A DNA stretch of 64,000 nucleotides from Bacteroidota bacterium (GTDB lineage Bacteria; Bacteroidota; Bacteroidia; JACCXN01): positions 67,592 to 131,591 of the forward strand of contig JACCXN010000010.1 in the NCBI GenBank assembly GCA_013696965.1. The letters are read 5' to 3'. The position numbers were made by a program, and so were the translations under genes. Shown here piece after piece: positions 1 through 64,000 of the stretch (its first letter is position 1; each line of letters begins with the position of its first letter). The notes beneath the pieces are model-generated. The model searched no databases and was not told the DNA's origin. It worked only from the letters and a program-made list of their open reading frames with translations.

Positions 1-214
1 CTCTAGGAGGTTGAGCCAAAACAATGGTAATAACATCGAGAGGCTTTATCCTGTAATTTGGCTTAACAGCTTTTCCGTTTACCAAAACATTTCCAGCTAA
101 TGCTGCACTTTGAATCTTACTGCGACTTGCATTTTGTATTCGGTTCATCAGGAATTTATCAATCCTGAGCATATCTTGTCCTGGATCTACTTTAATTCTA
201 AAATGTTCATACAT
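1..214 (-). CDS. RluA-family 23S rRNA pseudouridine synthase, N-terminal part
   Basis: The reverse strand from 214 to the window edge encodes the beginning of an RluD-like pseudouridine synthase; the catalytic domain lies outside the window. The visible 71 residues form an S4 RNA-binding domain: R-I-D-K-F-L, then N-A-S-R-S-K-I-Q, then G-N-V-L-V-N-G-K, and K-P-N-Y-R-I-K-P, ending in a P-P-R segment. These enzymes convert uridines in helix 69 or nearby rRNA to pseudouridine. I took the only ATG (212-214), but the frame stays open upstream to about 262 through a very acidic stretch, where a TTG could serve; an acidic N-terminus before the S4 domain is plausible for this family. It is last in a minus-strand run with the ligase, PASTA and T9SS genes. 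Confidence 0.8.
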   Translation of the reverse strand, partial: MYEHFRIKVDPGQDMLRIDKFLMNRIQNASRSKIQSAALAGNVLVNGKAVKPNYRIKPLDVITIVLAQPPR

Positions 215-275
215 TTCATCATCTTCCTGGGCAATATCTTCTGTATATTCTTCTTCAATCAATTTAATTGGGGAA

Positions 276-2477
276 TTAATTCGAAATTATTATTTTTTGA
301 CTTTGACTTTTTCCTGTTAAAGAATTATCAATTTTTACAATATAAATTCCATTAGAAAAACCAGAAACATCAATAAATGTTAATTCCTGATTTTCATGTA
401 TAAAAACATTTTTTCCATACATATCAAATATATTTATTCTGGTATGGCTGTAATCCGAAATTCCGTCAAAAAACAAGTGGTTATTTGCAGGATTAGGGAA
501 TATTGTGATTAATTTTTCTTCATTGGATGCATTTTGAAAAGGTTCATCAATTCCTACTGAAGGATCCCTGGAAACCCCAAAAACTGGTCGCATTAACAGA
601 GATCCGTTAAACTGGGTATTTTGCCAATTTCCATTGAGGTTATAAAATATTTTATCCTTCTGATTGTTGTTTTTATCAAAGCCAATATTTAATTCAGTAG
701 CATTTACCTGCACCCACCCAACATAAATAATACCTGAGGCGACAAGGGGTGTTGATAAAACATACTCATTAAAGCCATTTATGTTTCCTGCAGTACCAGG
801 GTAAGAAAAATTATCATCCTGATAAAGTATGGTTTCAGGATTAAGATTACTCCAAACAGTAAGTTTAAAAGGGGCATACTGTACGTTACTATTTACAGGG
901 GTAAAATGCATGGCAACAGCAGTTAGTGTATCCAGGGTATTGAGCGTAAATTTATAGGCCAGTTTAGCTCCCATTTTGTTAAGTCCAAAACCAGACTCAG
1001 GAACACCATCATCATAAGCATAATAATTATCAAACCTTTGAAGGTGTCTGATAGTGTCATTACTGCGGTTAACATCAATAACAGAATAAATTGAATTTGA
1101 AATTTCAAATTCCTCATATAAATTGTTATTAATAGGAAATATAAAACCTGGAGTATTACTGTAGGTAAAATTAGTATTAGGGGATTCACTACCTGCGGAG
1201 GTATTTGTTAATAGTGTATTGCCACTTCTATCCTTAATGTTATAGGTGTAATTAATAACTTTGCCTATACTGCTTAAGTTGTTTAAATTTACGGTTATAT
1301 CGCTTGCCATTTCATTTCCAGGGTTTGCCACAAACTGCTTCCAGGGCATTTCCCTGAAATTTTTAAGGATTGTATTAGCAGGAGAAACAAAAGCCACGTC
1401 TTCAGGATTAACATGAGCATTAAGACCTTTTTCAAGCCTTACATAATCAAGGTTCCAATGATCTAAATTTCCTGAAAGGTTTGCATAGTTTTTAAAACGA
1501 AATTGAAAACCATCCTGAAGAAATCCCTGTTGCATAATAGGAATCAGAACTTGTTTGAAAACATGATTTGCTTCTCCTTTTGCGCTCCATATTCGCTTCC
1601 AAAGCGAATCAAGTGGAGAGTAGAATTCCAATACAAGCGAATCATTCGATTCTGGCATATTTCCAATTCCTTGTGGTTGATAATAAAAAGAAAAGTAAAG
1701 AGAATCTGAAGCTGGAAAATTCAAAAAGATAGGCTTTGATGTTAAGTGATCAGCAATGCCATGAGCAAGTACCTGACCAGGCGCATATGCTGAACCATTG
1801 CTAGAAAGGCCATCAAAAGTTACAACGCCAATGGTTGGCGGAGAAATCGCAAAAGAAGTATTAATATAAACATCATTGTCAAGCCATAAACTGTTTTTGG
1901 CACTTACAAAGGCAACCTTATTTACAATTGTATCTAGGATAAGTACTTTAAAAGGAACAAACGCATAATCCAGTTCATTTTGGGAATTAATATAAGCTCT
2001 TGAATAAGCAGGCCAGGCAGTAATTATTTTTGAAGGAATAAAAGGATTATTCGGAAAAGGGCCTTCTTCATAAAATGATAACTGAAATGAAGGTTTAGCA
2101 GTAGAATCAATTTCATTGGTTATTGAATCATAGGTATAATCCCAACTTACGGTTTCAATGTATTTTAGGCTATCTACTATATTTCCATCTATTTTGAAAT
2201 TCACTGCCACAGAATCTGCGGTTTGATCAGCAAGGTAAATTGGCAGATAATAATAGGTAAACCGATCAACAGAGAAATCATCCACAAATGGTAGATTCAA
2301 GGTATCAATAATAAAATATTGTTTATGGGCTGATCGGGAAGATTTTAATTCTAGCTGCGGTGTGTTTTTTATTAAATCAAGGTTATAATCAATGTCAATT
2401 AAATATTCGCCCTGACTATAAGCATTTAAGGCAAAGCAGAGAAAACAAAAAAACAAACCTGATGCTTTATTTCTCAT
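276..2477 (-). CDS. T9SS type A sorting-domain surface protein
   Basis: A 733-residue secreted protein. Residues 1-22 are a signal peptide (basic start, hydrophobic core, A-Y-S-Q cleavage region). The last 85 or so residues are a T9SS type A C-terminal domain: I-F-P-N-P-A-N-N, then I-N-I-F-D-M-Y-G-K, then S-G-F-S-N-G-I-Y-I-V-K-I and a final Q-K-I-I-I-S-N strand. Cargo of this type crosses the outer membrane through the Por/Gld secretion machine and is anchored or released. The middle 600 residues are rich in Asn, Ser and aromatic residues and look like beta-sandwich domains, but I recognise no catalytic motif, so the specific role is unknown. The start lies 7 bases after the stop of the PASTA gene, so the two are probably co-transcribed. 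Confidence 0.85.
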   Translation of the reverse strand: MRNKASGLFFCFLCFALNAYSQGEYLIDIDYNLDLIKNTPQLELKSSRSAHKQYFIIDTLNLPFVDDFSVDRFTYYYLPIYLADQTADSVAVNFKIDGNIVDSLKYIETVSWDYTYDSITNEIDSTAKPSFQLSFYEEGPFPNNPFIPSKIITAWPAYSRAYINSQNELDYAFVPFKVLILDTIVNKVAFVSAKNSLWLDNDVYINTSFAISPPTIGVVTFDGLSSNGSAYAPGQVLAHGIADHLTSKPIFLNFPASDSLYFSFYYQPQGIGNMPESNDSLVLEFYSPLDSLWKRIWSAKGEANHVFKQVLIPIMQQGFLQDGFQFRFKNYANLSGNLDHWNLDYVRLEKGLNAHVNPEDVAFVSPANTILKNFREMPWKQFVANPGNEMASDITVNLNNLSSIGKVINYTYNIKDRSGNTLLTNTSAGSESPNTNFTYSNTPGFIFPINNNLYEEFEISNSIYSVIDVNRSNDTIRHLQRFDNYYAYDDGVPESGFGLNKMGAKLAYKFTLNTLDTLTAVAMHFTPVNSNVQYAPFKLTVWSNLNPETILYQDDNFSYPGTAGNINGFNEYVLSTPLVASGIIYVGWVQVNATELNIGFDKNNNQKDKIFYNLNGNWQNTQFNGSLLMRPVFGVSRDPSVGIDEPFQNASNEEKLITIFPNPANNHLFFDGISDYSHTRINIFDMYGKNVFIHENQELTFIDVSGFSNGIYIVKIDNSLTGKSQSQKIIISN

Positions 2478-2484
2478 TCTTATT

Positions 2485-3255
2485 CTATTTTTCAGGTGAC
2501 TGAGTGATGAAAATATCTACAGGAGAGCCCATGTTTATCATTGATTCACTGCTAAATTGTGGAATTTGCTTATATACTCTTGCTTGGGTAGAATCTTTTA
2601 CCGTTTCATCTTTTATTACGGAACCCAGGTTTAAGGAACTGGCAAATAAGGCTTCAATAGCCTCTGCATAGGTAAGATTTAATAAGTTTGGTAATAAAAC
2701 CATTTCATCACTTACTCCTTTGCCTAAAACAAGATCAATGGAAGAACCCCGGAAGATTTCTTTCCCCGGTTCAATTTTCATTCCTTTAAATTCTTGTGAT
2801 AGCACTGCATTGTGGGCAATATCAGGAATGTACTTTAAATTTCCTACAACCAAACCTGCAGATTCAATAATTGCAATTGCTTGTCTTAATGAAAAATCAA
2901 TAAGATCAGGCATTTTAACTTTTGGTGGTGTTTTTGTATTAATGGTTAAATAAAGCATCCGCTGTTCCTTAACCTGCAAATCGGCCTTTGGCTCCTGATC
3001 AATTACTATCCCCGGTTTGCTTTTGCTGTCGTAAACAGAGTCTACAATGATATATCTAAAACCTTTTTGATTTAATATTTGATCCAATTCCTCTGCTTGA
3101 TATCCCCTTAATTCAGGAACTGTAATTGTTTCACCATGCAAAGTATAGGAACTAAGGAACTGAAGCACTACCCAGGAAAGCGTAGCCAATAAAAAGAGAG
3201 CAGCAAAAAGATTAATAAAAAAGATCTTACTAATTAAAAATCTAAAAAAATTCAT
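2485..3255 (-). CDS. PASTA-domain membrane protein
   Basis: A 256-residue protein with a single N-terminal membrane anchor (residues about 9-35, very hydrophobic) followed by three PASTA modules outside the membrane: T-V-P-E-L-R-G near 40, K-M-P-D-L-I near 115, and L-L-P-N-L-L near 188, each with the G-L/K-G-F beta-alpha-beta pattern. PASTA modules bind uncrosslinked peptidoglycan or muropeptides in PBPs and Ser/Thr kinases; there is no kinase or transpeptidase domain here. The gene lies 118 bases downstream of the D-Ala-D-Ala ligase and upstream of the RluA gene. I recall this gene order from other Bacteroidota, and it fits a wall-sensing or scaffolding role. The exact function is not known to me. 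Confidence 0.85.
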   Translation of the reverse strand: MNFFRFLISKIFFINLFAALFLLATLSWVVLQFLSSYTLHGETITVPELRGYQAEELDQILNQKGFRYIIVDSVYDSKSKPGIVIDQEPKADLQVKEQRMLYLTINTKTPPKVKMPDLIDFSLRQAIAIIESAGLVVGNLKYIPDIAHNAVLSQEFKGMKIEPGKEIFRGSSIDLVLGKGVSDEMVLLPNLLNLTYAEAIEALFASSLNLGSVIKDETVKDSTQARVYKQIPQFSSESMINMGSPVDIFITQSPEK

Positions 3256-3373
3256 AGGACTGAATTAAAAACTGCTTAAATTAAACAGCTTTATTGATTA
3301 ATTATTGTTTTTTTTTGATGAAAAATGAATTCATTGTATAAAGATAAATGAAATTATCAGAACTTCATTTATA

Positions 3374-6055
3374 CTACTTTAACAATGCCTGTTTACTAAA
3401 AGCAAACTCAATTATTTTATCAATAAAATCAATGGGTTTATAATGATTTAATGCGCTCTGATGAAAAATACAAGTAGCGGGAGTCATTCCAGGCAAGGAA
3501 TTTACTTCAATAAAAACTACTTCTACTTTACTGCTGTTGTATATCCTAACAAAGGCATCTATTCTACAATATCCCTGAATATTTAGTATTCTGGCGGCTG
3601 AACCTAATTTCTCCTTAACTATTTCAGAAATTGCCTGTCGTTCCAAAGGGTTAGAGGCATATCGAGCCGGTGTTATATTCTGACCTTGTCCTGCAAGGAA
3701 TTTTTCCTCAAGGGACAATACTTCTCCTTCTGAAAGCGCTTCAGATGCTTCAAACACTTCATAAATGATCTTTCCAGAATCATCAAATTTAGTTAACATC
3801 CCTCCTGTAATTTCCAAAAAATGCTTTGAATCTTTCCTTGAAATTAATTCTTCAACCAGAAATACATTTTTTACAGGAAATTCTTCCTTTGGTTTTATTT
3901 GCAATAGAAATGCACTTTGGGAATCAAATTCATTTTCGTTCCTGAAAATCAGCTTGGCAAAGGCCAATAATTCATCTTTGTTTTTTATTTTTTTTACAGC
4001 TGAACTACATCCATCGTCAACAGGTTTGGCAATAAAAGGGAATTCAATCCTGGCCGCTATTTTCTCTATTTCTTGCTGTGGATTATTCTCCCAATCCTGC
4101 TTTTGCACCAACAAATGTTCAGCAATAAGAAATCCATTTTGTTTTAAAATTTCATTCGTAACAAATTTATTAATTGTTATTTGCGAACTCTCCACATCTG
4201 AACCATTAAAGGGTAAATTCACCCTGTTTAATTCCACTTGTACTGCTCCATCCTCCCCTGGTCTTCCATGAAGGGCTATAAATACAGCATCTGCTCTTTC
4301 AGCCAATTCTTTGTAATTTATTTTCGAAGGTTTAGCAAGACTTCCGGCAGAAGAATAACGATTGGTAATTGTTTTGCATTCTTCAATAATTTCGGCTATC
4401 GTAGCATGCGTTTCATAATGATCAATTTTTTCTTTAATATCATCCGCATTATCCTTTAAAAGAATGTTTACAGGAATCTGATATAACTTATGTTCGTTTT
4501 CATCTCCTGTTAAGAATATTGGGAGCGGATCATATTTTATGGATGATGCAAGTTTTTCATAAATATTTCTGCCGCTTTCCACTGAAATATGTCTTTCAGA
4601 GGAAAAGCCTCCGAGTAAAACCGCAATTTTCTTTTTTTCCTCTCCAGAGGTTTCAGTATTCAGTGCCTTATCAAGCTTGTGTAACAGTTTTTTTGCATTT
4701 AACGCATGCTTGCCTTTTAAGGAACGTTGCAGGAGGGAAGTGCGGATAATATAACTAAGAAATTGTGAAGGGTTTAGTCCTATTTCAGCAGCCTGGTGAA
4801 AAAAGAATGAAGAAGGCATCATTCCAGAAGTTGTGTTTGGGTCATTCAGGAAAACTTTATCGTTTGAAATAAAGCCATCAATGCGGGCATAAACATCAAA
4901 ATTTAAATAATGAAATAGCCTTTCACATTCCTGTCTTATAGCCTGTATTTGATCGGCAGGAACATCGATTGGTGTAATTTTCCTGGATAAGCCAGGCAGG
5001 TATTTACTGCGGTAATCAAACAGCTCATTCCCTTTTCTGATTTCGGTTGGTGGAAGTGCAATTGCCTTTTTACCTTCTCCCTCGTTTTGAATAACTATGC
5101 AGGAAAACTCTTTCCCTTTTATAAACTGCTCAATAATAACCTCTGCTTCCCCATCAAGTGCTTCGAGTAAAATATTTTCTTGTTCATCCAGATTCTTATT
5201 TAAGAAATCAATCAGCTCATCTGGGTGATAAATAACCACCTCCCCTACTCTTACAGGAATTCCGATTCCTTCACGAATATCAGTTAAAACCCGGATAAAT
5301 TCTATTTTCTCTGAATCATTTAATTTGCTCCACGCATTCCCGCTTAATTCAGAAGTAAAAAAGCTTCTGTTTACAGCCTGTTCGAATTCAATTTCATTAC
5401 TGGCATTAATAATACTCACTCCAATTGAAGAGCCTTGCGTTGCTGATTTTACAACCAAAGGAAAAGCTATTTTTTCTTTGGCTTTTTCAAAAAAAGATTT
5501 GCTACCAGATCTAAACCATTCGTGCCTATCAATAATAAAAAATTCTGGACCAGCAAAACCTCCATCCCTCATCAGACTCTTTTGAATAACCTTGTCGATT
5601 CCTATTGCGGAGGGCAAAATTCCTGAACCTGAATAAGGCATTCCAATATAATCCAACAATCCCTGAATTTTTCCATCCTCTCCCATTGGGCCATGTAAAG
5701 CAAGAAAAGCGAAATCGATGTAATTACTCAATTGCTCAACAGGAATGCGTTTTCCTATTTTATTAATAAGTTCTTCTTGTTTTTCAAGGCTTAAATCACC
5801 TAGGCATTCAGAATACACCTGGAAATCACCATTAGAATAAGGGATGCAATCCACAGGAGGATAAAAATCCCGAATACTTCCTTTGTAAATAAATTCCCAG
5901 TTTAGTAGAACAAAATTGTCAAAACTGTCAATGAAAACAGGTACAGCATCAAATAATGATTTATTCAGGTTGTCATAAACAGTTCTGCCACCGGCAAAGG
6001 AAATTTCCCGTTCTTTTGAACTACCACCGAAAAAAATTCCTGTTTTAATTTTCAT
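3374..6055 (-). CDS. Tandem (two-copy) D-alanine--D-alanine ligase
   Basis: A protein of 893 residues, more than twice the normal Ddl length of about 310-370, made of two head-to-tail Ddl modules (about 1-455 and 474-893) with a short charged linker. Ddl joins two D-Ala with ATP for peptidoglycan. Both modules have the N-terminal G-G-x-S-x-E-R motif (E15, E487), the A-L-H-G-x-x-G-E-D-G motif (119-128, 594-603) and the ATP-grasp metal site (R-I-D at 391-393 and 831-833). Module 1 keeps the Q-G-S-S loop (207-210) and the omega-loop tyrosines F-D-Y-R-S-K-Y (346-352), but has D405-P-N407 where E-x-N is usual. Module 2 has a canonical E850-V-N852 and P-G-M-T, but its loop reads D-G-C-S and the tyrosine motif is missing. 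Module 1 looks like a near-complete ligase; module 2 may have another substrate or be regulatory. A minus-strand TATCTTTG box at 6170-6177 may drive it. Confidence 0.9.
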   Translation of the reverse strand: MKIKTGIFFGGSSKEREISFAGGRTVYDNLNKSLFDAVPVFIDSFDNFVLLNWEFIYKGSIRDFYPPVDCIPYSNGDFQVYSECLGDLSLEKQEELINKIGKRIPVEQLSNYIDFAFLALHGPMGEDGKIQGLLDYIGMPYSGSGILPSAIGIDKVIQKSLMRDGGFAGPEFFIIDRHEWFRSGSKSFFEKAKEKIAFPLVVKSATQGSSIGVSIINASNEIEFEQAVNRSFFTSELSGNAWSKLNDSEKIEFIRVLTDIREGIGIPVRVGEVVIYHPDELIDFLNKNLDEQENILLEALDGEAEVIIEQFIKGKEFSCIVIQNEGEGKKAIALPPTEIRKGNELFDYRSKYLPGLSRKITPIDVPADQIQAIRQECERLFHYLNFDVYARIDGFISNDKVFLNDPNTTSGMMPSSFFFHQAAEIGLNPSQFLSYIIRTSLLQRSLKGKHALNAKKLLHKLDKALNTETSGEEKKKIAVLLGGFSSERHISVESGRNIYEKLASSIKYDPLPIFLTGDENEHKLYQIPVNILLKDNADDIKEKIDHYETHATIAEIIEECKTITNRYSSAGSLAKPSKINYKELAERADAVFIALHGRPGEDGAVQVELNRVNLPFNGSDVESSQITINKFVTNEILKQNGFLIAEHLLVQKQDWENNPQQEIEKIAARIEFPFIAKPVDDGCSSAVKKIKNKDELLAFAKLIFRNENEFDSQSAFLLQIKPKEEFPVKNVFLVEELISRKDSKHFLEITGGMLTKFDDSGKIIYEVFEASEALSEGEVLSLEEKFLAGQGQNITPARYASNPLERQAISEIVKEKLGSAARILNIQGYCRIDAFVRIYNSSKVEVVFIEVNSLPGMTPATCIFHQSALNHYKPIDFIDKIIEFAFSKQALLK

Positions 6056-6169
6056 TTAGCTATTTATTTTTTTCTAATCAATGGAAACCTACTGTTTAAA
6101 TAGTTGTTTTTTCAAAACAAAACATTGATCTATATTTATTATTGTACCTTAATTATCAAAATATCAAGG

Positions 6170-6177
6170 CAAAGATA
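6170..6177 (-). promoter_or_regulatory. Possible -7 box upstream of the tandem ddl gene
   Basis: Read on the minus strand this is TATCTTTG, matching the Bacteroidota -7 consensus TAnnTTTG. It would give a leader of about 105 bases before the ddl start at 6055. I found no TTG at the expected -33 spacing, so this is a weak call. Confidence 0.3.
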
Positions 6178-6283
6178 ATCAATAAGGGTGTGCTAAATTA
6201 TAAAGGAATTGCATGAATGATTATAATTTTCACAGGTAAATTGTGAATAACTGTTGGATCCCTGATTATTAAATCGGTAAAAA

Positions 6284-6865
6284 TTATTCTACAATAGAAT
6301 TTAAATATACAACCATCTTATTTATAGCCAATGCTCTGTGGCTGATCTCATTTTTTACCTCTGCTGGCATTTGAGCAAAAGTTAGTGGATAACCTTCAGG
6401 TTTAAAAACAGGATCATAACCGAAACCCTCTTCACCTTCTTTCTTTTGTGTGATTTCACCGTTTACAAGCCCTTGGAAAGTATGTATTTCTCCCCCTATT
6501 ATTAATGACACAACAGTAATAAATCGGGCCTTCCGGTTTTCTTTACCCTCTAACTCATTCAATAATTTGTTCATGTTATCCTCTGAATCCTTCCCCTCTC
6601 CGGCATAACGAGCCGAATACACTCCTGGCCTGCCTTCTAGAGCCTCTACCTCAAGGCCTGTATCATCAGCAAAGCAATTATAACCATATTTTTCAAAAAC
6701 ATACTTGGCCTTTTGAATCGCATTTCCCTCGATGGTTGCAGATGTTTCAGGAATTTCTTCCTTGCAATTTATTTCCTCAAGACTAAGAATGCCTATATTT
6801 TGGTTTAAAATTGCAGCTACTTCTTTTACTTTGTTTTTGTTGTTTGTAGCAAAAACCAATTGCAT
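6284..6865 (-). CDS. rdgB: XTP/dITP diphosphatase (RdgB/HAM1)
   Basis: 193 residues, the usual size for RdgB. It hydrolyses non-canonical purine nucleoside triphosphates (dITP, XTP, ITP) to monophosphates and so keeps them out of DNA and RNA; it acts in the cytoplasm. Diagnostic segments are the N-terminal F-A-T-N-N-K-N-K (5-12) that contacts substrate, the acidic A-D-D-T-G-L-E-V-E-A-L segment followed by G-R-P-G-V-Y-S-A-R-Y-A-G (about 66-89), G-F-G-Y-D-P-V-F (about 147-154) and the C-terminal S-H-R-A-L-A. All key residues look intact. The gene follows the PKD protein's start by only 3 bases on the same strand, suggesting transcription in one unit with it. Confidence 0.96.
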   Translation of the reverse strand: MQLVFATNNKNKVKEVAAILNQNIGILSLEEINCKEEIPETSATIEGNAIQKAKYVFEKYGYNCFADDTGLEVEALEGRPGVYSARYAGEGKDSEDNMNKLLNELEGKENRKARFITVVSLIIGGEIHTFQGLVNGEITQKKEGEEGFGYDPVFKPEGYPLTFAQMPAEVKNEISHRALAINKMVVYLNSIVE

Positions 6866-6868
6866 AAT

Positions 6869-9800
6869 TTAATTATCTCCTTTTATAAATTTACGGGTAA
6901 AAACCTGGCCGTTATAAGTCAATTTAATTGTATATGAACCCGCTTGCAAAGAATTTGCATTAAAGTAAAGAGTATTAATGCCTTTTGATCCAGTGTTTGG
7001 TAAATTACTGTTAATCATTTTACCCTGATGGTTTAAAATTTCGAGTTTAATTTCACTTGCAACAGGCAGAAAAAACCTTATTGTTAATTGATCATTAACA
7101 GGATTAGGGAAAGGATCCATTAAAACAAGGTCATTGTTTCCTAAAAGTTTACAATATTCGTTATTTTCAAAATTTGTATCATTTGATTTATTGGGATTCA
7201 GGGCTAAAACACAAACATAATCCTGAATGTTTTCATTTAATGGATTAATTTCGGCCTTAAATTCATACAAAAGTTTTTTTCCTGAATGAAAATCCCCAGT
7301 CCACAATTCCTTAATTCTTCTGCCATTCTTTTGTTCCAGGATAAGGTCGATTTCCTGAATTGCTACTGTACCATAATTTGTTAATTCAGCTGTAATATTT
7401 AAATAATTACCTTTTGTAATTACAAAAATATTGGTTACTGCAATATCTAAATTAGCTGTTATAACATTTAAGGTTCTTGAAAAAGATTGATTACATCCAT
7501 ATTGGCTTTGGGCAGAAAGAATTATTTGATAAGTGTTTTCAAAAGAATAAGTATGCTCCAAATCAATTAAATTACTACTTGTTCCATCTCCTAATCCCCA
7601 ACTGTAATTTTGGGCTCCATTTGAAAGATTTTTTAATTTCATTGGTTGCCCAGGAATAACAACCTGTGGTTCAATAGTAAACAAAGGAATTGGAAGTGGA
7701 TGTATTTTAACCACCCTTACAACTGAATCCTTACACTCATTTATAGTATTAACTTTTAAAGAAACGAAATAAACATCTACTTCTTCGAAATTTACTATTG
7801 GGTTTTTTATTGAAAAGCTCTGAAGATCGTTAAAATTCCAAATCCATGAATTAATTGAATTATCTGCAATGATGCTTAAATCTTTGAATTCAACTGCTGA
7901 ATTAACGCATACATCAACAGGTTCAAACCATGCAGTTGGTTTATGATAAACTTCCACCGCTTTTTGAATTTCTGAAACACAACCATTATTTGCCGAAACC
8001 ACAAGCGAAACATTATGCATACCCGGAGCATCAAAAAGAAACGAAGGATTTGCACTGCTTGAGGCTGTATTGCCAAAATCCCAATTATAAGAACTAATAA
8101 TAGAAGGTAATGTTAGGGATGAATTATTAATGAAATCAATAGGAGTACCCGAACAAACGGATTGAAAAGTAAAATCAGCTATTGGACTTTCATAAACTAC
8201 TATTGGTTTGATTGTGGAATCAACACATCCGAAAAGGGTTGTAACAATTAGTTTAACATTATAAACTCCGGGAAGCTGATATGCATGAAATGGATTTTGA
8301 TCATTTGAAAAATTTTCCAGACCAGAGGGTGCATTACCAAAATTCCAATTCCATTGAACAACTGTGTTATTTAAAGCTGAACTTGTATCTGTAAATTGAA
8401 CTTCAAATCCTGAACAAGCCAAAGGAGAACTAAAACCCACTTTTGGTAAATAGTGTACCATTACAGTTTGCAGATATTCATCCTGGCATCCTGTTGCAGT
8501 AGTTGCAACTAATTTTACAAGGTAATTTCCTGGTGCATTAAAAAAATGTACGGGATTTTTATCTATGGATAAGTTTCCATCTCCAAAATCCCAATTCCAT
8601 AGTTCAATAGTCTCTCCAGAAGGAGGAACGGAACCATCAATAAAACGCATAGAATCACCAAGACACACATTGCTGAAACTGAATAGAGCTTCAGGGGCAA
8701 TTCCCTGGATGGTTACATTAATGGTGTCTGAGGCAATACAATCGTTATTGCTGGATACCTGAACCCAATATTGTCCGGCATTCATAATTTCAAAGTATGG
8801 CAGATTGGAATTATCATTCCAAATATATGATTGAACCAGGGACTCTCCTTGAATTAATTTAATTACATTACCTTGGCAGAGGACAGTGTCGGAGCCAAGG
8901 GAGATTTGTTGTTGAATATTGTCAAAAACGACATCGATAGTATCTGAGGTCAACGAACAACCAAAAGTATCAGTTACATTAACCCAATATTGACTGGCTT
9001 GATTAATATTTAATAAACTATCTGAAGATAAATCAGGCCAAATAAAAGTAAAACTTGTTTTATCCAAATTGGTATTCCAAAGAAGTGTTTGACCAGGGCA
9101 AAGAATTGTATCTGCGATCTGATTGATATTATAATTGTATGAAAACTCAATGGTATCTAATGATTGTAGGCCGAAAACATCGGTTACGGTTAACCAGTAT
9201 TTACCTGGTGTAGAGATGATTATTGAATCCGCCGTGCTGCCTGTTGACCATAAATAATCTATAAAATGTTTTGGAGCAGATAGAACTGTATCACAAAAAT
9301 TTTTTAGAACAATATCCGAACCTAAATTAACAGGGGGGGCATATTTATTTTTTAAATAATTAAAAACTTCATCATGTTCAACCTGATTAAGCGGGTGATC
9401 ATATAAAATAATTTCAGCTATATCACCTGTTAAATAGGAAGGAAACTGGCAAAGACGTCCAACAATAAAATCTGCGAATGTGACTGGATTAGAACTAGTA
9501 ACAGCTGATGCTATTTTATAATTTTCTATAGGAGAAGAGTTGATTGTTTGAACATTGTTAATTTTATAATCTGAGATATTAAAACTAATATCTGCTTGAA
9601 CATCATACAAATTAGTTGAAGAGCCTTTCACTCCCAAGGCTACTGTATTAGAAGTAAAAACTTGTTGAGTAAGTATCCCGATATTTATTGGGTAATTTGA
9701 TAATGCTCCATTCCAATTAAAAACTACAAAAATAGAACCTACTACCGAAGATGAATTAATAGTTAAAAAATCATTCCCATCAAAACGCAGTGCAGAATTA

Positions 9801-10063
9801 TCTGCAAGCATATCAATATTAGTAACCCATTTAGGTTGGCTTGCAGGGTCGTTTTGAATAGCATGATTGTTGTTCCCAGACATATCATTCCAGCTACTAA
9901 CTTCAGAACCATTTAATGTTATTCCACTATCTGATCTTAACCATAAAGATAAGCCAAAGATTGTATTTGGCTGAGAAAAAAGCGCTGAAACATTAAAAAA
10001 ATACAAGAATAAAACTCCTGTTATTGTCAAAAAAAACTTATTAGGAAACTCAAATAGAAACAT
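6869..10063 (-). CDS. Large PKD-repeat T9SS type A surface protein
   Basis: A 1064-residue secreted adhesin-like protein. Order of parts: signal peptide (1-31, ending F-S-Q), a LamG/concanavalin-like domain (about 33-240, with the S-W-N-D-M-S-G-N-N-N-H and R-F-D-G-N-D-F-L segments typical of such domains), three Ig-like repeats beginning around L-G-S-D (245-455), five PKD domains (about 458-875; each with a W-x-W-x-F-G-D-G or W-N-W-N-F-G core and a G-x-Y/H-x-V-x-L strand), a CARDB-like domain (about 880-980), and a T9SS type A tail beginning F-P-N-P-V-N-D-Q. Such architectures occur in gliding-motility and adhesion proteins that bind glycans or neighbouring cells. No enzyme motif is visible. 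It is transcribed away from the polysaccharide locus across a 239-base intergenic region and may be first in a unit with rdgB. Confidence 0.9.
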   Translation of the reverse strand: MFLFEFPNKFFLTITGVLFLYFFNVSALFSQPNTIFGLSLWLRSDSGITLNGSEVSSWNDMSGNNNHAIQNDPASQPKWVTNIDMLADNSALRFDGNDFLTINSSSVVGSIFVVFNWNGALSNYPINIGILTQQVFTSNTVALGVKGSSTNLYDVQADISFNISDYKINNVQTINSSPIENYKIASAVTSSNPVTFADFIVGRLCQFPSYLTGDIAEIILYDHPLNQVEHDEVFNYLKNKYAPPVNLGSDIVLKNFCDTVLSAPKHFIDYLWSTGSTADSIIISTPGKYWLTVTDVFGLQSLDTIEFSYNYNINQIADTILCPGQTLLWNTNLDKTSFTFIWPDLSSDSLLNINQASQYWVNVTDTFGCSLTSDTIDVVFDNIQQQISLGSDTVLCQGNVIKLIQGESLVQSYIWNDNSNLPYFEIMNAGQYWVQVSSNNDCIASDTINVTIQGIAPEALFSFSNVCLGDSMRFIDGSVPPSGETIELWNWDFGDGNLSIDKNPVHFFNAPGNYLVKLVATTATGCQDEYLQTVMVHYLPKVGFSSPLACSGFEVQFTDTSSALNNTVVQWNWNFGNAPSGLENFSNDQNPFHAYQLPGVYNVKLIVTTLFGCVDSTIKPIVVYESPIADFTFQSVCSGTPIDFINNSSLTLPSIISSYNWDFGNTASSSANPSFLFDAPGMHNVSLVVSANNGCVSEIQKAVEVYHKPTAWFEPVDVCVNSAVEFKDLSIIADNSINSWIWNFNDLQSFSIKNPIVNFEEVDVYFVSLKVNTINECKDSVVRVVKIHPLPIPLFTIEPQVVIPGQPMKLKNLSNGAQNYSWGLGDGTSSNLIDLEHTYSFENTYQIILSAQSQYGCNQSFSRTLNVITANLDIAVTNIFVITKGNYLNITAELTNYGTVAIQEIDLILEQKNGRRIKELWTGDFHSGKKLLYEFKAEINPLNENIQDYVCVLALNPNKSNDTNFENNEYCKLLGNNDLVLMDPFPNPVNDQLTIRFFLPVASEIKLEILNHQGKMINSNLPNTGSKGINTLYFNANSLQAGSYTIKLTYNGQVFTRKFIKGDN

Positions 10064-10241
10064 TAAATTTAAATTTAAACAAAACTGGTTACCTTACCTT
10101 TTCATCTTTTTTTTAATCTTAAAAAATTGTTTATTACAAATATAGCTTAAAATAATATATACACTATATTAAGTATATAAGAGTTATAAAAGAAAAAGTC
10201 AATTTTCACTTTAAAAACCACTATCATTGATATTTTAATAG

Positions 10242-10249
10242 TAATTTTG
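10242..10249 (+). promoter_or_regulatory. Possible -7 box for the polysaccharide locus
   Basis: TAATTTTG matches TAnnTTTG and lies 53 bases before the TTG start of the flippase gene, in the 239-base AT-rich region between divergent genes. A TTG sits 12 bases upstream (10227-10229) rather than at the canonical 17-23. The region also holds an imperfectly spaced palindrome, TATATAC at 10156-10162 and GTATATA at 10173-10179. Confidence 0.35.
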
Positions 10250-10302
10250 CTAAAACCTCTATAATAATTGTTAAACAAAACTGATAGTTAACCCTCTTAA
10301 GA

Positions 10303-11652
10303 TTGTCAATAAGTAAAAATATAATCAATCAGTTTATAGTCCAATCAACAGGAATTATTTCTGGGTTTTTCATTTCTATAATAATTGCTAAAATATTAGG
10401 GCCAGCAGGAAGGGGTGAATTTGCTGTTTTTGTAACTTCCCTTACCTTTATCTCTATATTCTTAAGTTTAAGTATAAATCATAGTATTTTATATGCAATT
10501 TCTTCAAACAAATTTCCCATAGACAAAATATTTTACACTTGTTTGCTTTTTTCGCTAGGACTTATTTTTGTTAATATTATTTTTTTCTGGACTGAATTTT
10601 TATTTCATTCAAACTTCCTTTTTTCCAATGAATCAATTACAGCAAACGCTTTAATGATATTAGGATTTACCATTTACCTTTTTATAAGTATAATAAATGC
10701 TGTTATGGCAGGTTTGAAAATTTTCAAATTACAACAATTACTTTCTATCCTATTTTCAATTTTAAATATTATACTTTTTGGAGGATATTTTTTTATAAAA
10801 GTTTATGTTTCACCCACTGTCCAGATTCAATTTAACGATTTTCTTTATTTTTACACCTTTACCCAGATAATAATACTGATTATTACCTTATATTTTTTTT
10901 TTAAGGAAACTCCAATTTCTTTTAATATTTCATTTTTAAATTTTAAAGATTTTAAATTTTTAATAGCGTTCTCTTTAACAGCATACCTTGCAAATTTATT
11001 TCAATTTTTAACTTATAAAATCGACATTTCATTTGTAGACTTTTATTTAGGCAAAAGCCAATTAGGAGTTTATTCTCTCGCAACTAACTTAACAAGAATG
11101 TTTTGGGTTTTGCCAGTCTCGATTTCAACAATTCTTATTCCTTATAATGCAACAGATGAATTAAGCAGGTCAACTATTAACATAAATAAATTAACAAGAA
11201 CAACTATTTTCATGATTGTTGTTATTATCGCTTTTAGCTTACCTTTAATTGATCTATTTATTCCATTTATTTATGGTAATGAGTTTTCTGAGGCTTCTAC
11301 TATATTAAAAATATTAATTTTTGGATTAATACCATTTGCTGCAACTAATATTGTTCTTTCTTTTTTTAGTGGTCGAGGTTTGGTTAAACATAATCTTATT
11401 TTTGCCTTTATTGTATTTATTTTGACCATTACAGGTGATTATTTTCTTATAAATTCTTTCGGAACAGTTGGCGCCTCTATTACTAATGTCTTAAGCTATA
11501 CTCTAGGCTTTATATACCCTTTGGTAATTTATATCAATTATACCAATGCAAGTTTATCTGATTTATTAATAGTTAAAAAACTGGATTTTGTAGAAGTAAA
11601 AAAGAAACTTTCTGCTAATTTAAAATTAAACATTTTCAAAACTCCTAAATGA
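10303..11652 (+). CDS. Polysaccharide flippase, Wzx/MATE-like
   Basis: 449 residues with about 12-14 strongly hydrophobic membrane segments and the N-terminal K-I-L-G-P-A-G-R-G-E-F-A signature of the oligosaccharide flippase family. It would move undecaprenyl-linked repeat units from the cytoplasmic to the periplasmic face of the inner membrane. The only in-frame start that keeps the first membrane segment and the G-R-G-E signature is TTG at 10303; no ATG is available early in the frame. The stop overlaps the next glycosyltransferase by four bases (ATGA), so translation is probably coupled. The gene opens the polysaccharide locus. Its base composition is visibly more AT-rich than the housekeeping genes, which fits acquisition of the locus by transfer, though I did not quantify it. 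Confidence 0.88.
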   Translation: MSISKNIINQFIVQSTGIISGFFISIIIAKILGPAGRGEFAVFVTSLTFISIFLSLSINHSILYAISSNKFPIDKIFYTCLLFSLGLIFVNIIFFWTEFLFHSNFLFSNESITANALMILGFTIYLFISIINAVMAGLKIFKLQQLLSILFSILNIILFGGYFFIKVYVSPTVQIQFNDFLYFYTFTQIIILIITLYFFFKETPISFNISFLNFKDFKFLIAFSLTAYLANLFQFLTYKIDISFVDFYLGKSQLGVYSLATNLTRMFWVLPVSISTILIPYNATDELSRSTININKLTRTTIFMIVVIIAFSLPLIDLFIPFIYGNEFSEASTILKILIFGLIPFAATNIVLSFFSGRGLVKHNLIFAFIVFILTITGDYFLINSFGTVGASITNVLSYTLGFIYPLVIYINYTNASLSDLLIVKKLDFVEVKKKLSANLKLNIFKTPK

Positions 11653-12788
11653 GAAAGATTTTAATTCTATCATATTCAAATCTTAATAGCGACCCTAGGG
11701 TTATAAGGCAAATTTCTGCTCTCAAAAGTGATAATGAAATTTCAATAGCTGGATATTCATCTGTACAAGAAAAAAATGTACAATTTTTTCCTATTTATTC
11801 TGCGCCACCTTTTTCTTTAAAAAGAAAGATGAAAAGATTTGTACAATTTTTATTTAGAAGATATGATCTTTATTATTGGGATGCAGGAAAAATTTCTTTT
11901 TACAAGAAAATAATAAAGGAACAGTTTAATGTGATTGTTTCAAATGATATTATGACATTACCCTTAGCTTTAAAAATTGCTGATAAAACAAATGCTAAAG
12001 TATGGTTTGATGCTCATGAGTTTCATCCAAGGGAATTCGAAGATAATTGGAAATGGAGAGTTTTGTATCAAAAGTATATAAGTCATCTATGTAAAAAATA
12101 TATTCCTCATGCACAAGTTTTTTCGACTGTTTGCGATGGAATAGCCCAGGAATACTTTAATTACATAGGCATTTTACCTCAGATTATTACCAATGCATCC
12201 AATAGAATACAACTAAAGCCTTTTATTACTAAAAAAAATAATATTAAATTAGTTCATCATGGAGCAGCAATACGTTCAAGGAAAATAGAATTAATGATCC
12301 AAATGATGTCTTTTCTAGATAATCGATTTACTATTGATTTCATATTAACAGGAAGTGATTTAAAGTATATAAACGAATTAAGGAAATTGTCTAAAAAAAA
12401 TAAAAATATTCGTTTCATACCACCTGTCGAATTTAGTCAAATTTGCAATTTGTTAAATCCCTATGATATAGGAGTCTTTCTTTTACCCCCTGTAAATTTA
12501 AATTACAAATTTGCCCTACCAAATAAAATATTTGAGTTTATTCAAGCAAGATTATGTATAGCGGTATCACCATCTCCGGAAATGGCTAATTTAGTGCGTA
12601 CTAATAATTTAGGTGTAGTATCAAAAGAATATACTCCGAAAGCCATGGCACAAGTTATAAATGAGTTAAATGAAGATAAAATATCCAATTTTAAAAATAA
12701 TGCTCACATTGCAGCTAATAATATTTCTGCTGAAAAGAATTTTGTTAAAATGAATGATATTGTAGAAAGTTTAATTAATAATAAATAA
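11649..12788 (+). CDS. Glycosyltransferase, GT4-like (GT-B fold)
   Basis: 379 residues. The N-terminal half begins with I-L-I-L-S-Y-S-N-L-N-S-D-P-R-V, a pattern I know from Bacteroidota GT4-type enzymes (D-P-R-V-x-R-Q after the first strand). The C-terminal half has the nucleotide-sugar binding region with L-V-H-H-G-A-A-I-R, I-G-V-F-L-L-P-P and F-A-L-P-N-K-I-F-E-F-I-Q-A-R, in which the Glu of the E-F/E-x7-E region is present. It would transfer a sugar from a nucleotide donor onto the lipid-linked repeat unit at the cytoplasmic face. It overlaps the flippase by four bases and is 10 bases from the asparagine synthetase-like gene. Donor and acceptor cannot be told from sequence. Confidence 0.82.
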   Translation: MRKILILSYSNLNSDPRVIRQISALKSDNEISIAGYSSVQEKNVQFFPIYSAPPFSLKRKMKRFVQFLFRRYDLYYWDAGKISFYKKIIKEQFNVIVSNDIMTLPLALKIADKTNAKVWFDAHEFHPREFEDNWKWRVLYQKYISHLCKKYIPHAQVFSTVCDGIAQEYFNYIGILPQIITNASNRIQLKPFITKKNNIKLVHHGAAIRSRKIELMIQMMSFLDNRFTIDFILTGSDLKYINELRKLSKKNKNIRFIPPVEFSQICNLLNPYDIGVFLLPPVNLNYKFALPNKIFEFIQARLCIAVSPSPEMANLVRTNNLGVVSKEYTPKAMAQVINELNEDKISNFKNNAHIAANNISAEKNFVKMNDIVESLINNK

Positions 12789-12798
12789 TTTCAAAAGC

Positions 12799-14625
12799 AT
12801 GTGTGGAATTTCCGGAATATTATCTTTCAACAAAAAAATTGAAGCTGTATCTTTAAAGAAAATGATTGATACACTTGATCATAGAGGCCCTGATGGAGAA
12901 GGTATCTGGTTAAATGAAAAACAGCAGGTAGGATTAGGGCATAAACGGCTTTCAATTATAGATTTAACTGATTCAGGAAAGCAGCCCATGCATTATTGTA
13001 ATGGTCGGTATTCTATTACTTTTAATGGAGAAATATATAATTATATAGAAATTAGAGAAAACTTAATAAAACAAGGTTTTAAATTTGTATCAAATTCTGA
13101 TACAGAAGTGTTACTTGCTCTTTATGAGTATAAAAAAGAAAAGGCGCTGGAAGATTTGGATGGGATGTTTGCTTTTGCAATTTGGGATGAAAAGGAACAA
13201 ACTTTATTTTGTGCAAGGGACAGGTTTGGTGAAAAGCCTTTCTTTTATCACCGTGATAAAAGTACTTTTTCATTTGCTTCGGAAATGAAAGCCCTTTTTC
13301 AATTTATTGGTAAAAGAAATATTGACAACAAACATATTTACAATTATTTTCTGTATAGTATTATTGAAGATCCGAATAATCCAACTACAACCTTTTTTCA
13401 GGATATTCATCAGCTCCCTCCAGCACATTATATAGTTATTGACAGCAATAATAATATGACTGGAAGAAAGTATTGGGATGTTGATTTAAATTACCAGGTA
13501 AATTATTCAATAGAAGAAGCTAAAGAAAAATTCATCTCTTTATTCACCCAATCCATTACCAGAAGGCTTCGAAGCGATGTGACTGTTGGAAGCAGCTTGT
13601 CAGGAGGAATTGATTCCTCCAGTATAGTAATGATGATTGATCGATTGAAAGGAACGGGCCAAATTCAAAAAACCTTTTCAGCAAGATTTCATAATTTCGA
13701 AAAAGATGAGGGGAAATTTATGGAAATGGTAATTAAAAATAGCAAGGTTGAACCACATTATGTTTACCCAACTGCTGAATCAGCGTTAGAGAATCTTCAA
13801 AAAATAATGTACCATCAGGAAATGCCCTTTGGCAGTACCAGCATTGCAGCACAATACGAGGTAATGAAACTTGCCAGAGAAAATAAAGTAACAGTACTTT
13901 TGGATGGGCAAGGTGCGGATGAATATCTTGCAGGCTATTCAAATTACTGGCCTTCTTATTTAATGCAGTTATATCGTGAAAACAGAAATAAATTTCATCA
14001 GGTAAATCAACATTTAAAATCTCTTCATAATTTTGATAGCTTAGAACAAAATTTTGATTTTAAGCTAAAAACATATAGCTATGCTGCTTATAAAAAATAT
14101 GGAGATATTATGCGTAGGTATAAAAATCCTTCTTCGGATTATTTTATGGGTTTAAATCCTGAAATCACAAGACAATATCAGTCTGGAAGAAATCCTTTAT
14201 ACAAACCACCTCATCTCAAGAAACAACTATACCAGTCAACGCTCAAAACTGACCTGGCCAATTTGTTGAGATATGCGGATAGAAATTCAATGGCAAACTC
14301 CATTGAAGTAAGACTCCCTTTCTTGTCACATAAACTTGTAGAATTTGTATTTAGCTTGAATGATGATTTTAAAATAAATAATGGCTGGACAAAGTATATT
14401 CTAAGAAAAAGCATGGAAGGCATTCTCCCCGATGAAATAACATGGAGAAAAGATAAAATAGGTTATGAACCTCCTCAACAAGAATGGTTAAATAAAAATG
14501 CTTTTCAGAGCTTGTTTAAGGAAGCTGCGGAAGACTTAAAAAAGGACAGAATAATTACAAAAGAATCAGACATGCTAAACTGGTCATACTTGATGATTTA
14601 TTTACTGAAAAAATCTTTTAATTAA
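12799..14625 (+). CDS. asnB: Asparagine synthetase-like glutamine amidotransferase, copy 1
   Basis: 608 residues, two domains. The N-terminal class II glutaminase begins M-C-G-I-S-G; Cys2 is the nucleophile after Met removal, and R-L-S-I-I-D-L and N-G-E-I-Y-N-Y are the glutamine-site segments. The C-terminal synthetase domain has the PP-loop S-G-G-I-D-S-S at 268-274 and D-G-Q-G-A-D-E-Y-L-A-G-Y near 370-381. The textbook reaction is Asp + Gln + ATP to Asn, but homologues in polysaccharide loci are thought to amidate sugar acids or related carboxylates. Here it lies between glycosyltransferases, so an envelope role is at least as likely as amino-acid supply. The stop overlaps the next start by one base (TAATG). 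Confidence 0.9.
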   Translation: MCGISGILSFNKKIEAVSLKKMIDTLDHRGPDGEGIWLNEKQQVGLGHKRLSIIDLTDSGKQPMHYCNGRYSITFNGEIYNYIEIRENLIKQGFKFVSNSDTEVLLALYEYKKEKALEDLDGMFAFAIWDEKEQTLFCARDRFGEKPFFYHRDKSTFSFASEMKALFQFIGKRNIDNKHIYNYFLYSIIEDPNNPTTTFFQDIHQLPPAHYIVIDSNNNMTGRKYWDVDLNYQVNYSIEEAKEKFISLFTQSITRRLRSDVTVGSSLSGGIDSSSIVMMIDRLKGTGQIQKTFSARFHNFEKDEGKFMEMVIKNSKVEPHYVYPTAESALENLQKIMYHQEMPFGSTSIAAQYEVMKLARENKVTVLLDGQGADEYLAGYSNYWPSYLMQLYRENRNKFHQVNQHLKSLHNFDSLEQNFDFKLKTYSYAAYKKYGDIMRRYKNPSSDYFMGLNPEITRQYQSGRNPLYKPPHLKKQLYQSTLKTDLANLLRYADRNSMANSIEVRLPFLSHKLVEFVFSLNDDFKINNGWTKYILRKSMEGILPDEITWRKDKIGYEPPQQEWLNKNAFQSLFKEAAEDLKKDRIITKESDMLNWSYLMIYLLKKSFN

Positions 14626-15731
14626 TGTTAAAAAAAAGAAAAAAAATACTTTTTGCTGCGGTTGATATTGGTTATAGAATAGAAGTTTACACAAATTTTA
14701 TTGAGAAAAACCTTGATGGTCAGCTCCAGGCAGATTCTTTTTCAAAATACGTTCTTCCAAAAGAACACTACAAAACTCAATATACATACACTTGTCCTAT
14801 TGACAAAACACATCCCTGGATCCTATATTCATACTCTTTTATATTTTTTATTTTTAGTCTATTCAAATATGATATTTTTCACTTTTTTTCAGGCGAAACC
14901 ATCCTTACAAGAAAATTAAGAAGATTTGAATTTTTTATATACAAATTATTAGGTAAGAGAATTATAATGCATTTTGTTGGCGCGGATATTAGAAACCCGA
15001 ATTATTTAATATGGAAAGAAAAAAATATTGACGAATTCCTAAAAGGGAAAAAACCAATTCCCTTAACATTGAAATGGCAGGATAAATTAATAAAAGACAG
15101 TTTAAAATATGCAGATGAAATTTTAGTTTCAACTCCTGATTTATTAAAAATTATTCCTACTGCAAAGTTTTATCCTGTGGTAATTGATTTAGATAAATTC
15201 TTTACTGAAGTGGGCAAGGTGGAAATCAAGGAAAACTGTAAAACTTATAATATCCTCCATGCTCCATCAAACACAGCTGTAAAAGGAACTAATTCAATCC
15301 ATAAAAAACTGTCTGAATTCAAAAACAAAAATCAAAATAAAATCCAATTGATGTTGCCTGGAGAAAATATTATGAATTCAAAAAAACTATATTCGGTTTC
15401 AAGATATGAATTGTTTAAGCTTTTCATTGAATCGGATATAGTAATAGATCAGATTATTATTGGTTGGTATGGTTTGCAATCCATAGAGGGATTACTGACA
15501 GGAAATCATGTACTGTGTTATATTGAGGATGATTTGAAAAAATATTCCTTTGATGAATGCCCGGTAATTAATATAAATACTTTGAATTTTGAACAGGTTC
15601 TTGAAGAAGTAATTTCAAATGGAAACAGGAATAAATCAGAAATTGCCAAAAACAACTTGAAATGGGTTGAAAAACATCATACTATTGAAAACAACAATAA
15701 AATTTTATTGGACGCTTGGAATGTGAATTAA
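14625..15731 (+). CDS. Putative glycosyltransferase (GT-B)
   Basis: 368 residues, starting with ATG sharing one base with the upstream stop. The N-terminal half is an alpha/beta domain with K-R-I-I-M-H-F-V-G-A-D-I-R near 110-122. The C-terminal half starts with I-L-H-A-P-S-N-T-A-V-K-G-T, a segment I know from Bacteroidota GT-B enzymes, and has the I-G-W-Y-G-L-Q-S-I-E-G region where the donor-binding glutamate usually lies. Membrane association is possible through the very hydrophobic stretch around 65-85. Family assignment is looser than for its neighbours; position inside the locus supports it. Sugar donor unknown. Confidence 0.7.
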   Translation: MLKKRKKILFAAVDIGYRIEVYTNFIEKNLDGQLQADSFSKYVLPKEHYKTQYTYTCPIDKTHPWILYSYSFIFFIFSLFKYDIFHFFSGETILTRKLRRFEFFIYKLLGKRIIMHFVGADIRNPNYLIWKEKNIDEFLKGKKPIPLTLKWQDKLIKDSLKYADEILVSTPDLLKIIPTAKFYPVVIDLDKFFTEVGKVEIKENCKTYNILHAPSNTAVKGTNSIHKKLSEFKNKNQNKIQLMLPGENIMNSKKLYSVSRYELFKLFIESDIVIDQIIIGWYGLQSIEGLLTGNHVLCYIEDDLKKYSFDECPVININTLNFEQVLEEVISNGNRNKSEIAKNNLKWVEKHHTIENNNKILLDAWNVN

Positions 15732-15743
15732 ACAATAAAAATT

Positions 15744-16616
15744 ATGGTAAAAGGAAATAAAATTTTTGATTTATTTAGAACTGTTTTAATATTTACTTCT
15801 TTGGATAGATATTATTCTCGTTTAATAAGGGGAAAAAAACACGATTCATTTATAGGTAAAATGGCTCCGAATAATTATCAATACAAAAAAGGCACATATA
15901 GAATTGCACGCCTTAATAACAACATAAAATTATCAGTTGATTTACATGACTATTTAGGCCATTACATTTATTTTGGATACAAGGACCAATCGCAAGATGC
16001 ATTATTAAAATTAGTTGAGGAGAATTATAGTGTTTTGGATATCGGTACTAATATTGGAAATACTGCTTTATTATTTGCAGACAAAGTTAAAGCGGCAGGC
16101 AGAGTTATTGGCTTTGAACCAGACCCGGAAACATACCAATTATGCATGAAAAATTTAGAATTAAACAGTTTTGAAAATCTCAAGGTTCACAATATTGGAT
16201 TTGGAGATAATAATTCTTCTTTTTTTATTGAAAGCCTTATAGATTCAAACATTAGTGGAAATAGGATCAACGAGAAATTAACGCAAGGGCAAAAACAGGT
16301 TAGTGTAAAAAGGTTGGATGATGTGTTTTTTGATTTTAATTTAAAAAAGGTTGATTTAGTGAAAATTGATGTAGAAGGGTACGAAATGAAAGTATTAATA
16401 GGAGCAAAAGAAACCATTCAAAAATTTAAACCAACTTTGTTTATTGAAATTGATGACAATAACCTTAGAGATCAAAAATCATCTGCTCAAGAACTTCTCG
16501 ACTTTTTAGAAAAAAACAATTACACTAGTGTAGAAGCTGTATCAAACAAGCCAATTAACAGCAATTATAATTTTAAAGATTGTCATTTTGATATTATTAG
16601 TACCTCTAATTGTTAA
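15744..16616 (+). CDS. FkbM-family SAM-dependent methyltransferase, copy 1
   Basis: 290 residues. The SAM-binding motif I is V-L-D-I-G-T-N-I-G-N-T (97-107), followed by G-F-E-P-D-P-E-T-Y (motif II region) and the FkbM signature V-D-L-V-K-I-D-V-E-G-Y-E near 205-216, whose acidic residues are characteristic. FkbM enzymes O-methylate hydroxyls of sugars or polyketides, so this one probably methylates a sugar of the surface polysaccharide. It begins 12 bases after the upstream glycosyltransferase. The N-terminal 90 residues are longer than the bare domain and contain a basic Y-S-R-L-I-R-G-K-K-H stretch. A second family member lies at 38281-39165. Confidence 0.88.
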   Translation: MVKGNKIFDLFRTVLIFTSLDRYYSRLIRGKKHDSFIGKMAPNNYQYKKGTYRIARLNNNIKLSVDLHDYLGHYIYFGYKDQSQDALLKLVEENYSVLDIGTNIGNTALLFADKVKAAGRVIGFEPDPETYQLCMKNLELNSFENLKVHNIGFGDNNSSFFIESLIDSNISGNRINEKLTQGQKQVSVKRLDDVFFDFNLKKVDLVKIDVEGYEMKVLIGAKETIQKFKPTLFIEIDDNNLRDQKSSAQELLDFLEKNNYTSVEAVSNKPINSNYNFKDCHFDIISTSNC

Positions 16617-16706
16617 AAAAACAGGACAAAAAAACAGTTTAATTCCCAATAATTTTATTGCAGAAAAACGCTTTAATTAATAGGAAGACAACACTTTCAA
16701 AAAAAA

Positions 16707-17870
16707 ATGATGGATTTTTATAAAAAATCTGCTTCCATGAAAAATGATAAAATAACCGTAGTTAAAATTATTTCTGGTATTGATAAAGCATTGGCATTTG
16801 AATGGATTGCAACTTTAACATCCACGGAAAAGATTCAATTTTACTTTATTTTTTTAAATAACAAAGTTCCTCAGTTGCATCATTTCATGGTGCAAAACAA
16901 TATACCATCTAATTTCATTAAATTTAGTTCAAAACTTGATTTTTTCTTTGTATTGCCCCGACTTTTTTTTATGTTGAGAAAAATAAAGCCAAGCGTAGTA
17001 CATACCCATTTATATGAAGCCAACTTACTCGGAATATTTATTTCGTTTATCTTAAGGGTTCCCAAAAGAATACACACAAGGCACCATTCAACCTTTCACC
17101 ACCAATATCACCCTAAACATGTTAAAATAGATCGGCTTATCAATTATCTTTCAACAGATATTATTGCAATTAGCGAAAATGTTAAACTTGTTTTAACTGA
17201 TTTAGAAAAAGTTCCTGAGAAAAAAATACATTTAATACGTCATGGATTTGACCTAAAAGGGTTTAATAGTGTTTCGGAGGAACGCATAAACAAAATAAGA
17301 GAAAAGTATAACCTAAAGGATTCCATGAGACCAGTAATTGGAGTTATATCAAGATATTTGAATCTAAAAGGTATTCAATATATAATTCCTGCATTTAAAA
17401 ACATTCTTGTTAAATATCCTCATGCACTACTGATTTTAGCAAACGCTAAGGGTTCATATGAAAAAGAAATAAAACTTTTATTGAAACAAATACCAACTGA
17501 GAATTACCTGGAAATAATTTTCGAAGAAGATATTTTTGCCTTATATAAAAGCTTTGATTTATTTATTCATGTCCCAATCAATAAGCAAGTCGAAGCATTT
17601 GGCCAAACATATGTAGAGGCATTAGCAGCAAAAATCCCTTCTGTGTTTACCCTTTCTGGAATAGCGCCCGAATTTATTACCCATAAACAAAATGCCCTTA
17701 TTGTTGATTATGCAAATTCTGATCAAATATATAAAGCTATTGAACTTATTTTATCAGATAAAGAATTAGCAATTGATCTTACAAATAAAGGACTTATATC
17801 AATAAACCCATTTAACATTGAAAGATTTATTGATTCATTAACCCAATTGTATAGCAGTAATAACCAATAA
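16707..17870 (+). CDS. Glycosyltransferase family 4
   Basis: 387 residues. The N-terminal domain has the V-V-H-T-H-L-Y-E-A-N segment and R-I-H-T-R-H-H-S-T-F-H-H, and the boundary helix I-H-L-I-R-H-G-F-D-L seen in GT4 enzymes. The C-terminal donor domain has V-I-G-V-I-S-R-Y-L-N-L-K-G and ends with E-A-F-G-Q-T-Y-V-E-A-L-A-A-K-I-P, a complete E-x7-E motif. The first ATG is at 16707, but the tenth codon after it gives an ATG at 16737 (M-K-N-D-K-I-T) that begins the first beta-strand more directly; either could be used. A 178-base stretch without a convincing gene follows. Confidence 0.88.
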   Translation: MMDFYKKSASMKNDKITVVKIISGIDKALAFEWIATLTSTEKIQFYFIFLNNKVPQLHHFMVQNNIPSNFIKFSSKLDFFFVLPRLFFMLRKIKPSVVHTHLYEANLLGIFISFILRVPKRIHTRHHSTFHHQYHPKHVKIDRLINYLSTDIIAISENVKLVLTDLEKVPEKKIHLIRHGFDLKGFNSVSEERINKIREKYNLKDSMRPVIGVISRYLNLKGIQYIIPAFKNILVKYPHALLILANAKGSYEKEIKLLLKQIPTENYLEIIFEEDIFALYKSFDLFIHVPINKQVEAFGQTYVEALAAKIPSVFTLSGIAPEFITHKQNALIVDYANSDQIYKAIELILSDKELAIDLTNKGLISINPFNIERFIDSLTQLYSSNNQ

Positions 17871-18048
17871 AAAGAAAATTAATTTAAAGATTTGTTTTAT
17901 TATCACACCCTTGATTGTTGGTAAATAATCCTCAGGGAAGAAAAATGGATAGCAATAAATAAAAAAACCAAAAACAGAAAATAACTAAAAATGTTCATAA
18001 TCTCCATCATTGTAATAATTTTGTTGTACAAACAGTTAAATGAAATAA

Positions 18049-18921
18049 ATGTTTTTTTCAATCATTATCCCAACTTATAATCGGGCAAGTTTTATTCAAA
18101 AGGCAATTGAATCTGCAATTAATCAAAATTTCAAGGATTTTGAAATAATTATTGTAGATGATGGGAGTATTGATAATACAGAAGAAACTGTTAAAAAAAT
18201 AATTGATGAAAGAATCAGATACTTTAAAATTTCAAATAGCGAAAGGGCTGCCGCAAGAAATTATGGAGCGAAAAAGGCAAATGGAAAATTCTTGACTTTT
18301 TTAGATTCAGATGACCTTTTATATAACAACTATTTAAAAAATGCATTTGAATTGATCCAAAAAAATCCGCAAAATTCTTTTTTTCATTTGCCTTATGCCA
18401 TTAAATCAAAAAACAATACAAAAAAAATATTTATTCCAAATCCTGATTCTCCACTATTTTTAGCTAAAGGGAATCCTTTAAGTTGTATTGGGATAATTGT
18501 TGAAAAGAATGCGTTTTTAGCAAAATTGTTTAACGAAAACAGGCTTTTATCAGGATCAGAAGATTGGGAATTATGGCTCAGGATTTTTTCTAAATATGGA
18601 TTAATTACAGGAAATGACATTTCAGCTTGTTTGTTTAATCACAATGATAGGAGTGTTTTTAATTTCTCAGAAAAGGAATTAGTAACAAGAAAGGAATTGG
18701 CAATTAATTCTGCCTTTTCAGATATTGATGTTAAAAGAGTTTTTTCTCGTTATAGAAATACAATGGAAGCATATTGCGATTCATACATTGCGCTGCATTT
18801 AATGCTTTCTAAAAATAAAATAAGGGGATTGTTTTATTTATATAATTCAATAAAAATTTGTCCTGAAACAATCTTAACCAGAAGGTTTTTGGGAATATTA
18901 AAACACCTGATAATATCCTAA
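18049..18921 (+). CDS. Glycosyltransferase family 2
   Basis: 290 residues with a GT-A fold. The N-terminus S-I-I-I-P-T-Y-N-R-A-S is the classic GT2 start, followed by I-I-V-D-D-G-S-I-D-N-T, R-A-A-A-R-N-Y-G-A and F-L-D-S-D-D-L-L, the DXD-type metal site (D-S-D-D). The G-S-E-D-W-E-L-W-L-R segment near 165-175 contains the catalytic E-D/W residues. It would add one sugar to the repeat unit. It starts at ATG 18049, and is separated by 3 bases from the next amidotransferase gene. Sugar specificity is not deducible. Confidence 0.92.
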   Translation: MFFSIIIPTYNRASFIQKAIESAINQNFKDFEIIIVDDGSIDNTEETVKKIIDERIRYFKISNSERAAARNYGAKKANGKFLTFLDSDDLLYNNYLKNAFELIQKNPQNSFFHLPYAIKSKNNTKKIFIPNPDSPLFLAKGNPLSCIGIIVEKNAFLAKLFNENRLLSGSEDWELWLRIFSKYGLITGNDISACLFNHNDRSVFNFSEKELVTRKELAINSAFSDIDVKRVFSRYRNTMEAYCDSYIALHLMLSKNKIRGLFYLYNSIKICPETILTRRFLGILKHLIIS

Positions 18922-18924
18922 CAT

Positions 18925-20805
18925 ATGTGTGGAATAACTGGATTTTATGCATTTAAGGGGAGCCTTCCGGAAGTTGATTTCAAAAAATTCAACGATCTGT
19001 TGATTCATCGGGGTCCTGATTCCCAAGGAGTTTTTTCCGATGATTCGATTTTTTTGGGTCATACCCGGTTAAGTATTCTTGATCTCTCAGCAAGTGGAAA
19101 CCAGCCCATGACCTCGCATAATGGAAGGTTTGTGATGGTTTACAACGGTGAAATTTACAATTACAGGGATATTGCAAATGAAATAAAAACGCATACTTCA
19201 CAAGAGGATACTATCCTTTTCAATTCATCCTCTGACACTGAAGTAATTCTGGAAGCTTTTGTTTTATGGGGCCCTGAATTTGTTCATAGATTAAATGGCA
19301 TGTTTTCAATAGCAATCTATGACACCATTGATAAAGAATTATTTCTTTTCAGAGATCGGCTAGGAATAAAACCTCTTTATTACTGCTTACATGAAGATAC
19401 AATTGTATTTTCCTCTGAATTAAAAGCTATTCAGTCCTTGGATTTTATCCCTAAAACACTTAACAAAGCAGCTATTTTCAATTTCCTCAATCTAGGTTAC
19501 ATCCCTGCTCCCCATTCCATTTACAATGAAATAAAAAAATTGCAATCCGGCTGTTATCTCAAAATAAATTCAGCAGGTTCCGAATCAATTAAGTACTGGA
19601 ACCTATATTCTCAACTTACTGACGAGGTAATCCATGAGGAAAAAAAGGCTCTTATTTTATTGAGTGATCTTCTTGTAAGTTCGGTGCAATATCAATTAAA
19701 AAGCGATGTTCCGGTTGGAATTTTTTTAAGTGGTGGAATTGATTCAAGTTTAATAGCAGCTCAAGCAGCAGGTTTATCTTCCACTCAAATTAATACTTTT
19801 TCAATTGGTTTTGAAAACAATAAGAGCAATGAAACACCTTATGCCCGAAAAGTTGCCCAACAGCTTAAGACTTGCCATTCTGATCTGATTGTTTCTGAGA
19901 AAGAAGCATTTGGATATTTTGAAGAATTAACTTCAGTTTATGATGAACCTTTTTCTGATTCCTCTGCAATTCCGGCAATGATTATATCGAAATTAGCTAA
20001 AGGTTCAGTTACCGTAACACTTTCGGGAGAAGGGGGTGATGAATTGTTTTTTGGTTATGGCTCCTATAAATGGGCAGAAAGATTAGATAATTCAATAGTC
20101 CGAAATATAGGTAAGTCCTTATATCCTGTTCTAAATAAAACTAGTAACAATAGATTAAAGCGGGCTGTTAATCTATTTAATTATTCAAGTAATGCTCGAA
20201 TTATGAGGCATATATTTTCTCAGGAGCAATATAATTTTTCAGATAAAGAGATTACTTCATTATTAGAAAAGAATTACAAAAACATTTCCTGGGACTTGAA
20301 TGAAAACCCTTATATAAAACTAAATAAAAGGAAGTTGCAGGCATCTGAAAAACAAGCCTTATTTGATTTGGAATATTATCTGCAAGATGACCTTTTAACC
20401 AAGGTTGACAGGGCAAGCATGAAATATTCAGTTGAAACAAGGGTTCCTTTTCTTGATCATAGGGTTGTTGAATTTGCTTTAAATATTTCACCTGAATTGA
20501 AAATTAAAAATGGTGTTTCTAAATATTTATTAAAGGAAATATTGTATCAATACCTTCCTAAAGAACTATTTAACCGTCCAAAACAAGGGTTTTCTATTCC
20601 ATTGGGAAAATGGTTGAAAGGGGGATTATTTAGTAATTTGATAGAAATGTATTTATCAGAAGAAACAGTGAAACATTTTGGTATTGTTAATCATCTTAAG
20701 GTAAAAGAGCTTATTTTTCGTTTTAAAAATGGGGAAGACTATTTGTACCAGAGGATTTGGTTACTTATTACCCTCCATAAGTGGTTAAAACAAAACCACA
20801 ATTGA
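18925..20805 (+). CDS. asnB: Asparagine synthetase-like glutamine amidotransferase, copy 2
   Basis: 626 residues with Cys2 (M-C-G-I-T-G), glutamine-site R-L-S-I-L-D-L and N-G-E-I-Y-N-Y, and PP-loop F-L-S-G-G-I-D-S-S (267-275). Its acceptor-domain motif is S-G-E-G-G-D-E-L-F-F-G-Y, the form typical of standard AsnB, whereas copies 1 and 3 have D-G-Q-G-A-D-E-Y-L. This places it in a different subgroup from the other two. Whether it makes asparagine or amidates a polysaccharide component is open. It is the last plus-strand gene before the convergent membrane gene at 20828. Confidence 0.9.
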   Translation: MCGITGFYAFKGSLPEVDFKKFNDLLIHRGPDSQGVFSDDSIFLGHTRLSILDLSASGNQPMTSHNGRFVMVYNGEIYNYRDIANEIKTHTSQEDTILFNSSSDTEVILEAFVLWGPEFVHRLNGMFSIAIYDTIDKELFLFRDRLGIKPLYYCLHEDTIVFSSELKAIQSLDFIPKTLNKAAIFNFLNLGYIPAPHSIYNEIKKLQSGCYLKINSAGSESIKYWNLYSQLTDEVIHEEKKALILLSDLLVSSVQYQLKSDVPVGIFLSGGIDSSLIAAQAAGLSSTQINTFSIGFENNKSNETPYARKVAQQLKTCHSDLIVSEKEAFGYFEELTSVYDEPFSDSSAIPAMIISKLAKGSVTVTLSGEGGDELFFGYGSYKWAERLDNSIVRNIGKSLYPVLNKTSNNRLKRAVNLFNYSSNARIMRHIFSQEQYNFSDKEITSLLEKNYKNISWDLNENPYIKLNKRKLQASEKQALFDLEYYLQDDLLTKVDRASMKYSVETRVPFLDHRVVEFALNISPELKIKNGVSKYLLKEILYQYLPKELFNRPKQGFSIPLGKWLKGGLFSNLIEMYLSEETVKHFGIVNHLKVKELIFRFKNGEDYLYQRIWLLITLHKWLKQNHN

Positions 20806-20827
20806 ACAAAGAGTGAACTAAATTTCT

Positions 20828-22153
20828 TTAGTTTGGTTTTTTTGCCTTGAGATAAAAATCATTAAGAAGAAACAGACTTGCAACAAAAAATGGTATTGCC
20901 GGAATTTTCAATCGAACAAGGGAACCGAAATTGGATATGGATATGCCCACTGAAAATGCAAAGAAAAGGGAAAACAAAACTGCGAACAACATCAGGGGGT
21001 TTTTCCAGATTATACTAAAAAACCCTATAAATTTCAGCTTTATCAAAAGAAATATCGTCAGGAACATTATGTAGGTGTTCTCAAGAGCAGAAATTAACAT
21101 AACAGGATTTCTAACATCTAACAATGTAGGCCGGAAATACGCTGCAAATAAAGCCTGGGGTGCTTTTAAAAACATACCTCCAATGCTTGCATCAAAATCG
21201 CCAATATCAAATGTATTACCCCCATAATAATCCTGTTTCATGTCATTCTGTGTAATGGTTGCTCTTTCCATAACACTATCCATGGCGTATAATCCAAGCA
21301 AATCACTCATTTGCAACAATGCGAAATACCCCATGGCTGAACCAATTAAAATCAAAAACGGGGATGTTAATGCAATCATTATTTTACTTTCAAATCTTGA
21401 TGATATTTGATTAGACATCCAGATTAAACAACCTGGTAATAGCGCAAATAATATATAGGGTTTAATTGCTAAAATAAGCCAACTACTAATTACCAGAAAG
21501 ACTATACTTTTTGCCAAATCTTCTCTTTTAATTACAGAGGTATAAAAGGCATATGTAAACCATCCAACGGCAGCTAAAGTTATTGTATCTTTTAATATGC
21601 CTGAACCCCAAAAAACAACTGAAGGAACAAACAAAATGGCAATAGCAAACTTTTTATACAGATGAGGAAATTCTGAACAAAAGACTTGATATAATTTCCA
21701 AATTCCAGTATAACACAACCAAGCCAATAAAAAGGAAGAAACTAAATAGCTTTTTAAGCCCAAAAAAACAAATGGAGTTAAAAATTTAACCACAAAAACA
21801 GCATGATAGTCACGTGGAGCATAAATAATATAACCAGTATCATAATTGAAGCATGCATTGGTTTCTATTGTATAACCAGTTGTAACAATTTCCCAAAAAC
21901 AAGAGAAATTGAAATACATAAGATTAATCAGTGCCCTTGCAGAAAGAAAATAATTTAAAGTATCTCCCCCTGTATAATAAAAATTGTAAATAAGACCTAA
22001 CATTAATGCCCCGAACAATTTTGCTAATAGCCCGGGGATGTAATATTGATAAATAGGATTGTGTTGATTTTTTTTTCTAATATACCAGGAAACAGCTAGA
22101 ATTAAACCTAAATAAAAAGGCGTTAGTAAAACATCCCAAAAGGTAAAAACCAT
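20828..22153 (-). CDS. Polytopic membrane protein, candidate polysaccharide polymerase
   Basis: 441 residues with roughly ten membrane segments and little else. Near 60-70 it has Y-Y-T-G-G-D-T-L-N-Y-F; a G-G-D-T-x-N-Y motif after an early membrane helix occurs in EpsG/Wzy-type polymerases, and a long non-membrane loop (about 280-320, with D-I-G-D-F-D-A-S-I-G-G) could be the periplasmic loop such enzymes carry. The context, inside a locus with a flippase and glycosyltransferases and no other Wzy candidate, supports this. I do not recognise a named family with confidence; a generic glycan-associated membrane protein is the alternative. It is on the opposite strand from its neighbours. Confidence 0.55.
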   Translation of the reverse strand: MVFTFWDVLLTPFYLGLILAVSWYIRKKNQHNPIYQYYIPGLLAKLFGALMLGLIYNFYYTGGDTLNYFLSARALINLMYFNFSCFWEIVTTGYTIETNACFNYDTGYIIYAPRDYHAVFVVKFLTPFVFLGLKSYLVSSFLLAWLCYTGIWKLYQVFCSEFPHLYKKFAIAILFVPSVVFWGSGILKDTITLAAVGWFTYAFYTSVIKREDLAKSIVFLVISSWLILAIKPYILFALLPGCLIWMSNQISSRFESKIMIALTSPFLILIGSAMGYFALLQMSDLLGLYAMDSVMERATITQNDMKQDYYGGNTFDIGDFDASIGGMFLKAPQALFAAYFRPTLLDVRNPVMLISALENTYIMFLTIFLLIKLKFIGFFSIIWKNPLMLFAVLFSLFFAFSVGISISNFGSLVRLKIPAIPFFVASLFLLNDFYLKAKKPN

Positions 22154-22186
22154 TTATTAATAATTTAAAGCTGTTTTTTCTACTAA

Positions 22187-22194
22187 CAAATGTA
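22187..22194 (-). promoter_or_regulatory. Possible -7 box for the candidate polymerase gene
   Basis: On the minus strand this reads TACATTTG, matching TAnnTTTG, with a predicted leader of about 28 bases to the start at 22153. No -33 TTG was found at a good spacing. Confidence 0.33.
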
Positions 22195-22234
22195 ATAGAT
22201 TATTATTATTATTGTTCTTGATAATTATAAACGA

Positions 22235-23425
22235 ATGAATATTCTCTATATTTCTTATGACGGGATGACAGACCAATTGGGTCAATCTCAAGTACTGCCA
22301 TATCTTATGGGTTTGTCGGGAAAGGGATATAAAATAACTTTAATTAGCTGCGAGAAACCATCAACTTTTCAAAAAGGGAGAAAGAACATTGAATCAATTA
22401 TTTCAAATAACATATTCTGGATTCCTATTCCCTATTCAAATAAATATCCGATATTTTCCCAAGCTTTAACATTTCTGAGTTTAAAAAAAAAGGTTTTTAC
22501 CACCTATAAAAACCAAGGTTTTGATATTGTCCATTGCAGAAGTTATATGGTCTCTTTAATCGGTTTGGAATTGAAAAAAAAATATGGAACAAAATTCATA
22601 TTTGATATGCGCGGATTTTGGGCAGATGAAAGATTGGAAGGGGATATTTGGAGGCTTTCAAATCCAATTCATAAATTCTTATATTATTATTTTAAAGAAA
22701 AAGAGAATGAATTTCTTGCTAATGCCGATCAAATAGTGAGTTTAACTCATGCTGCTAAAAGAGAAATACTGCAATGGGAAGGGTTAAACATCCCCTCAGA
22801 AAACATTTCAGTAATACCTTGCTGTACGGACCTCAATTTATTCTCAAATGATATAAATACTGAAAAATTCAAGGAATTCACTCTTACTTATCTTGGCTCA
22901 TTAGGCACTTGGTATATGCTTACAGAGATGCTTGTTTTCTTTAAACATTTGTTGGTTTTTAAACCCCAGGCAAATTTTTTATTTATCACAAAAGATCCTG
23001 CTGAAAAAATTTTAATTAAAGCCAGGGAATTAAATATTCCAGAGCATTTAATAAGAATTAAACCTGCTGAGAGAAAAGAGGTTCCAGCTTTATTATCTAA
23101 AAGCCATGTTTCAATTTTTTTCATAAAACCAGTATTTTCAAAAAAAGCATCCTCACCAACAAAAATGGGAGAGATAATAGCTACAGGTATTCCATTGATT
23201 ACAAATTCAGGAACCGGAGATATTGATGAAATAATTCAAGAAACAGGTTGTGGCATTGTTGTAAAAAGTTTTGAGGAAAATGAATTGAAAAAAGTTGCAG
23301 AAGAAATTGATTCACTTTTAGAAATCCCTGTTGAAAAGCTCAGAAGCACTGCTAAAGAATTGTTTTCTTTAGAAAAAGGAATCGAAACATATAACACCAT
23401 TTACAAAAAGCTTGGCCTAAAATGA
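22235..23425 (+). CDS. Glycosyltransferase family 4
   Basis: 396 residues. Starts I-L-Y-I-S-Y-D-G-M-T-D-Q-L-G-Q-S-Q-V-L-P-Y, a segment I recognise from Bacteroidota GT4 enzymes. The N-domain then shows F-D-I-V-H-C-R-S-Y and the D-M-R-G-F-W-A-D-E-R motif, and the C-domain L-T-Y-L-G-S-L-G-T-W-Y and S-P-T-K-M-G-E-I-I-A-T-G-I-P, the donor-binding region. It would extend the lipid-linked glycan in the cytoplasm. The stop overlaps the following gene's start by four bases (ATGA), so the pair is translationally coupled. It is divergent from the candidate polymerase across 81 bases. Confidence 0.9.
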   Translation: MNILYISYDGMTDQLGQSQVLPYLMGLSGKGYKITLISCEKPSTFQKGRKNIESIISNNIFWIPIPYSNKYPIFSQALTFLSLKKKVFTTYKNQGFDIVHCRSYMVSLIGLELKKKYGTKFIFDMRGFWADERLEGDIWRLSNPIHKFLYYYFKEKENEFLANADQIVSLTHAAKREILQWEGLNIPSENISVIPCCTDLNLFSNDINTEKFKEFTLTYLGSLGTWYMLTEMLVFFKHLLVFKPQANFLFITKDPAEKILIKARELNIPEHLIRIKPAERKEVPALLSKSHVSIFFIKPVFSKKASSPTKMGEIIATGIPLITNSGTGDIDEIIQETGCGIVVKSFEENELKKVAEEIDSLLEIPVEKLRSTAKELFSLEKGIETYNTIYKKLGLK

Positions 23426-24516
23426 AAATCCTTTTTTTAACCCCCTACCCCGAAAAAGAGGCTCCTAGCCAAAGGTTCAGATTCGAGCAATACCTGGACT
23501 TTTTTGAGCAAAATGGAATTACCTGTAAAATTGAATCCTTTTTAAATAAAAAAACCTGGAGTGTTTTTTATTCTCCAGGAAATAAATTCATGAAAACATG
23601 GGGCGTTTGCATGGGAATTACAAAACGTTTTTTGCTCCTTTTTAAACTTCATCAATATGATTTGATTTTTATCCACAGGGAAACTTGTTTTATCGGTCCT
23701 GCCATTTTTGAAAAATGGTATGCTCATCTTTCCGATAAAAAAATTATCTATGATTTTGATGATTCCATCTGGCTTCATGATGTATCTGATGCCAACGAAA
23801 AACTTGGTTGGCTTAAATCACCTTCAAAAACAGCCCATATTATAAAATATTCAGGACATGTAATTGCAGGAAACAATTATTTAGCTTCTTATGCTAAAAA
23901 ATTTAATGATAATGTAAGTGTTATTCCCACTACCATTGACACTTCTTACCATCATCCTTTTGTTCATGAGAATAAAAAAGGAATTACAATTGGTTGGACT
24001 GGATCTGAAACAACAGTAAGGCATTTTGAACTTATTATCCCCATACTTAAACGATTAAAGGAAAAATACGATCAAAAGGTAAATTTTCTTCTTATCTCAA
24101 ATAAACCGTCAAAGACATCTGATTTAGAAATTGAATTTATTAAATGGTCTAAAGAAACAGAAATAGAGAATCTTTCAAAAATTGATATTGGAATAATGCC
24201 TTTACCTGACGATATGTGGGCAAAAGGTAAATGTGGTTTTAAGGGCCTGCAATATATGGCTCTTGAAATTCCTGCAGTAATGTCTCCTGTTGGTGTTAAT
24301 GCTGAAATAATTGAAGATGGAGTAAACGGTTTCATTGCTTTAGATGATGTTCAATGGATTGAAAAACTATCTAAGCTTATCGAATCTGAAGAATTACGAA
24401 AAGAAATCGGAAGAAAAGGAAGAGAAACAGTAATCGAAAAATACTCGGTTGAATCACAAAAAGAGCGGTATTTGGAAGTATTTAATAAGGTTTTCAACCT
24501 GCCAAAAAAACTATAG
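23422..24516 (+). CDS. Glycosyltransferase family 4
   Basis: 364 residues. The opening I-L-F-L-T-P-Y-P-E-K-E-A-P-S-Q-R-F-R-F is a pattern of a Bacteroidota GT4 subgroup; D-F-D-D-S-I-W-L follows at about 111-118. The donor domain shows I-T-I-G-W-T-G-S-E-T-T and G-L-Q-Y-M-A-L-E-I-P-A-V-M-S, with the E-x7-E-like region partly present (E-I-I-E-D-G-V-N-G). It is the last plus-strand glycosyltransferase of the first locus; 248 bases without a gene separate it from the repeat protein. Confidence 0.88.
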   Translation: MKILFLTPYPEKEAPSQRFRFEQYLDFFEQNGITCKIESFLNKKTWSVFYSPGNKFMKTWGVCMGITKRFLLLFKLHQYDLIFIHRETCFIGPAIFEKWYAHLSDKKIIYDFDDSIWLHDVSDANEKLGWLKSPSKTAHIIKYSGHVIAGNNYLASYAKKFNDNVSVIPTTIDTSYHHPFVHENKKGITIGWTGSETTVRHFELIIPILKRLKEKYDQKVNFLLISNKPSKTSDLEIEFIKWSKETEIENLSKIDIGIMPLPDDMWAKGKCGFKGLQYMALEIPAVMSPVGVNAEIIEDGVNGFIALDDVQWIEKLSKLIESEELRKEIGRKGRETVIEKYSVESQKERYLEVFNKVFNLPKKL

Positions 24517-24752
24517 AATTTCGAATTCAATTCCTATGTTGTTCTTTTTCAGGATGGTGTAGTTAAAAAAATTTTTTTAGCAATAACTAATTCAAGTAAA
24601 AGTGATTCAATTGGTTCTGAAAAATTAAGTGATTTTTTAATACAAAGCAAATGCAATCTTCTGAATCTTTTCTTTTCCAATAATTACCTTCCTTTGTTTT
24701 CCATTTTTTATTGAAGTATGTTCAATTAAGTATATCAACTTAATAAAAAGAT

Positions 24753-24760
24753 TAAATTTG
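24753..24760 (+). promoter_or_regulatory. TAnnTTTG-like box immediately before the repeat-protein ATG
   Basis: TAAATTTG lies four bases before ATG 24765. If it works as a -7 box the transcript would be leaderless or nearly so. There is no TTG at -33, so this could be chance in AT-rich DNA. Confidence 0.25.
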
Positions 24761-24764
24761 ATAG

Positions 24765-26557
24765 ATGAGAATTGAAAAAGAAAAAGTGGTTTTGATAGTT
24801 TTAATTTATGTGTATTTTTTATTACTGTTTCCAATTCTTTCGGTAATACTATTTATACAGTATGTAATGGAAATTGGGACAACCCAAATATATGGCAAGG
24901 TGGAACTTTACCTACAGCAGGAGACTCTATTTTTATCATTCACAAGGTTAAATTAACATCAAATCTTAGTTTGATCAACAATTTTTTGAGCATTTCAACT
25001 AACTCAGAGGTATGTGGACTTTTTACCCTTAATGTTGATGCTGGATCTTTTGTAATTATTAATGGGAGTGCTCGATTAAAAGGAGTTAGCATCTATGGTC
25101 AAGTGACTATCAATGGGTCCTTAGCGACAAATTCTCTTGCTGTGAATGGTTTACTAATTAATAATGGTATTTTAGTAAATGGTTGGAATGGCGTTTGTGC
25201 TGCTATAAGCAGTTCAACTATAAATGCAACGACTTGTAACAGTTATACTTCTCCTAGTGGTAATTATGTCTGGACTTCTTCAGGTATTTATATGGATACT
25301 ATTTCAAGTTCTACTGGTTGTGATTCTATCCTAACTGTTAACCTGACGATCAATAATAGTAGTGTAACTGTTAATAAAATGGCTTGTAATAGCTACACTT
25401 CACCAAGTGGCAACTATATCTGGACTATTTCAGGCTCCTATATTGACACAATTCCTACTGCTTTTGGTTGTGATTCTGTCATCACTATAAACCTAACTAT
25501 CAATGACAATAGTTCTGTGATTATAAATGAAACAGCTTGTGCCAGTTACTCCTCTCCTAGCGGTAATCATATTTGGACCTCCACAGGCTCTTATATTGAT
25601 ACTATTCCAAATAATTCAGGATGCGATTCTGTTATAACAATAAATCTAATTGTAATTGACAACAGTTTTGTGACCATTAATAAAACTGTTTGTGCCAACT
25701 ACACTTCGCCAAGTAACAACTATTATTGGTCTTCTTCAGGTACTTATACTGATACTATTTCCAGTGCTTCCGGTTGTGATTCTATTATTACTGTCAACTT
25801 GACTATTAATAATGTCATTTCAACCATTAGCGTAACAGCCTGTGTCAGTTACACTTCTCCAAGTGGAAACTATATATGGACTACTTCTGGTACATTTACC
25901 GACACTATTCCAACTTCATTCGGTTGCGATTCTATCCTAATTATCAATCTGATTATTGATAATAGCCCTGTAACACTGAATGAAACGGCTTGTATAAGTT
26001 TTACTTCCCCAAGCGGAAACTATAGCTGGACATCTTCAGGAACTTATTTTGATACTATTCAAACTTCTTTAGGTTGTGATTCAATCCTAATAATCAATCT
26101 TATTATTAATAATAGCCCTGTAACAATATATAAAACGACCTGTATAAGTTTTACATCCCCAAGCGGAAGTTATACCTGGACAGCTTCAGGAACTTATTTT
26201 GATACTATTCCAACAGCTTTCGGTTGCGATTCAATTATAACTGTGGAACTTATAATTAGTGATGAGAATAAATATGATTTTCAAATACCTAATGTGTTTA
26301 CACCTAATGATGATGGTATAAATGATACATTTATAATTAATTATGAAGGTGTTTTAATAAATTTAGATTTAAAAATTTATACTAGATGGGGAACCTTGAT
26401 TTTTCAAGGTGGAATTGATGATTACTGGAAGGGCGATACTCCTTCGGGAAATAAATCTCCAGAAGGAGTATATTTTTATGTAGTACAATCTAAAATAGAG
26501 ATTTGTGACGAAATAACTCCACATTTTTTTCAAGGCACAGTCTCTTTATTGCGATAA
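24765..26557 (+). CDS. T9SS type B repeat protein with apparent -1 frameshift in the signal peptide
   Basis: The body of the gene is open in one frame from about 24776 to 26557 but has no ATG there that includes the secretion signal. A second frame supplies ATG 24765 and a good signal peptide start (M-R-I-E-K-E-K-V-V-L-I-V-L-I). The two frames join by a -1 step at T-TTT-TTA (24815-24821), a perfect slippery heptamer in the zero frame, giving a 597-residue product. After the join come G-N-W-D-N-P-N-I-W, then seven 50-residue repeats, then the T9SS type B tail: I-P-N-V-F-T-P-N-D-D-G-I-N-D near 515-528 of the joined protein, R-W-G-T-L-I-F, and a final G-T-V-S-L-L. The cause could be a one-T loss, phase variation or a read error. 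If the signal frame is not used, an internal TTG at 24971 gives a 528-residue protein without export signal. Confidence 0.72.
24815..24821 (+). other. T6A slippery heptamer joining two reading frames
   Basis: The bases TTTTTTA are in phase T-TTT-TTA relative to ATG 24765. A one-base backward slip here moves translation exactly into the frame of the repeat protein, with no stop between. The phase-0 frame otherwise stops at 24956. Confidence 0.6.
25228..26272 (+). repeat. Seven in-frame tandem repeats of 150-153 bases
   Basis: The Cys codon that opens each unit lies at 25235, 25385, 25538, 25691, 25841, 25991 and 26141, giving spacings of 150, 153, 153, 150, 150 and 150. Each unit encodes about 50 residues with the frame C-x-S-Y-T-S-P-S-G-N-Y, then W-T-x-S-G-x-Y-x-D-T-I, then G-C-D-S-I and N-L-x-I-N. 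Two conserved cysteines per unit could form a disulfide outside the cell. The copies are diverged in DNA but strict in length, which suggests old duplications kept for structure. Confidence 0.93.
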
Positions 26558-26765
26558 TAATAACAAAAAAACAACTAATTAAAAAATTCTATTTTAGCAT
26601 TACCTGAAAACAGGTGGCTTGAAGTGAGAACACATGCTTTTAATATTGAAGGCACCAGGGTTTGAAGAAATAAGCTCTGCTCGAGGGATTTTCGTTCCTA
26701 TATGCTTGCTGTCCATATTGAAGTTTCATAATTTCATCCCCTAGCATCCTAACGGTTATATCGTA

Positions 26766-27239
26766 TCATTCATGATGGTACTTCTCCCCTTTTAAAATAC
26801 TCATGGCCCGGTACAATTGTTCAACAAAAAAAAGTCGAACCATTTGATGGGAAAAAGTCATTTTCGATAGGGATATTTTTTCATTTGCCCTATTGTAAAC
26901 ATCCTGTGAAAAACCAAAAGGACCGCCTGTTACAAACACAAATCTTTTTATTCCTGAATTCATTTTCTGATTTATGTAACCTGAAAAGTCAAGGGAGGAA
27001 TAGTGTTTTCCATGTTCATCCAAAAGGACAACAATATCAGAAGAAGATAAATTTGCTAGTATCATCTCCCCCTCTTTTTTCTTTAATATATCAATTGAAA
27101 GGTTTTTAGCGTTTTTTATTACAGGTAGAATAAGTGTTTCAAAATTAATGTAATGCTTTAGCCTGTTTGTATAAATTAAAAAGCCTTGCTCCAGCCATTG
27201 TTCATCATTTTTTCCCACAACAATTAAAACTATATTCAT
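26766..27239 (-). CDS. rlmH: 23S rRNA (pseudouridine-1915-N3)-methyltransferase RlmH
   Basis: 157 residues, the normal RlmH length. A SPOUT methyltransferase with the trefoil-knot SAM site: I-V-L-L-D-E-H-G-K (about 90-98), F-V-T-G-G-P-F-G-F-S (about 123-132) and the C-terminal L-S-K-M-T-F-S-H-Q-M-V-R and Y-H-H-E end, all characteristic. It methylates pseudouridine 1915 in helix 69 of 23S rRNA on assembled 70S ribosomes. Start ATG at 27239. A minus-strand TACTTTTG box at 27274-27281 is a possible promoter. It is divergent from the DUF4783 gene. Confidence 0.97.
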   Translation of the reverse strand: MNIVLIVVGKNDEQWLEQGFLIYTNRLKHYINFETLILPVIKNAKNLSIDILKKKEGEMILANLSSSDIVVLLDEHGKHYSSLDFSGYINQKMNSGIKRFVFVTGGPFGFSQDVYNRANEKISLSKMTFSHQMVRLFFVEQLYRAMSILKGEKYHHE

Positions 27240-27257
27240 TATATCAACTCAATATAT

Positions 27258-27281
27258 TATTTTTGTACTTTCACAAAAGTA
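27258..27281. promoter_or_regulatory. Divergent -7-like boxes between rlmH and the DUF4783 gene
   Basis: Plus-strand TATTTTTG at 27258-27265 faces the DUF4783 gene, and minus-strand TACTTTTG at 27274-27281 faces rlmH. Both fit TAnnTTTG. The minus box has a TTG-equivalent 10 bases away (27292-27294); the plus box has none. Two start sites would sit nearly back to back. Confidence 0.35.
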
Positions 27282-27342
27282 AAAGAAAACACAAGCTTTG
27301 GCTTAAAATTTGAGAAAAGAAAACGTTAAAACAGTCTTAATC

Positions 27343-27729
27343 ATGAAAAACATTATTCTTATATCAATTTTATTTGTTTCTCATTTAACAATAAAAGCCC
27401 AAACCTTGAATTCTGAGGCTATTGCACAGGCTTTTAAATCTGGAAACGCGAAGGAACTATCCAAATATTTCAGTCCAAATGTTGAGCTTAAAGTTTTTAA
27501 CAAGGAAGATGTTTACAGCAAAACACAAGCTGAAATCATAGTTAAGGATTTTTTTACAAAAAACCCTCCAAAAAATTATGTTGAAGTTCACAATGGAACC
27601 TCCAAGGCCGGAGCCCAATATATTATAGGACAACTCACTACAGCAAACGGAACCTTCAGAATCAATTATTTCCTTAAAAAAAGTAGCGATTCCTATTTTA
27701 TTCAGGAACTTAGATTTGAAGAGGAATAA
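27343..27729 (+). CDS. DUF4783 small secreted protein
   Basis: 128 residues from ATG 27343 (a TTG at 27310 would add a non-typical N-terminus). Residues 1-18 are a signal peptide (M-K-N, hydrophobic core, I-K-A-Q). The mature part has A-I-A-Q-A-F-K-S-G-N-A-K-E-L-S-K-Y-F and V-Y-S-K-T-Q-A-E, then K-D-F-F-T-K-N-P, typical of the Bacteroidota DUF4783 family, which has an NTF2/cystatin-like look. The function of the family is not known to me. Its stop overlaps or abuts the nadC start (nadC ATG at 27731 lies one base after the DUF4783 stop), so the two are likely co-transcribed. Confidence 0.85.
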   Translation: MKNIILISILFVSHLTIKAQTLNSEAIAQAFKSGNAKELSKYFSPNVELKVFNKEDVYSKTQAEIIVKDFFTKNPPKNYVEVHNGTSKAGAQYIIGQLTTANGTFRINYFLKKSSDSYFIQELRFEEE

Positions 27730-27730
27730 A

Positions 27731-28576
27731 ATGGAGCATTTTTCTATTACGGATTTTATTAAACGTGCTTTTGAAGAAGATTCAGGGGATGGAGATCACA
27801 CCTCTTTGGCATGTATTCCTTTTGAAGCAACTGGAAAAGCAAATCTTATTGTCAAGGAAGAAGGGATATTGGCAGGAATGGAACTTGCAGAACAAATATT
27901 CTTTTATGCTGATCAAAACATCCAGTTTATTCCCTATATAAAAGATGGAAGTATAATTAAACCAGGTGATATAGCGTTTTTAGTTATAGGAAAAACACAA
28001 GCTATTTTAAAAGCAGAGCGAATTGCTTTAAATTGCCTGCAAAGAATGAGTGGAATAGCAACTCAGACACGAAATATTGTCAATAAGCTTGAAGGCTTAA
28101 ACACCCGCGTTTTAGATACCAGAAAAACCACACCGGGAATGCGTTATTTTGAAAAATTATCTGTTAAGGCCGGTGGAGGTGAAAATCACAGATTTGGCCT
28201 TTACGATATGATTATGATAAAAGACAACCATATTGATTATGCCGGAGGAATTAAACAGGCAATTGATTTAACACATAATTATTTAAAGAGGACAGGTAAA
28301 AATTTAAAAATCGAAATTGAAACCAGAAATTTAAATGAACTCCAACAGGTTTTAAATCAAGGAGGAATTGACAGAATAATGTTGGACAATTTTTCACCCT
28401 TGGATTTAAAAAAAGCCATTGCGATGATAAATAAAGAATATGAAACTGAAGCATCAGGAGGCATTACCGAAGAAACTATAAGGGATTATGCTTTATCAGG
28501 TGTTGATTACATTTCTATAGGTGCACTTACCCACCATATTAAGAGTCTTGATTTAAGCCTAAAGGCAATAAAATAA
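27731..28576 (+). CDS. nadC: Nicotinate-nucleotide pyrophosphorylase (carboxylating), NadC
   Basis: 281 residues from ATG 27731; a TTG five codons upstream is less likely. NadC converts quinolinate and PRPP to nicotinate mononucleotide, CO2 and PPi in de novo NAD synthesis. Family segments: E-E-D-S-G-D-G-D-H-T near the start, R-I-A-L-N-C-L-Q-R-M-S-G-I-A-T (about 96-110), D-T-R-K-T-T-P-G-M-R (about 128-137), G-G-G-E-N-H-R-F-G-L-Y-D (about 147-158), K-D-N-H (about 164) and E-A-S-G-G-I near 240. Substrate-binding Arg, Lys and His residues all look intact. No nadA or nadB is nearby. The next gene begins with no gap. Confidence 0.96.
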   Translation: MEHFSITDFIKRAFEEDSGDGDHTSLACIPFEATGKANLIVKEEGILAGMELAEQIFFYADQNIQFIPYIKDGSIIKPGDIAFLVIGKTQAILKAERIALNCLQRMSGIATQTRNIVNKLEGLNTRVLDTRKTTPGMRYFEKLSVKAGGGENHRFGLYDMIMIKDNHIDYAGGIKQAIDLTHNYLKRTGKNLKIEIETRNLNELQQVLNQGGIDRIMLDNFSPLDLKKAIAMINKEYETEASGGITEETIRDYALSGVDYISIGALTHHIKSLDLSLKAIK

Positions 28577-29506
28577 ATGCAACAAAAAATTTTCAACTAC
28601 CTAAAAGGCCTCAGAACAATTTCTGCTGCTATTGATTGGAGTAAACACCTAATCCTTCCTGGCTTTGACGGGACACCACTTTATTCTGTTATTAAGTTTT
28701 TTATTCAGGGTGTCAAAAAAAGTTCGCTAACAACCCGCGCCTCTGCTCTGGCTTTTAATTTCTTTATTGCCATTTTTCCAGGGCTCATATTTCTTTTCAC
28801 ACTAATTCCCTATATCCCCATTGATGATTTTCAAAATCAGTTGCTGCTTTTAATGAAAGACATTCTGCCTTACAATGCCTATGAATCAATTAAAATAACA
28901 ATAGAAGATTTGGTACTCAGGCAAAGAGGAGGACTACTTTCCATTGGCTTTTTTCTTGCGGTTTATTTTGCCACCAATGGTTTTAGTTCAATGATTGATG
29001 CATTTAACAATTCCTTTTATATTGCTGAAACAAGAAGTACACTCATGCAATTTATTATTTCTGTTGCCCTTGTTTTTATTATTACGATATTAATCTTAAT
29101 TGCCATTACCTTCATTGTTTTCAGCAGTTTAACTTTAAATTACCTATTAGAGAAGGGAATTTTACAGGATAACTACCATGTATCCTTGCTACATATAGGA
29201 AAATGGCTTGTAATTGTAGCCTTACTTTTCTTTTGTTTCTCCTTTATGTATTATATTGGACCGAGCAAAAAATCAAAGTTTAGATTTATTTCTGCAGGCT
29301 CCTCACTTTCCACCCTGCTTTCTATACTCACTTCTATTGGTTTTGCCTATTATGTCAATAATTTCGGACAGTACAATAAACTTTACGGTTCTATCGGAAC
29401 CATTATTGTTATCCTCCTTTGGATGCAGTTTAATTCACTTATCCTGCTTATTGGTTTTGAATTGAATGCCAGCATTAAACAAGGAAGGTTAGATAGGGAG
29501 GAATAA
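28577..29506 (+). CDS. YihY/BrkB-family inner membrane protein
   Basis: 309 residues with six membrane segments. The N-terminal part shows the family pattern: a first soluble stretch, then T-T-R-A-S-A-L-A-F-N-F-F-I-A-I-F-P-G near 52-69, and later Y-Y-I-G-P-S-K-K-S-K-F-R-F-I-S-A-G and L-Y-G-S-I-G-T-I-I-V-I-L-L-W-M-Q before the last helix. YihY/BrkB proteins were once annotated as ribonuclease BN, which is not supported; their role is still unclear (possibly transport). Its ATG follows the nadC stop directly. No terminator is visible in the 141 bases downstream. Confidence 0.92.
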   Translation: MQQKIFNYLKGLRTISAAIDWSKHLILPGFDGTPLYSVIKFFIQGVKKSSLTTRASALAFNFFIAIFPGLIFLFTLIPYIPIDDFQNQLLLLMKDILPYNAYESIKITIEDLVLRQRGGLLSIGFFLAVYFATNGFSSMIDAFNNSFYIAETRSTLMQFIISVALVFIITILILIAITFIVFSSLTLNYLLEKGILQDNYHVSLLHIGKWLVIVALLFFCFSFMYYIGPSKKSKFRFISAGSSLSTLLSILTSIGFAYYVNNFGQYNKLYGSIGTIIVILLWMQFNSLILLIGFELNASIKQGRLDREE

Positions 29507-29647
29507 TGTATTAATTTCCCTTTATTTTACTCTATTATACCATTTCCAGGTATAATATACAGTATTTTATTTCTTTTCTTTTTGTTTTCCCTTAGATAAA
29601 AAAAAAAATTAACTTCGCCTCTGTAAATATCTTAACCCACAGGCATA

Positions 29648-32600
29648 ATGAAGAAAATTTTACTATCCTTAGCTATAATAATAATCTTTCATACAAGTGT
29701 TTTCTCACAAACTTACGATGCCCTTCAGCCTCCTAACACTTACAGGAATGCTGACAATCCTTATTATTGGCAGAATCGAAAACCTCACCCAACATACTGG
29801 CAACAGGATGTACATTATACCATTAAGGCCAATATTGATGAGAAAACAGATATAATTACTGCTGTTGAAGAATTGGTATATTGGAATAATTCTCCGGACG
29901 AACTTAATTTTGTTTTTTTTCATCTTTTTCAAAATGCATTTCAGCCTGATTCTTATTATGATAAACTTCACAAGGAAAATAAGGTAAATCCCAAATATGG
30001 CAAATACGAAAGCCAGAGGTTAGGCACCCAAATATCGAAAATTACTGTTGATGGCAAGGAGGTTAAAACCGAATTGGATAATACAGTTTTGAAAGTTTAT
30101 TTGCCAAAAGGTTTAAAAAGTGGAGAATCAATAAAGTTTAATATTGATTTTAAAACCTATTTCGACAAGGGAGGGGATGTAAGAAGAAGGATGAAAATAT
30201 TTAATGCTTATGGTTACAAGCACTATGACGGAGTGCATTGGTATCCCCGAATTTCTGTTTATGATAATAAATTTGGCTGGTCGCCCGATCAACATTTAGG
30301 TAGGGAGTTTTATGGAAACTTTGGAACCTATGATGTTGAACTTACTTTTGCCAATAATTTTATTTTAGATGCCACTGGTAATTTAATAAACAGGAATGAA
30401 GTTCTTCCTTCCGAATTGCTTAAAAAGTTAGATATCCGGAATTTTAAGGATAAACCACTTTATGAAACTCCTTCAGTGATTATTCCATACGACAGCACCA
30501 TAAGAAAGACCTGGAAGTTTCATGCTGAAAACGTTCATGATTTTGCTTTTACCTCTGACCCAACTTATAGAATAGGTGAAGCTGAATGGAATGGTATAAA
30601 AACTATTGCACTTGCCCAGGAGCCCCATGCATCCAGATGGCAGAATGCAGCAGAATTTGCAGCCAAAGTTATACAGGTTTATTCTGAGGATATTGGAATG
30701 TATGCCTATCCTAAAATGATTGTAGCTGATGCACAGGATGGAATGGAATATCCTATGTTGACTTTAGATGGAGGATTCGAACCTGATAATCATGGTTTAT
30801 TGGCTCATGAAATAGCCCATAACTGGTTTTATGGCATGGTTGCAAGTAATGAAACCTACAGGGCTTTCATGGATGAGGGCTTTACTCAATTTCTAACCTC
30901 ATGGAGCTTAAGGCGAATCGAGGGGGAGGAAATGACACTTTCGCCCCCAGCATCTCCTTATGTTAGAAAATTCAAGGAGCCAGCAAACACAATGGACAGA
31001 AATGTATATTCAGGTTATATGGCAGATGCCATACTTACATCTGATGATGCTTGCTTAAATACACATTCTGATCAATTTGGCGGAGCTTTAAGGCACGGTG
31101 GAGGATACAGGCAAGTATATTATAAAACAGCCACCATGCTTTACAACCTGCAATATGTTTTAGGGGATAGCTTGTTTTGGAATGCTATGCAACATTATTT
31201 TAACCAATGGAAATTTGCTCACCCCTATCCTGAGGACTTTCGTAATTCAATTATTAATTATACTAAAGTGGATTTGAACTGGTTTTTTGACCAGTGGTTA
31301 GAAACCACAAAAAAGATTGATTACAAAGTAAAATCTATAAAAAAGGGAGATGGGAAAGACAACTACCTGATTACTTTTAAAAGAAAAGAGAGGATGCAAA
31401 TGCCTTTAGACTTTGATGTAATTGCAAAAAACGACTCTGTTTATAGTTTTCACATTCCTAATAATTGGTTTGAAAAGCAAACTACTGCTACAATTCTCCC
31501 CAGATGGATTGGATGGGATATATTACAACCAAATTACACAGCGCAGGTAAGTATTCCATGGGGAATAAAAAATATAGTAATTGATCCTACAGAAAGACTT
31601 GCAGATGTTTATATGCTAAACAACAGCAAAAAAACTCCTGTTTCTTTAAAACTTGATCATAAGATATACAATGCTCCGAGTTGGAAAAAATATGAACTTT
31701 TTGCTCGTCCGGATGTATGGTACAATGGTTATGACGGAATAAAAGCGGGTTTTCATGTAAACGGAAATTATTTTAATAAACATCATATTTTTGATTTGTC
31801 TGCCTGGTATAATACTGGCATTTTACAAAATCAGCAAATGGCCAGCCCTGCACCAAATGATTATGATTTAATTAATTTTCGTTTATCTTATAAAACTTCA
31901 ATTGACAAATTAATTAAGAAAAGCAATTTCTTTTTGTCTGCTCGCTCCCTTGATGGTTTACGCATGCTTACCACTGGTGTTGAAAGATTTAACAAGCATG
32001 GGAACAACAGGGTTTATAGCTATTTTAAAACAATGGTAAGGCCTGATACAAGTGATACTTATTACCTTTTATTTCCAAATGAATGGATTCCTAATAAATT
32101 CAATAACACCATTAATTTTGGAATGGATCACAACTACTTTTATCAGAAAGGTAAAGGAATGATCAATTTGAATTTAAAAAGCTCGGCTTTTGGGGATTAT
32201 GATTATTCTATACTCTCCTTAAATGTGGTAAACTACAACAAATTGGGAAAATTTGATATAAACACAAGGACTTTTGCTCAGTTTGGCGCAGCAAGATCAT
32301 TGCCCAGAGAATCTGCCTTGTATTTATACGGTGCTAATCCTGAAGAATTAATGGAAAATAAATATACGCGTTCGGCAGGCATTTTCCCTCCCGAATGGGG
32401 TGGATTCGGAGTAACTACGAATCACTTCCATCATGGTGGCGGATTGAACCTGAGAGGATATTCCGGATATGTTGCTCCTGCAATAAATAATGAAACGGAT
32501 TTAGTTTTGGCATACAAAGGACTTACAGGTGCGGCATTCAATATTGAAATTGAATTTGATAGATTAATTGCACTTATGCCAAGAAGGTTAAGAAATACTT

Positions 32601-32875
32601 TTAAAATTGATTCATATCTTTTTGCTGATGCTGGAGTGATTAATACAAACTTGCCGGGAGAAAGGCTTAGGTTTGATTACCTTAGAGCTGATGCAGGAAT
32701 TGGCACAGCCCTTACTATTAAAAAATGGGGACCACTGCAAATGGTAAACCCTTTGACCATTCGCTTTGACGTTCCTTTCTTTATTAATAGAACTCCTGCA
32801 GTTGATCCAGAACCAATTGAACCTTTAGACTACATTCGATTTAGATGGGTAATTGCTGTGAGCAGGGCTTTTTAA
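29648..32875 (+). CDS. M1-family zinc metallopeptidase with C-terminal beta-rich half
   Basis: 1075 residues. Signal peptide 1-20. The M1 catalytic domain carries G-M-E-Y-P (365-369, the G-x-M-E-N equivalent), the zinc motif H387-E-I-A-H391 and the third ligand E410, exactly 19 residues later. The motif set fits a periplasmic or outer-membrane aminopeptidase that trims peptides from the N-terminus. The last 400 or so residues (about 675-1075) are not ordinary M1: they are rich in aromatic and alternating hydrophobic residues, ending R-F-R-W-V-I-A-V-S-R-A-F, like a beta-barrel with a terminal aromatic. That suggests an outer-membrane-anchored enzyme. It is a stand-alone gene, about 140 bases after the YihY gene. 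Confidence 0.9.
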   Translation: MKKILLSLAIIIIFHTSVFSQTYDALQPPNTYRNADNPYYWQNRKPHPTYWQQDVHYTIKANIDEKTDIITAVEELVYWNNSPDELNFVFFHLFQNAFQPDSYYDKLHKENKVNPKYGKYESQRLGTQISKITVDGKEVKTELDNTVLKVYLPKGLKSGESIKFNIDFKTYFDKGGDVRRRMKIFNAYGYKHYDGVHWYPRISVYDNKFGWSPDQHLGREFYGNFGTYDVELTFANNFILDATGNLINRNEVLPSELLKKLDIRNFKDKPLYETPSVIIPYDSTIRKTWKFHAENVHDFAFTSDPTYRIGEAEWNGIKTIALAQEPHASRWQNAAEFAAKVIQVYSEDIGMYAYPKMIVADAQDGMEYPMLTLDGGFEPDNHGLLAHEIAHNWFYGMVASNETYRAFMDEGFTQFLTSWSLRRIEGEEMTLSPPASPYVRKFKEPANTMDRNVYSGYMADAILTSDDACLNTHSDQFGGALRHGGGYRQVYYKTATMLYNLQYVLGDSLFWNAMQHYFNQWKFAHPYPEDFRNSIINYTKVDLNWFFDQWLETTKKIDYKVKSIKKGDGKDNYLITFKRKERMQMPLDFDVIAKNDSVYSFHIPNNWFEKQTTATILPRWIGWDILQPNYTAQVSIPWGIKNIVIDPTERLADVYMLNNSKKTPVSLKLDHKIYNAPSWKKYELFARPDVWYNGYDGIKAGFHVNGNYFNKHHIFDLSAWYNTGILQNQQMASPAPNDYDLINFRLSYKTSIDKLIKKSNFFLSARSLDGLRMLTTGVERFNKHGNNRVYSYFKTMVRPDTSDTYYLLFPNEWIPNKFNNTINFGMDHNYFYQKGKGMINLNLKSSAFGDYDYSILSLNVVNYNKLGKFDINTRTFAQFGAARSLPRESALYLYGANPEELMENKYTRSAGIFPPEWGGFGVTTNHFHHGGGLNLRGYSGYVAPAINNETDLVLAYKGLTGAAFNIEIEFDRLIALMPRRLRNTFKIDSYLFADAGVINTNLPGERLRFDYLRADAGIGTALTIKKWGPLQMVNPLTIRFDVPFFINRTPAVDPEPIEPLDYIRFRWVIAVSRAF

Positions 32876-32965
32876 ATTATTTTATTTCTCAACAAAAGTA
32901 GCTCAAAACTCCTTTTACCATTGAGCATTTAAAATATGACAATTAAATGACAAAAACAGTTTTTG

Positions 32966-34243
32966 TTATTTCACTAAAGCTGCAAAATACAGCACCAAAT
33001 CTGGAAATACAGTAACAAGAGCAAGGGTTAAAACCAGGCAAAGCATAAATGGAAGAGAAGCTGTTACAACCTGATTAAAGGGCTTATTGAATAAACCACT
33101 GGAAACAAAAAGATTAATTCCTATTGGAGGTGTCATATAGCCTATTTCAAGGGCGAGAATAAAAATAATACCCAAATGAATCAGGTCAACATCATAAAAC
33201 AAGGCTGTTGGAACAAGTAAAGGGGCAAGAATAAGTATAGCGGAAATTACATCCATAAATAGTCCTGCTATTAAAAGAACCAAAATTGTAAGAAACAGGA
33301 ACATGTATTTAGAAGTAACCATTTCAGTCATAAAATCAACAAGCATGAATGGAATATCCTGAAGGGTGAGAAAATAGTTAAAGACAGTTGCCATGGCAAT
33401 TATTATAAAAATAATTCCAAGAACAATAACAGAATCATAAAGAGTTTGAACTAAATCCTTAATTTTCATTTCTCTAAACACGAACATTTCTATAATAATG
33501 GCATAAACTGCAGCTACTGCAGCGGCCTCGGTAACGGTATAAATTCCAGCATAAATACCACCAAGAATAATTACAGGCATCATAATAGCCGGTATTCCCT
33601 TGGCAAAACTAACAGCAGCAAGCCTTGCAGAAAACTTTACCGTAGGCAGATTAAGCTTAAATCCATAATAAAGACACATAATCATCAATAATACCCCTGC
33701 AATTGCACCAGGAACAATACCTGCTATGAATAATTTATTTACGTTGGCACCGGTTACCATAGCAAAAACAATAAGCGGAATGCTTGGGGGAATGAGTATA
33801 CCAAGGGAACCTGAAACAGTTAATGCTCCCAGTGAAAGATTTTCGGGATAACCATTTTTTATTAATGCTGGGTACATAATTGTTCCAATTGCAATTAGGG
33901 TTACTGGGGAAGAACCGGAAATGGCGGCAAAAAATATACAAGCAATCACGCTGGCAACAGCTAAACCACCCTTCATCCATCCAAAAGTGCTTAAGGCTAA
34001 ATCGATCAATCGCCCTGCTATTACTCCTCGCGCCATGATGGCCCCGGCAAAAACATACAAAGGAATTGCCAGTAACGCTGATTTATTTACTGAATCAAAC
34101 ATAGTTTTGGTTACAGCAAACATTGGGATATCAATATAAAGGTAAAAAAGCAGCAGGGAAATTCCACCAATGACTAAAAACAACTGGGCGCCTAAAAAAA
34201 CCAGCACCAATAGGGCAACTAAAACAATTAGCAGTTCCATCAA
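32966..34243 (-). CDS. dctM: TRAP transporter large permease (DctM)
   Basis: 425 residues with about 12 membrane segments, the normal size for the ion-coupled large subunit. Sequence signs: S-G-S-S-P-V-T-L-I-A-I-G-T (the G-S-x-P-V/A motif near 108-120), G-S-L-G-I-L-I-P-P-S-I-P-L-I and the second I-P-P-like segment Y-M-T-P-P-I-G-I-N-L-F-V-S-S-G near 370-385. It carries solute driven by a sodium or proton gradient with the solute delivered by the periplasmic binding protein. The start overlaps the small-permease stop by four bases, and the whole set is one operon. The substrate is unknown. Confidence 0.95.
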   Translation of the reverse strand: MMELLIVLVALLVLVFLGAQLFLVIGGISLLLFYLYIDIPMFAVTKTMFDSVNKSALLAIPLYVFAGAIMARGVIAGRLIDLALSTFGWMKGGLAVASVIACIFFAAISGSSPVTLIAIGTIMYPALIKNGYPENLSLGALTVSGSLGILIPPSIPLIVFAMVTGANVNKLFIAGIVPGAIAGVLLMIMCLYYGFKLNLPTVKFSARLAAVSFAKGIPAIMMPVIILGGIYAGIYTVTEAAAVAAVYAIIIEMFVFREMKIKDLVQTLYDSVIVLGIIFIIIAMATVFNYFLTLQDIPFMLVDFMTEMVTSKYMFLFLTILVLLIAGLFMDVISAILILAPLLVPTALFYDVDLIHLGIIFILALEIGYMTPPIGINLFVSSGLFNKPFNQVVTASLPFMLCLVLTLALVTVFPDLVLYFAALVK

Positions 34244-34773
34244 ATCATTTGTTTTTGAACTATTTCTTCTTCCTGTCTTCGCCCGGAATATACATCATAC
34301 CATAAAAGACTTGAAAAGGCATATCGAATAGCAGAAAGCAAAAAACTAAGCGGTACAATGAGTATTATCCACCATATTGGAATACCCAGAACAACATCAA
34401 TATCGTTCATCTCTTTACTAATTTGCATGTATTCATAGGAAAGTAAGCAAATAATAAAAAGGAAAACTGAAGCCAAAAAACAAGTAACAATATTCATTAA
34501 ATATTTTGTTTTAGGCTTTACTTTGGCTTTTATAAATTCAATTTCAACATGGCGTAATTTGGATGTCGCAATTTGAAATCCAATAAAACCCAGCCATACC
34601 ATCAGATAAGTAGCAAGTCGGTCAACACCGAATAAGGGTTCTTTTAATGCATACCGGGAAACAGTACCGGCAAAAACTATAACTACAATGGCAGTAATAA
34701 CAGCAACAGCAAAATATTTTTCGAAAATTTCAAATTTTGCATTCGCTTTCAGGTAATAACCTGTTAAGGACAT
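34240..34773 (-). CDS. dctQ: TRAP transporter small permease (DctQ)
   Basis: 177 residues with four membrane helices. The segment G-V-D-R-L-A-T-Y-L-M-V-W-L-G-F-I-G near 50-66 and R-H-V-E-I-E-F-I near 76-83 are the usual DctQ signature. It partners DctM in the inner membrane. The start is 5 bases from the binding-protein stop, and its own stop overlaps the DctM start by four bases, so P, Q and M are translationally coupled. Confidence 0.95.
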   Translation of the reverse strand: MSLTGYYLKANAKFEIFEKYFAVAVITAIVVIVFAGTVSRYALKEPLFGVDRLATYLMVWLGFIGFQIATSKLRHVEIEFIKAKVKPKTKYLMNIVTCFLASVFLFIICLLSYEYMQISKEMNDIDVVLGIPIWWIILIVPLSFLLSAIRYAFSSLLWYDVYSGRRQEEEIVQKQMI

Positions 34774-34778
34774 ATATT

Positions 34779-35780
34779 CTATTTTTTAGATTGCCTGTAT
34801 TTCTGAATTTCATTGTTCATGCGTTGCATAATACCTGTTCCAATCTTTTTTTCCATAATAGCATAAACGGGCTTTGTTGCTTTTTTAAACTCCTCTCTTT
34901 GGGCATCAGTAAGCCTGATTAACTTAACTCCTGAAATCTCCTCCATTGAGTTTACCATTTCTGCATCATCATCACGCACATATTTATTTGATCTTTTTTG
35001 AAGGTTTACTTTTGCAGCAGAGGCAATAATTGCAGTTTGAGCATGTGGGGGAAGTTTATCATAGAACTTCTTTGATATTACAATAGCACCTGGTTGATAA
35101 ATATGATTGGATAAAGTAAAATGTTTGCTTGCAGTTGTCCAGCCTGTAGATATTGAAAAAATCGGTGTTTGATCAAAACCATCAACCATTCCTGACTTTA
35201 AAGAAACGAGAACATCCGGAGTTGAAATTGGCACAGGGGTAGCTCCAAGTGACTTGTAAAAATTAATATAAACATCTGATTCCTGGGAACGCATTTTTAA
35301 TCCTTTCAAATCCTCAGGTTTTGTTATTGGTTTATGGCGTGTTCCAAAACTCCTCCAACCGTTGGATCCCCACATTACCAGCATGAGGCCTTTTTTTTCT
35401 AAAATATCAGACATGGGCTTGAACATTGCGTCCATTACATGGTCAGCTTCTGCATCAGATTCAAAAAGAAAAGGCAGTTCAAACACTTGTAATTCTGGAA
35501 TTCCTAGAGCTTCTGCAAGGGCTGCGGTTGTAAATCCTCCAGCCTCAAGTGTGCCCATTGCTACACTTTTTATCATTTCAACCTCGCCTCCAAGCTGTCC
35601 ACCTAAATAGGTTTTAAACTTTAAAGCCCCTTGGGCTTTACCCTCTGCATAAGTGATGTATTCATTCAAACCGGTTTCCCAGGGACTATCCTTGGGAATT
35701 ACACTTCCGAATTTAACTTTGAATTCTTGGGTTGTAAAAACAACAACAACTATTAGGGCCAGGAATGTTTTCATAAACAA
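34779..35780 (-). CDS. dctP: TRAP transporter substrate-binding protein (DctP)
   Basis: 333 residues. A weak signal-like hydrophobic N-terminus (1-17) is followed by the DctP domain: K-D-S-P-W-E-T-G-L-N-E-Y near 30-41, Y-L-G-G-Q-L-G-G-E-V-E-M (58-69), E-L-P-F-L-F near 98, W-G-S-N-G-W-R-S-F near 130-138, L-K-G-L-K-M-R-S-Q-E and P-T/V-P-I-S, which normally contacts the carboxylate, then V-D-G-F-D-Q-T near 195. It captures an organic acid or similar solute in the periplasm. A second ATG two codons in could also start it. The TatT homologue lies immediately upstream on the same strand. Confidence 0.93.
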   Translation of the reverse strand: MFMKTFLALIVVVVFTTQEFKVKFGSVIPKDSPWETGLNEYITYAEGKAQGALKFKTYLGGQLGGEVEMIKSVAMGTLEAGGFTTAALAEALGIPELQVFELPFLFESDAEADHVMDAMFKPMSDILEKKGLMLVMWGSNGWRSFGTRHKPITKPEDLKGLKMRSQESDVYINFYKSLGATPVPISTPDVLVSLKSGMVDGFDQTPIFSISTGWTTASKHFTLSNHIYQPGAIVISKKFYDKLPPHAQTAIIASAAKVNLQKRSNKYVRDDDAEMVNSMEEISGVKLIRLTDAQREEFKKATKPVYAIMEKKIGTGIMQRMNNEIQKYRQSKK

Positions 35781-35839
35781 ATAGTATTAAATAATTAATT
35801 TGAGAATAAGCAATTTTGAAATTCTCATTGCTTTTTCAC

Positions 35840-36679
35840 TTATTCAAACAAACTTTTTTCATCTTTCAAAAGTCTTTCAGCCTTGATTTTTGCAATTGTA
35901 TTTTCCGCATAAATAGCTGGATAGCCCGAAATATCAGCCGACACCACATCATTTAGCAATTTTTTAAACAACTCGCGATCCTTTATTTTGGCATGTGTGC
36001 AATAGGCTTCTGCAAATAGAATCTTTGTTTCCAAATATTCAGGAGATGCAGCAATCGCTTTTTCAAACATTTCTTTGGCTTTAATGGGATCCTGATCACC
36101 CGTTATAGTTGGGACTAAGGCATAATAACCCCCAAAAAAACGGTAAGAACCTCCGTAAAAATAGTCCGGATCCAATTCAGTTACTCTATCCCATAAATAT
36201 CTAACTCTGGCCTTAGATGCCACTTTCTTAGTAAAAGGCGCAAACTTAGCCCATTTGGCTATATTTGCAGCAGTCCAATAAATAGCATCCAGATTTTCTT
36301 TGGTTACCAATTTAATTGCATCTTCCTCCTTTTTTGAAAGGTTAAAAGATTTGGCAAACATTTCAACTTGATTCATTGCTACCTCCCCAGCTTTAACGCC
36401 CTTGTCATATATTTCCAATTTTTGAACATTGTTTTCAGCATGTTCTCCTAAAAAGTAGTAAGCTCTGGATAATAAAACAGAAAGTTCATAATCATTTCCT
36501 TTTAATAAAATATCTTCAATTAAACGGATAGATTCCTCCAATTTAATTTTATCCTGTCTCTGGTTGAATAGCTCAAAGGCTTTAGCTTTGTTTGGATTAT
36601 CATTTGGATTAGCCTTAGTTGGAGAATGATTTAAGGAAATCAATAAAACTAGTGTCAGAAAAATACTTTTTAAATGCAT
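35840..36679 (-). CDS. TRAP-transporter-associated TatT-like TPR protein
   Basis: 279 residues with a signal peptide (1-23, ending T-K-A) and helical TPR-like repeats. The segment D-Y-F-Y-G-G-S-Y-R-F-F-G-G-Y-Y-A (near 171-186) and S-P-E-Y-L-E-T-K-I-L-F-A-E-A-Y-C (near 214-229) are the family signature of the TatT component, known from Treponema TatT/TatP systems, where the TPR protein binds the TRAP binding protein. It is 59 bases upstream of the DctP gene and in the same orientation, which fits a shared transporter. The TatT partner is thought to help load hydrophobic or unusual ligands; here the ligand is unknown. Confidence 0.85.
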   Translation of the reverse strand: MHLKSIFLTLVLLISLNHSPTKANPNDNPNKAKAFELFNQRQDKIKLEESIRLIEDILLKGNDYELSVLLSRAYYFLGEHAENNVQKLEIYDKGVKAGEVAMNQVEMFAKSFNLSKKEEDAIKLVTKENLDAIYWTAANIAKWAKFAPFTKKVASKARVRYLWDRVTELDPDYFYGGSYRFFGGYYALVPTITGDQDPIKAKEMFEKAIAASPEYLETKILFAEAYCTHAKIKDRELFKKLLNDVVSADISGYPAIYAENTIAKIKAERLLKDEKSLFE

Positions 36680-36755
36680 ATTTGTTTGTTTTTTTTATTC
36701 AGGGTTAAAATTAATAATTAAATTTTAAAGTTAAAAGTTTAAAAAAAACGAGGCT

Positions 36756-38222
36756 TTATCTAAAAAAAGACTTGACAGTGTCGTTTAACTCCTTATCCAC
36801 TTTCCAAAAGAACGCAAGTAGAACATAAATCAGTGTAACAAGAATAGATTTATATATTATTGTTAAAACAGCATTGGAATAAAAAGGAAGAAAATACCCA
36901 ATAAAAAATACAAGGAAAATAATGCTCAAAACCTTAAGCGAGCTAAAATCAAAGGGTTGCATTTTAAATTGCTTCCAAATAAACAAATATTTTAAAAGAT
37001 TGTAAATAAAACTGGAAATGGCAGTAGCCAATGCCGCTCCTTCAATACCCAAAATTGGAATTAAAACAACATTGCTTACAAAGGCAATTACAACCAATAA
37101 TATCAACAGGAAAGCACCAAATTTATATTTGTCAGAATTGAAAATAATTGCAGTATTTGAACCTCCTGCCATTGTGAAAAAAGTGCCTATGCTTATAATG
37201 AGTACAACCATTCCCCCTTGTGCAAAATCAGCAGGAAGCAAAGAAAGCAGGGAACTAATATTTATATTTATTCCTATAAATAGCAATCCTCCCGCTAAAA
37301 GCATATAACGGGAGGATTTATAATAGATTTCCTGAATTTCTATTCGATTATTAACTGACAAGGCTTGTGATATTTTTGTTCCGGCTATTTTATCCAAAGC
37401 GAAAAGAGGTGCTTCTATTACTGTGGGTATAAAAGCTGCTATGGTATATATACCAACTGCCGTTAAAGGCAAAAAACGAGCAATCATTATGCTATCCAGG
37501 TATTTCAGTCCTAGAGAAGCTATTGAGGCAAAAGAGAGTAGAAATCCATATTGTAAAATCTCATTTAAGTTTTGACTTTTAACCATTTTAAAGTCAACTT
37601 TAAAACCGGGTTTGTCAATAATAAAAATGTAAATAAGCAGCAGTATTAACTGCAAGCCATAAACAAATACAAAACAAAAAACAAACTGCTCTAGGTTAAG
37701 TAGTTTAATAAAATAGGCTGCTATTACAAGAATTGTGAAAATTCTAGAAACAACATCATTGAGTACGGATGGAAAGGTGGTTCGAAACAATGAAAAAGCA
37801 TAAATATTAAGCACATTTATTAATCCCAGGAACAGCGACAATGGGAATATATAATCAAAAAATTCAACAAAAAGGGCTGATTGATCAATGTACTGACCAA
37901 TAAAAAAATCTCTGGAAAGATAGAGTGCAGCTGTGATTATTAAAAAACCGGCAACCGGAAAAAGCAACATAAAACCAAAATAGCCATGGTGTTTTTTCTC
38001 TGCATTCCTGAATTTAGGAAAATATTTAACAGTTATATTTCCAATGCCAAGTGGAAGAAACACAGCAATAAGGGAAGAGAAAGAAAACAAAACGCGTGTT
38101 AAGCCTATTTCTTCTGTTGTTAAAAATAGGGGCTGGAAAACAAGTAAGTTTGCAAAGCCCAGGATTATTCCAAAATAAGTAACTATTGTGTTCTGTATTC
38201 CTTGTTTTTTTATTATTCCCAC
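36756..38222 (-). CDS. Polysaccharide flippase, Wzx/MVF-like
   Basis: 488 residues with about 14 hydrophobic segments. The N-terminus (I-K-K-Q-G-I-Q-N-T-I-V-T-Y-F-G-I-I-L-G-F) and later G-A-A-L-A-T-A-I-S-S-F match the polysaccharide-biosynthesis membrane protein family. It probably exports lipid-linked glycan. It is divergent from the FkbM gene at 38281 with 58 bases between. It is not closely similar to the flippase at 10303 as read by eye; each may serve a different polymer or a different stage. Confidence 0.88.
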   Translation of the reverse strand: MGIIKKQGIQNTIVTYFGIILGFANLLVFQPLFLTTEEIGLTRVLFSFSSLIAVFLPLGIGNITVKYFPKFRNAEKKHHGYFGFMLLFPVAGFLIITAALYLSRDFFIGQYIDQSALFVEFFDYIFPLSLFLGLINVLNIYAFSLFRTTFPSVLNDVVSRIFTILVIAAYFIKLLNLEQFVFCFVFVYGLQLILLLIYIFIIDKPGFKVDFKMVKSQNLNEILQYGFLLSFASIASLGLKYLDSIMIARFLPLTAVGIYTIAAFIPTVIEAPLFALDKIAGTKISQALSVNNRIEIQEIYYKSSRYMLLAGGLLFIGININISSLLSLLPADFAQGGMVVLIISIGTFFTMAGGSNTAIIFNSDKYKFGAFLLILLVVIAFVSNVVLIPILGIEGAALATAISSFIYNLLKYLFIWKQFKMQPFDFSSLKVLSIIFLVFFIGYFLPFYSNAVLTIIYKSILVTLIYVLLAFFWKVDKELNDTVKSFFR

Positions 38223-38280
38223 AGTTCTTTTACAATTTTTTCTTACAATTGTAGTAATTATTTCCGAAGCAGTTAACTAA

Positions 38281-39165
38281 ATGAAACAACTTATTCTTTC
38301 TTTTTTCAAATTCTATTTCAGGCATTTCCCAATTCGAAAAGGAAAAATACCTATTTTAAACCTATTAGACAGGCTTTCATTAACAAAGAACGTGTCTGCA
38401 ACTGTGAAATTTGACGATAATATAAATGTAAATGTAAATCTGAATGATTGGATTCAAAAGCAAATTTATTTTTTTGGAATTTATGAGATTGAAAAAACCG
38501 AAACTTATTTTTGGAAAAAAATAATAAAACCAGGGTTTATAATCCTTGATATTGGAGCTAATATAGGATACTATAGTCTCCTTGCCTCAAAACTAACTGG
38601 AATACAAGGAAAAATATATTCATTTGAACCAGTGAAAGCAACTTTCAATAAGTTATTAAACAATATCCAGCTAAATAATTTCCAAAACATTTTTATAAAT
38701 AACATTGCCATTTCTGATATTGAAGGCGAAATTGAACTATTCGTTGCTGATGATTTAAATACCGGAACTTCAAGCATTACCCTCCACCACAATTTTTCGG
38801 GTCAAAAAGAAATTGCAAAATCTTTGCCCTTAGACTCATTTGTTCAAAGCAATAAAGAAATTCATAAAATAGACTTAATCAAAATAGATGTTGAAGGAAG
38901 TGAATTTCATGTATTAAAGGGGATGAAATATGTATTATCAGAATTCCAGCCATTCATTTTAATTGAAATATTGGATGAAAAGCTGAATTTAGTAAACACG
39001 AATAAGGAAGAAGTATATGCTTACATGGAAAAATTTAACTATTTCCCTTTTGAGATAATCTCTTCAGATAAGGTTAAACCAATACTTGTTCCAAAAGAAG
39101 GTGGACTTCTATTATTCAAACACGCAAAAAAGGATTTACCTGCCGGCATCATAATAGAGAAATAA
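38281..39165 (+). CDS. FkbM-family SAM-dependent methyltransferase, copy 2
   Basis: 294 residues. SAM motif I is I-I-L-D-I-G-A-N-I-G-Y (87-97), with S-F-E-P-V-K-A-T-F and the FkbM signature I-D-L-I-K-I-D-V-E-G-S-E (197-208). Like the copy at 15744 it has a long N-terminal extension of about 80 residues. The predicted job is O-methylation of a polysaccharide sugar. The stop and next start share one base (TAATG), so it is coupled to the glycosyltransferase downstream. Confidence 0.88.
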   Translation: MKQLILSFFKFYFRHFPIRKGKIPILNLLDRLSLTKNVSATVKFDDNINVNVNLNDWIQKQIYFFGIYEIEKTETYFWKKIIKPGFIILDIGANIGYYSLLASKLTGIQGKIYSFEPVKATFNKLLNNIQLNNFQNIFINNIAISDIEGEIELFVADDLNTGTSSITLHHNFSGQKEIAKSLPLDSFVQSNKEIHKIDLIKIDVEGSEFHVLKGMKYVLSEFQPFILIEILDEKLNLVNTNKEEVYAYMEKFNYFPFEIISSDKVKPILVPKEGGLLLFKHAKKDLPAGIIIEK

Positions 39166-40319
39166 TGCATGTACTTATAATTGCAAATGCATATCCTGAC
39201 CAGAAGAGCAATTTGCCTGGAATATTTATTGAACAACAAGCCATTGCCCTTAAAGAAAAAGAAATTAAAATTGGGGTAATTACCGTAGAACTTAAGAAGC
39301 TAAACAAGATAGTAAAACAGCCATTTCTGGCAAAATCAGAAGAAACAGTTTATACAAGGGAAGATATTCCGGTTTTTAAAAAATCAGCATTAAATTTAAC
39401 TCCATTTCTTCACTACTTTCCTAAATATTATATTCCATTAAATTCATTAAAACTTTTTGAAAAATATATTGAAAAGTATGGTAAACCTCAATTAATTCAT
39501 GCTCATTTTGGGCTATGGTCAGGCTATGCAGCAATGAAAATACATGAAAAATATAAAATACCCTATATTATCACTGAGCACACCTCCTATTTTGTAGAAA
39601 AAAAATACAATGGATATGAATTAAGGGCCATATCAAAAGCCTATGATAAATCATCTGCAATAATAACAGTGAGCTCTGCTTTAAAAAAGGAAGTGATTAA
39701 AAACACACATAATAAAGAAGTAAGGATTATTCCAAATATGATTGATACTAGTTTTTTTAAACCTGATTATTCCGTAATCAAAGAAGATATGATTTTCAGT
39801 TTGGGAAACTTAATAAAAACAAAAGGGCAAGATATTCTAATAAAAGCATTTGCATTAATTGCTCCTGCAATTCCTTCATACAAACTAGTTATAGGAGGCG
39901 ATGGGCCTGAGAAAGAAAATTTAATTGAATTAGCTACTCAGTTAGCTATACAAGAAAAAATAATTTTCCCAGGCAATTTAACCAGAATAGAAATTAGAAA
40001 TTACTTACACAAATCAAAATGTTTTGCATTACCCAGTAAATTCGAAACATTTGGCATTGTTTATATGGAAGCCATTGCTTGTGGTGTACCTGTTGTAGCT
40101 ACAAAATGTGGGGGACCAGAGGATTTCATTAACCAAAACAATGGAATTCTTTGTGAGACAGACAATATAGAAGAAATTGCCCATGCCATGAAAAGCATTT
40201 TAATGAATTTAAATTCCTACAATTTAACAGAAATGCACAGTTTTGTAAATCGAAATTATTCAAAGGAAAACATAAGTCAAATGCTAGTGAACTTATACCA
40301 AGAAAAGATTAAGGGTTAA
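39165..40319 (+). CDS. Glycosyltransferase family 4
   Basis: 384 residues. N-domain: A-N-A-Y-P-D-Q-K-S-N-L-P-G-I-F-I-E-Q-Q near 7-25, then H-A-H-F-G-L-W-S-G-Y-A-A and T-E-H-T-S-Y-F. C-domain: S-L-G-N-L-I-K-T-K-G, V-I-G-G-D-G-P-E-K-E-N-L and F-E-T-F-G-I-V-Y-M-E-A-I-A-C-G, a complete E-x7-E donor motif. This is a well-formed GT4 enzyme of the type seen in capsule and LPS loci. It shares a base with the FkbM stop. It is convergent with the asparagine synthetase-like gene at 40403. Confidence 0.92.
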   Translation: MHVLIIANAYPDQKSNLPGIFIEQQAIALKEKEIKIGVITVELKKLNKIVKQPFLAKSEETVYTREDIPVFKKSALNLTPFLHYFPKYYIPLNSLKLFEKYIEKYGKPQLIHAHFGLWSGYAAMKIHEKYKIPYIITEHTSYFVEKKYNGYELRAISKAYDKSSAIITVSSALKKEVIKNTHNKEVRIIPNMIDTSFFKPDYSVIKEDMIFSLGNLIKTKGQDILIKAFALIAPAIPSYKLVIGGDGPEKENLIELATQLAIQEKIIFPGNLTRIEIRNYLHKSKCFALPSKFETFGIVYMEAIACGVPVVATKCGGPEDFINQNNGILCETDNIEEIAHAMKSILMNLNSYNLTEMHSFVNRNYSKENISQMLVNLYQEKIKG

Positions 40320-40325
40320 GCGTTT

Positions 40326-40368
40326 ATTTTGAATGTGAATATTACTCTTCTGATTTAATATTCAAAAT
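40326..40368. terminator. Possible bidirectional hairpin between convergent genes
   Basis: ATTTTGAAT at 40326-40334 pairs with ATTCAAAAT at 40360-40368, and an inner GAATATTA/TAATATTC pair (40337-40344, 40356-40363) offers an alternative. It sits between convergent genes but is AT-only and lacks a clear T-tract, so termination is a weak guess. Confidence 0.3.
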
Positions 40369-40402
40369 CTGTAATTAGTCTCAGAAACTATCTAAGCAAT
40401 AA

Positions 40403-42244
40403 TTAATTATTCTTCAACCACATATTCAAAACAACTATACGCCAAACTAGTTTAGCTTTGGAATTGTCACCATCTTTATACCTTTTAATGGTTTCATAAA
40501 GACCTTTCCTTGAAAACCAATATTCAAGTTTGGAGAAATCTTCATCCAGCAAATGCTTCAAGGGGCCCCTTAACCATTTGTTTTCCCCTGGGGTTACAAA
40601 ACCTTTTTTATCTTTTCTGTCTCGAATGGCATCCGGCAAAACTCCACTTAATGATTTCCGTAGAATATATTTTGTTTCTGCACCCCTAATCCTATCTTCC
40701 AATGGAAGTGAAAAGCCATATTCTACCAGTCTATGATCAAGGAATGGAACTCTTGATTCCAATGAAAAGGCCATTGAATTTCGATCTTCATAATGTAACA
40801 GAGATGGAAGGCTGGTTGAAAAAAGCAGATTATAAAAAAAATTGTCGATTTTATTTGGGTGTGCATCCAAAAGATCAATTATTCCACTCATATCTTTGAA
40901 TTTACTATTCAATAAAGATTTGATTCGGTTTAATTCAAAATTAAAAACACCAGCTTCATTATGACTGGAGGTGTAAATGGATTTCAACAAAGTCATTGCA
41001 ACTTCTTTGCCTGACAACCCATGTTCTTTTTTATGCAACTGAAGAAGCTTAATGGCTTTGAAAAACTCTCTATTATGGAAATGACTTCCAATAATCCGGT
41101 TAAAAGTATGCATATAACCCCCTAGGTACTCATCAGCCCCCTGCCCATCAAGCAAAACAGTAACCTTATTTTGTTTTGCAAGATTCATTACAAAATATTG
41201 TGATATCGCTGATGAGCCTGAAATTGGCGCATCCTGATGGAATAAAACCTTATTAAGGGCATCGGCCAGTTCATCATCTTTTGGAGAATAATAATAGGGC
41301 TCAATATTTTTATACTTTTTTACTAGTTCGTAAACAAAAGGTCTTTCATCAACCGCACCTGAACCTTCATAAAATATATTGAACGCTTTAATGTTTTTTT
41401 CAGGAAACATTTTGGCTGCCACAGACACTATGGAAGAACTATCAATCCCTCCACTCAGTGCTGCCCCAACTTCAACATCACTTCTGAAATGCATTTTTAT
41501 AGAATCTTCAAAAAGGGATTTAAATTTTTCTTTTCTTCCTTCAAAATTGTCTTCAGAAATTATTTGCTTTTGTGATAAATCCCAGTATCGTTTAATTTCT
41601 ACTTTGCCGTTTTTGAAAATCAGATTTGATGCTTCTGGCAAGGATTTTACTGATTCATAAAAGGTCTCATTCTTATAATCAACCCAACCTAATTGTAAAA
41701 GGCGAATTACCTGTCTGTTATTTATCTGGCCATCAAATAATGGGGATTTTTTAATTGCTTTTACTTCAGATGCAAAATAAAAAGCACCGGCTCCGGAAAC
41801 ATAATAAAAAGGCTTAATCCCAAACCTATCCCTTGAACAAAAAAGCACCCTTCTTACTTTATCCCAAATTGCAAAGGCCCACATTCCCATGAATTTTTGA
41901 ACACAATCTTCTCCCCAGGCTTTATATGCTGCAAGAATTACTTCAGTGTCGGAATGTGTAGAGAATTTATAGCCAAGGCTTAAAAGCTCCTCTTTAATCT
42001 CCAGGTAATTGTAAATTTCTCCATTGAAAGAAATTACATAATCCTCATAATGTAAGGGTTGATTAGAGTTTTCGGTAAGATCAATAATACTTAGTCGGTT
42101 ATGACCTTGAGTTACGGGAAACTCGCTCCAATGACCACTGAAATCAGGGCCACGGTGAGCTATAGTCATAAGCATTTCTTTAATAAGATGATCTGCTTTT
42201 GAAGTGCTTAAGGAAGTATCAATAAAGCCTGCTATTCCGCACAT
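40403..42244 (-). CDS. asnB: Asparagine synthetase-like glutamine amidotransferase, copy 3
   Basis: 613 residues: M-C-G-I-A-G with nucleophile Cys2, N-G-E-I-Y-N-Y, PP-loop S-G-G-I-D-S-S at 264-270, and D-G-Q-G-A-D-E-Y-L-G-G-Y later. It shares the D-G-Q-G-A-D-E-Y-L motif with copy 1, not copy 2, so these two are likely a polysaccharide-associated subgroup. The gene follows a glycosyltransferase by 2 bases and is downstream of YfhO on the same strand, so it is probably in one operon with them. It may amidate a sugar acid rather than aspartate. Confidence 0.9.
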   Translation of the reverse strand: MCGIAGFIDTSLSTSKADHLIKEMLMTIAHRGPDFSGHWSEFPVTQGHNRLSIIDLTENSNQPLHYEDYVISFNGEIYNYLEIKEELLSLGYKFSTHSDTEVILAAYKAWGEDCVQKFMGMWAFAIWDKVRRVLFCSRDRFGIKPFYYVSGAGAFYFASEVKAIKKSPLFDGQINNRQVIRLLQLGWVDYKNETFYESVKSLPEASNLIFKNGKVEIKRYWDLSQKQIISEDNFEGRKEKFKSLFEDSIKMHFRSDVEVGAALSGGIDSSSIVSVAAKMFPEKNIKAFNIFYEGSGAVDERPFVYELVKKYKNIEPYYYSPKDDELADALNKVLFHQDAPISGSSAISQYFVMNLAKQNKVTVLLDGQGADEYLGGYMHTFNRIIGSHFHNREFFKAIKLLQLHKKEHGLSGKEVAMTLLKSIYTSSHNEAGVFNFELNRIKSLLNSKFKDMSGIIDLLDAHPNKIDNFFYNLLFSTSLPSLLHYEDRNSMAFSLESRVPFLDHRLVEYGFSLPLEDRIRGAETKYILRKSLSGVLPDAIRDRKDKKGFVTPGENKWLRGPLKHLLDEDFSKLEYWFSRKGLYETIKRYKDGDNSKAKLVWRIVVLNMWLKNN

Positions 42245-42246
42245 AA

Positions 42247-43539
42247 TTATTTTTTAATGATTTTAGCCAAACTAGCTGTTAAATTTTTTCTTGAAAACTT
42301 CAAATAGTGTTGTTTCCTTGTTTCGCCTCCACTTTTTAAAAGCCAGTATTGATAGTGTTTTTGAAGCAATTGCTCCATTTTTTTTTGTTCATCATAATCA
42401 ACTACTTCTCCTGCATCACAATCATTTATAATTTTAGCTGCATCTCCATTCTTAGGGGCTGTGCAAATAATTGGCCTCTGACTTGCAAGATATTCAAATA
42501 ATTTTCCAGTTAAAATTCCTTTATTGTTCTCTACATCAGGAATAGACAGGAACAATACAGCTGCTTTATGCATAATTTCAATGGATCCTGAATGGCTAAT
42601 ATATCCTTTAAACTCTGTGATTGATTTTATTCCTGCCTTTTCTGCCTCTTCAACCACATCCGGGTCTGGGCTTCCTGCCAGTATAAATTTTATTTTTCCA
42701 TTAGTTGAATCTGCTAAATTTTTTATTGCTTTAAAAAATGCTTGTGGCCTATATTTTAAGGTCATTGAACCTGTATAGGCTATTGTAAAATATTCATTAT
42801 CCTCCTTTTGGCCTGCTGTAAAATCTTCGGCATCAAAGCCATTTGGAATAACTACAATATTTAAGGGATCAATTTTCTTGTCTTTTTCTGTAAAAATCCT
42901 TTTAATATCTTCACTTACCACAATTACCTTATCAGCATTCAATAAAACCTTTTTCTCAAAAGCTGCATCTATTTTCCTGGCAATTGCTGTATGGTTAAGC
43001 TCCTTGTAAAAGTAGATGTCGGTCCAGGGATCGCGCATATCGGCAATCCAATTAATGTTAAATTTCTTTTTTAAATAAAGACCAACAAGTTGTGTTGAAT
43101 GAGGAGGAGATGTAGTTATAACAGTGTCAATTCCTTCATTTACTATAATTTCAGAAGCTTTCTTAATCACATATTTATTCCAACCACGTCTTGCATCTGG
43201 AATAAACAAGTTTCCCCTTATGAATCGAAAAAAATTAGATTTAAATCCTGCTTTCCCTTCATTGGCAAACCCTCCAAAAGGAATTTCTTTTTTTCCTGAA
43301 ATTTTTTTGTAAATCTCGAAGGGTTCAAATGTTTTTGTTTTAACTATTCTTAATGAAGGAGAAATCTCTTGTGTTAATTTATGATCCACTAATGCATAAG
43401 AAGCTTCATTTTCATCTACTGTAAGCACAATTGGCTCAATTTGAAATTCAGGAAGATACTTTACAAACTTCAGCCACCTTTGAACTCCCGCTCCCCCACT
43501 TGGTGGCCAATAATATGTAATTACAAGGACTTTCTTCAC
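42247..43539 (-). CDS. Glycosyltransferase family 4-like
   Basis: 430 residues. N-domain: V-I-T-Y-Y-W-P-P-S-G-G-A-G-V-Q-R-W-L-K (about 6-24) and T-S-P-P-H-S-T-Q-L, then D-M-R-D-P-W-T-D; these features are frequent in Bacteroidota GT4 enzymes next to YfhO genes. C-domain: I-A-Y-T-G-S-M-T-L-K-Y-R-P, G-K-L-F-E-Y-L-A-S-Q-R-P with the donor glutamate. It overlaps the YfhO stop by four bases and ends 2 bases before the amidotransferase gene. Substrate unknown. Confidence 0.88.
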   Translation of the reverse strand: MKKVLVITYYWPPSGGAGVQRWLKFVKYLPEFQIEPIVLTVDENEASYALVDHKLTQEISPSLRIVKTKTFEPFEIYKKISGKKEIPFGGFANEGKAGFKSNFFRFIRGNLFIPDARRGWNKYVIKKASEIIVNEGIDTVITTSPPHSTQLVGLYLKKKFNINWIADMRDPWTDIYFYKELNHTAIARKIDAAFEKKVLLNADKVIVVSEDIKRIFTEKDKKIDPLNIVVIPNGFDAEDFTAGQKEDNEYFTIAYTGSMTLKYRPQAFFKAIKNLADSTNGKIKFILAGSPDPDVVEEAEKAGIKSITEFKGYISHSGSIEIMHKAAVLFLSIPDVENNKGILTGKLFEYLASQRPIICTAPKNGDAAKIINDCDAGEVVDYDEQKKMEQLLQKHYQYWLLKSGGETRKQHYLKFSRKNLTASLAKIIKK

Positions 43540-46028
43540 ACTTTTATTTTAGCTGTTGCTTGTTTTTCTTTCTCCGCATTATCCCTTAAATGATCATTTT
43601 TTATTTTTGCTCCATTTTTCTGTTCACTATATAATGCAAATCCAATAAATAAAAAGGCAAAAATAGAACCTGCAAGAGCTATTCTTTCTCCTACAATATA
43701 AGATGCAGGTTCAAATTTAAATTCAATTTTATGCTTTCCTTCAGGAACCCTCAATGCCCTTAATACATAATTAGCCCGAATATGATCTACGAGTTTATCA
43801 TCAATATAGGCATTCCAGCCTTTATCGTAATAAACTTCAGAAAATACGGCCAGTTGTTCAGCAGATGTTGTGGATTCATAGGATAAATAATTGGGCTGGT
43901 ATTTTGTTAATTTAATACTTCCTTCATCTTTATTTTTCAATTGCAAACCCTTAAGGTATGCATCAAAACGCTGATCAACTATCGCAACCTCAGAGGGCGT
44001 AAAGGAAGATAATGCGGTAATTTCAGAATCTGCATTTGCTACCATTTCATACTCATTTACAAACCATGCATTCCCTAAAGGTGCTGGATTTTTTTGCGCC
44101 ACAGGACGTTTATCCTGTCCAGGAACAATAAAATATTTAGTGTTTAACATGTTAATAACATCCATATTGTTTTGACTTAAATGATATTCAATTAACTCCT
44201 GGTATCTTTTAAGCTTTGCTCCATGATAACCTCCTACCGATTTGTGAAAATAAGAAGTAGCTGCATCGTTAAATGTACTTGTAGTAACATTTAAAACTCT
44301 GTAATGAGGATCAGGATCTTGTAATATCTGCAAATCGGCCTCACTTGGTTCAAAGGTCTGTGCTCTTACATTTTTACGCGTAAAATTATCCTCATTCATA
44401 TAGCGCTTGGCAACTGTCCATTGGTCAATTGTAATAAGGGCAAGCAATCCTGATAGCATATATAAGCTTTTTAATTGGCCGCGCGAAAACAACCATACTA
44501 ACAAAGCACTTAAAGAAATGAAAATCCCACTTCTAGCAGCATCAGAGGTAAAAATGCTTTTTCTTGCTGATTCTAAATTATCCAACAGGAGATTTGCCTG
44601 GTCAGCTGGCCATTTGTTGGAAATTAACTGTTGCATAAGGTTAGCATTCTCCCCTTCTTTGAAAAAATCATTAAACATTCCTGGCATAAAATACATAAGG
44701 AATGACAAACCACCTGTTAGTCCGAATGCCACTAAAAATTGTTTTTGCTTTTCCTTAATAATAGCTGGCTGTTCCATTATTTTTTTAATGGCAAGAAACC
44801 CCAATAATGGCATGGCAATTTGAGCAATTACAAGGGTCATGGAAACTGCTCTGAATTTATTATATCCTGGGACAAAATCCAGAAAAAAATCAGTTAAAGG
44901 CATAAAGTTTTTTCCCCATGCTAACATAACTGAAAGCAAAGTGGCAATCAACAACCACCATTTTAGATGGCCCTGAACAATAAAAAGACCCAGTATAAAT
45001 AAGAAACAAACAATAGCTCCAAAATAAACGGGGCCTGAAGTAAAGGGTTGATCTCCGAAATACCTATCCATCCCGGAAACATATTGCTTCATTTGTGGAT
45101 CTACAACTTTCATCACACTTTTATCATTTCCTATTTGTCCACTTCCCCCACCTTTGAAATTAGGCACCATAAGAGTCATTGTTTCTCCAATTCCATAGCT
45201 CCATTGGGTTGCATAATCTTTGTCAAGACCGGAGGTTTTAACATCCGCATTTAATGTTAATTCTGATTTACCTCTAATTGTTTCTTTTCCATATTCCCAT
45301 GTCATTAATAAGGAGGTTATATTTGGTAAAACTCCAATAACAGCAGCAATAAAAAGAAAAGACACTGCTTTAAAATAATGTTTGTACGTTTTTTCCTTAA
45401 TGTTTTTAACTGTTTCAACAATGCCAAAAACCAACAACAAAACAAGGGTATAATAAGTAATTTGCAAATGATTTGCATTAACCTGAAAAGCCACACCAAG
45501 GGCCGCCAGGGCGCTACCCAACAAATATTTACCTCTAAAAGCCATCACAACCCCAATCACCACAATAGCCATGTAGCCAATTGCAAAGCCCTTGGTATTA
45601 TGTCCTGCTTCAATAATAATCACATTATACGATGAAAAAGCAAAGGCTAAAGCACCTGCAACAGCTGCCAGAGGCGTTAAACCAAATGAAATCAACAGGA
45701 AATAAAAAGTCAACAAGGCAATGAAAATAATTTCTGAAGGACCTGGAAAAATTTTTGCAAGCGCCTGATCAATATGGGAAATTAAATTATTAGGGTAAAG
45801 AACTGAAATTTGAAAGGCAGGCATTCCACTAAACATGGAATTTGTCCATAAAGGTTCCTCACCTTCCGACTTTCTGAAATCAATAATTTCTTTGGCCATT
45901 CCCTCCCAACGCATTGTATCTTCCTGTTTAAGGTGTTTCCCTTGTAATAAAGGCCCGAAAAAGGCCATTGTTACTATTAAAAAAGTTACAATAGCTAATA
46001 AATGCGGCTGAAAGTATTTTAGATTCAT
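43536..46028 (-). CDS. YfhO-family polytopic membrane protein
   Basis: 830 residues with about twelve membrane segments. The N-terminal part has T-M-R-W-E-G-M-A-K-E-I near 38-48, then S-M-F-S-G-M-P-A-F-Q near 64-73, and A-F-S-S-Y-N-V-I-I-I-E-A-G-H-N-T-K; the C-terminal half has a periplasmic domain. YfhO proteins are linked to glycosylation of teichoic acids or lipids in Firmicutes (polyprenyl-sugar transfer, GT-C type), and in this phylum they sit beside glycosyltransferases. So a GT-C role at the periplasmic side is a fair inference. It is 77 bases downstream of the DUF4834 gene, in one minus-strand row with carB. Confidence 0.9.
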   Translation of the reverse strand: MNLKYFQPHLLAIVTFLIVTMAFFGPLLQGKHLKQEDTMRWEGMAKEIIDFRKSEGEEPLWTNSMFSGMPAFQISVLYPNNLISHIDQALAKIFPGPSEIIFIALLTFYFLLISFGLTPLAAVAGALAFAFSSYNVIIIEAGHNTKGFAIGYMAIVVIGVVMAFRGKYLLGSALAALGVAFQVNANHLQITYYTLVLLLVFGIVETVKNIKEKTYKHYFKAVSFLFIAAVIGVLPNITSLLMTWEYGKETIRGKSELTLNADVKTSGLDKDYATQWSYGIGETMTLMVPNFKGGGSGQIGNDKSVMKVVDPQMKQYVSGMDRYFGDQPFTSGPVYFGAIVCFLFILGLFIVQGHLKWWLLIATLLSVMLAWGKNFMPLTDFFLDFVPGYNKFRAVSMTLVIAQIAMPLLGFLAIKKIMEQPAIIKEKQKQFLVAFGLTGGLSFLMYFMPGMFNDFFKEGENANLMQQLISNKWPADQANLLLDNLESARKSIFTSDAARSGIFISLSALLVWLFSRGQLKSLYMLSGLLALITIDQWTVAKRYMNEDNFTRKNVRAQTFEPSEADLQILQDPDPHYRVLNVTTSTFNDAATSYFHKSVGGYHGAKLKRYQELIEYHLSQNNMDVINMLNTKYFIVPGQDKRPVAQKNPAPLGNAWFVNEYEMVANADSEITALSSFTPSEVAIVDQRFDAYLKGLQLKNKDEGSIKLTKYQPNYLSYESTTSAEQLAVFSEVYYDKGWNAYIDDKLVDHIRANYVLRALRVPEGKHKIEFKFEPASYIVGERIALAGSIFAFLFIGFALYSEQKNGAKIKNDHLRDNAEKEKQATAKIKV

Positions 46029-46105
46029 TTATTCTAATTTATTCGTTTTAAATCTTTTTTCTTGTTTTTTAATTCAAACACCTAAAGGTATTTGAGATTC
46101 ATTTA

Positions 46106-46345
46106 TTATTTGATTTCTTCATAATCCACATAATCTCCATCACTGCGCTTGGCTTTTTTCTCTTTATTAAATTCTATCGTGATTTCTCCTTCAGGCTTCT
46201 TGTTTGAATTAAAACTCTGATGCTGAAACTCTTGCTGCTTCTTTTGGATATATGTTTTTAGTAAATATGGCAGGAGTGTTCTTACCACGAGTTTAAATAA
46301 AAAATAAATCGTTAGAAAAATTAATATTGTCTTTATAAATGCCAT
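46106..46345 (-). CDS. DUF4834 small membrane protein
   Basis: 79 residues: an N-terminal membrane helix (about 6-26) followed by a charged tail rich in Lys, Glu and Gln that ends D-G-D-Y-V-D-Y-E-E-I-K. This size and layout, with a conserved D-Y-V-D/E-Y-E-E-I end, is the Bacteroidota DUF4834 family, whose function is not known to me. It lies between carB and YfhO and is probably co-transcribed with both. Confidence 0.82.
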   Translation of the reverse strand: MAFIKTILIFLTIYFLFKLVVRTLLPYLLKTYIQKKQQEFQHQSFNSNKKPEGEITIEFNKEKKAKRSDGDYVDYEEIK

Positions 46346-46403
46346 CTCATTAAAATAATTCGAATTTCAGCCATGCTATTAAGCGACTAAAATTCAATGT
46401 CTG

Positions 46404-49220
46404 TTACTTGCTTAAATATAAATTCCGTTCTGAATAAATCTTCACAAAAAACTCATCTTGCAGATTGTCTATGAATTGAATAGCTTCTCCTGTAGATTTC
46501 ATTTCTGGACCTAATTCCTTATTCACATTCGGAAACTTATCAAACGAAAATACAGGTATTTTAATTGCATATCCCTCCATACGTGGATTGAAATTAAAAT
46601 CCTTCACTTTGCTATGTCCCAGCATAACTTTTGTAGCGTAATTTACATAAGGCTCATTATAGGCTTTGGCAATAAAAGGCACGGTTCTCGAAGCTCTTGG
46701 ATTGGCTTCAATAATATAAACCACTTCATCTTTTATAGCAAATTGAATATTTATTAGGCCTACTGTTTCAAGAGCTAAGGCTATTTTTTTTGTATAGGTT
46801 TTTATTTGGTTAATTACATTTTCGCTTAAATTAAAAGGGGGTAAAACCGCATAAGAATCACCAGAATGGATTCCTGCAGGCTCTATATGCTCCATAATTC
46901 CAACAATATAAACATCCGTACCGTCACAAATTGCATCAGATTCAGCCTCTATTGCCTTGTCTAAAAAATGATCAAGAAGTACTTTATTTCCTGGAATGTC
47001 TTTCAGTATATTAACAACATGCTGTTCAAGCTCTTCCTCATTGATAACAATTTTCATCCCCTGTCCACCTAAAACGTAAGAAGGCCTAACAAGTAAAGGA
47101 AAGTTAAGCTTCCTTGAAAGCTCTACCGCCTCCTCAGCACTCTCAATAACACCAAAATCAGGGTAAGGAATATTGTTCTGCTTTAACAATGCTGAAAAGC
47201 TTCCCCTATCTTCAGCTAAATCCAATGCTTTATAACTGGTTCCTATAATTTTAATACCATACCTGTCTAGTTTTTCCGCTAGTTTCAAAGCTGTCTGTCC
47301 ACCAAGTTGCACTATAACTCCTTCAGGCTTTTCATTTAAAATTATATCGTAGATATGTTCCCAAAAAACAGGTTCAAAATAAAGCCTGTCTGCTGTAGCA
47401 AAATCGGTAGATACGGTTTCAGGATTGCAATTTATCATTATGGTTTCATAACCACATTCCTTAGCAGCAAATACTCCATGCACGCAAGAATAATCAAATT
47501 CAATTCCTTGCCCAATCCTATTAGGACCTGAACCAAGAATTATAACTTTTTTCCTGTCCGATGGAATTGCTTCATTTTCTTCCTCAAAGGTAGAATAGAA
47601 ATAAGGAGTCTGGGCCTCAAATTCTGCAGCGCAAGTATCTACCATTTTGTAAACACGCTTGATTCCCAATTCATTTCTTTTCTCCCAAACCTTACTCTCC
47701 AGGCAGTCCAACAAGTGGGCAATTTGCCTGTCAGCATAACCCTTTTGTTTTGCAGTTAAAAGCAGGCCTTTTGAAATATTATCCAGGCTATGCCTTTCAA
47801 TTTCCTTTTCCAACACCACTAATTCTTCAATCTGATTTAAAAACCAGGGATCTATTTTAGTAAGCTTATGAATGGTTTTAAATGGAATTCCAAGTTTAAA
47901 AGCATCGTAAATATGAAACAATCTATTCCATGAGGGCCTTTCAAGGCTTTCAAGCAATTCTGCCTGATTCTTCAATTCCTTACCATCTGCACCTAATCCA
48001 TTTCTTTTTATTTCAAGAGACTGACATGCTTTTTGAAGAGCTTCCTGGAAACATCTGCCTATGCCCATTACCTCACCAACAGATTTCATCTGGAATCCCA
48101 AATGTCTGTCAGCACCTTTAAATTTATCAAAGTTCCAACGGGGTATTTTTACTATTACATAATCAAGAGTAGGTTCAAAAAGTGCAGAAGTAGTTTTGGT
48201 TATTTGATTTTCCAGTTCATCAAGGTTATAGCCTATTGCAAGTTTTGCTGCAATCTTAGCAATGGGATATCCTGTGGCTTTGCTAGCAAGAGCAGAAGAA
48301 CGAGATACCCTGGGATTAATTTCGATGGCTATAATATCTTCGTTCTCATCAGGGCTAACTGCGAACTGAACATTACATCCTCCTGCGAAATTACCTATAG
48401 CGCGCATCATCATTATTGCCAAAGTTCGCATCCTTTGATATGTTTTGTCTGACAGGGTCATAGCAGGGGCAACAGTAATTGAATCGCCAGTATGCACCCC
48501 CATTGGATCAAAATTTTCAATCGAACAAATAATTACAACATTGTCATTGTTGTCCCTGAGTAATTCCAGTTCATATTCCTTCCAACCCATTACTGCTTTA
48601 TCAATCATCACCTCATGAATAGGGGATGCGTGAAGCCCAACAGTTAATGCAGAATCAAAGTCTTCCTTTTTAAAAACCACTGCTCCTCCTGTTCCTCCAA
48701 GAGTATAGGATGGCCTAATTACCAGAGGGAAGCCTAGTTCTTGTGCAGCATTTTTCCCATCAAGAAATGAATTTGCTGTTTTTGAAGGAGCAACCCCAAC
48801 ACCTAATTCAACCATTAATTTCCTGAATGCTTCCCGGTTTTCAGTTACTTCAATTGCAGCAATATCAACACCTATCATACGCACTCCATGCTTTTTCCAA
48901 ATACCCATTTCCTCACATTTTATTGCCAGGTTCAAAGCAGTTTGGCCGCCCATAGTGGGCAATACAGCATCAATTTTATGCTTTTCCAGAATCTTAATAA
49001 TTGATTGTGGGGTCAAAGGCAAAAGATATATGTTATCAGCTGTTACCTTATCCGTCATAATTGTAGCCGGATTGGAATTAATAAGTGTTACTTCAATTCC
49101 CTCCTCTCTTAATGACTTTGCTGATTGGGAACCTGAATAATCAAATTCTACCGCCTGACCAATAATGATGGGGCCGCTTCCAATTATTAACACTGATTTT
49201 ATCGAATGATCTCTTGGCAT
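46404..49220 (-). CDS. carB: Carbamoyl-phosphate synthase large subunit (short form)
   Basis: 938 residues. Two ATP-grasp halves: R-D-H-S-I-K-S-V-L-I-I-G-S-G-P at the N-terminus, then R-P-S-Y-T-L-G-G-T-G-G-A-V and later R-P-S-Y-V-L-G-G-Q-G-M, E-I-N-P-R-V-S-R-S-S-A-L and E-A-N-P-R-A-S-R-T-V-P-F. Carboxy-phosphate and carbamate phosphorylation sites are both present. It makes carbamoyl phosphate for pyrimidines and arginine with the small subunit CarA, which is not in this window. It ends soon after the second ATP-grasp domain and so lacks the C-terminal allosteric MGS-type domain of the 1073-residue E. coli enzyme. I believe short CarB is common in the phylum. Confidence 0.95.
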   Translation of the reverse strand: MPRDHSIKSVLIIGSGPIIIGQAVEFDYSGSQSAKSLREEGIEVTLINSNPATIMTDKVTADNIYLLPLTPQSIIKILEKHKIDAVLPTMGGQTALNLAIKCEEMGIWKKHGVRMIGVDIAAIEVTENREAFRKLMVELGVGVAPSKTANSFLDGKNAAQELGFPLVIRPSYTLGGTGGAVVFKKEDFDSALTVGLHASPIHEVMIDKAVMGWKEYELELLRDNNDNVVIICSIENFDPMGVHTGDSITVAPAMTLSDKTYQRMRTLAIMMMRAIGNFAGGCNVQFAVSPDENEDIIAIEINPRVSRSSALASKATGYPIAKIAAKLAIGYNLDELENQITKTTSALFEPTLDYVIVKIPRWNFDKFKGADRHLGFQMKSVGEVMGIGRCFQEALQKACQSLEIKRNGLGADGKELKNQAELLESLERPSWNRLFHIYDAFKLGIPFKTIHKLTKIDPWFLNQIEELVVLEKEIERHSLDNISKGLLLTAKQKGYADRQIAHLLDCLESKVWEKRNELGIKRVYKMVDTCAAEFEAQTPYFYSTFEEENEAIPSDRKKVIILGSGPNRIGQGIEFDYSCVHGVFAAKECGYETIMINCNPETVSTDFATADRLYFEPVFWEHIYDIILNEKPEGVIVQLGGQTALKLAEKLDRYGIKIIGTSYKALDLAEDRGSFSALLKQNNIPYPDFGVIESAEEAVELSRKLNFPLLVRPSYVLGGQGMKIVINEEELEQHVVNILKDIPGNKVLLDHFLDKAIEAESDAICDGTDVYIVGIMEHIEPAGIHSGDSYAVLPPFNLSENVINQIKTYTKKIALALETVGLINIQFAIKDEVVYIIEANPRASRTVPFIAKAYNEPYVNYATKVMLGHSKVKDFNFNPRMEGYAIKIPVFSFDKFPNVNKELGPEMKSTGEAIQFIDNLQDEFFVKIYSERNLYLSK

Positions 49221-49359
49221 TATCCTAAAATTGATTTATGGTTTACTTTTATTCGCTGCGAATTTAAAGAAATCCATTTAAATGGCTCTTTAAATTCATT
49301 GGCAATCCTATAAAAATTCTTTTTATTTTGAATTATGATCTTTTTTAAATAGAGAACAT

Positions 49360-49393
49360 AAAAAAAGGGTGCTATCTGAATTTGATAACACCC
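49360..49393 (-). terminator. Rho-independent terminator for rpmH
   Basis: On the minus strand, GGGTGTTATC pairs with GATAGCACCC around a 7-base loop (one G-U pair), then seven T. It lies 23 bases past the rpmH stop and 140 bases before carB. Confidence 0.85.
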
Positions 49394-49415
49394 TCCTTGA
49401 AAAATCATTTAATAA

Positions 49416-49577
49416 TTACGATTTATGTCTTGCTTCATCTGAAACAGTTAATCTTGATCTTCCTTTTGCTCTCCTGGCAGCTAATACCCTTCTACCATTG
49501 GCACTGGCCATTCTTTCCCTGAAACCATGCTTATTTATTCTTTTCTTAATTGACGGTTGAAACGTTCTTTGAGCCAT
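49416..49577 (-). CDS. rpmH: 50S ribosomal protein L34
   Basis: 53 codons plus stop on the minus strand. The protein begins [14 protein letters not shown] and continues with [16 protein letters not shown], then [10 protein letters not shown], the universal L34 pattern of a very basic N-terminus and helix. It has a short acidic and polar C-terminal tail (V-S-D-E-A-R-H-K-S) as usual in Bacteroidota. It binds 23S rRNA. It is flanked by a strong promoter (49618-49647) and a terminator (49360-49393), so it is a single-gene transcript. Confidence 0.97.
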
Positions 49578-49617
49578 TATTTCTATGTTTTATTATATTT
49601 TCCCCTTAAAAGGACTG

Positions 49618-49647
49618 CAAAAATAACAGGTTTTTTTTATCCGGCAA
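49618..49647 (-). promoter_or_regulatory. Consensus promoter of rpmH
   Basis: On the minus strand TTG (49645-49647), a 19-base spacer and TATTTTTG (49618-49625) fit the Bacteroidota -33/-7 promoter exactly. Expected start about 49611, giving a leader of about 34 bases. Confidence 0.75.
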
Positions 49648-49731
49648 AATTATTTTTAATTCTTTTTGTGATTTCTTCATTAAATATCATTAAACAGCCC
49701 TAAATACGCCTAATATTTGTAATTAATAACT

Positions 49732-49739
49732 TACCTTTG
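49732..49739 (+). promoter_or_regulatory. Possible -7 box for the MsbA-like gene
   Basis: TACCTTTG ends 15 bases before ATG 49755, so the expected start site gives a leader of about 10 bases and argues against using the upstream TTG at 49737. A TTG at 49717-49719 is 12 bases upstream, closer than the canonical spacing. Confidence 0.45.
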
Positions 49740-49754
49740 CGTAAATTATTGTAC

Positions 49755-51542
49755 ATGGCCCGTAAACAAAAGGGGGATGATTTGCCAAAAGCCAAAATCA
49801 CTTCCGCCTCCTTAAAAACTGCATCAAGAATTTTCACATTTTTAAAACCTTACAAAGGGAAATTTATTCTTGGGTTGATTTTTTTGTTTCTTACAAGCTT
49901 AACTGCACTTGCCTTCCCCTTACTAATGGGCAAATTAATTGATGCAGCTGATGCAACTTTCGAAAACATAAATACTTATGGGTTAATTTTGCTGGCTATT
50001 TTCGTTGCTCAATCTGTATTTTCTTTTTTCAGGGTAGTTCTTTTTGTAAATGTTACAGAAAACATGCTGGCTACATTAAGACAAACCATTTACTCACATT
50101 TGATTACCCTACCCATGTCCTTTTTTGGACAAAGAAGAGTAGGTGAACTTAACAGCAGACTTTCTTCAGATATTACTCAATTACAAGATACTTTTACTAC
50201 TACAATTGCAGAATTTTTAAGACAATTCTTATTGATTGTAGGCGGCATTGCTTTTTTATCCTATACTTCCGGGCAACTCACATTGATTATGCTTTCAATT
50301 GTACCGGTAGTTGCAATTCTAGCAGTTGTTTTCGGAAGGTACATTAGAAAAATTTCACGTTCCGTTCAGGATGCAACTGCTGGAGCAAATACAATAGTTG
50401 AAGAGACATTGCAAGGTATTGCAAATGTTAAATCGTTCGCAAACGAGTTTTTTGAAACTCAGCGTTATAAAAAACAAACTTCAGAAATAGTTCGTATTGC
50501 TCTTAAAGGCGGAGTGGCAAGAGGAGCGTTTGCTTCCTTTATAATATTATGCCTCTTTGGTGCTATCGTATTTGTAATATGGTATGGGGTTAAAATGGTT
50601 AATATGGGCGAATTATCAATTGGGGCCATGTTTCAATTTGTTCTTTATTCCGTTTTTGTTGGCGCTTCAATTGGCGGCATTGCAGAGCTTTATGCTCAAA
50701 TTCAAAAAGCATTCGGGGCTACGGAAAGAATTTTTGAAATTCTTGATGAACCAGCTGAAAACATTTCGCTGACCCAACAAATACAAATTGATAACAAATT
50801 AAATGGAAAAGTTGTTTTTAAAAATGTTGAATTTTCTTATCCTTCAAGAAAAGAGATTGTGGTACTTAAAAATATTTCTTTCGAAGCAAAAAGTGGTGAA
50901 TTAATTGCTGTCGTGGGTCCTAGCGGGGCAGGAAAATCAACATTGGCTTCCTTGTTATTAAGGTTTTATGATGTTTCAAATGGCCAGATTTTAATTGACG
51001 ATAAGGATATAAAAAATTATTCTTTATCTGAACTTAGGTCTCAAATGGCATTAGTGCCTCAGGAAGTACTTTTATTTGGGGGTACAATAAAAGAAAATAT
51101 AGTTTATGGTGCTCCGGGATCATCTATGGATGAGATTATAGAAGCTGCAAAAAAGGCAAATGCTCATTCGTTTATTGAACATTTTTCTGAAGGTTATGAA
51201 ACAATAGTGGGTGAACGAGGAATTCAACTCTCTGGTGGCCAGCGTCAAAGGATTGCAATTGCCAGAGCGGTTTTAAAAAATCCAGCAATTCTTATCCTTG
51301 ATGAAGCAACCAGTTCACTTGATTCTGAATCAGAAAGATTAGTTCAGGACGCCCTGGAGAAACTTATGCGTGACAGAACATCTTTTGTTATTGCGCATCG
51401 CCTTTCAACAATAGTTTCAGCTGATAAAATATTAGTAATTGATAAAGGGGAAGTTGTGGAGTCGGGAAGGCACGAAGAGTTAATGCAAAAAGAAAAGGGT
51501 TTATATAAAAACCTTAGCAGGATTCAGGTAGAATTGAATTAA
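49755..51542 (+). CDS. ABC exporter, MsbA-like, fused permease and ATPase
   Basis: 595 residues from ATG 49755. The N-terminal membrane domain has six helices (about 35-320). The ATPase domain has Walker A G-P-S-G-A-G-K-S-T (388-396), signature L-S-G-G-Q-R-Q-R and Walker B I-L-I-L-D-E-A-T-S-S-L-D. It works as a homodimer, with the lipid A flippase MsbA the best-known relative. Other lipid or drug exporters in this family cannot be excluded. It is a stand-alone gene convergent with rsmG. Confidence 0.92.
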   Translation: MARKQKGDDLPKAKITSASLKTASRIFTFLKPYKGKFILGLIFLFLTSLTALAFPLLMGKLIDAADATFENINTYGLILLAIFVAQSVFSFFRVVLFVNVTENMLATLRQTIYSHLITLPMSFFGQRRVGELNSRLSSDITQLQDTFTTTIAEFLRQFLLIVGGIAFLSYTSGQLTLIMLSIVPVVAILAVVFGRYIRKISRSVQDATAGANTIVEETLQGIANVKSFANEFFETQRYKKQTSEIVRIALKGGVARGAFASFIILCLFGAIVFVIWYGVKMVNMGELSIGAMFQFVLYSVFVGASIGGIAELYAQIQKAFGATERIFEILDEPAENISLTQQIQIDNKLNGKVVFKNVEFSYPSRKEIVVLKNISFEAKSGELIAVVGPSGAGKSTLASLLLRFYDVSNGQILIDDKDIKNYSLSELRSQMALVPQEVLLFGGTIKENIVYGAPGSSMDEIIEAAKKANAHSFIEHFSEGYETIVGERGIQLSGGQRQRIAIARAVLKNPAILILDEATSSLDSESERLVQDALEKLMRDRTSFVIAHRLSTIVSADKILVIDKGEVVESGRHEELMQKEKGLYKNLSRIQVELN

Positions 51543-51571
51543 CTTTTTCTAATTTGTTCATTCCGCTTTTA

Positions 51572-52204
51572 CTAGAGCCTTATATAAACTAGCTTTTTAG
51601 TTTCAAAAAATGCTTCTGAAAAATATTTCCCTAAATCGTATATCTTATATTTATAGTCTAAAGAGGATAACTCTTCCTTTAAATCTCCTCCTTTTAAGCA
51701 CAAAACCCCATTTGGAATATCATTAAAGCTTGTTTTTAAAACCTTTTTTCTAACCCATTCAACGAATTCAGGAAGTTGTGTAACAGCACGACTTACCACA
51801 AAATCAAATTTATCATTTACCTGCTCCGCACGTGCTTGCTCGGCAAAAACGTTTTCCAAACCAAGGCTTTCTGCAACCGCCTTTACAACCTTTATTTTCT
51901 TACCAATGGAATCAACAAGATGGAAATTACATTCAGGAAACAGAATGGACAAAGGTATTCCTGGAAAACCACCTCCGGTTCCTACATCTAATATCTTGGT
52001 TTTAGGTTTAAATGCAATAACTTTTGCAATGCCTAAAGAATGCAGTATATGTCGCTCGTACAATTGATCGATGTCCTTCCGGGAGATTACATTTATTTGG
52101 GCATTCCAATGAACATAAAGTTCATAGAGTTTTTCAAACTGTTCTTTTTGGTGTTTATTAATTTGAGGAAAATAATTGGAAAGTAGCGAAATATTACCTG
52201 ACAT
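51572..52204 (-). CDS. rsmG: 16S rRNA (guanine-527-N7)-methyltransferase RsmG
   Basis: 210 residues, the normal RsmG size. The SAM-binding motif is L-D-V-G-T-G-G-G-F-P-G-I-P-L (about 70-83), followed by D-S-I-G-K-K-I near 96 and V-S-R-A-V-T-Q-L-P-E near 135. It methylates G527 in the decoding region of 16S rRNA. It follows a 112-base gap from the sigma-factor gene on the same strand. Confidence 0.96.
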   Translation of the reverse strand: MSGNISLLSNYFPQINKHQKEQFEKLYELYVHWNAQINVISRKDIDQLYERHILHSLGIAKVIAFKPKTKILDVGTGGGFPGIPLSILFPECNFHLVDSIGKKIKVVKAVAESLGLENVFAEQARAEQVNDKFDFVVSRAVTQLPEFVEWVRKKVLKTSFNDIPNGVLCLKGGDLKEELSSLDYKYKIYDLGKYFSEAFFETKKLVYIRL

Positions 52205-52316
52205 AAATTTTATTTGAAAATTCGAGCATTAGCGTGTTAGAAAAACCATGAAAATATCATTCCCTGGCATTATTTTCTGATGATGATAAAGTGCAAATGA
52301 AAAATAAAAATACAGC

Positions 52317-52928
52317 TTAAATATTTTCTTTAGAATTTTTCATAATATTATAAAGAAATTCTCTTGCTCTGAATAATTGGGCCTTCACAGTCCCGAGCGG
52401 AATATCAAGCTTATCAGCAATTTCTTCATATGAATATTCCTGAAAATACCTTAGTTCAACCAATTCTCGATACCTGGGTTTGAGCTTTTCAACAACCTCA
52501 TGCATTAGCTTTATTTTTTCTTTTTTAATCACTTTTTCTTCAGGATCAAGCATCGATGATTTCAAATCAATAGACATTTCTCCTCCCTCTTCATTTTCAA
52601 ATGTTTTATCAATTGAAAATGTCGATTTATTCTTCCTTTTCCTTATAAAATCAATACAGTTATTGGAAGCAATCTTAAACAACCAGGTGCTGAAGGCATA
52701 ATTTGGAGTATATTGACCAAGCCGCTTGAATGCTTTACCAAAAGCTTCTATAGTAAGATCATCTGCATCATCCCTGTTATTTACCATTTTCAGAAGCATG
52801 AAATAAATTGAATCGCGGTAGCGCATCATCAATTCAGCATATGCTTTCTGATCACCATTTTCAACGGCAAGTATTACTAATTTATAATCATGTTGGGCTT
52901 TTTCAGACAGATTTGATCCTACTTCCAT
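52317..52928 (-). CDS. RNA polymerase ECF-type sigma factor
   Basis: 203 residues. Region 2 covers about 25-95 (Y-A-E-L-M-M-R-Y-R-D-S-I-Y and D-A-D-D-L-T-I-E-A-F-G-K-A-F, then W-L-F-K-I-A-S-N-N-C-I-D), and region 4 about 145-195 (R-Y-R-E-L-V-E-L-R-Y-F-Q-E-Y-S-Y-E-E-I-A, helix-turn-helix, L-G-T-V-K-A-Q). It recruits core RNA polymerase to a subset of promoters. No anti-sigma gene is adjacent, so its signal is unclear. Its ATG (52926-52928) overlaps the stop of the upstream glycosyltransferase gene by ten bases. Confidence 0.93.
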   Translation of the reverse strand: MEVGSNLSEKAQHDYKLVILAVENGDQKAYAELMMRYRDSIYFMLLKMVNNRDDADDLTIEAFGKAFKRLGQYTPNYAFSTWLFKIASNNCIDFIRKRKNKSTFSIDKTFENEEGGEMSIDLKSSMLDPEEKVIKKEKIKLMHEVVEKLKPRYRELVELRYFQEYSYEEIADKLDIPLGTVKAQLFRAREFLYNIMKNSKENI

Positions 52929-54049
52929 TTACTTTGTTTTATAAAGGCCTTTGAAAAAAATAAATACGGATAATAAAAAATTAAAAACAAATCTAATAAA
53001 GGTGCTAGAAACCAAAGGTCTCTTTCACCCAATTTATCCATTGATTTCCTAAAGATAATCATTTGTACAGATAATTTAGTTAAAAAGATTATTACTATTA
53101 GATTAATTTGATAATTAAGCAGGATTAACGCAACAAATACAAGTATGAAAATAAAATTTGACACTCCTAACAACCCTAGTGCAAATTTGATTTTCAGTTT
53201 ATATAATTTGCCGGTAGTAAGGTGTCGTCTTTTTTGCCTTACCCAATCTCTTAAGGTTCTTTTTGGTTTAGAAAAAGTATGTGAATCTATATCAAATTCA
53301 ATTGCTGTGTTGTTTTCATTTGCAACTTTTCCAATAAATAAATCATCATCACCAGATGCAATATGAGTGTGTTTAGCAAAGCCTTTGTGCTTAAAAAAAA
53401 GACTTTTTTCATAAGAAAGATTCCTTCCAACTCCCATATAAGGATTCCCACATAAGGCAAATGAATAATATTGTAGAGCTATAAAAAATGTATCAAAGCG
53501 TATTAATTTATTTAGTAACCCAGGCTTTTTTTCATACTTACCATAACCTAAAACAACTTCAATTCCTTCAGAATAATTAGAAGACATCCTTTTAATCCAA
53601 TTATCGCTTTTAGGAAAACAATCTGCATCGATAAGCAGAATTCTTTCATGTTTTGCGCCTTTAATTCCCAGAGTTAATGGATATTTCTTACCTGTAGATT
53701 GAAGCCCTTCCTGTTTAATTGTTATTGCACGGAAATTACTGTGATTTAATTGAAATTGTTCAAGTACAAATTCAGTTTCATCTGTTGAAAAATCATTCAC
53801 TACAATTACTTCAAATTCTGGATAATCCTGCGCAAGTATTAGTGGCAAGTTTTTTCTTAGATTTTCTTCTTCATTTTTAGCAGCAATTACAACTGTTACG
53901 GGAGGGGTGGCTGAAACAACAGAACTTTGTTTTTTTTTGTAAAAAGCAAATTTTCCAAATACAAATAAGTAATAAAAAAGAAGAACCAAAAAAGTTGCAA
54001 AAAACACTACAAATACAATGAATTCAATGCTAATGGAAAAATTAATCAT
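52919..54049 (-). CDS. Membrane-anchored glycosyltransferase family 2
   Basis: 376 residues from ATG 54047-54049; a TTG 19 codons upstream is less likely. An N-terminal membrane helix (about 6-32) leads to a GT2 domain: V-V-I-A-A-K-N-E-E-E-N-L near 53-64, V-N-D-F-S-T-D-E-T near 82-90, I-D-A-D-C-F-P as the D-x-D site, and D-D-D-L-F-I and R-Q-K-R-R-H, the Q-x-x-R-W-like segment. Three C-terminal membrane helices follow. It may add sugars to a lipid or polymer at the membrane. It is first in a unit with the sigma gene. Confidence 0.87.
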   Translation of the reverse strand: MINFSISIEFIVFVVFFATFLVLLFYYLFVFGKFAFYKKKQSSVVSATPPVTVVIAAKNEEENLRKNLPLILAQDYPEFEVIVVNDFSTDETEFVLEQFQLNHSNFRAITIKQEGLQSTGKKYPLTLGIKGAKHERILLIDADCFPKSDNWIKRMSSNYSEGIEVVLGYGKYEKKPGLLNKLIRFDTFFIALQYYSFALCGNPYMGVGRNLSYEKSLFFKHKGFAKHTHIASGDDDLFIGKVANENNTAIEFDIDSHTFSKPKRTLRDWVRQKRRHLTTGKLYKLKIKFALGLLGVSNFIFILVFVALILLNYQINLIVIIFLTKLSVQMIIFRKSMDKLGERDLWFLAPLLDLFLIFYYPYLFFSKAFIKQSKWK

Positions 54050-54079
54050 TTTAATAAAAGTTCGTTGTTGGTCATTATG

Positions 54080-54120
54080 CAAAAGTAATATTATATTCTT
54101 GAGCAATATCTTTATATTTG
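54080..54120. promoter_or_regulatory. Divergent -7 boxes between tgt and the membrane glycosyltransferase
   Basis: Minus-strand TACTTTTG (54080-54087) with TTG at 54104-54106, spaced 16, serves the glycosyltransferase/sigma unit. Plus-strand TATATTTG (54113-54120) with a TTG 11 bases upstream serves tgt, with a leader of about 14 bases to ATG 54140. Confidence 0.45.
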
Positions 54121-54139
54121 AACGTTTTTTTAAAATATT

Positions 54140-55270
54140 ATGAATTTCAAAATTTCCGCAACCGACAAAGAATCTCGTGCAAGAGCGGGAGAATTAATTA
54201 CTGATCATGGAAGTATAAAAACTCCGATTTTCATGCCCGTAGGAACTGCAGGAACAGTAAAAGCAGTACATCAGAGAGAGCTTAAGGATGACATTAAAGC
54301 CCAAATTATATTAGGCAACACTTACCATCTTTATTTACGCCCAGGTTTAGATATTATTGAAAAAGCGGGTGGAATACATAAATTCAATGGCTGGGACCTA
54401 CCTATTTTAACCGATAGTGGTGGTTACCAGGTTTATTCTCTTTCCGGCCAGAGAAAAATCATTGAAGAAGGAGTAAAATTTACTTCTCATGTAGATGGTT
54501 CTAAACATTTTTTCACTCCTGAGAATGTAATGGATATACAAAGGGTTATTGGGGCTGATATTATTATGGCTTTTGATGAATGCACCCCTTATCCTTGTGA
54601 ATTCAATTATGCAAAAAAGTCTATGGAGATGACCCACAGATGGCTTAAGCGCTGCTGCGACAGGTTTGACTCTACCAATTCTAAATACCAGTACAATCAA
54701 GCCTTTTTTCCAATTGTACAAGGTAGTGTTTATAAAGATTTACGTATAAAATCAGCTGAAACCATTGCTTCATTTGAAAGAGAAGGAAATGCAATAGGTG
54801 GCTTGTCTGTAGGAGAACCAGCTGAGGACATGTATGCCATGACAGAAGTTGTATGCAATATATTGCCTGTGGACAAACCTCGTTATTTAATGGGCGTTGG
54901 AACACCTGAAAACATTTTAGAATGTATTGCCCTGGGCATAGACATGTTTGATTGTGTAATGCCAACGCGTAATGCAAGAAATGGAATGTTATTTACCAAA
55001 AATGGAACAATGAACATGCGCAATGAAAAATGGAAGGCCGACTTTTCCCCCCTTGATCCAGAAGGAACTTGTTTTGTTGATTCCCAATATTCAAAAGCTT
55101 ATTTAAGACATCTTATTATTTCAAAAGAAATTCTAGGTGCCCAAATTGCTACAATTCACAATTTAAACTTTTATTTATGGCTTGTTAACCAGGCAAGAGA
55201 AAAAATAATTGAAGGCACTTTTAACCAATGGAAAAACACAATGGTAAAAAAGTTAAAGCAAAAGCTCTAA
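54140..55270 (+). CDS. tgt: tRNA-guanine(34) transglycosylase
   Basis: 376 residues. It exchanges guanine-34 for preQ1 in tRNAs with GUN anticodons. Catalytic Asp92 lies in T-D-S-G-G-Y-Q-V-Y-S, the nucleophile Asp271 in M-F-D-C-V-M-P-T-R-N-A-R-N-G, and G-L-S-V-G-E-P is at 221-227. At the zinc site E. coli has D-P-E-C-D-C-Y-T-C with three cysteines; here it reads D-P-E-G-T-C-F-V-D (306-314), so two of three cysteines are replaced, though His340 remains. The enzyme may use no zinc or bind it differently. I believe this loss occurs in other Bacteroidota as well. An LptF/G permease follows 91 bases later. Confidence 0.95.
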   Translation: MNFKISATDKESRARAGELITDHGSIKTPIFMPVGTAGTVKAVHQRELKDDIKAQIILGNTYHLYLRPGLDIIEKAGGIHKFNGWDLPILTDSGGYQVYSLSGQRKIIEEGVKFTSHVDGSKHFFTPENVMDIQRVIGADIIMAFDECTPYPCEFNYAKKSMEMTHRWLKRCCDRFDSTNSKYQYNQAFFPIVQGSVYKDLRIKSAETIASFEREGNAIGGLSVGEPAEDMYAMTEVVCNILPVDKPRYLMGVGTPENILECIALGIDMFDCVMPTRNARNGMLFTKNGTMNMRNEKWKADFSPLDPEGTCFVDSQYSKAYLRHLIISKEILGAQIATIHNLNFYLWLVNQAREKIIEGTFNQWKNTMVKKLKQKL

Positions 55271-55361
55271 CTTTTAATAATTGAATCACAGGAATTAAGT
55301 AAATATTTCCCACAGGATAATATCAACATGTTTGAATAAGCAACGAAATGAATTATAGAAA

Positions 55362-56444
55362 TTGAAAATTCTTGACAAATATATTATCTCTAAATTCCTT
55401 GGAACATTTTTTTATGCGATTGCATTAATAATTTCCATTGCAATTATTTTTGATTTTTCTGAAAAAGTGGATGATTTCCTTCAACGGGAAGCTCCTGCAA
55501 GGGCCATTATCTTTGATTACTACTTTAATTTCATTCCTTATTTTGTAAACCTGTTTAGTCCGCTCTTTACTTTTATTGCCGTTGTTTTCTTTACTTCAAA
55601 AATGGCATCAGATACTGAGATTGTGGCCATTTTGGCAAGTGGAGTAAGTTTTAAAAGAATGTTAAGGCCATACCTGGTGGCGGCATCTGTGTTGGCAATA
55701 TTATCTTTTCTGCTTATTAACTTTATTATCCCTCCTGCAAATAAAACCAGATTAGAATTTGAGGAGCAATATATCCGTAATCCATACTTTAACAGGGAAT
55801 ATAATATCCATAGACAAATAGGTCCGGGAAATTTCATCTATTTCGAAAGTTACAATAACCAACGTAACATTGGCTATAAATTTTCTATTGAACATATTGA
55901 TAAGGAATCAGGTGAAATGAAATACAAATTAATGGCCGATGTCATTACTTGGGACACCATTATAAATAAATGGAAGCTTGAAAACTATTTTCACAGAACA
56001 ATTGATGGACTTAATGAAAATGTTGTTACAGGGCATACATTAGATACTCTTTTTAATTTTTATCCTGATGAATTCGGCAAGAGAATCAATAATATAGAAA
56101 CAATGAATTATTTTGAACTAAACGAATTCATTGAACAGGAAAAATTTAAGGGTTCTGATTATGTAGTTTATTACGAAATAGAGAAATACCAGCGCATGGC
56201 CTTGCCTTTTGCTACTTTTATTTTAACTATTATTGGCGTTTCCATTGCATCTCGTAAAGTAAGGGGCGGTATAGGTTTACATATTGGGCTTGGGTTGTTA
56301 ATCAGTTTTACCTACATATTATTTCTGCAAATTTCTACAACTTTTGCCACCAATGCCGGACTTGCACCTGTTATTGCAGTTTGGATTCCGAATATTCTCT
56401 ATATGTTTCTCGGTATTTATCTTTTAAAACAAGCACCTAAATAA
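55362..56444 (+). CDS. LptF/LptG-family permease
   Basis: 360 residues. The start is TTG 55362 (M-K-I-L-D-K-Y-I-I-S-K-F); no ATG is in frame nearby, and the opening with I-L-D-K-Y-I and the first helix is typical. Membrane helices are near 12-35, 55-78, 95-120 and then three C-terminal (about 280-358), with a periplasmic beta-jellyroll between. LptF/G form the inner-membrane part of the LPS export bridge with LptB. I cannot say whether this one is F or G. The tgt gene is 91 bases upstream. Confidence 0.88.
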   Translation: MKILDKYIISKFLGTFFYAIALIISIAIIFDFSEKVDDFLQREAPARAIIFDYYFNFIPYFVNLFSPLFTFIAVVFFTSKMASDTEIVAILASGVSFKRMLRPYLVAASVLAILSFLLINFIIPPANKTRLEFEEQYIRNPYFNREYNIHRQIGPGNFIYFESYNNQRNIGYKFSIEHIDKESGEMKYKLMADVITWDTIINKWKLENYFHRTIDGLNENVVTGHTLDTLFNFYPDEFGKRINNIETMNYFELNEFIEQEKFKGSDYVVYYEIEKYQRMALPFATFILTIIGVSIASRKVRGGIGLHIGLGLLISFTYILFLQISTTFATNAGLAPVIAVWIPNILYMFLGIYLLKQAPK

Positions 56445-56528
56445 TCGCTAAATCAAAAAGAATAGTTAAAATAAAATAGCTTTCTTTTATTTTTAAAGAC
56501 CTTTTTAACTCATTAAAATAAAAATTAA

Positions 56529-57353
56529 TTACAGCGTTTCCTCCCAAATCACATACTTTTTAAGCTCTGGATTTAGCTCAGGTTTTTCTCTGAAAAACCC
56601 ATACAAGCTACTTCCACTCCCACTCATAGCAGCATAAACAGCACCTGATAAATATAAATTTTGTTTCAATGATTGGAATTGCGGATATTTCTTAAAAATG
56701 CTTTCCTCAAAATCATTCCTGATTACTTCCTTCCAATTTTCAATTGGGGTTTCAACTATTAAGTTCTTCAACGATATATTTGGTTTTTTTGGCGTTACAC
56801 CAGAATATGCATCAACTGTGCTTATGTGTATTTTTGGATTAATCAAAACCAAGTAAAGACCTTTCAAATCAATTAACAATGGGAATATTTTTTCACCTTT
56901 TCCCTGCGCAAAAGAAATTTTATTTTCAATAAAAAAGGGAGCGTCACTTCCGGCTTGTTCAGAATAATACAACTTTTTTTCTTTGTCAAGATTTAATTCA
57001 CAAAGCGCATCAATAATTTTTATAAAGAATGCCGCATCAGAAGATCCTCCCCCCAGCCCAGCTCCCACTGGAATAATTTTATGCAAATGAATTTTTAATG
57101 CAGGAAGGTTGAAATTTATTTTCAACTTCTCGTATATTTTTACACAAATATTTTCAGAGGGATTACCAGGAATAAAAATACCAGATGTTGAAAATTCCAC
57201 GTGCTTTTCTTTACTTGCCTTATTAATAATAACCTCTAATATATCCGAAAGGCCAATGGGCAAAAACACGGTTTCAATGGTATGAAATCCATCCAGTCGC
57301 TTTTCAATTACATGCAATCCTATATTAATCTTGGCATTTGGATAAACAATCAT
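56529..57353 (-). CDS. ispE: 4-diphosphocytidyl-2-C-methyl-D-erythritol kinase
   Basis: 274 residues. A GHMP kinase of the MEP isoprenoid pathway that phosphorylates CDP-ME at the 2-OH. It begins I-V-Y-P-N-A-K-I-N-I-G-L-H with the K-I-N lysine, and has the ATP loop P-V-G-A-G-L-G-G-G-S-S-D-A-A (near 92-105) and the C-terminal M-S-G-S-G-S-S-L-Y-G-F-F. All key residues look intact. A minus-strand TAGTTTTG box at 57412-57419 may be its promoter. It is divergent from accA. Confidence 0.96.
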   Translation of the reverse strand: MIVYPNAKINIGLHVIEKRLDGFHTIETVFLPIGLSDILEVIINKASKEKHVEFSTSGIFIPGNPSENICVKIYEKLKINFNLPALKIHLHKIIPVGAGLGGGSSDAAFFIKIIDALCELNLDKEKKLYYSEQAGSDAPFFIENKISFAQGKGEKIFPLLIDLKGLYLVLINPKIHISTVDAYSGVTPKKPNISLKNLIVETPIENWKEVIRNDFEESIFKKYPQFQSLKQNLYLSGAVYAAMSGSGSSLYGFFREKPELNPELKKYVIWEETL

Positions 57354-57411
57354 AAATATTCAATTTTAAATAAAAAAGATGACTATTGTTAATATTTCTA
57401 TTGTAAAAAAA

Positions 57412-57419
57412 CAAAACTA
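57412..57419 (-). promoter_or_regulatory. Possible -7 box for ispE
   Basis: On the minus strand this reads TAGTTTTG (TAnnTTTG), about 59 bases from the ispE start, with a TTG-equivalent 13 bases away at 57433-57435. Confidence 0.33.
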
Positions 57420-57600
57420 AGTTTTAAGAATACAAATATTTGATAAATATTTAAAGGATAACTGTTTATTGGGCTTTTTTTCCTTAATTAATTTATCCAA
57501 TGCAATAGAACAAAGGCTAAAACAAATTAAAAATGAAATAAAATAATGCCCTTTTCTTATCCAAAACCAATTATCTAAACACAAATTGCCATAAATTTTG

Positions 57601-57608
57601 TAAATTTG
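57601..57608 (+). promoter_or_regulatory. Possible -7 box for accA
   Basis: TAAATTTG ends 21 bases before ATG 57630, giving a leader of about 16 bases. A TTG at 57586-57588 lies 12 bases upstream instead of the canonical spacing. Confidence 0.42.
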
Positions 57609-57629
57609 CACACTCAAATAAAAAAAAAC

Positions 57630-58586
57630 ATGGCTACTTACTTGGATTTTGAAAAACCAATTGAAAATTTAATTGAACAATTAGAGAAAGCCCGCGATAT
57701 TTCTACCAATAGTAAAGTAGACGTTTCTTCAACAATTGAAGAACTTGAAAACAAAATACAAGTTACTCAGAAAGAAATTTTTGAAAACCTTACACCTTGG
57801 CAAAGAGTTCAGGCTTCAAGACATCCTGACAGACCATATACTCTTGCATACATCAATGCAATTACTGACAATACATTTTTTGAATTACACGGTGATAGAA
57901 CTGTAAAGGATGATAAGGCAATGGTTGGAGGGTTTGGACTAATCGATGATCAAACGGTAATGTTTATTGGGCAGCAAAAAGGAATTAACACCAAAATGCG
58001 ACAATATAGAAATTTTGGTATGCCCAACCCTGAAGGTTATCGAAAGGCATTAAGGTTAATGAAATTGGCTGAGAAATTCAATAAACCTATTGTTACTTTT
58101 ATTGATACTCCAGGTGCTTATCCAGGAATTGAAGCAGAGGAACGAGGACAGGGAGAGGCAATTGCCAGAAATTTATTTGAAATGACTAAACTTAAAGTAC
58201 CGGTAATTTGTATAATTATTGGTGAAGGCGCCTCAGGTGGGGCACTTGGAATTGGAATTGGGGACAAAGTTTTAATGCTTGAAAACACTTGGTATTCTGT
58301 TATTTCTCCTGAATCCTGCTCATCAATTCTATGGAGAAGCTGGGATTTTAAGGAAAAAGCTGCGGAAAATCTAAAACTTACCGCAATGGACATGAAAAAA
58401 AATAAATTAATAGATGGAATTATTAAAGAACCTTTGGGTGGTGCGCATACCAATCAAGAAGAAATGTTCACAACTGTAAAAAAAGAGATATTAAAACATC
58501 TTTCCTCCCTTAATAAAATGAATGCTGGAGAAAGGATAAACAAAAGAATTGAGAAGTTTTGTGCTATGGGGGTAATAAATGAATAA
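57630..58586 (+). CDS. accA: Acetyl-CoA carboxylase carboxyltransferase subunit alpha
   Basis: 318 residues from ATG 57630; a TTG 8 codons earlier overlaps the promoter and is less likely. AccA and AccD move CO2 from biotin to acetyl-CoA, the first step of fatty-acid synthesis. It has an N-terminal coiled helix (about 10-45), [13 protein letters not shown] near 55-67, E-L-H-G-D-R near 86-91, and the oxyanion segments [15 protein letters not shown] (about 160-174) and [11 protein letters not shown]. Full-length for the family. accD is not in the window. A 505-base region without a gene follows. Confidence 0.97.
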
Positions 58587-59013
58587 TTGTAAATCATTTT
58601 TAAACTAAAAATCAAAATTTAATGTAAATTATATCATTCTTGATTTTTTGTTTAAATTAATGAATTCTTCTGCATTATTTAATATACTAAAGATGTAAGT
58701 TCTTTACATCTGCCTTGAAAATGTATGTTTCCACAAACTCTTTAAAGGAAATTAATAATACTTTACCTGATTATTTTCATCAGTAATTATTTGATTATTT
58801 AAAATATCATAGATAAACTTTGATTTTCATTGTTTAAATATAAAAGCACCATTTGGAATATATTTATAGATAAATAATTCCTGGTTGTTTCAAAACATGT
58901 TTTTAGTTTCATTTAGTTTATCTGTGCAAATGAAAAAATACTGAAATAAAATAATAAAGAATACCCCATTTTAAACAGTAGAAATCACAAGTAAAAATAT
59001 AAAAAAATAAAGC

Positions 59014-59071
59014 AAAACCTGTTTACAACCTGTGCGTATTATGTTGATAAGATAAACCAAACACAGGTTTT
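59014..59071. repeat. Two AACCTGT repeats facing one ACAGGTT arm upstream of dnaB
   Basis: AAAACCTGT (59014-59022) can pair with ACAGGTTTT (59063-59071), and AACCTGTG (59027-59034) with CACAGGTT (59062-59069). The two pairings share one right arm, so only one can form. It may be an operator for a dimeric regulator or an attenuator. Confidence 0.6.
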
Positions 59072-59079
59072 TAATTTAT

Positions 59080-59087
59080 TACTTTTG
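59080..59087 (+). promoter_or_regulatory. TAnnTTTG box four bases before the dnaB ATG
   Basis: TACTTTTG lies directly before ATG 59092. A start site at the usual distance would make a leaderless message. No -33 element is evident. Confidence 0.32.
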
Positions 59088-59091
59088 AATC

Positions 59092-60624
59092 ATGGAAAAC
59101 AACACCAATAAATTTCCCGAAAGAACCAGGAAACATATACGATTATCTAATGACAACGCATTTTCGGAGCTTGGAAAACTTCCACCACAAGCACGTGATT
59201 TGGAAGAAGCTGTCCTAGGAGCAATGATGCTTGAGAAGGATGCTGTAAATGATGTGATCGATATTTTAAAGCCAGAAAGTTTTTATGTTGAAGCGCATCA
59301 AAAAATATTTTCTGTTATTAGAGACCTTTTTCAGCGATCTGACCCTATTGATATTTTGACTGTTACCGCAGAATTAAGAAAACGGGCTGAGTTGGATTTT
59401 ATAGGTGGTGCTTATTATATTTCAAAACTTACTGAAAGGATTGCTTCATCGGCCAATGCTGAATTTCATGCTCGAATAATAAGTCAAAAGTTCATTCAAA
59501 GAGAATTAATACGAGTTTCTTCAGATATAATTAAAAACTCATACGATGAAACTTCTGATGTGTTTGAAATAATGGATAAGGCAGAACAATCCTTATTCGA
59601 AATTTCAGAGGGCAATTTCAGAAAAGATTTCAGTAACATGAAAGATTTAATGAGTGAGGCACTTACTCAAATAGAAATTGCCAAAACCCAAAAAGACGGT
59701 GTTAGTGGTGTTCCCTCAGGCTTTACTGAACTAGATAGGATCACTTCTGGCTGGCAACCATCTGACCTGGTAATTTTAGCTGCAAGGCCGGGTATGGGAA
59801 AAACTGCTTTTGTATTATCAATGGCACGAAATACAGCCGTTGAATTTAATAAACCAGTTGCCATCTTCTCTCTTGAAATGTCCTCCGTTCAGCTCGTTCA
59901 ACGACTCATTGCAAGTGAAACAGAACTTTCTGCTGATAAATTAAAAAAGGGGAACCTTGCCAACCATGAATGGGAACAATTGCATTCTAAGATTCAGAAT
60001 TTAACTAAAGCGCCTATTTTTATTGATGACACACCTGCTCTTTCCATTTTTGAATTGAGAGCAAAATGCCGAAGATTAAAAGCCCAGCACGATATACAAA
60101 TGGTAATAATTGATTACCTTCAGTTAATGACAGCAGGTTCAGATGGTAAAGGAAACAGAGAGCAAGAGATAAGTACCATTTCAAGAAATTTAAAAAGTAT
60201 TGCAAAAGAATTAAAAATACCAGTCATTGCATTATCACAATTAAGCAGGGCTGTTGAAACAAGAGGAGGTGATAAAAAACCACAATTATCAGATTTAAGG
60301 GAATCAGGTGCAATTGAACAGGATGCTGACATGGTATTGTTTATTTATAGACCAGAATATTATGGTTTTACTGAAGATCCCGCATCTGGGGCATCTTTAA
60401 CCGGGACAGGACAAATAATTATCGCCAAACATCGTAATGGGGCACTAGGTGATGTTAATTTACGTTTTATTGCAAATCTGGCCAAATTTACCGATATTGA
60501 ATCAGGAAACTATGATTCTCAAGCTAGAATTAGCCCTTCAAAAGATTTTGATAATCAAGGAGGGTCAAAAACTTTTTCTTCCAAACTAAATGATATGTCT
60601 GATGATGAAGAAATGCCATTTTAA
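59092..60624 (+). CDS. dnaB: Replicative DNA helicase
   Basis: 510 residues. The N-terminal domain begins with L-P-P-Q-A-R-D-L-E-E-A-V-L-G-A-M-M (30-46), the DnaB signature. The RecA-like domain has Walker A R-P-G-M-G-K-T-A (232-239), F-S-L-E-M-S and Walker B I-I-D-Y-L-Q-L-M, then L-S-Q-L-S-R-A-V-E and Q-D-A-D-M-V-L-F-I-Y-R-P-E-Y-Y. It unwinds DNA ahead of the fork as a hexamer. The C-terminal 50 residues are a disordered tail ending D-E-E-M-P-F, a common Bacteroidota form. The downstream gene overlaps it by 20 bases. Confidence 0.97.
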   Translation: MENNTNKFPERTRKHIRLSNDNAFSELGKLPPQARDLEEAVLGAMMLEKDAVNDVIDILKPESFYVEAHQKIFSVIRDLFQRSDPIDILTVTAELRKRAELDFIGGAYYISKLTERIASSANAEFHARIISQKFIQRELIRVSSDIIKNSYDETSDVFEIMDKAEQSLFEISEGNFRKDFSNMKDLMSEALTQIEIAKTQKDGVSGVPSGFTELDRITSGWQPSDLVILAARPGMGKTAFVLSMARNTAVEFNKPVAIFSLEMSSVQLVQRLIASETELSADKLKKGNLANHEWEQLHSKIQNLTKAPIFIDDTPALSIFELRAKCRRLKAQHDIQMVIIDYLQLMTAGSDGKGNREQEISTISRNLKSIAKELKIPVIALSQLSRAVETRGGDKKPQLSDLRESGAIEQDADMVLFIYRPEYYGFTEDPASGASLTGTGQIIIAKHRNGALGDVNLRFIANLAKFTDIESGNYDSQARISPSKDFDNQGGSKTFSSKLNDMSDDEEMPF

Positions 60625-61885
60625 CTTAATCAATATTTTGCTGGTTATATTTTTTATAATAATCCCTGCATTATCACAAGCTTCTTATCTTTTGTTACCA
60701 ATGGATAATGCTCAGAAAAATCATTTGAAATCTTATGGAGTTGCTTATTGGACACTAAGAAACGATATTGAGGTTCAATGGCTGCTGAATTATCGCGGTG
60801 GAAGCTTTTTAATTCAAAACCATAAGTTTATAGAAAATGAATGTATAGTAAGAGGTGTATCTTTTGAGGTAATTGCAGACGCAAGAGCAGCAAGTATTCT
60901 TAATGAAATAGCAAATGCAGAAGTAAATATGGATGCTGTAAAATTGGAAAAAGAGCCTAAAATTGCGGTTTATTCTCCTAAAACCAAACAACCTTGGGAT
61001 GATGCTGTAACCTTAGTTCTTACTTATGCCGAAATCCCTTATGATGTTATATATGATGATGAAATAATTCAAGGAAAGCTTCCATTATATGATTGGCTTC
61101 ATTTGCATCATGAGGACTTTACTGGTCAATACGGCAGATTTTATGCTTCATACAGAACATTTCCTTGGTATCAAGAACAGGAAAGGGAATTGGAAGCAAC
61201 GGCTTTAAGATTGGGATTCACTAAAGTTTCACAACTTAAATTAGGTGTTGCAAAAAAAATTAGAGATTTTACTGCTGGTGGGGGGTTTCTTTTTGCCATG
61301 TGCTCCGCTACAGACTCCTACGATATTGCATTGGCAGCAGAAGGTGTGGATATTTGCGAAACCATGTTTGATGGTGACCCTGCTGAACCTGGCTACAATT
61401 CAAAATTAAACTTTTCAAATTCTTTTGCTTTTAAAGATTATTCATTAATAACTGATCCAATGGTTTATGAATTTTCTACTATTGATGCTACCCTTATACA
61501 TACTAGAACCCCACAACATCTTGATTTGTTTACCTTATTTGAATTTTCGGCTAAATGGGATCCAATACCAACTATGCTTACTCAAAATCACGAACAAATT
61601 ATTAAAGGTTTCATGGGACAAACTACAGGATTTAATACGCAATATATAAAATCTGATGTTCTTATTCTTGGAGAAAATAAATCATTAAATTCCGCCAGAT
61701 ACATTCATGGAAGTATTGGCAAAGGAACCTGGACTTTTTATGGAGGACATGATCCGGAAGATTATCAACACTTTGTTGGTGACCCACCAACTGATTTGAA
61801 TCTACATCCAAATTCTCCTGGATACAGGCTGATTTTGAATAACATTTTATTTCCTGCTGCAAAAAAAATAAAACAAAAAACCTGA
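60605..61885 (+). CDS. Conserved Bacteroidota periplasmic protein, often misnamed asparagine synthetase B
   Basis: 426 residues from ATG 60605, inside the dnaB end; an ATG at 60590 adds five residues. Residues 1-26 are a signal peptide ending A-L-S-Q-A. The mature protein starts S-Y-L-L-L-P-M-D-N-A-Q-K-N-H-L-K and has W-L-L-N-Y-R-G-G-S-F near 63-72 and later F-A-M-C-S-A-T-D-S-Y and Y-G-G-H-D-P-E-D. I recognise this family from databases where it carries the name asparagine synthetase B, but it has no M-C-G nucleophile and no S-G-G-x-D-S PP-loop, and it is secreted, so that name is not supported. No function is known to me. It follows dnaB with a 20-base overlap, so translation is probably coupled. 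Confidence 0.78.
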   Translation: MKKCHFNLINILLVIFFIIIPALSQASYLLLPMDNAQKNHLKSYGVAYWTLRNDIEVQWLLNYRGGSFLIQNHKFIENECIVRGVSFEVIADARAASILNEIANAEVNMDAVKLEKEPKIAVYSPKTKQPWDDAVTLVLTYAEIPYDVIYDDEIIQGKLPLYDWLHLHHEDFTGQYGRFYASYRTFPWYQEQERELEATALRLGFTKVSQLKLGVAKKIRDFTAGGGFLFAMCSATDSYDIALAAEGVDICETMFDGDPAEPGYNSKLNFSNSFAFKDYSLITDPMVYEFSTIDATLIHTRTPQHLDLFTLFEFSAKWDPIPTMLTQNHEQIIKGFMGQTTGFNTQYIKSDVLILGENKSLNSARYIHGSIGKGTWTFYGGHDPEDYQHFVGDPPTDLNLHPNSPGYRLILNNILFPAAKKIKQKT

Positions 61886-61888
61886 TTG

Positions 61889-63799
61889 TTAATTATAAAA
61901 TACCCAGGATATTCCAACCCTAAAAGCTCTTTCTCCTGAAGGATATCCAGGCAATATAAAAAAATTTCTTTCCAAAAGATTTTCATTTAAATGGTCAATT
62001 TTAAAGAAAACTCTTGCCTGTTTGATTCTCATATTTACAAAAAAATCAATAAATGGATAATTCCCTTGAACATAATCATCTTGTAAAAAAAACTGACCAG
62101 TAACTGGCATGTACCGATAATTTTTAAAACTACTAAAATAAAAACCCTCTAAGCCTACTTGCAATTTTAAATCTTTATTAGAGCCAAATTCATAAAACAA
62201 GGCATTTCTTGAAATTAAATCTGGAACTCTAATTATATTGGTATTGGAAACATTCTGATAAACTAATTCAGTCAATAAATTAAATCTTTTCCATTTAAAA
62301 CTCTTTTCAGCCTTAATTATGGTCACAACACAAGGTGATTGTAATTGTTGAGGAACTGCCTGATAGTTGAAATAAATGTAATTATTAAGCAATGAGGTAC
62401 TAACAGCTGATTTAAATTTCATTTTGGGGTTTGAATATGAAATTATAGCTGTATAAAATTCATTTTTATCAAAATTATTTTCCCATTTATAATGATTCGA
62501 ATAATAACGGTTATACATAAAATAGGGACTCGAATGAACTACCCCTAAATTAAGATTAATTAAATGATTTTTTGCTGGAGAATAGTCTAATTCCCCATTT
62601 AACATATAATCCCCTTTATTGTCCCCACCAACAATATAAGAGGAGGAAACTTTCCAAAAATAATTATTTCTTTTGCTTCTATTAATACTCGATTTAAAAG
62701 TATAATTAGAGAAATAAAAATTTCTTTCTAAAAGATTTAAATAAACCTTGGAATATTGGTGTTCGAAAGAAACACTATACATTAACAATTTATTATAATC
62801 ATTCCAACCTATCTCATTCGAAACTATTTTAAATTGAGAAGAATCAAGAGTTGCAAGAGAGTCAAAATAAATGGCAGGATAATATGAGGGAATTATATTA
62901 TCATCTTTAAAAAGCATCCTGTAATCCTCTAATGAAAAAGAATGATAAAAACCTTTATTTACATTATAATTTAATACGAAAGAAGTATCAGAATCAGGCA
63001 CTGAATCAATAAAGGAAGTAAAATTATAATATTGTTTACCTTTAAAACCTTTGCTATTTCTCCTACTATAGGCTCCATTCAAATTAACATGGGTAAGCCT
63101 TGAATCATCGTCAATATAGCTTTCATCAGATAAACCACCGTTTTCTCCAGCAATCAAATTGTTATAAAAAGCATTTAAAAAGATACCATATTTTTTATTT
63201 TCAGATAAATAATTTGATCCAAAAGACATATTTGTTACATCAGACTGTTGATTTTGATAAAATCCTGATGATCTAATCTTATTGAACTGAAAACTAAAGT
63301 TCCAATCTTTAGTTATATTTTGTGTGTGGATACCTTGAAAATATTGTTCACCTTTAGATCCAACCACTAAATTAGCTTCTGTATAAGGAATTCTAGTGTT
63401 AAAAAACAAGGTGTTATAACTTGTTAATTCCCATAGCTTAAAATTGTTAATTCCAAAAGTGAATCCTAGATTAACATTAGGCCTAAAGACAAAGGAATGG
63501 TGTGCAAGACCAATGTTTCCTAAAGTATAATAAAATGCTCTATAGGCAGGATTATATCGATGAAAGAAGGAAAGAGAAGTATCTATTTCCGATTTGAAAT
63601 CGTGAGTAGTACTAAACGAAAAATCCGAATATTTGTTTATGTATGAATTATCTCTAATTTCAGGTGTTCTGATAATTTTATTTTCGAGCAATAAAAGACT
63701 ATCAGGAGCAACTTTTGGTATTGTATCAGAAAAAATGGGAGATAAAAAACCAAATAGAAGGATAAATAATGAAAATAAATCCTTTTTGCATATCTGCAT
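61889..63799 (-). CDS. Bacteroidota putative porin (outer-membrane beta-barrel)
   Basis: 636 residues. A signal-like N-terminus (basic K-K-D, then L-F-S-L-F-I-L-L-F-G-F-L) is followed by a beta-rich body: alternating aromatic strands throughout, T-L-G-N-I-G-L-A-H-H-S near 92-102, Y-T-E-A-N-L-V-V-G-S-K-G-E-Q-Y-F near 136-151, and a final V-G-I-S-W-V-F-Y-N strand with a terminal aromatic residue as expected for BAM-inserted barrels. It belongs to the Bacteroidota family annotated as putative porin, thought to sit in the outer membrane. Its substrate is unknown. It is convergent with the dnaB-linked gene, four bases away. Confidence 0.85.
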   Translation of the reverse strand: MQICKKDLFSLFILLFGFLSPIFSDTIPKVAPDSLLLLENKIIRTPEIRDNSYINKYSDFSFSTTHDFKSEIDTSLSFFHRYNPAYRAFYYTLGNIGLAHHSFVFRPNVNLGFTFGINNFKLWELTSYNTLFFNTRIPYTEANLVVGSKGEQYFQGIHTQNITKDWNFSFQFNKIRSSGFYQNQQSDVTNMSFGSNYLSENKKYGIFLNAFYNNLIAGENGGLSDESYIDDDSRLTHVNLNGAYSRRNSKGFKGKQYYNFTSFIDSVPDSDTSFVLNYNVNKGFYHSFSLEDYRMLFKDDNIIPSYYPAIYFDSLATLDSSQFKIVSNEIGWNDYNKLLMYSVSFEHQYSKVYLNLLERNFYFSNYTFKSSINRSKRNNYFWKVSSSYIVGGDNKGDYMLNGELDYSPAKNHLINLNLGVVHSSPYFMYNRYYSNHYKWENNFDKNEFYTAIISYSNPKMKFKSAVSTSLLNNYIYFNYQAVPQQLQSPCVVTIIKAEKSFKWKRFNLLTELVYQNVSNTNIIRVPDLISRNALFYEFGSNKDLKLQVGLEGFYFSSFKNYRYMPVTGQFFLQDDYVQGNYPFIDFFVNMRIKQARVFFKIDHLNENLLERNFFILPGYPSGERAFRVGISWVFYN

Positions 63800-63875
63800 C
63801 TTGATTTAATATAGTGGCTAAATTTGTTTGTAGAACGGAAAAAACAATAAATTATTTGACTAAACATGATTAAAT

Positions 63876-63904
63876 AAAAAAGCCCCAACAAAAGCTGGGG
63901 CTTT
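63876..63904 (-). terminator. Rho-independent terminator after 5S rRNA
   Basis: On the minus strand AAAGCCCCA and TGGGGCTTT pair over 9 bases with an 8-base loop (63888-63895), then a run of T. It begins about 9 bases past the end of the 5S gene and would end the rRNA operon. Confidence 0.88.
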
Positions 63905-63913
63905 AATAAAAAA

Positions 63914-64000
63914 TTGGCAACGACATACTCTCCCGGGTTTAACCCCAGTACCATCTGCGCTGGTGGGCTTAACTGCTCTGTTCGGAATGGGAAGAGGTGG
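63914..64000 (-). rRNA. rrf: 5S ribosomal RNA, 3' part
   Basis: The last 87 bases, read on the minus strand, match the 3' two-thirds of bacterial 5S rRNA: CCACCTCTTCCCATTCCGAA opens the visible part, then a segment CAGATGGTACTGGGG and the terminal helix strand near GTCGTTGCCAA. The 5' end lies beyond the window, so the rest of the rRNA operon should be to the right. The 3' end is estimated from the terminal pairing; it is uncertain by a few bases. Confidence 0.95.

Follow-up and report, generated by a model that had tools for sequence, protein, structure and literature searches.

Ddl, the D-Ala-D-Ala ligase, is an essential enzyme and an antibiotic target (D-cycloserine), and a locus of a Bacteroidota bacterium raises the question of what a cell does with two Ddl units in one protein and whether both units do the same work. 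The initial annotation of the window, that is, of the whole stretch of 64,000 nucleotides analysed here, had proposed that two D-Ala-D-Ala ligases are fused at this locus. Indeed, a single uninterrupted ORF with an ATG start (3374..6055, minus strand) codes for 893 amino acids and contains two complete Ddl units, with PF01820 found twice and PF07478 in both halves, all above the cut-off in a Pfam profile search. The gene, its parts and its neighbor are as follows.

3374..6055, minus strand: tandem Ddl gene, 893 aa, the sole Ddl of the genome (ORF and Pfam profiles)
4721..6055, minus strand: half 1 (residues 1-445), a complete Ddl unit whose catalytic residues are intact apart from D405 for E270 and S410 for P275
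4637..4720, minus strand: linker (446-473), modelled as helical, of low conservation
3377..4636, minus strand: half 2 (residues 474-893), likewise a complete Ddl unit, C683 for Ser150 and F786 for Tyr216
2485..3255, minus strand: PASTA-domain gene, directly downstream of the tandem Ddl gene

The tandem Ddl gene and its genomic setting

Whether the genome also has a separate single-domain ddl, a question raised by the initial annotation, was answered by a Pfam profile search of the whole genome, in which no other gene contained a Ddl N-domain. The tandem protein is therefore the only Ddl of the cell, and a separate single-domain Ddl as the true worker was ruled out. The remaining ATP-grasp matches in the genome sit in ORFs of different sizes and, to judge from their length and MurF co-hits, would be of the biotin carboxylase, CPSase and cyanophycin-synthetase types. 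Two long frames matched the MurF profile as well as that of the Ddl C-domain (G000:C19:14892, 894 aa; G000:C9:115093, 873 aa), as expected of two cyanophycin synthetases. An assembly artefact or a frameshift read-through was ruled out as well, since a 40-68% identical protein of about equal length is present in 44 further genomes of the class.

In NCBIfam, the tandem protein falls in the general Ddl subfamilies and scores far short of all the Van-type and MurC-Ddl cut-offs shown. The curated cut-offs for VanA/VanB-type identity were missed (for VanA, 153.8 of 775 bits), and that for MurC-Ddl was far off (173 of 1015 bits). In the MurC-Ddl fusion (PRK14573/NF011171), Ddl is likewise fused to a ligase in one chain, but there the partner is a Mur ligase.

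MurF is the enzyme that needs the dipeptide product of Ddl, and a normal MurF is present. Two MurF are encoded in the genome, one as a stand-alone protein (429 aa) and the other within an 829-aa frame (G000:C14:20635-21906, G000:C44:28973-30211), the latter frame being probably a MurF fused to an alanine racemase. The two MurF were considered as a sign of two dipeptides, but this was ruled out because most of the single-Ddl genomes tested, and of those of the family f58 described below, also have two; throughout the class, two MurF are common regardless of the type of Ddl. A member of the VanX-type peptidase family (PF01427) is present too, but it also occurs in a control Bacteroides and is uninformative.

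A PASTA-domain gene lies downstream in 45 of the 74 tandem loci whose sequence extends far enough on that side and adjoins a single-domain ddl in 4 of 12. The tandem gene thus sits in a ddl neighborhood that is partly shared with single-domain ddl and gives no hint on half 2. Elsewhere in the window, positions 24971-26557 code for a protein that is predicted to be secreted, contains repeats of a 'C.SYTSPSGNY.WT.SGTY.DTI' unit and ends in a C-terminus of the gliding type, and three asparagine-synthase-like genes (12799-14625, 18925-20805 and 40403-42244) lie amid glycosyltransferase genes.

The full-length tandem protein was modelled with a pTM of 0.89. The ranges 1-453 and 472-893 of the model match solved Ddls with Z of about 32-39, and both omega loops have low confidence. 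The packing of the two halves on each other would be dimer-like.

Active sites of the two halves

The segments considered here are listed below; active-site numbering is that of E. coli DdlB.

5417..5455, minus strand: half 1 serine loop (201-213, VVKSATQGSSIGV), S209 equivalent to Ser150
5156..5359, minus strand: half 1 insertion (about residues 233-300), not in E. coli Ddls, variable between species
4988..5026, minus strand: half 1 omega loop (344-356, ELFDYRSKYLPGL) with K351 and Y352
4808..4852, minus strand: half 1 metal/oxyanion segment (402-416, FLNDPNTTSGMMPSS), D405 for Glu and S410 for Pro
4274..4636, minus strand: half 2 N-domain (474-594), the portion retained in family f58
3995..4027, minus strand: half 2 serine loop (677-687, KPVDDGCSSAV)
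3737..3823, minus strand: half 2 lengthened strand-hairpin (745-773) ahead of the omega loop, exceeding aligned ordinary Ddls
3665..3718, minus strand: half 2 omega loop (780-797, LSLEEKFLAGQGQNITPA) with K785 and F786
3473..3514, minus strand: half 2 metal/oxyanion segment (848-861, FIEVNSLPGMTPAT), canonical Glu and Asn, Thr861 at the Ser281 position

Both halves have the fold and domain order of bacterial Ddl (DdlA/DdlB; TIGR01205, PF01820+PF07478), and both keep E15, H63, K97, K144, E180, E187, K215, R255, D257, N272 and G276. The E-R motif, HGxxGEDG and RID, which the initial annotation had listed for both halves, were all found in both. The tandem protein differs from bacterial Ddl in having two units per chain, with Asp/Ser for Glu270/Pro275 in half 1 and Cys/Phe for Ser150/Tyr216 in half 2.

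Half 1 also has S150, Y216 and S281, and its triad is complete (E15, S209, Y352). Its metal site consists of D393, D405 and N407, with Asp replacing Glu; the DPN noted earlier for half 1 and the EVN for half 2 were both confirmed by alignment. A second change, overlooked before, is that the oxyanion-hole Gly lacks the preceding Pro (Ser410 for Pro275), the motif being TSGM instead of xPGM. One tandem protein (L186, genome G253) has an in-frame insertion with TEHQALSTKHQAPST in half 1 immediately ahead of FLNDPNTTSG, probably a DNA repeat insertion.

Half 2 also has E270 and P275, and its metal site is complete (D833, E850, N852). Of the triad, E487 is kept, and C683 and F786 stand at the other two positions. 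The serine loop, given as D-G-C-S in the initial annotation, reads D-D-G-C-S-S, that is, Ser150 is replaced by Cys and Ser151 is kept. Two further changes place Thr861 at the Ser281 position and Cys862 at that of Leu282, which is Cys or Ala in tandem half 2. The tyrosine omega loop of half 2 had been described as gone. In fact the loop is present and highly conserved: with the alignment anchored by a Lys before it and an ITP motif after it, LSLEEKFLAGQG of half 2 pairs with FDYRSKYLPG, Lys215 is kept and only Tyr216 has become Phe786. When the omega loops of the two halves were aligned (FDYRSKYLPGLSRKITP in half 1 versus LSLEEKFLAGQGQNITP in half 2), the divergence was confined to the leading F-D-Y. 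Each half has its own signature, DPNTTSGM in half 1 and DDGCSS together with EEKFLAGQGQNITP in half 2.

The catalytic positions, unusual residues included, are essentially invariant across the tandem proteins. The equivalents of Cys683, Phe786, Asp405 and Ser410 are invariant in all full-length tandem sequences aligned, 45 unbiased ones found by a whole-protein search and 124 in all, where the 80 added sequences were found by peptide patterns including NDPNTTSG and HGRPGEDG and are not independent for D405 and S410. Ser150, Tyr216, Glu270 and Asn272 are present in 42/42 single-domain Ddls compared (40 from Bacteroidota, E. coli DdlA and DdlB), and Cys at the Ser150 position had no parallel among the Ddls compared here. 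Mean pairwise identity is 0.581 for half 2, 0.563 for half 1 and 0.198 for the linker, and 83 positions are invariant in half 2 versus 72 in half 1. Half 2 is conserved as strictly as half 1, which would not be expected of a dead half, and a decaying pseudogene domain was ruled out. Among its most conserved parts are the omega loop and the metal site (L780, E784-G789, N793-A797, E850, N852). An inactive half 2, one of the options in the initial annotation, is conceivable but unlikely, because the residues for ATP, Mg and the first D-Ala are invariant in all sequences.

Distribution, origin and natural loss of the half 2 ATP-grasp

In a large part of the class, the tandem form is the rule. Among 99 related genomes, 47 carry it (3 of them split over contig ends), 49 have a single-domain Ddl, which is canonical, and 3 have neither. 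In 395 genomes of the class, the tandem form, counted where two strong N-domain matches were present, was found in about 40 of roughly 80 families; the D-Ala-D-Ala ligase of about half of the families sampled in this one large Bacteroidota class is a fused double protein. Named carriers include Pontibacter, Rufibacter, Adhaeribacter, Hymenobacter and Rhodocytophaga, next to many uncultured Bacteroidota. No tandem protein or half-2 match was found outside the class in 395 genomes of the phylum, none of the half-2 type was found in viral contigs in a search for close relatives, and plasmids gave only matches of <60%.

In a tree of 87 rows, the half 1 sequences form one clade (support 100/99), as do the half 2 sequences (100/100), and the two clades pair with each other against all single Ddls (98/92). 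Since each half is one clade and both clades pair together, the tree is compatible with a single, ancient tandem duplication within this Bacteroidota class, although the pairing could be helped by the long stem branches of the half 1 and half 2 clades (1.3 and 2.0).

The catalytic part of half 2 has been lost in one family. In 40/41 genomes of family f58, the protein comprises half 1, the linker and the half 2 N-domain and ends before the half 2 ATP-grasp. The frames of these short proteins have about 555-680 codons, and one match is cut by a contig end. The three f58 genomes searched (G277, G334, G456) each gave one Ddl N-domain match, and a weak second N-domain match was seen in f58 genome G763. 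The f58 half 1 keeps E15, H63, K144, S150, K215, Y216, R255, D257, N272 and G276 and has D for E270 (the DPN motif), each in 13/13 aligned sequences; at the tandem Ser410 position it has the canonical Pro-Gly. A smaller tree left the branching order of f58 and tandem half 1 unsettled, as it did the direction of the Ser/Pro change.

Because f58 is without the half 2 ATP-grasp, half 1 alone can sustain the pathway, and the catalytic part of half 2 is not indispensable there; half 1 with Asp for Glu evidently suffices for cell-wall synthesis. From the single-copy status of the tandem gene and from f58, we infer that half 1 is active as a D-Ala-D-Ala ligase. In the leftover half 2 N-domain, the GG..ER motif is lost to varying degrees, and the f58 proteins L195-L204 and L183-L185 display a graded decay of this motif, from GGF to nothing, within one family. 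The leftover domain was nevertheless modelled as an ordered domain (pLDDT mostly 82-97; whole-model pTM 0.87). Since f58 keeps it as an ordered domain, the N-domain has a structural role, which would be that of a Ddl dimer partner. The earlier suggestion of a dimer made covalent thus receives indirect support: in f58, the half 2 N-domain is retained and modelled in a fixed place beside half 1.

The fixed changes are complementary, half 1 having the full triad and altered metal/oxyanion segments and half 2 the reverse, so that each active site might need the other half. The canonical Pro-Gly in half 1 of f58, where the catalytic part of half 2 is absent, would agree with such interdependence. 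However, in known Ddls each active site is formed within one protomer, f58 retains DPN and lives with half 1 and the N-domain, and the tree does not settle the direction of the Ser/Pro change. We regard interdependent halves as very improbable.

Possible roles of half 2

These findings may be explained if the tandem gene codes for an asymmetric dimer of covalently joined Ddl units, which originated in a single old tandem duplication in this class. Half 1 would be the housekeeping D-Ala-D-Ala ligase that supplies MurF, and the half 2 N-domain would be its built-in dimer partner. The half 2 ATP-grasp keeps every contact to ATP, Mg and the first D-Ala, whereas its acceptor side is altered in a fixed way (Cys for Ser150, Phe for Tyr216, Thr for Ser281, Cys/Ala for Leu282). 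Half 2 would then most likely still work as a ligase, one whose second substrate is different or broader. The chances that this explanation holds as a whole are about even.

The idea that half 2 may use another acceptor was already part of the initial annotation, and it stands: Phe at the Tyr216 position decides between depsipeptide and dipeptide formation in Ddls of lactic acid bacteria and marks the depsipeptide (D-Ala-D-Lac) enzymes (PMC5996685). Phe786 aligned with the Phe of the L. curvatus Ddl, and a crystal structure of the Y216F mutant of the E. coli enzyme contains ADP and a phosphoryl phosphinate (1iow). The Phe of D-Ala-D-Lac Ddls and the Y216F complex therefore argue for altered specificity rather than death, and on sequence grounds half 2 may be catalytic with another acceptor. 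The analogy is partial. The Phe-type D-Ala-D-Lac Ddls of Leuconostoc and Lactobacillus (1EHI) are single-domain proteins, half 2 is only distantly similar to the one aligned, and that enzyme keeps Ser150 in a GSS serine loop, whereas half 2 has Cys (GCS).

The Y216F complex could also mean that both halves make D-Ala-D-Ala, with Cys and Phe of half 2 as old, tolerated changes and the fusion serving only dose or dimer stability; every other catalytic residue of half 2 is kept. But the changes are fixed in 45/45 unbiased tandem proteins, against Ser and Tyr in 42/42 single-domain Ddls, and four acceptor-side positions changed together, which makes two identical activities improbable.

Alternatively, half 2 could be a regulatory pseudo-ligase that binds ATP and D-Ala without ligation and tunes half 1 to the supply. 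Half 2 departs from the triad at two of its three positions, half 1 keeps the triad in full, and half 1 of f58, with Pro at the tandem Ser410 position, differs too. If half 2 only bound its ligands, one would not expect the omega loop and the metal site, which serve catalysis beyond mere binding, to be among its most conserved parts. We consider a regulatory half 2 unlikely but a serious contender, and rank a half 2 that acts on another acceptor above it, though not by much.

A fused DDL of two units is present throughout plants (PMC9954125), and the nearest homologues of the moss Ddl belong to the Fibrobacteres-Chlorobi-Bacteroidetes group (PMC9434261). By their published descriptions, on which our comparison is based, the plant proteins (Arabidopsis, Physcomitrella) resemble the tandem Ddl in having two Ddl units in one protein but differ in being eukaryotic and tied to plastid peptidoglycan. 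As a lead, the plant fusion has an obvious candidate ancestor in the bacterial tandem protein. No description of the bacterial tandem form was found in open-access papers, the subscription literature being outside the search, and in the cultured genera the tandem genes probably bear the simple annotation Ddl; the form can therefore be called undescribed only provisionally. A bolder proposal, rather unlikely in its entirety, is that half 2 acts as a second ligase of the peptidoglycan type and forms a product of its own (a D-Ala-D-X dipeptide or depsipeptide) and that, in addition, the plant fused DDL descends from the tandem protein. If it were true, a single protein would combine two linked ligase activities in a large part of the Bacteroidota.

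In many Bacteroidota, the only Ddl is an asymmetric double enzyme, each half of which has fixed active-site changes of its own. With the natural deletion of the second catalytic site in f58, the fate of a duplicated Ddl half becomes directly testable. The answer bears on whether these Gram-negative bacteria have an unexpected cell-wall dipeptide and on whether the unexplained two-DDL fusion of plants came ready-made from such a bacterium.
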